Origin: a virus
Reading direction: 5' to 3' (one strand)
Virus record (IMG/VR): IMGVR_UViG_3300025156_000022
Span: 1 to 25,636 of that record
Length of the DNA stretch: 25,636 bases
The notes below the pieces were generated by a model. That model was not told where the DNA came from, did not search any database, and saw only the letters and a list, made by a program, of their open reading frames with translations. How positions within the stretch are numbered: the stretch's first letter is position 1; each line of letters starts with the position of its first letter. The position numbers and the translations under genes are program-made. This document shows positions 1 through 25,636 of this stretch, one piece after another.

Positions 1-228
1 TTTTTTTATAGAACCTTCAGATATTGTAAATATAATCTTCCCCCCACATTTTGTGCATTTCCCAATCATCGGGGGCCTTCTAAATTTCTCATTACACGCT
101 ACACACCTAAACTGTTGCTGTGCAAATTTTCTTAAATTTCCCCTTATGTCCCTTATAAAATGCCTCTCTATTATTAAACGTGCAACATCATCTGTATCTA
201 CTCCTCTTAATTTCTTAACTAATTCTGT
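1..228 (-). other. DP2-like (archaeal DNA polymerase D large subunit) C-terminal zinc module fused in frame to the tape measure
   Basis: Residues ~854-929 of the tape measure frame read like the end of archaeal PolD subunit DP2. Visible features are VDTDDVARLIIERHF, then IRGNLRKF, then FRCVAC, KFRRPP, GKCTKCGG and TISEGSIKK. The four cysteines are C895, C898, C911 and C914, a C-x2-C-x12-C-x2-C zinc knuckle. In DP2 this module ends the protein, usually followed at once by YL and a few residues, so the frame may stop just outside the window. None of the polymerase catalytic regions of DP2 is present. Arg codons here are 8 AGA/AGG to 1 CGT and Ile codons 7 ATA to 2 ATT (hand count), unlike the preceding tape measure. 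The family match is from memory of conserved motifs, not a search. A chimeric assembly is the main alternative. Confidence 0.8.
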
Positions 229-2787
229 TGCATCAACAGCCTGTCTATGGAACACATCGGCAGCACCAAACCCACGATCAAATAAAATAACAACTTCCTG
301 AAATGACTCCTTTAAAATCCTAATTCCGGACGCATATTTAGTCATAGAATCCGTAAAAGATTGATTTGCTAATTTAGCAGCTTTGGATAATTTATCAAAT
401 TCCAATTTTTGTAATAACTGTTGATATTCCTTTAAAGCTTTTCCGTTATCAGTAATGGATTTGGTTAATGGAGAAATCGATGAGACTACTTTAGCAGCTT
501 GTTCCGCAGCTTCACCATACCCCTTGGCAACTTTTAGTAACTGCTCCCTCAATGACATTGTTTTAGTTTCAAGTTGTTTGGACCCTTCTGATAATCCAAC
601 AATACTGACATAGTAATCCGTTACTTGTTTTGAAAGATTCTTAAATTCCGATGCCAAAACTAATAAATCTCCAGCCGATTGTTGCATGGAAGAACTAACT
701 GTATACATTATAACCCCAATTAAGGCTAAAGCAGCACCAATTGGACCAAGTGATAATAAAAAACCATTAAAAGTAGCAGTGGCTTTTATAACCACTGCAA
801 TCAATGAAGTAAAAGCTGCTTGCAATGACACAAATACAGCCGTTCCGGCAATAATTTCAAAAGCTACAAATACGGTACTCAGTGCTGCAATAGCAGCAAC
901 CAAAACTCCAATAGACGTAACTAAACCACCAATTGGAGTACCAGCTAAAAGAATAAATGAATCCACCACAAAACGAGCAGCGTCCACAACAAGTTTAAAT
1001 GCGGTTGCAATGCCACCCTTACCAAGAGCGATTGCCAAAACGCCTAACTTATCCTTTAAATTCTTAAAAGAAATCCCAAGACCTTCCATTTGTTTTGCAG
1101 CTTGGGCAGCAGCAGTACCACTACGTGAAACTAAATCCAACATATTATCAAATTGGCTTGAAGAGGATGTTAAAGCCAAAAGGGAAGCAGCCCCACGTTT
1201 ACCAAATAAATCGAATGCAGTGCCTGTATCTTTTATAACTAAACGTAAATTATCAAGGACACTACCTAAATCATTGCTTTCAGGACTTAAATCTCGTAAT
1301 GAAACTCCTACTGCATCGGCAGCAGCTTTTAATTTTTTGGATGGATCAACTAATTCTGCAAAAACCCTACGTAAACCGGTACCAATCGTACTTGCCCTTA
1401 TACCTGAATTCGCTAATGTTCCCATCGCAGCCGATAATTCTTGAAATGATACCCCAGATTCTTTTGCAATTGGACCAACAAAATTCATTGCTGTACGTAA
1501 TTTATCAATTGTTAATTTGGATTTATTTACGGCATTTGCAAAAACATCCACAACCTCAGTGGATCGAGAAGCATCAATATCAAAAACTCTCATAGCAGTC
1601 GTAACAAGATCAACGGTTGTTGCCATGGAAGATAATGTACCGGTAGCAAGATCCGAAACGGCTTGCATAGTTTGGATAGCTTCACTTGCACTAAAACCAG
1701 ATTGTCCAATAACACGCATACCCTCGGCAACTTCGGCAGCAGAAAACTTTGTTTTGGATGCAACATCTAAAATCGTAACACCCATTTGAGCAACTTCATT
1801 ATCCGTTGCTCCAGTTATGGCTTGTAAATCTTTTAATGCCTGATCGTATTCAATTATGGATTGGGTAGCTCCAATAACGGCAGCTTTGACTTGCAACAAT
1901 GCTTCGGAAATTGAACGAAATTCCAAAACAGTTCGGACTTTATCACTAAAAGTACGTAGTTGTAAACCGGATTTATGAGCTGCATTACCAACCTGTCCAA
2001 ATGCATCAGCAGCTTTCTTTGCAGATATCCCGGCTCGACCTAAAACTCCTTGAATAGCCCGTAAATCCTTAGCAAACGTAGTGAAGGATTTTAATGACCC
2101 CCGTTTACTTAATTGGGATAAAGACGTATTTAATTCCAGAATCTTTTTGGATAAAGCTTTAATATCCAAATCAACCAGACCTTTTAAACCAGTAGCCATC
2201 TGTTTTACATTAGGTAATGTAATGCCTTTTAACCGTTCCAAAGATAAAACAATAGACGTTATTTTTAGATTAAACCCACTAAGTTTAGTCTTCATGAGCA
2301 ATTCAAGTCCTTTAGCGACTTGAAGTATATTAGGCACAGAAATTTTATTAAAGTGTTTTAATGCATTTGTGACAGATGTTATTTTTAGATTAAACCCACT
2401 AAATTTAGTCTTCATGAGCAATTCAAGCCCTTGAGCGACTTGAAGTATATTAGGCACCTTAATCTCACTTAATTTAGCAAGGGAGGTAACTGTAGACGTA
2501 AGGGATTTTGGGGCACTTATTTTGCTGATTTTGGATAAACTATCGGCAACTTCACTTAAATTTACAGCCTTTATATTTTGCAGACGTTCCAAAGCTGTTG
2601 CCAATCTTGCAAAACTTGGAGGCGTTTTAATTTTAGCCAAGGATTTTTGGAATTTATTAAGTGCTGTAGTAGTTTGATTAACAGCCGTTTTTATACCATT
2701 AAAGGCTTGTGTTAATTCATCTATCTTTTTGAGATCGATACCGACAACTTTAAAAGCTATCTCAACAGTTTGTTTTGTCTCTGGCAT
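1..2787 (-). CDS. Tail tape measure protein, 3' end outside window, with an unexpected DP2-like C-terminal segment
   Basis: The start ATG at 2787 follows the stop of the tail chaperone extension by one base and has an AAGGAA ribosome binding site. The frame is open for 929 codons to the window edge. Residues ~315-560 have the phage tape-measure core (ITGAT, TKFS, GQSGFSASEA, SGVSFQELSAAMGTLANSG and similar). Residues ~620-697 are strongly hydrophobic helices, as usual for proteins that span the tail lumen and meet the host membrane. Residues ~70-230 are helical repeats with a 40-residue period. From about residue 854 the sequence no longer looks like a tape measure but like the C-terminal zinc module of archaeal polymerase D (separate entry). 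The protein sets tail length and follows the G/GT chaperone gene, the canonical order. The tape-measure call is secure; whether the last ~75 codons belong to it is not. Confidence 0.93.
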   Translation of the reverse strand, partial: MPETKQTVEIAFKVVGIDLKKIDELTQAFNGIKTAVNQTTTALNKFQKSLAKIKTPPSFARLATALERLQNIKAVNLSEVADSLSKISKISAPKSLTSTVTSLAKLSEIKVPNILQVAQGLELLMKTKFSGFNLKITSVTNALKHFNKISVPNILQVAKGLELLMKTKLSGFNLKITSIVLSLERLKGITLPNVKQMATGLKGLVDLDIKALSKKILELNTSLSQLSKRGSLKSFTTFAKDLRAIQGVLGRAGISAKKAADAFGQVGNAAHKSGLQLRTFSDKVRTVLEFRSISEALLQVKAAVIGATQSIIEYDQALKDLQAITGATDNEVAQMGVTILDVASKTKFSAAEVAEGMRVIGQSGFSASEAIQTMQAVSDLATGTLSSMATTVDLVTTAMRVFDIDASRSTEVVDVFANAVNKSKLTIDKLRTAMNFVGPIAKESGVSFQELSAAMGTLANSGIRASTIGTGLRRVFAELVDPSKKLKAAADAVGVSLRDLSPESNDLGSVLDNLRLVIKDTGTAFDLFGKRGAASLLALTSSSSQFDNMLDLVSRSGTAAAQAAKQMEGLGISFKNLKDKLGVLAIALGKGGIATAFKLVVDAARFVVDSFILLAGTPIGGLVTSIGVLVAAIAALSTVFVAFEIIAGTAVFVSLQAAFTSLIAVVIKATATFNGFLLSLGPIGAALALIGVIMYTVSSSMQQSAGDLLVLASEFKNLSKQVTDYYVSIVGLSEGSKQLETKTMSLREQLLKVAKGYGEAAEQAAKVVSSISPLTKSITDNGKALKEYQQLLQKLEFDKLSKAAKLANQSFTDSMTKYASGIRILKESFQEVVILFDRGFGAADVFHRQAVDATELVKKLRGVDTDDVARLIIERHFIRDIRGNLRKFAQQQFRCVACNEKFRRPPMIGKCTKCGGKIIFTISEGSIKK
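2258..2457 (-). repeat. Two 80-bp near-identical direct repeats inside the tape measure gene (120-bp period)
   Basis: Copies lie at 2258-2337 and 2378-2457 and differ at three positions. The 120-bp period equals 40 codons. Each copy encodes a segment beginning VPNILQVA and ending SGFNLKI (residues 111-137 and 151-177). More diverged versions of the same helical unit flank them (for example LPNVKQMATGL at about residue 191). The near identity at DNA level points to a recent duplication, of a kind that would lengthen the tail. Confidence 0.9.
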
Positions 2788-2788
2788 T

Positions 2789-3513
2789 TTATTTCCTTCC
2801 CGACATAAAGTTTGCTAATTTGCTCCAATCTTTGTTGACTTCTGCAACTGATGGCTCAACCTTCTTTTGCGGTTTGATCCCAAAGTTTTTTAAAACGTCT
2901 TTTAGTCCTTCATAAGCTAAATTATTTCCCATCCATAAATTTGATATATTTTCAGCTTTACTTTCTCGTTCCATTAAGATAACTGTTTTATAAAAAATAC
3001 CTATTTCGGATAATGTATACTTTTTAATGCTCAACCACGAATGTCCATTTGCAACCAAAGTTTGTATTGCAAACGTTATTTCTGAGTTTTCTTCTTCCTC
3101 ACTGGCACCTCTTTTTGAAGAAATTTCCCGGTCAAGCTCTTGAAGTTTTTTTCCAATTCCTCTTTTGATTTTAAATTAACTTCCAGAACTTTGTCAAGAA
3201 TCTTTACAATGGCCTCAAGGGGTAATGCCTTTAAATCAGCAGAATCCACATTTGCGGCTTCTTCCAATACATCCGTAAAATTCTCCACAATTGTGACAGC
3301 CAACTTAAAAATATTGGCATGTTCATTATAATTTTCCCATGTAACACCGAGTTCGGATAAAATAACTCCTACTCCCTTTAGCTTCTTGGAAAGTGTAGCA
3401 ATTTGTTCAATATTTAAAGGCCGTATTAATATAGATGTACCTCCAATATCAAGAGGTTCTCCGGGGAATAAAGTATCAAGGTCAATTGACAAGGACTGTC
3501 TTTGAATCGTCAT
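2789..3513 (-). CDS. Tail assembly chaperone, frameshifted long (GT-like) product
   Basis: A -1 slip at 3145-3151 joins residues 1-123 of the short chaperone to a second frame that continues to a TAA at 2791-2789, giving about 241 residues. The extension starts LQELDREISSKRGASEEEE, then ITFAIQTLVANGHSWLS and YTLSEIGIFYKTV. The hydrophobic/aromatic pattern is typical of the T part of lambda-like G/GT chaperones. The second frame has no convincing start of its own: the only nearby initiator is a TTG at 3058 without a ribosome binding site, and the frame is already protein-like upstream of it. The stop is one base from the tape measure ATG, suggesting coupled translation. Known family biology: G and GT are made in a fixed ratio and both are needed for tail assembly. 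Confidence 0.82.
3076..3513 (-). CDS. Tail assembly chaperone, short (G-like) product
   Basis: A 145-residue acidic-to-mixed helical protein in the position of lambda gpG, between major tail protein and tape measure. The N-terminal part (residues ~1-60: LFPGEPLDIGG, ILIRPLNIEQIA) resembles phage tail assembly chaperones. The C-terminus ends in a lysine-rich tail (KKKTQK) read only in frame 0. Its function in the family is to bind the tape measure and recruit tail tube subunits. The ATG at 3513 is preceded by a GAAGGAAAG-type site. The last ~23 codons overlap the frameshifted extension. Confidence 0.82.
   Translation of the reverse strand: MTIQRQSLSIDLDTLFPGEPLDIGGTSILIRPLNIEQIATLSKKLKGVGVILSELGVTWENYNEHANIFKLAVTIVENFTDVLEEAANVDSADLKALPLEAIVKILDKVLEVNLKSKEELEKNFKSLTGKFLQKEVPVRKKKTQK
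3145..3151 (-). promoter_or_regulatory. Slippery heptamer A AAA AAC for -1 ribosomal frameshifting
   Basis: In frame 0 the codons are GAA AAA AAC, giving the canonical X XXY YYZ heptamer A AAA AAC. A -1 shift here enters exactly the frame that encodes the chaperone extension, which is open to 2789. I did not find an obvious long stem-loop directly downstream; a GGAGG-like sequence lies in the following region but I did not evaluate a stimulator. Confidence 0.82.
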
Positions 3514-3540
3514 TTTTCTTTCCTTCTTTTTGTCGAACGT

Positions 3541-3585
3541 TTTAAAAACTTGGAGGGTTTAGTTCTTTGGGTCAACCCCCCAAGT
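3541..3585 (-). terminator. Rho-independent terminator after the major tail protein gene
   Basis: On the minus strand a 12-bp stem (ACTTGGGGGGTT with AACCCTCCAAGT, one G-T pair) encloses a 14-base loop and is followed by TTTTT. It sits between the major tail protein (stop at 3607) and the tail chaperone (start at 3513), so it would lower expression of chaperone and tape measure relative to the abundant tail tube protein. Confidence 0.85.
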
Positions 3586-3606
3586 ACAGATTAAAATATT
3601 AGGTTA

Positions 3607-4632
3607 TTAGGTTAATGCTTGATTCATTCGTATTGCCATATATGGATTCTGTGGATGATTTGTCTCATCTTTCAGAATTTCACCTGCAAACTCCATTGTT
3701 GACCAATCATCCCCAATCAAAGCAGTATCACCGGAAGGAGTGAGCGAAACAGACCAAACTTCCAATTCCTGCTGATTACCGGCAGGATTATCAGAAACAA
3801 ATCTGAGTCTACCAATAACCTGTGTATTTGCAAAAGCCTTGATCATAGTATAAGTCAAAGCGGCATATCCATAAGTTACATGAACAGTTTCACCATCAGT
3901 TACAGTACCACCGGAGAGAAATTTAATACGACCAATTTTCTCATCACTCAAAGTAGCATCAATTTTATAATCAGTTCCTTCAACGTAGGTTACTGTGTCA
4001 GCATCATCCTGCACAAGAACAACAGGAGTTGTTGCGTAAATAGTTCCACCAGTAAGGGAATTAACAACGGCAGCTCCCGTGCCACTTCCAGTGATAACTT
4101 CATCATCGACATAAGAAGTGTCATTGGTTAATGCAAGTACAAGAGTTCCCGAAGTAGAATCGCCGGTAATTGACACAACAATACCTACAGCTCCACCGGC
4201 ACCAGTTACCGTTTCACCCAATACAAAAATTACTGAACCCCCATCATACGGAAGAGTCCAAGAGGATACTCCTCTAAACTCAAGATCAGTACGCATATCA
4301 AGATTTGCCGTGATTGCTTCTGCGACAACATTACCGAGAAACTGAGTCTCAGTGGATGCATCGCCCAAAGTAAGCAATGCCATATTTTCTTTGTTAACTT
4401 CATCAAGAGTAAATGTAAGTCCCGGGGTAATCTGGGAAATAATTTCCTTGTCCTTTGCTCGTAAACCACCACGTGAACTGTAATGATCCAATTTCTCAAG
4501 AGCAATAGTGAATGTAAAAGCCGGGGCATTCCCTAAATCACGTTCTCCCTGATAAACACTGGAGACAAGTTGATCAAAGAATACAACTCCTTTTCCTAAT
4601 GTGTAATTGTCTGGATGTGGGGCTATAGCCAT
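3607..4632 (-). CDS. Major tail (tube) protein
   Basis: A 341-residue protein in the slot between the tail terminator and the tail chaperone, with an AAGGAGG ribosome binding site. The N-terminal (FTFTIALEKLDHYSSRGG, ~residues 40-60) and C-terminal (LEVWSVSLTPSGD, then GDDWSTMEFAGEIL, ~290-325) parts look like tail tube proteins of siphoviruses. The middle (~130-200) is a Gly/Thr/Val-rich insertion (ETVTGAGGAVGIVVSITG and a related GSGTGAAVVNSLTGG stretch) of the type seen as surface-exposed domains. A strong terminator follows, fitting a highly expressed structural gene. No sheath gene is seen beside it, which supports a non-contractile tail. Confidence 0.8.
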   Translation of the reverse strand: MAIAPHPDNYTLGKGVVFFDQLVSSVYQGERDLGNAPAFTFTIALEKLDHYSSRGGLRAKDKEIISQITPGLTFTLDEVNKENMALLTLGDASTETQFLGNVVAEAITANLDMRTDLEFRGVSSWTLPYDGGSVIFVLGETVTGAGGAVGIVVSITGDSTSGTLVLALTNDTSYVDDEVITGSGTGAAVVNSLTGGTIYATTPVVLVQDDADTVTYVEGTDYKIDATLSDEKIGRIKFLSGGTVTDGETVHVTYGYAALTYTMIKAFANTQVIGRLRFVSDNPAGNQQELEVWSVSLTPSGDTALIGDDWSTMEFAGEILKDETNHPQNPYMAIRMNQALT

Positions 4633-4659
4633 TTTTAAATCCTCCTTAAAATATTATAA

Positions 4660-5103
4660 TTATAAACCGTCATCGACATAAACTAAATCTAAAACTAACC
4701 GCATTGCTAAAATATCAGGTAATCCGTATCCAACCGGACCCTCAGTTCTGTTTTCGGATATAGATACATTATTTACAATACGCGCATTATACATTATTGG
4801 ATCAGAACCAATTACAGCAAAAACAGATTGCCGCATATTACGGAACATTGTTTTTATATCCGAATCTTTGGTTGTAACTAATTCAAGAATAACTTCTAAA
4901 ACTCTACGTGCTGGGTAGCCTGTATTGTTACGCTGGGTTTGGCGTATGACATTATCAGTACCTTCCAACATAAAAATACAAGGCATATCGGAATCTTGAA
5001 TCGGTGATGTAGGAGTACGTTTAAATGTCAATACTCCAATATCCGTCCTACGATCTTTAATACGTTCATAAATTTCGTTTAATCCCAATTCACGATTAAT
5101 CAT
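4660..5103 (-). CDS. Tail terminator / minor tail completion protein
   Basis: A 147-residue protein directly upstream of the major tail protein gene, the usual position of the tail terminator (lambda gpU-like). The start overlaps the stop of the upstream gene (ATGA), so translation is probably coupled. Features are a helical N-terminus (residues 1-20) and beta-rich repeats such as RRVLEVILELV (~66-76) and LAMRLVLDLVYVDDGL at the end, a pattern common in these caps. Assignment is by gene order and overall pattern; I see no unique motif. Confidence 0.6.
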   Translation of the reverse strand: MINRELGLNEIYERIKDRRTDIGVLTFKRTPTSPIQDSDMPCIFMLEGTDNVIRQTQRNNTGYPARRVLEVILELVTTKDSDIKTMFRNMRQSVFAVIGSDPIMYNARIVNNVSISENRTEGPVGYGLPDILAMRLVLDLVYVDDGL

Positions 5104-5588
5104 AACATGGCCTTTACTACCTCATCAGAAAGATTAATGGTTAATTTATCCAATAAATCTTTATCGGAAATAACCTTACTTACAGCCCCGCCAACAGTTT
5201 TGTCATGTCCAGGGTCTAAACCCCCTGCCCACACTCTACCATCCGCAAGTTTTAATTTACCCGTATTGTATTTGTGTTTTCTCATTTGGCCTTTTTTATT
5301 TCTATGGGGGAAATACCATGGAGCTTTGCCTGGTTTAGCACCACCCTCAACAAACTGCCCATATATAGGTGTTTTATTTGTTATAACCAATCCAGCCAAA
5401 GTTTTAGAACCTCCAAACCGTAATCGTTTTGCTCTCCACTGGGATGCAAAATAACCGGAATCTTTAGGGGAGTGTTTACGCAACTCTCTCAATACAAAGG
5501 ATTCATTTTTATACAAAGCTTTTTGGGAAGATGTACGAATACGATCCCCCATCTTTCTAAGCTTTGCTAAAAAATTTTTTAAATCCAT
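5100..5588 (-). CDS. HK97 gp10-like tail completion / head-tail joining protein
   Basis: About 162 residues, from the ATG at 5588, two bases after the stop of the upstream gene; an in-frame TTG two codons earlier is less likely. The N-terminus is basic and helical (MDLKNFLAKLRKMGDRI). The stretch LRKHSPKDSGYFASQWRAK (~35-53) matches the 'P.dtG.l..s' signature of HK97 gp10-type proteins, followed by TNKTPIYGQFVEGGAKPG (~70-88), the conserved 'Y...vE.G' region. In that family the protein connects the tail to the head completion proteins. It overlaps the tail terminator start by 4 bp. Confidence 0.78.
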   Translation of the reverse strand: MDLKNFLAKLRKMGDRIRTSSQKALYKNESFVLRELRKHSPKDSGYFASQWRAKRLRFGGSKTLAGLVITNKTPIYGQFVEGGAKPGKAPWYFPHRNKKGQMRKHKYNTGKLKLADGRVWAGGLDPGHDKTVGGAVSKVISDKDLLDKLTINLSDEVVKAML

Positions 5589-5590
5589 TT

Positions 5591-5950
5591 TCAATTATCC
5601 CTTAACAACAGTGTGTAAAGAACTCCCATTGGATCAAGTTCCTGCCCTTCAACCGTATATTTTACTCCATCAAAAGTACAATGACTTTTAACATTCATTT
5701 CTAAAGTAATATCTTCGGCAGGGATTAATCCCTTTATATCAGTTGGTTGGATCAATTTTGAAAATGTCAGTAATTCAACATCTTTTTCTGTAAACCTCTC
5801 AAAAATACAACGCACATCAATTGAGGTTTCTGTTATATCATCAAAGCCGTTATCAACCACCAACGTATAGGTGCCGGTATGAACAGCTTCATTAAACACG
5901 TTAAAAAGGGTATTTATGCCCTTAATAAAGATGTTTTTAAGATTAGCCAT
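5591..5950 (-). CDS. Head-tail connector / stopper-like protein
   Basis: A 119-residue protein between the DnaT-like adaptor and the gp10-like protein, the position of head completion (stopper) proteins. The C-terminal half is beta-rich and has the FDGVKYTVEGQELDPMGVLYTLLLRDN ending (split here as FDGVKYTVEGQELDP and MGVLYTLLLRDN), resembling the short beta-barrel stoppers. Role inferred from synteny. No catalytic motif is seen. Confidence 0.55.
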   Translation of the reverse strand: MANLKNIFIKGINTLFNVFNEAVHTGTYTLVVDNGFDDITETSIDVRCIFERFTEKDVELLTFSKLIQPTDIKGLIPAEDITLEMNVKSHCTFDGVKYTVEGQELDPMGVLYTLLLRDN

Positions 5951-5951
5951 A

Positions 5952-6455
5952 TTAAGCCCTCAAAAGCCTAACGACACCACCCCCACCAAGAAGATATAAA
6001 TCAGACAAAACTCTATATACTTTTTCGGGGATAGCCTCTTTTGCCGTGGAATCAAATCCCGGCATACCGGCTTTTATCATTAATGATCCAGCACGTAATT
6101 GATCAATGCCGGATAAAGGATCATCAATGGTTCTGTCTTCCTCAAGAGAAGAAAGAGCAAGTTCATAAACAGCAACTTTCACCTCATTTGGAATAACACC
6201 ATCATCAATTTCAGTTCCATCTTTACGAATAACATCGGTTCTGGGCCAAAGCATATTTTGAGTCGTGGATGCACGATACCCTTTCCAATTTATATACCAA
6301 TCCAACATTTGGGAGGAAGTTATCAATATTTGATCTTTTTCTTCAAAATCCTCCCAGTCAGAAGCATGCGCTCGATCAAGGAAATACACATTTGCTTCTG
6401 ACTGTAAGACATAACTATTGGCATCCGTGGCTCCTATTGTTGCAATTAAAGCCAT
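5952..6455 (-). CDS. Head-tail adaptor (DnaT-like family head completion protein)
   Basis: A 167-residue protein with AAGGAG site. Residues ~10-60 (ATDANSYVLQSEANVYFLDR, then W and LITSSQMLDWY) and ~65-100 (WKGYRASTTQNMLWPRTD, then IPNEVKVAVYELAL) reproduce the pattern 'Y.s..eA..Yf......W......a.L..At..lD....W.G......Q.l.wPR' of the phage family often labelled DnaT-like. In phages with this gene order it is the first adaptor bound below the portal. It lies 11 bp downstream of the small protein gene and is followed immediately by the stopper. Confidence 0.75.
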   Translation of the reverse strand: MALIATIGATDANSYVLQSEANVYFLDRAHASDWEDFEEKDQILITSSQMLDWYINWKGYRASTTQNMLWPRTDVIRKDGTEIDDGVIPNEVKVAVYELALSSLEEDRTIDDPLSGIDQLRAGSLMIKAGMPGFDSTAKEAIPEKVYRVLSDLYLLGGGGVVRLLRA

Positions 6456-6466
6456 TTAAAATCTCC

Positions 6467-6688
6467 TTATTTCTTTTTAAGGATTTTACGGATTTTTTTC
6501 GGTTTGGTAGGAACCGGAGCCTCTTTATCAGCAAGTTCCTGTGCTTCGGCAGCATCAATTTTGACCTGTTTTCCTTCCTCTGGTTCTACTTCTGGTTTAG
6601 TGCGACTCCAACCTGCATCCAAAAGAATTTTCACTTGATCTTTATCGGCAAATTGTATTGTCCTACGACCATCTTTGTAAAATTTCAT
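6467..6688 (-). CDS. Small charged protein downstream of coat gene, unknown
   Basis: A 73-residue protein with an AAGGAG site. The N-terminus (MKFYKDGRRTIQFADKDQVKI up to LLDAGW) forms a short folded-looking motif, and the second half is a Glu/Pro/Lys-rich tail ending KIRKILKKK. Small proteins of this pattern follow coat genes in several phages. The 'D..qv..lL.aGW' motif is recurrent in such proteins, but I do not know its function. Confidence 0.65.
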   Translation of the reverse strand: MKFYKDGRRTIQFADKDQVKILLDAGWSRTKPEVEPEEGKQVKIDAAEAQELADKEAPVPTKPKKIRKILKKK

Positions 6689-6737
6689 AACAACTCTCCT
6701 TAGCTACTTATTAAATTAATAGATTAAAAAAAACCTA

Positions 6738-7892
6738 TTAGGCTGTTTTGTCACCAATAAGAGTGATACGTCTTGGATCGAGGGCAAAAGCACCAACAAG
6801 TAAATCAAGAGACATGGTGGTTTTCTTGGAAGACAAATCATAACCCTTAACGATACGAATACTAACCCCGTTATTGGATGCAGTTGCAGCGACCCGATCT
6901 TCTGGAAGATCAAGCATTGGAAATGCAACAGCCAGGGAACGATCATCCATAATAACCCCATGATGATTGGTATCTTTACCAGCAGCAAGAATTGTAACAG
7001 CCGCCCCATCAGTAATAATTTCAGTGATCGGATCAGCAAGGGTAATTTCAGTTAAACCGGAAGCAGTTGCATCAGTCAGAGTTGAAATCAGTGGACGTTT
7101 ACATCCTGCAATTACCAACCTATCTCCAGCAACAAGAGTGGAAGTACTGGGATCATCAATAGTAAGAATTTTATCACCGATGAGATTTTTGGTTCCGGAT
7201 GCATTATCAACAGTAGTGGAAGCGGTACCTCTGGTTTCAGCAGCATCAGTAGGGAATGCAATACTGGCATAAAAATCCATACCCATTACACGACCCATAT
7301 CCGCATTTCTTAAGGTCAGTTCACCATCTCCACCACGAGTCTGGGATTGATTAAACCATGTCTGACCCAAAAGAACAGCCTCAATATCAAGATCGACCAA
7401 ACAAAAACGATTCATAGCAAGTTGCTGTAATGTAGCCGCTTTTCTGGCAAGAGCGATATCAGCAGCCGTTTCAAAAAGACCAGTGCTATAGTAAGCCCCA
7501 GCAGCTTCAAGAAGTTTGGTACCAATATGTAGATCAACTTTTTCAGCCAGTTTATAAGTGGCCGGACGGATAACCTGATCAACAAACGAATCAAGATCAA
7601 GAGACTGCTCTCTAGCAGTAACTTCAACGGAAATATCATAGTGTTTTTCGATTTCCATCGGACGGGTGGATGAACTGATAGCCTGTGTAGAAATAGTTGA
7701 AGTGAACTCATCTACAGCATATTCTCCATGAGTCCTAAAAGAAACCGTATCACCAACTTTCCAACCATTTGCTTTGTCAGTGAAGTCACTTGTTTTGTCT
7801 TTAGCACAAAGAGGCGCGATCACAAGAGCATCCTCAAGATGTGTTAATGCTTCGGCAGCGATTATACTCGGATGTTCCCAAATATTAGCCAT
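6738..7892 (-). CDS. Major capsid protein, P22 coat-like
   Basis: A 384-residue protein with a strong AAGGAG site at the correct distance. The N-terminus (MANIWEHPSIIAAEALTHLED) and residues ~45-105 (WKVGDTVSFRTHGEYAVDEF, then DISVEVTAREQSLDLD) match the P22 coat protein family of HK97-fold shells. A beta-rich inserted region (~225-310: ILTIDDPSTSTLVAGDRLVIAG and a following ITLADPITEI) is the accessory domain typical of this family. It lies downstream of scaffold, although a homing endonuclease gene is inserted between them, and has its own upstream terminator hairpin. Confidence 0.9.
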   Translation of the reverse strand: MANIWEHPSIIAAEALTHLEDALVIAPLCAKDKTSDFTDKANGWKVGDTVSFRTHGEYAVDEFTSTISTQAISSSTRPMEIEKHYDISVEVTAREQSLDLDSFVDQVIRPATYKLAEKVDLHIGTKLLEAAGAYYSTGLFETAADIALARKAATLQQLAMNRFCLVDLDIEAVLLGQTWFNQSQTRGGDGELTLRNADMGRVMGMDFYASIAFPTDAAETRGTASTTVDNASGTKNLIGDKILTIDDPSTSTLVAGDRLVIAGCKRPLISTLTDATASGLTEITLADPITEIITDGAAVTILAAGKDTNHHGVIMDDRSLAVAFPMLDLPEDRVAATASNNGVSIRIVKGYDLSSKKTTMSLDLLVGAFALDPRRITLIGDKTA

Positions 7893-7933
7893 TTTATTTC
7901 TCCTTTTTAAGAATTAATTATATTCGTACTCCT

Positions 7934-7980
7934 TAAAAAGAAAGGAGCCGATAAAACATTTAGATTGTTTTACGGCCCCC
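7934..7980 (-). terminator. Rho-independent terminator between the homing endonuclease and the capsid gene
   Basis: The minus strand has GGCCG-TAAAACA, a 7-base loop, TGTTTTA-T-CGGCTCC, followed by TTTCTTTTT. The stem is about 11-14 bp with one bulge. It would stop transcripts coming from the endonuclease (and scaffold) before the capsid gene. I saw no clear consensus promoter between it and the capsid ATG, so part of the transcription must read through. Confidence 0.8.
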
Positions 7981-8062
7981 AAGGCCCAAAACGACATTTC
8001 CCAAAAATGCCCAATACTTATATACTGGACATAATAAAAAAGAAATCCCTATTTGTCAATAA

Positions 8063-9490
8063 CTATTTTAAAAATTCGTACTTTATTTTTCCACAATCAT
8101 AAATCCTATAAATATAATTACTTCGTGTGTTTTCTAATTCGGATTTATTAGTATCAAAATTAGAAAATAACTTCTGTAATCTTTTTCTACGAAATCCAAA
8201 TTTATGTTTTCGTTTGCCATTAATTATATAAGAATAGTCAATTAGAATTTCTTTTACTTTTTTAAATCCAAGTATAGAATATAATTTCCCTGAAAACATT
8301 GATAGATCAGCAAATGTATAAACAGATTGAAAAACAACATTCCGTTGAAAATGTTTAAATAATTTACTTGCTCCTCCAATTACTTGACTATTTAAACAAG
8401 TTGCAAATCGAACAAGATTAAATGACTCCTTATCCTTTTTAAAAGACATAACTTGCAAAAGTTCATCTTGATAAAACAACCCATAATGGATTGAACTTAT
8501 TACATATCCTTGAATATGGTTTTTTATTAAAAATTTTTTTGCTATATTTTTATCAATTTGAATGCAAAAACATTTTCGGGCAAATATTTTAGATTCAATT
8601 TTATTTGTCACCATTCGTAAAATTGATTTAATAATTTCGTTTTTAAACTTCCAATCATCACTAAAAATATGAATTAATCGATATCCTTCTTTTTTGCATA
8701 AATCAGTCTTTGTTTTTAAATGATATTTATCAAAATTAGGAATTGCAGAAGAATGCCAATACAATCCATTATATTCAATCGCAATTTTAAAATCCGGTAA
8801 TATGATATCTAATTCTTTTGGAGTAATAATATTTCGTTGGTTTGTTTCGACTATAACATTTAAAGATTGTAAAAAAGCAACTACTTCTGTTTCCTCTTTA
8901 GAAATTTTACCAACACATTTAGGGCAACCACATCCACGTAAATGCACTTCTGGAGATTGTAAATATTCCCCATGTTCGGGACAAACTATAATTGACTGTT
9001 TTTTAGATTTTGTATAACAAAATTTATCGTAAACAAATTTGTCTTTGTGTATTTTATTGGCTTGTTTAATAAATTCGTTAGAAGTTCGATTAAATCCAGC
9101 ACACCTTGGACACCCATTTCCAGTTAAATGAGTCCGGGGAGTTTATTTAAATTCCCCATGCTCTTTACAAATAACAACAACTTTTTGACTATCCAATTTG
9201 TATTTAACTTTGGAATAATCATATAAATACCCATGAATCTTTTTAGCTTTCCTAATAAATTTAGAAGTACTATGTTTACATCTAATGGATGTTTGTTCCC
9301 CTTTACATATAGGGCAACCTTTACCACTAATATGATTTGAAGCTAATTGAAAAAATTCTCCATGTTTAGGACAAATTACACTAATTTGGCTATTCATTCC
9401 CAAATATATTGAATTTACATAGGAATAAAAATTAATATGTGCCTTATTTGCTTTTTGGATAAATTCTTGAATTGTTAATTTTGCAGGCAT
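8063..9490 (-). pseudogene. Hef-like (Vsr-fold, EDxHD-type) homing endonuclease gene interrupted by one in-frame TAA
   Basis: Read from the ATG at 9490 (GGAG site) the frame encodes 475 residues if the TAA at 9145-9143 (codon 116) is ignored. Residues 1-190 hold three repeats of the zinc-ribbon type 'F...a..h....Y.Y......v.v.C..HG.F.......H..G.GCp.C'. Residues ~195-280 look like a Vsr-type nuclease: ELDIILPDF (D228), EYNGLYWHS (E239, H246), SDDW (D278). The rest resembles the Hef-like C-terminal domain (NHIQG, GGASKLFKHF, ILGFKK, DYSY). Around the stop the repeat reads HGEFK-stop-TPRTHLTGNGCPRC; a CAA to TAA change would explain it. The gene sits between scaffold and capsid with its own promoter and terminator. 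It is either a dying free-standing homing endonuclease or it yields two separate pieces. Confidence 0.88.
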
Positions 9491-9519
9491 TTTAAATCTC
9501 CATTTAAAACTCATAAAAT

Positions 9520-9574
9520 AAAGAGGGAAAATGATTGAGTATATCATTTTTCAGGAGCTACCCTATCCCTCTTT
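9520..9574 (-). promoter_or_regulatory. Nested stem-loops upstream of the homing endonuclease
   Basis: On the minus strand AAAGAGGGA pairs with TCCCTCTTT (9 bp). Inside the loop AATGAT pairs with ATCATT (6 bp, 7-base loop). The outer stem is followed by ATTTTA. It may act as a weak terminator after the scaffold gene or as a leader controlling the endonuclease. Confidence 0.55.
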
Positions 9575-9583
9575 TAAAATTTT

Positions 9584-9612
9584 ATTATACCATATTTTTA
9601 ATACAAAAACTA
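9584..9612 (-). promoter_or_regulatory. Possible extended -10 promoter for the homing endonuclease
   Basis: The minus strand has TGGTATAAT (perfect TATAAT at 9589-9584 with a TG extension), but the hexamer 17 bp upstream (TAGTTT) is a poor -35. It starts just after the scaffold stop and would give the endonuclease gene its own transcript. Confidence 0.45.
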
Positions 9613-9615
9613 TGT

Positions 9616-10386
9616 TTATTTCTTTGCTGCTCGTAACCTTCTATACTCCACCATATTACCAGCATCAGCAGCAGCCTGTAATTTAGCCGTATAATCACTT
9701 TGACTACCAGGATCACCGCCATGCGCTCCGGCACCTTCTGAATTAGGCCAATAATGCGGAGAAGAATCTTTTAATCCTTCAATCCAATTTTTGGTTGTCA
9801 AAACTTTATCATCTTTTGTTTTAGCAAGTTTGCCTTCATTATCCCTTGCTTCAATTTGTTTATGTTCATCCAAAGAAAACACACTACGACCACGTAACAG
9901 CACATCGTCAATTGCTTCTGCTCGGATACCAGCTTTAATTGCTTCGGCTCGGATACCATCCTCAATAACTTTAGATTCATACAAATTTTGATACAAGGTC
10001 CCATTGGTTGTTGCTTCATTAAATTTACTATTCAATTCGGTCATAGCAGCCTCATAATCAGATTTAAGAGTAGACGTTTTTTTCTCAATCAAATCCTCAA
10101 TGGTACCATCTTTAAGAAATTCAGCATCCTTATTTTTCTCATGGAATTCCAAGGCAGCTTTAGCAGCCTCAGGATCAATACCTTCAAAAAGCTTTGCGGC
10201 CTCCGAAAGAGCTTTCTTTTCATCCAAAATTTCGGCATTTTTAGTTTTTAACCCGGATACGGCATCCTCAACGGCTACCTTGTTTGCATTTTTAAGATTG
10301 ACTGTTAACTCATCCACCTCAAGTTTATGAGCATTCTCAACCTTCTCTCTAACATCATTGTCCTCAATAAAACTAAAATCGGGCAT
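9616..10386 (-). CDS. Capsid scaffold protein
   Basis: A 256-residue, highly charged and largely helical protein between portal and coat genes, with AAGGAG site. It has long Glu/Lys/Ala-rich stretches (residues ~8-130) predicted to form coiled coils, with periodic leucines, and a basic C-terminus (EYRRLRAAKK). Scaffolds of P22-type phages bind the coat protein through such a basic C-terminal helix. The tail after residue ~205 is Gly/Pro/Ser-rich (NSEGAGAHGGDPGS), a flexible linker before the terminal helix. Identification is by position and composition. Confidence 0.8.
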   Translation of the reverse strand: MPDFSFIEDNDVREKVENAHKLEVDELTVNLKNANKVAVEDAVSGLKTKNAEILDEKKALSEAAKLFEGIDPEAAKAALEFHEKNKDAEFLKDGTIEDLIEKKTSTLKSDYEAAMTELNSKFNEATTNGTLYQNLYESKVIEDGIRAEAIKAGIRAEAIDDVLLRGRSVFSLDEHKQIEARDNEGKLAKTKDDKVLTTKNWIEGLKDSSPHYWPNSEGAGAHGGDPGSQSDYTAKLQAAADAGNMVEYRRLRAAKK

Positions 10387-10405
10387 TTTACTTCTCCTTA
10401 ATTAT

Positions 10406-10445
10406 GGAATCCTCAGGATTCCAGTTGTGGGATTCCCTGAATCCC
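10406..10445 (-). repeat. Twin perfect hairpins between portal and scaffold genes
   Basis: Two adjacent inverted repeats with 7-bp perfect arms and 3-base loops: GGGATTC-AGG-GAATCCC (10445-10429) and GGAATCC-TGA-GGATTCC (10422-10406). The arms of one are close variants of the other, so alternative pairings are possible. No T-run follows, so they are not simple terminators. Confidence 0.75.
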
Positions 10446-10453
10446 GTTATAAA

Positions 10454-11929
10454 TTAATCTTGATCTTCGGCACCCTCTGATACTTTTATACTTTTCTCAG
10501 AGGATGTTTTTTCAGTAATTATATCGCCATTATCATCCGTTATGGATGTTGTCCCTTCTGGTTGATTCTTTGGTTGATTTTCTTCAAGCAACATAAGATA
10601 ATCCTCAAAACCAACTTTCTGATCAATTAACCCAGAATCAATAAGATATCTATGGATAACATTGAGTGGTATAACAGCAGTATTATAACCTTCAATAATT
10701 TCCTTAAGAATTGAAGAATCAGGAATATCTTGTGTGAGTGATGATGGGGCATCAAGGATTACATCTTCCTCATTATATCCAGCCCAACGACACATTAATT
10801 TTAAGCCCTCTTTCATGGCATTCATTGCAGCAAGATAAACAGAATAAATAGAGGCTGATTGAGTAGATTGACGAATTCTTAAAGCTTCAGCAGCCTCAAC
10901 ACCTTTACGAGCATCAAGAATAGCAACACCATGCCTGATAGCTTCTTCATAGAGGTCTTTTATATGGTCTTTGACATGTTTCAATGCTGCGGTATCGGTT
11001 TCAGTGTAAAAGATACGAGCTTGCTCATTTGGCAACACAATCATGACAGACGAACCGACCACATTTGGAAGATCAGCATCAATGGTTGCCCCAACAACAC
11101 ATAAAGTTGGATTACATGATAAGTATTCAGAATTGGCAAGATCAGCCTCTTTTCGATAAATTTGGATTGAGCAATTTGCCACTGATATTAATGGGATTGG
11201 TTGCATATCAAAACTGTTGTTTATTGACCCTGCAAGGAATAATGGGATCTCTTTAATTGACGAACCCATATATTTTGGCATCTTTGTAAATTCAGTCAAA
11301 AGCTTGGAACCATCATATAATTGGGATACATAATTATCCTTTTTATCCAAAGATAAAACTCTGTAGACATCATCAGTCTCATGGGAGAAGATATCATCCA
11401 CCGCCGGAACTGTTTCCCTCATAACACCAAGTATTAAATTCTTTTCATCCTTAACGACAGCCGTTTTCCAATTAATGAATTCTTCGGCTTTATATTGTAC
11501 AAATCTAAATTCATGTCTATCCGGTAGAACATCAACCAATAAGGGTACTCGACCAGTTTGAAATATCTCAATTACAACATCCAAAAATAACTGGGATATA
11601 GATAACCCATCCTTGGTTGCAGTTTTCAAAATATACTCAAGTTCTTTGGGGACATTAAATTCAGGTAATTTGGTAATAACAATGCCAAGCGCACCGGATA
11701 ACGCATAGGCTGACACCAATGGAAAATGCGCTCGTTCCAAATAGGCATCATATGCCTCTGCAAATTGGCCTGTCATACCGGACGGTCTTGGTAAATAATC
11801 TGTTGTTTTCGCTTTGATTACATCTTCACCATCAACACAATCCCTCATACGTGTCCAGGATGCTTTAGTTTTCGCATAGTCTGGATGAACCGTATCCACA
11901 GTTGATGGATTAATTTTCTGATTAGGCAT
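10454..11929 (-). CDS. Portal protein, DUF4055-like
   Basis: About 491 residues from the ATG at 11929, which has a GGAG site; an upstream in-frame start (12046) would lie inside the preceding gene and lacks a site. Residues ~15-75 (VHPDYAKTKASWTRMRDCVDG, then YLPRPSGM and YDAYLERAHF) and the later segments NGS/SSIKEIPLFLAG and LANSEYLSCNPTLCVVG are characteristic of the DUF4055 portal family. The acidic, Gln/Ser/Thr-rich C-terminus (after ~460) is low complexity. It follows terL and the small basic gene and precedes scaffold, the standard head-gene order. The portal forms the dodecameric DNA entry pore. Confidence 0.87.
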   Translation of the reverse strand: MPNQKINPSTVDTVHPDYAKTKASWTRMRDCVDGEDVIKAKTTDYLPRPSGMTGQFAEAYDAYLERAHFPLVSAYALSGALGIVITKLPEFNVPKELEYILKTATKDGLSISQLFLDVVIEIFQTGRVPLLVDVLPDRHEFRFVQYKAEEFINWKTAVVKDEKNLILGVMRETVPAVDDIFSHETDDVYRVLSLDKKDNYVSQLYDGSKLLTEFTKMPKYMGSSIKEIPLFLAGSINNSFDMQPIPLISVANCSIQIYRKEADLANSEYLSCNPTLCVVGATIDADLPNVVGSSVMIVLPNEQARIFYTETDTAALKHVKDHIKDLYEEAIRHGVAILDARKGVEAAEALRIRQSTQSASIYSVYLAAMNAMKEGLKLMCRWAGYNEEDVILDAPSSLTQDIPDSSILKEIIEGYNTAVIPLNVIHRYLIDSGLIDQKVGFEDYLMLLEENQPKNQPEGTTSITDDNGDIITEKTSSEKSIKVSEGAEDQD

Positions 11930-11939
11930 TTTTATTCTC

Positions 11940-12185
11940 CTATTTACGTTTTTTAGTGGCTCTTGTAAGTGGTGTTTTTCGATTACTGCGTGTAACTGGT
12001 TTGGATTTACGTGGGGCTTGTTTTTTTGGGGGAGCTTTACTGGCAACCTTTTTCATAGACTGAGCTTCTTTCTCTGATTGCTTTGCCATAACTTTTGCCT
12101 CTTTAACTGCTCCTTTCAATCTTACGGGAGTGTTTCTAATTTCTTCTGCTCTTGCCAAAGTTCTAGCGTCATCTTCCGTTGCCAT
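11940..12185 (-). CDS. Small, very basic protein between terL and portal
   Basis: An 81-residue protein with an acidic N-terminus (MATEDDARTLARAEEI) and a strongly basic Lys/Arg/Ala/Pro tail (KKQAPRKSKPVTRSNRKT). It could bind nucleic acid or be an internal head protein, but no family is recognised. The ATG at 12185 has no good ribosome binding site. A strong AAGGAG site 8 bases before an ATG at 12213 opens a different frame, which ends after 14 codons. A run of seven A at 12191-12185 joins the two frames; losing one A would create a single 90-codon gene. Confidence 0.6.
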   Translation of the reverse strand: MATEDDARTLARAEEIRNTPVRLKGAVKEAKVMAKQSEKEAQSMKKVASKAPPKKQAPRKSKPVTRSNRKTPLTRATKKRK

Positions 12186-12213
12186 TTTTTTCTTGTGCGA
12201 CCATAGTTGACAT
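12169..12213 (-). CDS. 14-codon leader ORF with strong ribosome binding site
   Basis: ATG at 12213 preceded by TAAGGAG, encoding MSTMVAQEKNGNGR and then TGA. It overlaps the start of the basic protein in another frame across an A7 run. It is more likely the true 5' end of that gene, separated by a frameshift, polymerase slippage or sequencing indel, than an independent peptide. Confidence 0.45.
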   Translation of the reverse strand: MSTMVAQEKNGNGR

Positions 12214-12231
12214 TTTTGAATCTCCTTAATT

Positions 12232-14628
12232 TTAATTACGAACCTTCCTACGTGTCATCTGCATCATTTTTCTGGATAACAAGTATCTTAAACTATCACC
12301 ACAATTCGAGATAATCACGCCATTACCCAATGCAAAAGTGTGTGTTTTAGGGACAGTCAAACAATATACATCTTTTCTTTTTTGTAGTAGTTCTACGGAT
12401 ATGATTTTTATTGCATAATTTTGTTCCACATTTACGTGAACAGGTTTTAATTTTAGCGTATTTATTGGTGGTAAATTTTGTGGAACATATTGGACAGATT
12501 CGTTCAACATTATCAATTCCTGATTTTCTTCGATAACTGGATTTACAATTGTTTGAACAAAAGGAATTAACATTTTTTCTTTTAGAATTGTGAATTTTTC
12601 CACAAAAGACACATTTTCGGACATAACTTCGATGAAGTGCCTCTTTAGTATCTTCATAATGCTTAGTATGCCATTTTTTACCCTCTGACCCTTTATGCCA
12701 TTTTTTAGCTGCATCCTGAGCTTTTTTGGACCATGGACGGGGATTTTGTTCCATATGCATGGATTGGTGTCGGTCTGAGCGCAATAATTCCAAATCTTCA
12801 TTTTGATTTTTGAATTTATCTGCTTCTTTATGGTGTACGTCATATCCTTTAGGAATTTCACCATTAAAGAATGTGTAAACTGTTTTATGTAATCTTTTCC
12901 CAGCGTGTTGAAAATATTCCCCACAAAGATAAAACCTCTCTCCATCAAACTCTTGAATTGTTTTTGATATAATTTTAACTCTTTCCATTTTGACTTCTCC
13001 TTTACTTTTGGTTTGCTTACGATACATAAAATATCAGAAAGCATCTGTGAAGTCAATTCTGAATAAATTTCAATTAATCCTTTTGTAGTTAAAAATTTTT
13101 GGTTTTCCGTACATTCAACAGAAAATCCATCCGAAAAAGTAACTTTAATTATTTTCGCCTTTTTTTGAGTTAATCGACAATTATAAAAATCAACAAATTC
13201 CCCATTAACAGTGAGTATTTTTCCTACTACATCAATAAATTCACCAATTAATTTTACGCCTTTATCTGTAATTATAGTAGTATCATATACCACACAGTGA
13301 TCTTCATTATCGCTATCCACATCTTCGGGCTTTTTCTCATCCCTTTGCAACATTGGTATAGTACGCAAATGATGCCTAGCCGCTGCAAAAAAATATAAAT
13401 GTGGTGTCTCTAAAGTACCCTTTTTGGTAGCATTCAACATTTGACGAATCAACGCCCACCCAGCAACACGTGAACCGGAACCTTTATAAGCTCTTGTCCA
13501 ATGACACCCATGCAATGCTAAATTATTGGCAATAGATGATCCATCACGAACTTCCCAAATTGAGGTATCAGCCGGACCAACATAGCACTTTAAACCATAC
13601 TCCGTTAATAATGCCTTGTCAACTGCTATAACTCTTTCAGCTATTTCTTGGGAAGTTGCTTGATCCCCTTCATTTACTTTTCCAGTCCATCCATAAATTT
13701 CCATTATGATGATCATTGAGCCTCTTGGGATATACGGAATACCTTCTCCATCAGGTTGTTCTCCATTTGCTTCAACTCCATAAGTAACAGACCAAGGTTT
13801 GGATGAACCCCAATCGAAGCTTCTATATAATCGCCATGATTTAGGAATCTTAAAAGGCTCCAAAACCTGCTTTTTCTTGTCCCAAACGTCTGTAAAGAAC
13901 CCACCAATGATCAAATCCCACGACCCAAGTATCCAAGCATCACGCAACATTTTGTTTCCTTCTGTCAAAGCCAACAATTTTGCTTGATATGTGGGATCAG
14001 CATCCAATAAAACCTTATTTTCTTCCAAAGAACTCTGAATATGTGTCCGTTTCTGGCCTTGTTCATCCGTAAAAATCGTTCCAGGTGGTCCATGATCGAT
14101 AAATCTTTCCTTAACCCACCCATTTCCAGGCCCAGATGGGTTGCAAGTTGATCTATATTTCTTTGGGACATCTTTATTAGATGACCTATTACAGGACATT
14201 AACTTCAAATAAAGATCAGAAAAAGGCCAATTTGTTAATTCTTCCCACCCTATCCAAGGATACTCATGACCATGATACTGCCAATAATCATCCAAAGTAC
14301 GTGCATAACTCAATTTTAGGATTTCTCCAGCTTCAAATGTCCACACTTTTTTAGAATTATTGTATTTAGCACTCGGAAATATCTGAGGAATCCACTTTTT
14401 AGTCTTGGCAATGACATCCTCTAACTCAGTTGTGGCCTCACGGAGCATTAATCCTCTCCAATCGGGTCCAAGACCCTTACCAACATCCTGTAAATAATCC
14501 ATTAAGAGAACATCAGTTTTACCACCGCCTCTGTTACCATGCAATAAACATTCCCATATGGGGCAAGAAAGAAAGTTTTTCTGTGAACCGGGATAAGGTT
14601 TCCAAATATCATTACGTTTTTTTAACAT
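12232..14628 (-). CDS. Terminase large subunit precursor with intein
   Basis: The ATG at 14628 overlaps the stop of the upstream gene (ATGTTAA) and is preceded by GGAG; a TTG six codons earlier is less likely. The precursor has 798 residues; removing the intein (445-775) leaves 467, normal for TerL. ATPase: Walker A GNRGGGKT (31-38), Walker B-like WIGWEE (125-130, E129/E130). RNase H-like nuclease: D272 in FDWG, D354 in VGPAD, and D778 in the DSLRYLL motif of the C-extein. The motor cuts and packages DNA at the portal. The spliced junction reads DNEDH-CGDSLRYLL, matching the conserved end of the nuclease domain, so the protein is functional only after splicing. Confidence 0.95.
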   Translation of the reverse strand: MLKKRNDIWKPYPGSQKNFLSCPIWECLLHGNRGGGKTDVLLMDYLQDVGKGLGPDWRGLMLREATTELEDVIAKTKKWIPQIFPSAKYNNSKKVWTFEAGEILKLSYARTLDDYWQYHGHEYPWIGWEELTNWPFSDLYLKLMSCNRSSNKDVPKKYRSTCNPSGPGNGWVKERFIDHGPPGTIFTDEQGQKRTHIQSSLEENKVLLDADPTYQAKLLALTEGNKMLRDAWILGSWDLIIGGFFTDVWDKKKQVLEPFKIPKSWRLYRSFDWGSSKPWSVTYGVEANGEQPDGEGIPYIPRGSMIIIMEIYGWTGKVNEGDQATSQEIAERVIAVDKALLTEYGLKCYVGPADTSIWEVRDGSSIANNLALHGCHWTRAYKGSGSRVAGWALIRQMLNATKKGTLETPHLYFFAAARHHLRTIPMLQRDEKKPEDVDSDNEDHCVVYDTTIITDKGVKLIGEFIDVVGKILTVNGEFVDFYNCRLTQKKAKIIKVTFSDGFSVECTENQKFLTTKGLIEIYSELTSQMLSDILCIVSKPKVKEKSKWKELKLYQKQFKSLMERGFIFVGNIFNTLGKDYIKQFTHSLMVKFLKDMTYTIKKQINSKIKMKIWNYCAQTDTNPCIWNKIPVHGPKKLRMQLKNGIKGQRVKNGILSIMKILKRHFIEVMSENVSFVEKFTILKEKMLIPFVQTIVNPVIEENQELIMLNESVQYVPQNLPPINTLKLKPVHVNVEQNYAIKIISVELLQKRKDVYCLTVPKTHTFALGNGVIISNCGDSLRYLLSRKMMQMTRRKVRN
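12304..13296 (-). other. Intein in terL (331 residues) containing an out-of-frame HNH gene
   Basis: Starts at C445 with block A CVVYDTTIITDKG, followed by KLIGEF. Block B is GFSVECTENQKFLTTKG. Block F is DVYCLTVPKTHTF and block G is GVIISN, then C776 as the +1 residue. N-terminal and C-terminal splicing parts add up to roughly 150 residues. The ~200 codons between them are the same DNA as an HNH endonuclease gene read in another frame. The usual block B histidine (T-x-x-H) is glutamine (TENQ) and the usual penultimate histidine is serine (ISN). The insertion is at the third catalytic motif of the nuclease, a highly conserved site typical of inteins. Confidence 0.92.
12347..12988 (-). CDS. HNH homing endonuclease nested in the intein in a -1 frame
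   Basis: 213 residues from the ATG at 12988, which has an AAAGGAG site 8 bases upstream; an earlier in-frame ATG at 13027 lacks one. The HNH core is at residues ~46-78: PKGYDVHHKEADKFKNQNED, then LELLRSDRHQSMH (H52/H53, N63, H74/H78). Two zinc ribbons follow: C126-C129 with C144-C148, and C165-C168 with C183-C187. The last ~20 residues (after C192) are lysine/arginine-rich and are simply the alternate-frame reading of the intein's C-terminal blocks. The gene lies wholly inside the intein coding sequence, shifted by -1, and would be made by internal initiation. Homing of the intein is the likely role. Confidence 0.9.
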   Translation of the reverse strand: MERVKIISKTIQEFDGERFYLCGEYFQHAGKRLHKTVYTFFNGEIPKGYDVHHKEADKFKNQNEDLELLRSDRHQSMHMEQNPRPWSKKAQDAAKKWHKGSEGKKWHTKHYEDTKEALHRSYVRKCVFCGKIHNSKRKNVNSFCSNNCKSSYRRKSGIDNVERICPICSTKFTTNKYAKIKTCSRKCGTKLCNKNHIRRTTTKKKRCILFDCP

Positions 14629-15041
14629 TCTATTACCACTCCACAATGATCATTCTCCCGTTCTTCTTCAATATGCCGTATCTTGATTTCTTTTCCCAAT
14701 TTAGGTAATAATCTCGAATTGGCTTGTTGACGTTCTTTACTTGAAGATCGTTTACGTCTACTTGGTAATAACCTACTGATTATATTAGCCTTTTTAATTG
14801 TTTCTTTCCCATTATTATCTTTCCGAGTTTTCATTATTTTTAACAATTTGGCTCGGCTCTTTGGATCATTCCATCGTTTCTTCATGGCATTGCTATAATT
14901 TCTCCGAGTCGCATCATCAAAATTATCATGGAAGGTGCAAACTTTCTTTGCAACTATATCTGGATCATGCATTGGTTTATTTTTCCTTTTCAATGCACTT
15001 GCTGACATTTTACGTCTGGTGGAAGAACTAATTTTTATCAA
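14622..15041 (-). CDS. NUMOD3-like DNA-binding protein between terS and terL
   Basis: 139 residues. Residues 5-25 (SSSTRRKMSASALKRKNKP) match the NUMOD3 nuclease-associated DNA-binding motif, and ATRRNYSNAMKKRWNDPKSR (~45-64) is a second, related unit. The rest is basic and low complexity. No nuclease domain (GIY-YIG or HNH) is present. The start is probably a TTG at 15041 overlapping the terS stop; an ATG at 15008 would cut into the first motif. The stop overlaps the terL ATG. It may be the remnant of a homing endonuclease or a DNA-binding accessory of the terminase. Confidence 0.65.
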   Translation of the reverse strand: MIKISSSTRRKMSASALKRKNKPMHDPDIVAKKVCTFHDNFDDATRRNYSNAMKKRWNDPKSRAKLLKIMKTRKDNNGKETIKKANIISRLLPSRRKRSSSKERQQANSRLLPKLGKEIKIRHIEEERENDHCGVVIEC

Positions 15042-15615
15042 AATTTGCCGCCCATTCTGATTCAGTTACTTTTTCAGGGACAACCAAGACTCCATGGATA
15101 TTCTGATTCATATTAAAGTTCTTGCTCTCAATTTTATCAGAATATCCTAATTTATTCCCCGTTAAGAATTTAAATAAAGTTGTATTGAATCCTCTTTTAC
15201 TTAATCCATCTTTACCTTTCTTTAAATACCAAGCCTCATGCAATACCTGTCCAACTTCATACGCAGTCATGAATTCTTGGTATGTTTCTGCCCATCTTTC
15301 CAATGTCGGTATCCCTACTTCAAACTCCGCAGCAATTTCAACCGGTGACATGCCTTCTCGACTCAATTCAATATACTTGATCGGATGAACACCGGGTTTA
15401 AACTTTGTCCCATTTACTACTTCCATTGTCTCTGCTGGACTCAAAGCCAAAGAAGGATCATACTTTAATCCTCCATGCTTTTCACACAGGGTACTTTTTC
15501 CTACTGCATTCCTTCCACATCTTTTCCCATCTATGTAAAATGTGCATTTCTGTTTTTTAAATTTCCGTTTTCCTTTATATTTAATCTTGAGTTTTTTCTG
15601 TCTCGTTAATGGCAT
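15028..15615 (-). CDS. Terminase small subunit
   Basis: 195 residues with an AGGAGG site. The N-terminus is basic and contains a Cys/His cluster (C25 and C33 region, then STLCEKHGG), probably a zinc-binding module. Residues ~85-125 (GMSPVEIAAEFEVGIPTLER, then WAETYQEFMTAYEVGQ) form a helix-turn-helix of the kind used by small terminases to recognise packaging DNA, followed by a helical segment and a C-terminal tail for TerL contact. It lies just upstream of the terL block, as expected. The family assignment rests on the helix-turn-helix pattern plus position. Confidence 0.8.
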   Translation of the reverse strand: MPLTRQKKLKIKYKGKRKFKKQKCTFYIDGKRCGRNAVGKSTLCEKHGGLKYDPSLALSPAETMEVVNGTKFKPGVHPIKYIELSREGMSPVEIAAEFEVGIPTLERWAETYQEFMTAYEVGQVLHEAWYLKKGKDGLSKRGFNTTLFKFLTGNKLGYSDKIESKNFNMNQNIHGVLVVPEKVTESEWAANFDKN

Positions 15616-15642
15616 ATCAATATACCTCCTAAATAGATTCCA

Positions 15643-15996
15643 TTAAATAGATTCCATTAATTGCTTATATTTCCTGTAATCCTTTTTCACAAGCAAATCC
15701 TTGAACATTTTATCTGAAACAAAATCTGATAATCCTTTTCCATCTGCATGCGTCCAATCATTCAATGTTTCGTATATAAAGTCGGTTACTATTCCTTCTA
15801 TTCTATCATGTAATCCTGCTTTCTTCTCAAAGGAAAAGTTCCGGGTACCAAATAAAATCCAAATGATAACAATATTTTTACGGAGGGTCATTGATGTGAC
15901 TTTCCCTTCGGGGTATTCATTGCTGTATACTCTAAGACTGAACCGGAGAGTATTCGTTTTCAACGTCTGTCTTTGTTTCTTTTCTAATCTTACCAT
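15643..15996 (-). CDS. Unknown protein at the head of the late operon
   Basis: 117 residues from the ATG at 15996, which is preceded by GGGGAAA at a good distance. An upstream in-frame start at 16098 would add 34 residues encoded by repetitive DNA (two copies of GGAGAAACTCATAG). The centre (TLRKNIVIIWILFGTRNFSF) is hydrophobic and the C-terminus is rich in Lys/Asp. I do not recognise a family. As the first gene before terS it could be a packaging or late-control protein. Confidence 0.6.
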   Translation of the reverse strand: MVRLEKKQRQTLKTNTLRFSLRVYSNEYPEGKVTSMTLRKNIVIIWILFGTRNFSFEKKAGLHDRIEGIVTDFIYETLNDWTHADGKGLSDFVSDKMFKDLLVKKDYRKYKQLMESI

Positions 15997-16190
15997 TTCT
16001 GTATTTCCCCTATGAGTTTCTCCTATGAGTTTCTCCGTTCTTTCTTTATTTTTCCAATCCTGATCTTGTTGGGAGTATAAAACACAATTGTATAACATTC
16101 AAGGGTTAATTTGAAAAAAATTTATAGGGTAGGAGGGTAGGAGTATTATTGGGGGCGCTACACGGGGGGCAAGGGTGCTATAGTGCTATA

Positions 16191-16273
16191 GTGCTACAGT
16201 GATATTTTAAAAATTGGATTCCCTACAGGGGAAATACTACAGTGCTACAGTGATATTTTAAAAATTGGATTCC
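16191..16273. repeat. 32-bp perfect direct repeat pair preceded by short tandem repeats
   Basis: The repeat begins GTGCTACAGTGATATT and ends ATTGGATTCC, at 16191-16222 and 16242-16273. Just before copy 1, GTGCTATA occurs twice in tandem, a variant of the repeat's own start. TTCCC-TACA-GGGGAA right after copy 1 can form a hairpin. Confidence 0.88.
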
Positions 16274-16320
16274 TTAAAGGAGGCCCACCCCCCTCATCCT
16301 AAAAAAAGGAGTCGACAAAA

Positions 16321-16344
16321 TGAATGGTATTCAGTAAATAAATA
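16321..16344. repeat. Palindromic repeat TGAATGGTATTCA plus AT tail, copy 1
   Basis: A dyad TGAAT-GGT-ATTCA followed by GTAAATAAATA. A second copy at 16559-16582 differs at one central base (GGC). Dyad plus conserved flank suggests a protein-binding operator. Confidence 0.8.
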
Positions 16345-16558
16345 ATTTGGCTGTATAGAATATTTTATTTAACTATGGCAAGCTGACAGCCTTTATTCAT
16401 GCATGTCCTGGGCTATATTACGTATAACAGCGTTACAAGACTTTCTAATAGTAATATAAGCATGTACTTATATATCACTGTATTAAACTATATATACAGC
16501 CATATATAAGGTTTTTTATTTAGTTGTATATGCAATTAAGCTATTTTCATAATTTTAC

Positions 16559-16582
16559 TGAATGGCATTCAGTAAATAAATA
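16559..16582. repeat. Palindromic repeat TGAATGGCATTCA plus AT tail, copy 2
   Basis: Same 24-bp element as at 16321, one mismatch inside the dyad centre. It lies 10 bp before the tandem 24-bp array. Confidence 0.8.
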
Positions 16583-16592
16583 TAACTATATA

Positions 16593-16688
16593 ATATCCAG
16601 AGTATATTAGTATGGTATATCCAGAGTATATTAGTATGGTATATCCAGAGTATATTAGTATGGTATATCCAGAGTATATTAGTATGGT
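16593..16688. repeat. Four perfect 24-bp tandem repeats (iteron-like)
   Basis: Unit ATATCCAGAGTATATTAGTA followed by TGGT, starting at 16593, 16617, 16641 and 16665 with no mismatch. Period 24 is slightly over two helical turns, as in iterons bound by replication initiators. Confidence 0.93.
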
Positions 16689-17032
16689 ATAGACATATCA
16701 GGTCAATTCATGTATAGCCTGGTAGCAATGACTATACACAGCTTATATGCCATTTAAAAGCCGTTTTAAGGCTATATAAGACCGTTTTATAAGTCATGGC
16801 TATGGGTATAACAAAGTTAGTAAATCGCTGTTATATGGCTATATAAGAACGTTCTATGGCTATGTATACTTTTTTACCTATTTTATGTAATTTTTTACCT
16901 ATAATTGTATAAATAATGTCATATTTTGTTATGTAGTTAACAATAATTGTAAGTTATTGAGATCATTACATATATTGTACTATATTCTACTCTACGTATA
17001 TATAAGCTATTGATATCATTACATTATTCATC

Positions 17033-17060
17033 ATGTGACATTATACGTTATTTGTCACAT
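17033..17060. repeat. Inverted repeat ATGTGACA / TGTCACAT
   Basis: 8-bp perfect arms at 17033-17040 and 17053-17060 with a 12-base spacer. A possible operator. It lies in the AT-rich part of the divergent region. Confidence 0.65.
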
Positions 17061-17456
17061 ATTTCATATACAGTGCTATAGCTACATAATAGCTATATAA
17101 ATTAATTCATATGATAACATGCTGTAATCATTGCATATTTAAACTAATTTTAATTTATTTTTTATTTTGTTGATCCTTTGGCATAGCCTGTGCATTATAA
17201 AATAATCACATAGGCGATCACCCATTAAGACTGGCAAGGGTAAAAGTAAAAGAAATTTTTGACAATTTGTAAAATCTTGACAGGCCACTAGACTGCAAAA
17301 AGTTGCAGATAAGCGAAAAAAACCAAAGTCAAGTAAAGGTGCTTAAAATTGTTTAAAACAAGGTAGCTCTTTTCAAAAAAATCAAAATCGTTAAAATTGT
17401 TAAAATTAAAGACTTTTAAAAAATCAAGAGTTTTTAATTTTAGTTATTTTGACTAA

Positions 17457-17494
17457 AAAGGCAATTTTGCCACAATTAAAAAAAAGGTGATAAA
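17457..17494 (+). promoter_or_regulatory. Repeated leader element GGCAATTTTGCC, copy 1
   Basis: Dyad GGCAA-TT-TTGCC (17460-17471) followed by ACAATTAAAAAAAAGGTGAT and the start codon 35 bases from the dyad start. Identical to the leader before 18223 and closely similar to that before 17664. It could be a translational or transcriptional operator shared by three genes. Confidence 0.7.
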
Positions 17495-17587
17495 ATGAAA
17501 AAACTTTATTTCGCAATCGTTATAACTGCAATTTTTACTGTATCATATTACATGATGCCATTATTTGCATTTTATGCAATTCAATAA
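17495..17587 (+). CDS. 30-residue single-pass membrane peptide
   Basis: ATG at 17495 after AAGGTGAT. The peptide begins MKKLYF and is then almost entirely hydrophobic (AIVITAIFTVSYYMMPLFAF), a single membrane span. It is preceded by the repeated GGCAATTTTGCC leader also found before two clearly coding genes, which supports expression. Function unknown; small phage membrane peptides may act in lysis control, superinfection exclusion or host inhibition. Confidence 0.6.
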   Translation: MKKLYFAIVITAIFTVSYYMMPLFAFYAIQ

Positions 17588-17620
17588 ACCCAGCACCACA
17601 AAGTAGTACAAATTTTACAT

Positions 17621-17663
17621 AAAGGCAATTTTGCCACAATTAAAAAAGAAGGAGTTTTAAAAC
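17621..17663 (+). promoter_or_regulatory. Repeated leader element GGCAATTTTGCC, copy 2
   Basis: Dyad at 17624-17635, then ACAATTAAAAAAG and a stronger GAAGGAG site; dyad to ATG distance is 40 bases. Confidence 0.7.
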
Positions 17664-18086
17664 ATGAAAAAATTACATTTTGTAAACAGCACAAAGTCAA
17701 TTTCTAAGGCAATCGTTGACGAATCAAAAAATCAGAAAGTAGTTAGTCAAGTAAATGAAATTTCTATCAGGTCTCAAAAAGTATCAACAAAATTTCAACG
17801 TTTTGTGGTTGTTGTTGGTATGTTGAAAGATGGTTATGCAAGGGTAGATATTCTTGATAGACTTATGAGTGAAAATGGTATTTATGCCGGTACTGATAAG
17901 GCTATGAGTGAAAAATCAACAAAAAACTTTATTGGTAAGGTTGTTGCTTGTTATAACGGTTTAACTGGGGCAGGCAAGGCTGGCAAGGTAGCCGATGAAA
18001 TGACACGCTTGAAAAATGGCCTTGACGTGACGGCTGATTGCACTTTCAAATCATATGCCAGACTGACATATAAAGCATCTTTGTAG
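17664..18086 (+). CDS. FIGKV-module protein, small basic, possibly DNA-binding
   Basis: 140 residues with GAAGGAG site. The N-terminal ~50 residues are basic and Ser/Lys-rich. Residues ~50-125 form a helical domain whose segment KNFIGKVVACYNGL, followed by GAGKAGKVADEMTRLKNG, closely parallels KSFIGKVSCIYGVI and the following LKAG of the protein at 20528. Helix-turn-helix or a small DNA-binding fold is plausible, but no known family is recognised. It is followed by a strong terminator and preceded by the repeated leader, so it probably forms its own transcription unit. Confidence 0.75.
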   Translation: MKKLHFVNSTKSISKAIVDESKNQKVVSQVNEISIRSQKVSTKFQRFVVVVGMLKDGYARVDILDRLMSENGIYAGTDKAMSEKSTKNFIGKVVACYNGLTGAGKAGKVADEMTRLKNGLDVTADCTFKSYARLTYKASL

Positions 18087-18093
18087 AATCGAT

Positions 18094-18136
18094 AAAAAAC
18101 ACGCTAGGGCCGATAGTTTGCCCTGGCGTGTTTTTT
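18094..18136 (+). terminator. Strong Rho-independent terminator
   Basis: AAAAAACACGC-T-AGGGC, 9-base loop, GCCCT-G-GCGTGTTTTTT: a stem of 17 bp counting one T-G pair, with A and T tails that make it work in both directions. Confidence 0.93.
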
Positions 18137-18183
18137 ACTGTTTTAAAAAGCCATTAAAATTTGATGGTTTTTTGAATAGTAAA

Positions 18184-18222
18184 AAAAGGCAATTTTGCCA
18201 CAATTAAAAAAAAGGTGATAAA
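18184..18222 (+). promoter_or_regulatory. Repeated leader element GGCAATTTTGCC, copy 3
   Basis: Dyad at 18188-18199. From the dyad to the ATG (35 bases) it is identical to copy 1 at 17460, including the AAGGTGAT ribosome binding site. Confidence 0.72.
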
Positions 18223-18408
18223 ATGAATCTAAATGAGTTATACCCAGAACTGAATAAAACCGTGAAAATAAGCCATTTGATAGACTTTGAATCTAAATCT
18301 AGTGAATTGATTGCCGATTTAGAAACCTTGTTTCAAAACGTATCTTTTGACACGATTGAAAAAATTGAAACCAGCGTTTTAAATTTAATACCGGTATATG
18401 CCGAATAA
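18223..18408 (+). CDS. Small acidic protein, unknown
   Basis: 61 residues, acidic and helical (ELIADLETLFQNV; IEKIETSVLNLI). It uses the shared GGCAATTTTGCC leader. No family recognised. Likely co-transcribed with the next gene 35 bp downstream. Confidence 0.65.
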   Translation: MNLNELYPELNKTVKISHLIDFESKSSELIADLETLFQNVSFDTIEKIETSVLNLIPVYAE

Positions 18409-18443
18409 AAAAGTTTTTATCAAAAAGGGATAGAGGAAAAAGT

Positions 18444-18701
18444 ATGAAATTAATTTATAATGAAAAAACAAAAAATTTAAAGGCTGTTAAAATTGGAGAA
18501 TGTCAATTATCTTCTATTTCTACTAAAATAGCAAAAAATTTAATTATTAATATGTCTACAGAATATTTTAAAGTTATAGCCCCAAAACAAAATATGATAC
18601 GCAATTATGTTAACGGTATGAATCTTTTGTTTGCCGGTTATTTAACCCCAGAAGATATTCTTGATATCATTGAACATTTAATTGCATATTATGACGAATA
18701 A
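18444..18701 (+). CDS. Small protein, unknown
   Basis: 85 residues with an AGAGGA site. Mixed charge, lysine-rich N-terminus (MKLIYNEKTKNLKAVKIG) and a more acidic helical end (LTPEDILDIIEHLIAYYDE). No family recognised. Confidence 0.65.
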   Translation: MKLIYNEKTKNLKAVKIGECQLSSISTKIAKNLIINMSTEYFKVIAPKQNMIRNYVNGMNLLFAGYLTPEDILDIIEHLIAYYDE

Positions 18702-18806
18702 AAACAGCGTTTTAAGGGGGCTTTATGGCTGGCATGGCTGGCATGGCTGTATAGCCCTTCTTAATTGCTAAAACCGGCTTAAAACAGCCAAAAAAAGGCT
18801 TTAATC

Positions 18807-18884
18807 ATGAAATTTGATATAATCATTGCAGGTTTATTGTTTATCACGTTCAGTATTGCAATTGCTTGTTTTTTAAATTTATAA
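18807..18884 (+). CDS. 25-residue membrane peptide
   Basis: ATG at 18807 with only a weak AAGG site. The peptide is MKFDIIIAGLLFITFSIAIA then CFLNL, one hydrophobic span. It sits just before a terminator and resembles the peptide at 17495 in size and type. It may be real but has little support beyond hydrophobicity. Confidence 0.4.
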   Translation: MKFDIIIAGLLFITFSIAIACFLNL

Positions 18885-18913
18885 AACATAAGAGTGTAAC
18901 CGTATACGCAAAT

Positions 18914-18969
18914 TAAAAAGAGTAATCATCTTTCCCAAGTCCAAAATGGAAAGATGATTCCTCTTTTTT
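18914..18969 (+). terminator. Long Rho-independent terminator hairpin
   Basis: AAAAAGAG and AATCATCTTTCC pair with GGAAAGATGATT and CTCTTTTTT around a ~12-base loop. The right arm also carries a TGGAA...TTCC dyad of the array that follows. Confidence 0.88.
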
Positions 18970-18982
18970 GCGTTTTGAGGTT

Positions 18983-19225
18983 TGGATGAAATATCCAGAA
19001 TTAAAAATGGAAAAATGGTTCCTAACTTGAGCATGGAAGAATGATTCCCAAGTTTTTTGTTTTAAAAAGTGGAAGAATGATTCCCAAGTTTTTTGTTTTA
19101 AAAAGTGGAAGAATGATTCCCAACTTGAGCGTGGAATTTGAAATCCAGTTCCTAAGTTCAGAATGGAGAAAAGACTCCCAACTTGAGTGTGGATGAATGA
19201 CTCCAAACTTGAGCGTGGAAGGGGA
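18983..19225. repeat. Array of short dyad repeats TGGA(A/G)-N6-(T/C)TCCCAA upstream of a promoter
   Basis: Copies start at about 18983, 19008, 19034, 19070, 19106, 19132, 19164, 19190 and 19216 (the last partial). Three copies with TGGAAGAATGATTCCCAA lie exactly 36 bp apart; other spacings are 25-26 or 32 bp. Many are followed by CTTGAGCG. The arms change together (GGAA with TTCC, GGAG with CTCC, GGAT with ATCC), so the symmetry itself is conserved. The array ends 17 bp before the -35 box at 19242, suggesting operators or activator sites. Confidence 0.82.
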
Positions 19226-19241
19226 ATGAAAAAGAAAAAGC

Positions 19242-19270
19242 TTGACATTCCAGAGTAAGTATGCTATAAT
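19242..19270 (+). promoter_or_regulatory. Early promoter P1 (TTGACA-17-TATAAT)
   Basis: TTGACA at 19242, 17-bp spacer starting TTCC and ending TGC, TATAAT at 19265. Drives the operon 19328-20098. Confidence 0.93.
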
Positions 19271-19327
19271 TAACTATATAAATGATAGGGGCAATTAAGC
19301 TCAAACAAAAGAAGAAAGGAACAAATT

Positions 19328-19645
19328 ATGATTGACAAATTGGAATACTTTGAAGAGACTGAATTTACAAAGTTGGGAGTGAAAATCAATCATTCCAAAC
19401 TTAACCATTTGAAAAACGTTTTCAAGATTCAGATTGGAATGTTCATCATAGAACTTCACCCTGATCATATTAAAATTGAGGACGATATGAACAAAGGGTC
19501 AAACGGGGAGTGTGCAACAGAAAACTTCCTCTATGGTTACATGTATGATGAAGAATTAACTTTGGATAATGTTGCATTTATGGAATATGCCGAAAAAACT
19601 GCAATATATTCCTTAATTATCGGGTATCTTGAAAATCAACGTTAA
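19328..19645 (+). CDS. Small acidic protein, unknown, first gene of P1 operon
   Basis: 105 residues with GAAAGGA site about 55 bp after the P1 -10 box. Acidic overall. KIQIGMFIIELHPDHIKIED (~35-55) suggests a beta-hairpin, and a helix-rich end follows (FMEYAEKTAIYSLIIGYL). No family recognised. A new ribosome binding site for the next gene starts at its stop codon. Confidence 0.75.
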   Translation: MIDKLEYFEETEFTKLGVKINHSKLNHLKNVFKIQIGMFIIELHPDHIKIEDDMNKGSNGECATENFLYGYMYDEELTLDNVAFMEYAEKTAIYSLIIGYLENQR

Positions 19646-19655
19646 AGGAGGAAGA

Positions 19656-19832
19656 ATGATCGTTACAACAAATGAAAGAAGAAGGTTGAAATCAGGATGG
19701 CATACTGGCTGGGCACTTTTACTTATAAAAGGAAAATATTACATTTCCCAAGAATCCGGTACCCGACTGGCAACCAAGGAAGAAATCAAAGCTTATAAAA
19801 ACATTCCTAAGTCAAAGGAGGAAGAATGCTAA
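19656..19832 (+). CDS. Small basic protein, unknown
   Basis: 58 residues from the ATG at 19656, preceded by AAAGGAGG; an upstream ATG at 19629 lies inside the previous gene and has no site. GWALLLIKGKYYISQESGTR (~15-35) looks like a short beta-sheet. The end overlaps the next start. Confidence 0.7.
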   Translation: MIVTTNERRRLKSGWHTGWALLLIKGKYYISQESGTRLATKEEIKAYKNIPKSKEEEC

Positions 19833-20098
19833 ATTTAACATCAGTGGAAGTACACAAAGGAAATACCAAATTGGATTTTATTTGTAGTATGGAAGATAAC
19901 GAAATCTATTCCATTTTTTGCTATATAAATAATCAGGAAGTCGCAGATTGGAAACAATTATCAAGTTTCCCCGATGAACAAAGGAGATTCATCAAACGAA
20001 TTTTGGAAGAATACGGTATGAAGGAAACCTATATAGCAGACTATTCCCAAAAAATATATTCCTGTTTAAACCTGGGAATAGAATGCATCTTGAAATGA
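19826..20098 (+). CDS. Small protein, unknown, last gene of P1 operon
   Basis: 90 residues with GGAGG site, start inside the end of the previous gene (7-bp overlap), so coupled. Contains three cysteines and a helical middle (DEQRRFIKRILEEYGM). No family recognised. Confidence 0.7.
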   Translation: MLNLTSVEVHKGNTKLDFICSMEDNEIYSIFCYINNQEVADWKQLSSFPDEQRRFIKRILEEYGMKETYIADYSQKIYSCLNLGIECILK

Positions 20099-20120
20099 AA
20101 ATCAATTCCTAAGTCAAAAA

Positions 20121-20195
20121 TGGAGAAAACACTCCCAAAAGAATTAGGGAATTTGAAATCCATTTTTGACTTTGGAACTGGAGAAAACACTCCCA
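20121..20195. repeat. Second cluster of dyad repeats, before promoter P2
   Basis: Two identical copies of TGGAGAAAACACTCCCAA start at 20121 and 20179, the G-C version of the dyad seen upstream of P1. Between them is GGAATTTGAAATCC-like sequence also present in the first array. The cluster ends 39 bp before the -35 box. Confidence 0.78.
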
Positions 20196-20234
20196 ATTGA
20201 TTCATGACTATATAAAGGAATTGCAAAATAACTC

Positions 20235-20263
20235 TTGACATTCCAGTCCGAAAATGCTATAAT
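20235..20263 (+). promoter_or_regulatory. Early promoter P2 (TTGACA-17-TATAAT)
   Basis: TTGACA at 20235, spacer starting TTCCAG and ending TGC, TATAAT at 20258. Followed by a ~260-base leader before the gene at 20528. Confidence 0.93.
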
Positions 20264-20303
20264 TTAGTATATTTGATGGGAACTTTTAAAGAAAGGGGGA
20301 CAT

Positions 20304-20321
20304 ATGAATAATGGATGTTAA
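20304..20321 (+). CDS. Five-codon leader ORF (MNNGC)
   Basis: ATG at 20304 with a strong AAAGGGGG site, stop TAA after five codons. It lies within the P2 leader between two competing pairing segments. It could be a leader peptide whose translation decides the fold, or the stump of a deleted gene. Confidence 0.4.
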   Translation: MNNGC

Positions 20322-20385
20322 AAAGTAGATTCCCATATACTACAAAATAAAATGGGAAAACGTGAGAGATTTCCCCCTCTGGGAA

Positions 20386-20421
20386 CCTCTACCTCTACCT
20401 CTACCTCTACCTCTACCTCTA
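20386..20421. repeat. (CCTCTA)6 microsatellite
   Basis: Six perfect hexamer units, ending in the palindrome CCTCTAGAGG, then three units of AAATAAGGG(T/G) at 20426-20455. A stretch prone to copy-number change, inside the arms of a 10-bp inverted repeat. Confidence 0.95.
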
Positions 20422-20527
20422 GAGGAAATAAGGGTAAATAAGGGTAAATAAGGGGGAAATCTTAAAGTGCATTTTCAAGTAAGGGAAGTTTAATTTTAAG
20501 TACTATCTATATAGGGAGTTTTAAATC

Positions 20528-21208
20528 ATGGCAAGAGCAAAAAGTACCAAGAGCAAGAAGGGAAGCGGTAAAGGCGGTAAAGGCGGGAGTGTTAAAAGGA
20601 GTGTTAAAGGAGTTAAATTAACCTTTCCTCAGAAGGTAGAAGTATCCTTAAAAAAAGAGGATTATAGCAAAGCAAAAAATATTTGTGAAATAGAGTGTAA
20701 GACCTTTGGAACAGAGAAGGCTTTTTCCTTAAAAAAATGTGATAAATGCCCTACGGTAGTAAGGGTTTTTTGTCAGGAAATGGTTGATGGAGTTTACCAA
20801 GAGGAACCGGTGGAAAAGGTGGAGGAAACTACCACAGCCAATACACCAGCCACAGCCAATACACCAGCCACAGTTAGGAATGATCAGCCGTATTCTACAG
20901 TATTAAAAGAATTGATCAAGGGAACCAAAAATAAGGACATTGCAGTTGTTATAGCAGGGGAAGTTCCCACCCCGAAAAGTTTTATTGGAAAAGTATCTTG
21001 TATTTATGGTGTTATTGTTGGGACATCAAAATCCCGGGGAGTTATATACAAGGGTGTTCAGGAATTGAAAGCCGGGAAGAAAATTACCAAGAGTGGATCA
21101 AGTGGATACATTGGTAAAGTTTGGGAAGCTTATCAGGAATTGAAACCTGCAAAACCTGGGACTGGGAAAACTACCGGGAAAAAGGGGAAAGCGAAACCCA
21201 AAAAGTAA
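20528..21208 (+). CDS. Basic nucleic-acid-binding-like protein with Cys cluster and two FIGKV modules
   Basis: 226 residues with GGGAG site. Residues 1-30 are Lys/Gly/Ser-rich (KSKKGSGKGGKGG). Residues ~50-85 carry cysteines (CEIEC, KKCDKCP, FC), possibly a zinc site. Residues ~100-118 have two copies of ATANTPAT-like linker. Residues ~120-195 hold a helical domain with KSFIGKVSCIYGVI and a second shorter unit GYIGKVWEAYQELK, related to the protein at 17664. The C-terminus is again basic (GKTTGKKGKAKPKK). Probably DNA- or RNA-binding; the family is unknown to me. It is flanked by the structured leader and a strong terminator. Confidence 0.75.
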   Translation: MARAKSTKSKKGSGKGGKGGSVKRSVKGVKLTFPQKVEVSLKKEDYSKAKNICEIECKTFGTEKAFSLKKCDKCPTVVRVFCQEMVDGVYQEEPVEKVEETTTANTPATANTPATVRNDQPYSTVLKELIKGTKNKDIAVVIAGEVPTPKSFIGKVSCIYGVIVGTSKSRGVIYKGVQELKAGKKITKSGSSGYIGKVWEAYQELKPAKPGTGKTTGKKGKAKPKK

Positions 21209-21232
21209 AACTGGAATGAAAAACTGGAATGA

Positions 21233-21286
21233 AAAATGGGAAAAAGGGTGTCTGATAGATGCTCTTTTTCCCATTTTGTTTTTTTG
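21233..21286 (+). terminator. Rho-independent terminator
   Basis: Perfect 14-bp stem AAAATGGGAAAAAG / CTTTTTCCCATTTT with a 17-base loop, followed by GTTTTTTT. Confidence 0.93.
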
Positions 21287-21294
21287 AAAAAGAG

Positions 21295-21323
21295 TTGACA
21301 TTCCTTTGTTAGTGTGCTATAAT
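21295..21323 (+). promoter_or_regulatory. Early promoter P3 (TTGACA-17-TATAAT)
   Basis: TTGACA at 21295, spacer TTCC...TGC, TATAAT at 21318, right after the terminator. Drives the ArdC-like gene. Confidence 0.93.
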
Positions 21324-21384
21324 TAAGTATATAGTAAAGATATGTAGGAAGAATGATAGATTTAAAAAGAATTGGAGGAAGAAA

Positions 21385-22266
21385 ATGGCAAAATCTAAAA
21401 TCGCAGAAATCGTGGAAAAACAAATCATTGAAAAATTGGAAGAAGGTGTTTGTCCCTGGGTAAAGGGATGGGCGGCGGATGGGGGAGCTCCTCGAAATTT
21501 GGATACCTGTCGTGAATACAATGGGATAAACCGATTATTCACAATGATGCAAGGGTATTCCTCTCCATATTGGATGACCTACAAGCAAGCTAAAAAGTTT
21601 AAAGGGAATGTAATAAAAGGGGAAAAAGGAACTAAGATATTATTTGCACAGACGGTGGAGAAAGAGAATACTACTGGGGAAATGAAACGTTTTCCAGTAT
21701 TCAGGTACTATGCTGTTTTTAATTTGGAACAATGTGAAGATATCAAAATTCCTAAGAAAGCCCAGGAAGAAATTGACCTGGCGGTTTCAAAATTGGAAAA
21801 CAGAACTGAGATTGATTATGGAGTGTTGACCGATTATATAGCAAGGGAGAAAACTCTGTCATTACAGGGTGGACAGCCATCATACACTTCCAAAAAAGAT
21901 ATAATTCATATGCCTTCTAAGGAATCATTTATCAGCATGGAAGAATATGTTGGAACACTATGTCATGAATGTGTACATAGTACAGGACATTGGATGAGAT
22001 TAGATCGGGGATTTAATAAAGATGATGCTTATAATAGGAATAAAGAACCGTATGCAAAAGAGGAATTGATAGCCGAAATAGGAAGTGCTTTTCTGTGTGC
22101 CATGTTGGGAGTTGAAAAAGTATTGGACAATCAGGTGGCATATATAGCAGGATGGAAAAAGAAAATTAAAGATACTTCTGGAATAGTGGTATCAGCGGCT
22201 TCCTTGGCTCAAAAAGCTGTAGACTATATCAAACATGGAAAAGGAGAACTTGATGCTGCTATATGA
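21385..22266 (+). CDS. ArdC-like antirestriction protein (ssDNA-binding domain plus zincin-like domain)
   Basis: 293 residues with GGAGGA site. The N-terminal domain (~5-115) has the ArdC pattern: IIEKLEEGVCPWVKGW, GAPRNLDTCREYNGINRLF, WMTYKQAKKFKG, VIKGEKGTKI, and YYAVFNLEQCE. The C-terminal domain (~140-290) carries HECVH (194-198) and a downstream glutamate in ELIAEIGSAFLC (E231), a gluzincin-type metal site. ArdC proteins, carried by conjugative plasmids and phages, protect incoming DNA from host restriction. It is driven by P3 and overlaps the next gene, so it forms an operon with two small genes. Confidence 0.9.
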   Translation: MAKSKIAEIVEKQIIEKLEEGVCPWVKGWAADGGAPRNLDTCREYNGINRLFTMMQGYSSPYWMTYKQAKKFKGNVIKGEKGTKILFAQTVEKENTTGEMKRFPVFRYYAVFNLEQCEDIKIPKKAQEEIDLAVSKLENRTEIDYGVLTDYIAREKTLSLQGGQPSYTSKKDIIHMPSKESFISMEEYVGTLCHECVHSTGHWMRLDRGFNKDDAYNRNKEPYAKEELIAEIGSAFLCAMLGVEKVLDNQVAYIAGWKKKIKDTSGIVVSAASLAQKAVDYIKHGKGELDAAI

Positions 22267-22573
22267 ATTAAAAAAGAAAAAGAAAGAGTTAGGATTTGTG
22301 GGTTTAACTATCCACATTCGTAACCTGTGCAGGAATCGTGATGTTATTCCCCTGGGTATTAAGAAAGAAGGAGGTAGAACAATTCTGTGTCTCCAAACTG
22401 GTAGCCGAAAATGGGAATTCAATTTTGGAGATTACAAAAAAGGGAGCAAAACTTTAAAAAGAGATTTGACTTTGCAGGATTCACAAGTACGGAAAGCCTT
22501 GCATGACAAGTATGATAGGGAAATTCAAAGGTGGGAAGCTTATCAAAGGAGAAGAAATAATGGACAAGATTAA
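22253..22573 (+). CDS. Small basic protein downstream of ArdC, unknown
   Basis: 106 residues from the ATG at 22253, which has AAAGGAG; it overlaps the ardC-like end by 14 bp. N-terminal KKKKKELG, then CLQTGSRKWEFNFGDYKKG (~52-70), and a charged helical end (YDREIQRWEAYQRRRNN). No family recognised. Position suggests a partner in the same process as ArdC. Confidence 0.7.
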   Translation: MLLYELKKKKKELGFVGLTIHIRNLCRNRDVIPLGIKKEGGRTILCLQTGSRKWEFNFGDYKKGSKTLKRDLTLQDSQVRKALHDKYDREIQRWEAYQRRRNNGQD

Positions 22574-22850
22574 AAGAATGAAATTGGAAGCAAAAGTCCA
22601 AGTATATATGGATAAGAAAAGATTACCGGATTATACTGTTGTATTAGTTCAAGAAACCGGGAAAGAAGTTAGTTTGGAAATTATAGCTGATAAGACTACC
22701 TGTGGACGATGGACATGGTATCTTTCAACATTACTTAAGGATACAACCCGAAGTGATATGCTATACTTAGATTGGGAACAAGAATGGTTTATTACGGGGA
22801 TGGAAAAAGTATACCAGGAAGTTATAGCAAAATATCAAATTCCCTCTTAA
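22560..22850 (+). CDS. Small protein, unknown, third gene of P3 operon
   Basis: 96 residues from the ATG at 22560 (AAAGGAG site, 14-bp overlap with the previous gene). Mixed alpha/beta with LPDYTVVLVQETGKEVSLEI (~22-41) and an aromatic segment (WTWYLSTLL, YLDWEQEWF). No family recognised. Confidence 0.7.
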   Translation: MDKIKRMKLEAKVQVYMDKKRLPDYTVVLVQETGKEVSLEIIADKTTCGRWTWYLSTLLKDTTRSDMLYLDWEQEWFITGMEKVYQEVIAKYQIPS

Positions 22851-22903
22851 AAAACGGTCAATACAATTTTACTACGGGGAACGAAAGTTTATTGAAAAAA
22901 GAC

Positions 22904-22932
22904 TTGACATTCCCCCTTAATAATGCTATATT
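22904..22932 (+). promoter_or_regulatory. Early promoter P4 (TTGACA-17-TATATT)
   Basis: TTGACA at 22904, spacer TTCC...TGC, TATATT at 22927. Start of the next operon. Confidence 0.9.
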
Positions 22933-22975
22933 TAACTATAACAAAGAAGGGTTTAACCAAAAAGAAAGGAATAAC

Positions 22976-23332
22976 ATGAAGGTTTTTAATTACGATTGGA
23001 AAACAGGTAAAGGAAAAATCGTAGGGAATGTCAAATGGTCCGGTCTTGGATGCATTATCGGGAAACATAATGGGTATCCTATCCATGAATGCTTTGCAAT
23101 TATAACATACGATAAAAATGGACAAATAAGCTTTGATGAAAAGTATGAAAATCTCACGGCTGATTATTTTGGAGTCGATGCAATTCTTTTTTGTACTGGG
23201 TCATGGAAGTGCGGTGAAGATAAAGAAATATGGGAATGGTATATAGTGCCAAATAAAGAAATTGTGGATAAAGCAATTAAGCGAAATATAGCACAAACTG
23301 GAGCCGCACATAATTGGGAGGGTAAAAAATGA
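22976..23332 (+). CDS. Small protein, unknown, first gene of P4 operon
   Basis: 118 residues from the ATG at 22976 with AAAGGAA; upstream in-frame ATGs lie before the promoter. GKIVGNVKWSGLGCIIGKHN, GYPIHECFAIITYDKNGQ and a Trp-rich C-terminus (GSWKCGEDKEIWEWYIVP) suggest a small beta-rich globular fold. No family recognised. Stop overlaps the next start (ATGA). Confidence 0.72.
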   Translation: MKVFNYDWKTGKGKIVGNVKWSGLGCIIGKHNGYPIHECFAIITYDKNGQISFDEKYENLTADYFGVDAILFCTGSWKCGEDKEIWEWYIVPNKEIVDKAIKRNIAQTGAAHNWEGKK

Positions 23333-23820
23333 GTGAAATTCTAACAAACGGTGATATGGAAAACGATTTTAATGGACATACTATACTTTATTGGAATACA
23401 TTGCGAGAATATTCCAAAGAGGGTCAAAAAATTGTAGCAGTACAAAATCCAAAAGGAGATGTTTTGTTTTTTGATCTTACCAGAAATATTGATGGTATTA
23501 TGGAAAACTGTAAATTGGATGTTCATTCCATCATGAGAAGGTACGATAAAGGACATTATAGTGGGGATTTCATAATTCAGGATAATTACTGCATTCAACG
23601 TGATATGTTATGTGGGGATAAAAAAATGAAAGCATTATTTGATGAAAAAACCTTTGATGAGGATAAAGAATATAAGATTCCAATCAATAATATCGATTTC
23701 ATTGAATTAGATCCGGATATGCAAAATTATGAAGTTGCCATGAGTACTGGAGAACCAACCAGAAAATATCGTGGAACCAAATGTATTGTCATTCGTGGAG
23801 ATTTTGTTCTTATAAGGTAA
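23329..23820 (+). CDS. Acidic protein, unknown
   Basis: 163 residues, GGAGGG site and 4-bp overlap with the previous gene. Asp/Glu-rich. Residues ~35-50 (KIVAVQNPKGDVLFFDL) and the last third (NIDFIELDPDMQNYEV, then KCIVIRGDFVLI) look beta-rich. No family recognised. The charge would suit a DNA-mimic or a host-protein inhibitor, but that is speculation. Confidence 0.72.
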   Translation: MSEILTNGDMENDFNGHTILYWNTLREYSKEGQKIVAVQNPKGDVLFFDLTRNIDGIMENCKLDVHSIMRRYDKGHYSGDFIIQDNYCIQRDMLCGDKKMKALFDEKTFDEDKEYKIPINNIDFIELDPDMQNYEVAMSTGEPTRKYRGTKCIVIRGDFVLIR

Positions 23821-23874
23821 GGTGGTACTAGGAAAAAACCTATATTACTATCAACTAAGGGGAGTATAATTTTA

Positions 23875-24075
23875 ATGGAAAAAGTTTTAAATAAAAATAA
23901 AGATAAATTGGAAGATGCCAAATTGGTTCAATGTCCACGATGTAAAGGATTTGGTGCCGATTTCGGAGAGGAAGGTCATTGTTATATTTGTAGAGGATGG
24001 GGTGAAGTCTGGAAATCAAATTCAGGATGGGTAAGAGCTAAATATCAACATCTTATTAATTCCCAATTATATTAA
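23875..24075 (+). CDS. DnaJ-type zinc finger protein, small
   Basis: 66 residues with GGGGAG site. CPRCKGFG (~20-27) and CYICRGWG (~36-43) are two CxxCxGxG zinc-ribbon halves as in DnaJ and many small phage proteins. No J domain. Likely a protein- or nucleic-acid-binding accessory. Confidence 0.8.
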
Positions 24076-24089
24076 GGAGATTTAAAATA
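24074..24089 (+). promoter_or_regulatory. Strong ribosome binding site placed before an ATA codon
   Basis: AAGGAG at 24074-24079 is followed 7 bases later by ATA (24087-24089), which opens the frame of the gene annotated from 24126. The ATG at 24126 has no such site. Either ATA is used as a start or the original ATG has been lost. Confidence 0.5.
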
Positions 24090-24125
24090 AAACGACAAAC
24101 ATTTACATGGGAAAAACTCGACCAA

Positions 24126-24398
24126 ATGAATGAGGATCGCAGAAAGAAATCCGGTATTGGATTTTCCAAAGAAGGAATGATTGTTAAATCAGGAATTCAA
24201 ATTAAAGGGAATACAATTGATTATGCCCTTCCTCATCCATGGGTAAAACACATGGTTAAAAAGTATGGAATTGGATTTGATGAAATCTGTGGAACATCTG
24301 TAATGATCTACAATAAGGAACATCGTCAAGGTATTCCAATGTCATATTGTACTGAAATTCAAAATATTATGGATAAGGAATTTGAAATAGCCGATTAA
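24126..24398 (+). CDS. Small protein, unknown, start codon uncertain
   Basis: 90 residues from the first in-frame ATG, 103 if the ATA at 24087 is the start (adds a segment reading KRQTFTWEKLDQ). The well-placed ribosome binding site belongs to the ATA. Contains ALPHPWVKHMVKKYGIGFDE (~34-53) and two cysteines. No family recognised. Promoter P5 follows directly. Confidence 0.65.
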   Translation: MNEDRRKKSGIGFSKEGMIVKSGIQIKGNTIDYALPHPWVKHMVKKYGIGFDEICGTSVMIYNKEHRQGIPMSYCTEIQNIMDKEFEIAD

Positions 24399-24406
24399 AA
24401 TAACTC

Positions 24407-24435
24407 TTGACATTCCAGTTGTAGTATGCTATATT
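24407..24435 (+). promoter_or_regulatory. Early promoter P5 (TTGACA-17-TATATT)
   Basis: TTGACA at 24407, spacer starting TTCCAG and ending TGC, TATATT at 24430. Start of the last operon in the window. Confidence 0.9.
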
Positions 24436-24479
24436 TAACTATAATAAACAATAACTTTTTAACAAAGAAAGGAAGACCA

Positions 24480-24683
24480 ATGACACGAAAGCGTAACAAA
24501 AATTGGAAAGTAGAAAAAATTACAACAAAAGGATCACGATTCCGAAGTTTCCGTATCACCAACCTAAAAACTGGAAAGATTTATAACATGGTAGCACAGG
24601 AATTTGTTTTTGGATGTGGCAGTTATAACGAAATTGTGGAAACATTTCCCGATTATGTTCACTATGAAGTTTGGGATATGTAA
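24480..24683 (+). CDS. Small basic protein, unknown, first gene of P5 operon
   Basis: 67 residues from the ATG at 24480 (AAAGGAAG site); the upstream in-frame ATG at 24426 overlaps the promoter. Basic N-terminus (MTRKRNKNWKVEKITTKGSR), then ITNLKTGKIYNMVAQEF, resembling a small beta fold. No family recognised. Confidence 0.7.
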   Translation: MTRKRNKNWKVEKITTKGSRFRSFRITNLKTGKIYNMVAQEFVFGCGSYNEIVETFPDYVHYEVWDM

Positions 24684-24708
24684 ATCAAACAAAAGGAAAG
24701 GAAGACAA

Positions 24709-25068
24709 ATGGACGATTTTAGTCATTATCCAAAAACCGAAAAATTTGAAATAATTGATACAATTGGAGTTCCTCATCCATTTTGTATCACATCAAAACT
24801 TGTTGTTTATGCTTCCGATAATCATGGGGGAATACTTGGTAGCACTGCAATTGAGGAATATGAAGCTAAAACTTCCCGACCCAGTTGTGGGATGAAAGGT
24901 TGTACTCTTTCTTATAAGGAACACGAAACAGCCTTGGTTGTGGAAGTTGATGATGATCGAGAATTAAAAGATATTCCAGGGTTACAAGAATATTTGGTGG
25001 AATGCAAACCAATCTGCGAAAAGGATAACTATGCCGGTTTCGCTTTTATACAAAAGAAAGGAAAATAA
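24709..25068 (+). CDS. Small acidic protein, unknown
   Basis: 119 residues from the ATG at 24709 (AAAGGAAG site). GVPHPFCITSKLVVYASDNH (~20-39), GGILG, a Cys pair in CGMKGC, and ALVVEVDDDRELKDIPGLQE (~80-100). Similar small proteins occur in phage genomes, but I cannot assign a function. Confidence 0.7.
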   Translation: MDDFSHYPKTEKFEIIDTIGVPHPFCITSKLVVYASDNHGGILGSTAIEEYEAKTSRPSCGMKGCTLSYKEHETALVVEVDDDRELKDIPGLQEYLVECKPICEKDNYAGFAFIQKKGK

Positions 25069-25069
25069 A

Positions 25070-25483
25070 ATGACTGAGCCAATTTATCAAGTTTTAGGAA
25101 AACAATTGAGACTTCTAAATCAAAAAGGAGGTTTCAAGTATGTGTATCAGGTGGAAGAACATATTGAAATGATTATAAATTCCCATTTTCCAAATGGATC
25201 GGGTTTCGATGCAGGATGTACTCTCGATTTTGATAAATCACATGAGGATAGAATTGAAGTTAAAATACCATACCATTGTATGGATGAACATGGGTATTAT
25301 GATTACTGGATTTATCCTGTTTTGATTATTACTCCTTCATTGGCATATGGTTATGACATGCGAATCAATTGGAAAGGTTATAACGGGAAATATAAATTCC
25401 TCCTGTCTGATTACTTTAATGATCTGTTTATAACTGTTTTGGAAAATTTAATTGAATATCCAACTATAAGAATAGGAGATTAA
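25070..25483 (+). CDS. Conserved-looking phage hypothetical protein
   Basis: 137 residues from the ATG at 25070 (AAAGGAA site), two bases after the previous stop. IINSHFPNGSGFDAGCTLDF (~33-52) and YHCMDEHGYYDYW (~65-77) recall a type of small phage protein of unknown role with the pattern 'sGsGfd.g...d......y.cMde.GyY..w'. A role is not known to me. Confidence 0.72.
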   Translation: MTEPIYQVLGKQLRLLNQKGGFKYVYQVEEHIEMIINSHFPNGSGFDAGCTLDFDKSHEDRIEVKIPYHCMDEHGYYDYWIYPVLIITPSLAYGYDMRINWKGYNGKYKFLLSDYFNDLFITVLENLIEYPTIRIGD

Positions 25484-25487
25484 ATTA

Positions 25488-25636
25488 ATGAAAAAACCTT
25501 GGAAAATAATAAAACAAGATAATGGGGGAGAACTACACCTTTTCGGCAATCATCATTGGAAAGAAATAAAATATGAGGTACCGGAATGGAGTGAATATGG
25601 GGAAGAAGAAGCCTGTTTTACATATTTAGGATATAC
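25488..25636 (+). CDS. Small protein, 3' end outside the window
   Basis: ATG at 25488 with GGAG, four bases after the previous stop; at least 49 codons. Begins MKKPWKIIKQDNGGELHLFG and is rich in Trp, Glu and Tyr. Not recognised. Confidence 0.6.
   Translation, partial: MKKPWKIIKQDNGGELHLFGNHHWKEIKYEVPEWSEYGEEEACFTYLGY

What the first reader, a model, noticed from the sequence alone, without database searches (positions are those of the whole stretch)
12304..13296. Intein with an HNH endonuclease gene nested in a different reading frame
Inteins normally carry their endonuclease in frame. Here the terL/intein frame is open across ~330 codons, while a complete HNH gene with two zinc ribbons lies inside it in the -1 frame with its own AAAGGAG site. 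In AT-rich DNA over 200 stop-free codons in the non-endonuclease frame suggest selection to keep the intein frame open. The endonuclease would be made independently of terminase precursor and splicing, and the tail of the HNH frame overlaps intein blocks F/G, so ~20-30 codons are truly dual-coding. I know of no well-described case of this layout.
Basis: partly seen in the sequence, partly recalled or inferred. Interest (0 to 1): 0.85.

Follow-up and report, generated by a model that had tools for sequence, protein, structure and literature searches.

The report
Intein hiding an out-of-frame endonuclease gene
A protein-splicing element in a phage's DNA-packaging gene carries its DNA-cutting 'homing' gene in a second, overlapping reading frame instead of in its own; this is not an oddity of one genome but a widespread layout in phages, shown in public records only as the packaging gene, and it would let the cutting enzyme be made without the splicing protein.

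Summary
The intein is 13296..12304 (331 aa): relatives with a 90% identical TerL lack exactly these 993 bp. A complete HNH gene (12988..12347, 213 aa, AAAGGAG ribosome site, two zinc ribbons) lies inside it in another frame; the intein frame stays open throughout.

It is not unique. Searching only for the HNH motif gave 153 loci with this HNH family. In 111 the HNH is nested in an uninterrupted intein (hosts mostly recognisable as TerL), at frame +1 (108) or +2 (3), never in frame. In the HNH stretch the intein frame has 0 stops where about 250 are expected; free-standing relatives match expectation (115 vs 114). The window alone would not prove selection (P about 0.09). The overlapped peptide is not conserved and is predicted disordered between two well-folded Hint halves; the HNH is conserved and has its own ribosome sites. 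The window's TerL lineage shows empty sites, a mini-intein with the same HNH just outside TerL, and the nested form; elsewhere the HNH separates split-intein halves.

Best reading: a mobile intein whose homing endonuclease is translated separately from an overlapping frame. Splicing and cleavage are inferred. New variant of a known kind.

The parts
13297..14646 (-). TerL N-extein (ATPase domain and most of the nuclease domain; annotated start TTG 14646, ATG 14628 also possible)
   Evidence: ORF; PHROG_979 terminase large subunit 1.9e-30
12304..13296 (-). Intein, 331 aa, Cys1 to Asn331, inserted after the conserved His of the TerL motif D-H|C-x-D-x-x-R-Y
   Evidence: Pfam Intein_splicing 6.9e-9; exact 993-bp gap against empty alleles L178/L179; AF2 Hint fold, Foldseek to DnaE inteins 1.4e-5
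13258..13296 (-). Intein block A (CVVYDTTIITDKG)
   Evidence: own profile of 100 relatives
13078..13128 (-). Intein block B (GFSVECTENQKFLTTKG); the usual His of TxxH is Gln here
12997..13003 (-). Shine-Dalgarno AAAGGAG of the HNH gene, 8 nt before its ATG
   Evidence: relatives AAAGGAGG, AAAAGGAGG, CAGGAGAG at the same place
12347..12988 (-). HNH endonuclease gene, 213 aa + TAA, in the frame one base behind the intein frame; N-terminal HNH_3 domain, two zinc ribbons
   Evidence: AF2 mean pLDDT 92.8
12304..12381 (-). Intein blocks F/G (KRKDVYCLTVPKTHTFALGNGVIISN); 12381..12347 is read in both frames
12232..12303 (-). TerL C-extein (CGDSLRYLLSRKMMQMTRRKVRN)

Best explanation
A mobile TerL intein whose homing endonuclease gene is nested out of frame. 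The long TerL frame is translated through the intein; the Hint domain (its first ~100 and last ~40 residues) folds and splices itself out, joining the TerL exteins; the ~190 residues between the two halves are merely the +1-frame reading of the HNH gene and only need to be free of stops. The HNH protein starts at its own ribosome site inside the intein, is made independently of the precursor, and cuts intein-less terL genes of co-infecting phages near the conserved nuclease-motif codons, so that intein plus HNH are copied in by repair. Shown: the layout, its recurrence, the open-frame selection, HNH conservation, ribosome sites, empty / mini-intein / nested / split states. Inferred: splicing activity, separate translation, cleavage and homing.
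For: Intein blocks A, B, F, G and Hint fold. 153 loci with this HNH family found by HNH motif only; by separate profiles of the intein ends 111 have both ends in one open frame, 108 at HNH+1, 3 at HNH+2, 0 in frame, 105 of them distinct at 90% HNH identity. Host-frame stops in the HNH stretch: 0 observed, 250 expected by synonymous shuffling; controls calibrated: free-standing 115 vs 113.7, split 45 vs 50; 108 of 119 open vs 15 expected. Shine-Dalgarno of 5 nt or more at the HNH start in 36% against 3% in control windows. HNH frame: substitutions pile up at its third positions as in free-standing relatives; intein-frame identity in the overlap 0.40 vs 0.39 in non-nested genes of the same divergence. 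AF2: intein residues 103-285 mostly below pLDDT 50, both ends 86-97; HNH 92.8. Hosts: 52 of 60 match one TerL PHROG, 47 of 60 Pfam Intein_splicing. Empty alleles at 90% TerL identity and 126-aa mini-intein with the HNH directly downstream of TerL in L183; 981-bp insert in Acinetobacter phage Highwayman against intein-less phages, TerL otherwise up to 99.5% identical.
Against: No splicing, translation or cleavage data. The window's intein has Gln for the usual block B His, so its own splicing could be impaired. Only about a third of HNH starts have a strong Shine-Dalgarno. The TerL differences around the Highwayman insert would fit co-conversion, but the same 3' stretch also varies between intein-less phages. 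The HNH's target site was not determined.
Confidence: 0.82

Rival explanations
1. The HNH is made not from its own start but by ribosomal frameshifting out of the TerL/intein frame, so that it is still a part of an intein fusion in some molecules.
For: Only 36% of nested HNH genes have a Shine-Dalgarno of 5 nt or more.
Against: ATG starts in 94 of 107 and 12-fold enrichment of strong ribosome sites; same proteins occur as free-standing genes and directly behind TerL.
Confidence: 0.06
2. The intein no longer splices; TerL keeps the insert as a loop, as proposed for the ShiLan domain in a phage methylase.
For: Window block B His replaced by Gln.
Against: Cys1 in 106 of 107 and terminal Asn followed by Cys/Ser/Thr in all 107 inteins measured (the end was located by that motif); complete Hint fold; the insert splits the conserved TerL nuclease motif, so TerL without splicing would probably be dead.
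Confidence: 0.06
3. The HNH is a packaging accessory nuclease next to terL (like HK97 gp74), not a homing enzyme.
For: Free-standing relatives lie directly beside terL in several phages.
Against: Patchy presence/absence between near-identical terminases, insertion at one conserved terL motif in very different phages, closest solved structure by sequence is the homing enzyme I-HmuI, though weakly (E 0.0085).
Confidence: 0.07
4. The contiguous frame is irrelevant: intein halves are made separately (split intein) and the open frame is accidental.
For: 13 loci do have intein ends in different frames or with stops between; some nested HNH genes keep a +1-frame start in the motif where split C-halves begin.
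Against: 108 of 119 flanked loci open against 15 expected; 0 stops against 250.
Confidence: 0.03
5. Assembly or sequencing indels put an in-frame HNH out of frame.
For: None.
Against: Same phase in ~100 independent loci including finished genomes (NC_019930, OZ038341); second contig identical here.
Confidence: 0.005

Closest known systems
Inteins with in-frame homing endonuclease domains (PI-SceI type LAGLIDADG)
   Same: Hint splicing domain interrupted, between blocks B and F, at the place where endonucleases sit; mobile, sporadic, in a conserved gene; some TerLs here carry one of each kind (L064, L097)
   Different: There the endonuclease is a domain of the intein protein; here it is a separate gene in another frame and the inserted stretch of the intein protein is meaningless filler
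ShiLan domain (Arsenault, Gosselin, Gogarten 2025, PMC11855218)
   Same: Phage HNH homing gene inserted out of frame with the host frame left open; HNH with zinc fingers
   Different: No splicing domain, no detectable ribosome site, sits in a non-essential methylase and is thought to be retained in the protein; here a full intein surrounds it, in an essential gene, with ribosome sites, in ~100 diverged lineages
Fractured genes / split inteins with free-standing endonuclease between the halves (Dassa 2009, known to me and as cited in PMC11766414; AceL-TerL and GOS-TerL split TerL inteins, PMC11766414)
   Same: Endonuclease gene located at the intein's split point; the same HNH family does this in 9-13 loci here, e.g. 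Lactobacillus phage CL2
   Different: In the window and 110 others the intein halves are one continuous frame running through the HNH gene
I-HmuI and other HNH_3 homing endonucleases of phage group I introns
   Same: HNH_3 domain, homing role; ORF often in its own frame within the intron
   Different: Carrier is an intein, so the surrounding frame must stay translatable; sequence similarity to I-HmuI is weak

Membership tests
Intein (class 1) | Blocks A, B, F, G with nucleophile at position 1, Asn at the end, Cys/Ser/Thr at +1 | tested here: met
   C1, N331, +1 Cys in the window; 106 of 107 relatives start with Cys; block B His is Gln in the window
Intein (class 1) | Hint fold | tested here: met
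   AF2 ends pLDDT 86-97; Foldseek to Ssp/Npu DnaE inteins, E 1.4e-5
Intein (class 1) | Precise in-frame insertion absent from other alleles of the gene | tested here: met
   993-bp gap against L178/L179; 981-bp in Highwayman
Intein (class 1) | Protein splicing | not testable with these tools
   needs expression of the precursor
Intein with in-frame endonuclease domain | Endonuclease read in the intein frame | tested here: not met
   0 of 124 intein-flanked loci
HNH homing endonuclease (HNH_3, I-HmuI-like) | HNH motif and fold | tested here: met
   Pfam HNH_3 27.9 bits against cut-off 24.8; HH..N..L signature in 105 of 110 nested genes; AF2 92.8
HNH homing endonuclease (HNH_3, I-HmuI-like) | Cuts the empty allele and drives its own copying | not testable with these tools
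   only indirect: empty and filled alleles among close relatives
ShiLan-type out-of-frame element | Out-of-frame HNH with host frame open | tested here: met
ShiLan-type out-of-frame element | No splicing domain in the insert | tested here: not met
   complete Hint domain
Fractured gene / split intein | Intein halves in separate ORFs | tested here: not met
   window and 110 others have one open frame; met in L011, L086, L106, L141, L142, L147, L148, L170 and probably L017, L033, L088, L102

The most novel reading that the evidence does not exclude
A large, so far unrecognised class of mobile inteins in phage terminases keeps its homing endonuclease as an independent gene overprinted in the +1 (rarely +2) phase of the intein frame; the same HNH family moves between free-standing, mini-intein-adjacent, nested and split-intein states, so nested overprinting is a stable way station between a free gene and a split intein.
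Probability: 0.65. Interest if true: 0.82.

Novelty: new variant of a known kind. Interest (0 to 1): 0.76.

Why it matters
Inteins are the textbook case of an endonuclease fused to the splicing protein. Here cutting and splicing are coupled only by DNA, not by protein, so each can evolve and be regulated on its own, and the host frame is selected only to be stop-free: a clean natural case of overprinting with one constrained and one unconstrained frame. The loci show empty, mini-intein plus neighbour gene, nested and split states, which makes the open question of how inteins gain, lose and separate from endonucleases directly testable. Practically, annotated phage TerL genes hide these HNH genes, and the split examples are new candidate split inteins.

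Tried and rejected
Assembly/indel artefact: rejected (independent loci, finished genomes). Using the window alone as proof of selection: rejected (P 0.09). Amino-acid constraint on the intein-frame peptide in the overlap: none seen. Co-conversion tract around the Highwayman insert: at first striking (all 15 differences within 176 bp) but intein-less phages differ in the same stretch, so kept only as suggestive. HNH tree: several changes of state (nested 16 on the tree, at least 3 forced by well-supported branches) but too weak for direction. Split C-half starts in the HNH motif RRxSGxDNE: 9 of 12 against 4 of 17 free, a lead only. Foldseek of the HNH gave only a weak I-HmuI match. Literature: open-access library only; no description of an intein with an out-of-frame endonuclease found in eight searches bearing on it; Dassa 2009 is not held.

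Full report
WHAT IS THERE. The window is a 25.6-kb record of IMG/VR. On the minus strand lie terminase small subunit-like, terL, portal, scaffold-like, major head and tail genes. The terL frame 14646..12232 (804 aa) matches TerL (PHROG_979, 1.9e-30) and Pfam Intein_splicing. The intein runs from Cys 13296 to Asn 12304 (331 aa), the finding's own coordinates. Inside it, one base behind in phase, is a complete HNH gene: ATG 12988, AAAGGAG 8 nt before it, TAA 12349-12347, 213 aa. The ORF list starts it at 13027, but the conserved beginning and the ribosome site point to 12988.

CHANCE. Shuffling synonymous codons of the HNH gene leaves the intein frame free of stops in 9% of draws for the window. 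So one sequence would not prove anything. I therefore searched for the HNH itself.

RECURRENCE. tblastn of the HNH in annotated phages gave 20 records. Several are free-standing genes beside terL (PAE1, Sphaerotilus SN1, Shemara, Exiguobacterium EauM-23, Poludnitsa, BP10). In Tetrasphaera phage TJE1, Acinetobacter phage Highwayman, Rhodobacteraceae phage LS06 and MT838676 the HNH lies out of frame inside a TerL intein; the first three records show only 'terminase large subunit' there and MT838676 has no annotation. A motif scan for W-H-x-[ST]-x-x-G-R-x-W-H in viral and prokaryote contigs gave about 159 stretches; with the earlier loci, 153 hold this HNH family.

INDEPENDENT CLASSIFICATION. To avoid defining 'nested' by the absence of stops, I made profiles of the intein's N-part (blocks A/B) and C-part (F/G) and searched three-frame translations with stops read through. 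The profiles were themselves built from the open cases, but they find the ends whatever the frame. Result: 124 loci with both ends around the HNH. 111: same frame, no stop (108 at HNH+1, 3 at HNH+2). 4: same frame with stops. 9: ends in different frames, C-part always at HNH+1. 0: intein in the HNH frame. 19 loci have no intein. 105 of the 111 are distinct at 90% HNH identity, 56 clusters at 50%; GC of the loci spans 31-69%.

SELECTION FOR AN OPEN FRAME. Stops in the intein phase within the HNH stretch: nested 0 observed against 221 (+1) and 29 (+2) expected; free-standing 115 against 113.7; split 45 against 50. 108 of 119 intein-flanked loci are open in +1 against 15 expected, never above 31 in 200,000 draws. 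The +1 phase is also naturally poorer in stops (6.4 against 17.3 per free-standing gene), which explains why +1 is the common phase.

WHAT EACH FRAME ENCODES. Between related nested loci, substitutions gather at HNH third positions just as in free-standing genes, and the intein-frame identity in the overlap (0.40 at 25-35% nucleotide divergence) equals that of the same phase in non-nested genes (0.39, only two pairs; 0.30 vs 0.27 at 35-45%). So the HNH protein is selected; the overlapped intein peptide is not, except for lacking stops. AlphaFold2 agrees: intein residues 1-100 and 291-331 at 86-97, residues 103-285 nearly all below 50, i.e. the HNH overlap; Foldseek matches DnaE, DnaB and RecA inteins. 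The HNH model is at 92.8. In all 111 loci the HNH's 3' end runs 6-91 nt into the profile of block F.

EXPRESSION. 36% of nested HNH genes have a Shine-Dalgarno match of 5 nt or more before the start, against 3% of control windows of equal width; 94 of 107 use ATG. The window's nearest relatives have AAAGGAGG (L003), AAAAGGAGG (L187) and CAGGAGAG (L052).

HOST. 52 of 60 host ORFs match one TerL PHROG and 47 of 60 Pfam Intein_splicing; the long ones tested are TerL too or carry Hint domains, two with a second, in-frame LAGLIDADG intein. The insert sits at or within a few residues of the conserved TerL nuclease motif D-H-x-x-D-A-x-R-Y.

ALLELES. In the window's own TerL lineage: L178 and L179, 90% identical TerL, empty site; L180, L181, L184, L185 empty; L183, a 126-aa mini-intein at the same place and the same-family HNH as a free gene between terL and portal; L003, L187 and (by its intein) L052 nested. 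In Acinetobacter phages, Highwayman has a 981-bp insert absent from intein-less phages, one of them 99.5% identical in TerL; the residue after the insert is Cys in Highwayman and Leu in all five intein-less alleles read.

SPLIT FORMS. In Lactobacillus phage CL2, Brochothrix phage BL3, a Staphylococcus borealis contig and others the N-part ends in a stop, the HNH (in BL3 only a remnant) follows, and the C-part is a separate small ORF overlapping the HNH end in +1. Split TerL inteins are known (AceL-TerL, GOS-TerL; PMC11766414).

MECHANISM AND WHAT IS INFERRED. The data fit an intein that splices TerL and a homing enzyme made from its own start in an overlapping frame. Not shown: splicing, separate translation, cleavage, homing. 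The window's block B has Gln for His, a caution for its own activity.

KNOWN OR NEW. In-frame endonuclease inteins, free-standing HNH genes and split inteins with an endonuclease at the split are known; an out-of-frame HNH in a phage methylase without any splicing domain was published in 2025 (ShiLan, PMC11855218). I found no description of an intein with its endonuclease in antiphase in the open-access library; subscription papers were not searchable. Verdict: real, widespread, new variant of a known kind.

Noticed in passing
window 13078-13128: Block B of this intein reads C-T-E-N-Q where nearly all relatives read T-x-x-H; the usual His is Gln, also in L002.
   Followed up: partly
window 8063-8947 and 9143-9547 (minus): Two pieces of a large free-standing homing endonuclease (PHROG_3339 / PHROG_559) between scaffold-like and major head genes; broken at the same place in L002.
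   Followed up: partly
L011, L017, L033, L086, L088, L102, L106, L141, L142, L147, L148, L170: terL interrupted by this HNH (a remnant in L017) with intein halves in separate ORFs: candidate natural split TerL inteins; CL2 and BL3 are isolates whose truncated TerL annotation may be wrong.
   Followed up: partly
L141, L088, L147 and other split loci: The C-half ORF often begins at a start codon in the +1 phase of the HNH's conserved motif RRxSGxDNE (9 of 12 against 4 of 17 free-standing), which might pre-set the +1 phase.
   Followed up: partly
L064, L097, L183, L187: TerL genes with more than one intein: a conventional in-frame intein (LAGLIDADG in L064 and L097) plus one at the nuclease motif (nested HNH, or mini-intein in L183).
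   Followed up: partly
L156 3937-5504: Intein N- and C-parts in different frames with an overlap of open frames at 4143-4179: a real frameshift or an assembly error in this MAG contig.
   Followed up: no
L013 against L192-L196: The 3' end of terL (last ~250 bp) of Acinetobacter phages varies in blocks even between intein-less phages, as if often replaced by recombination.
   Followed up: partly
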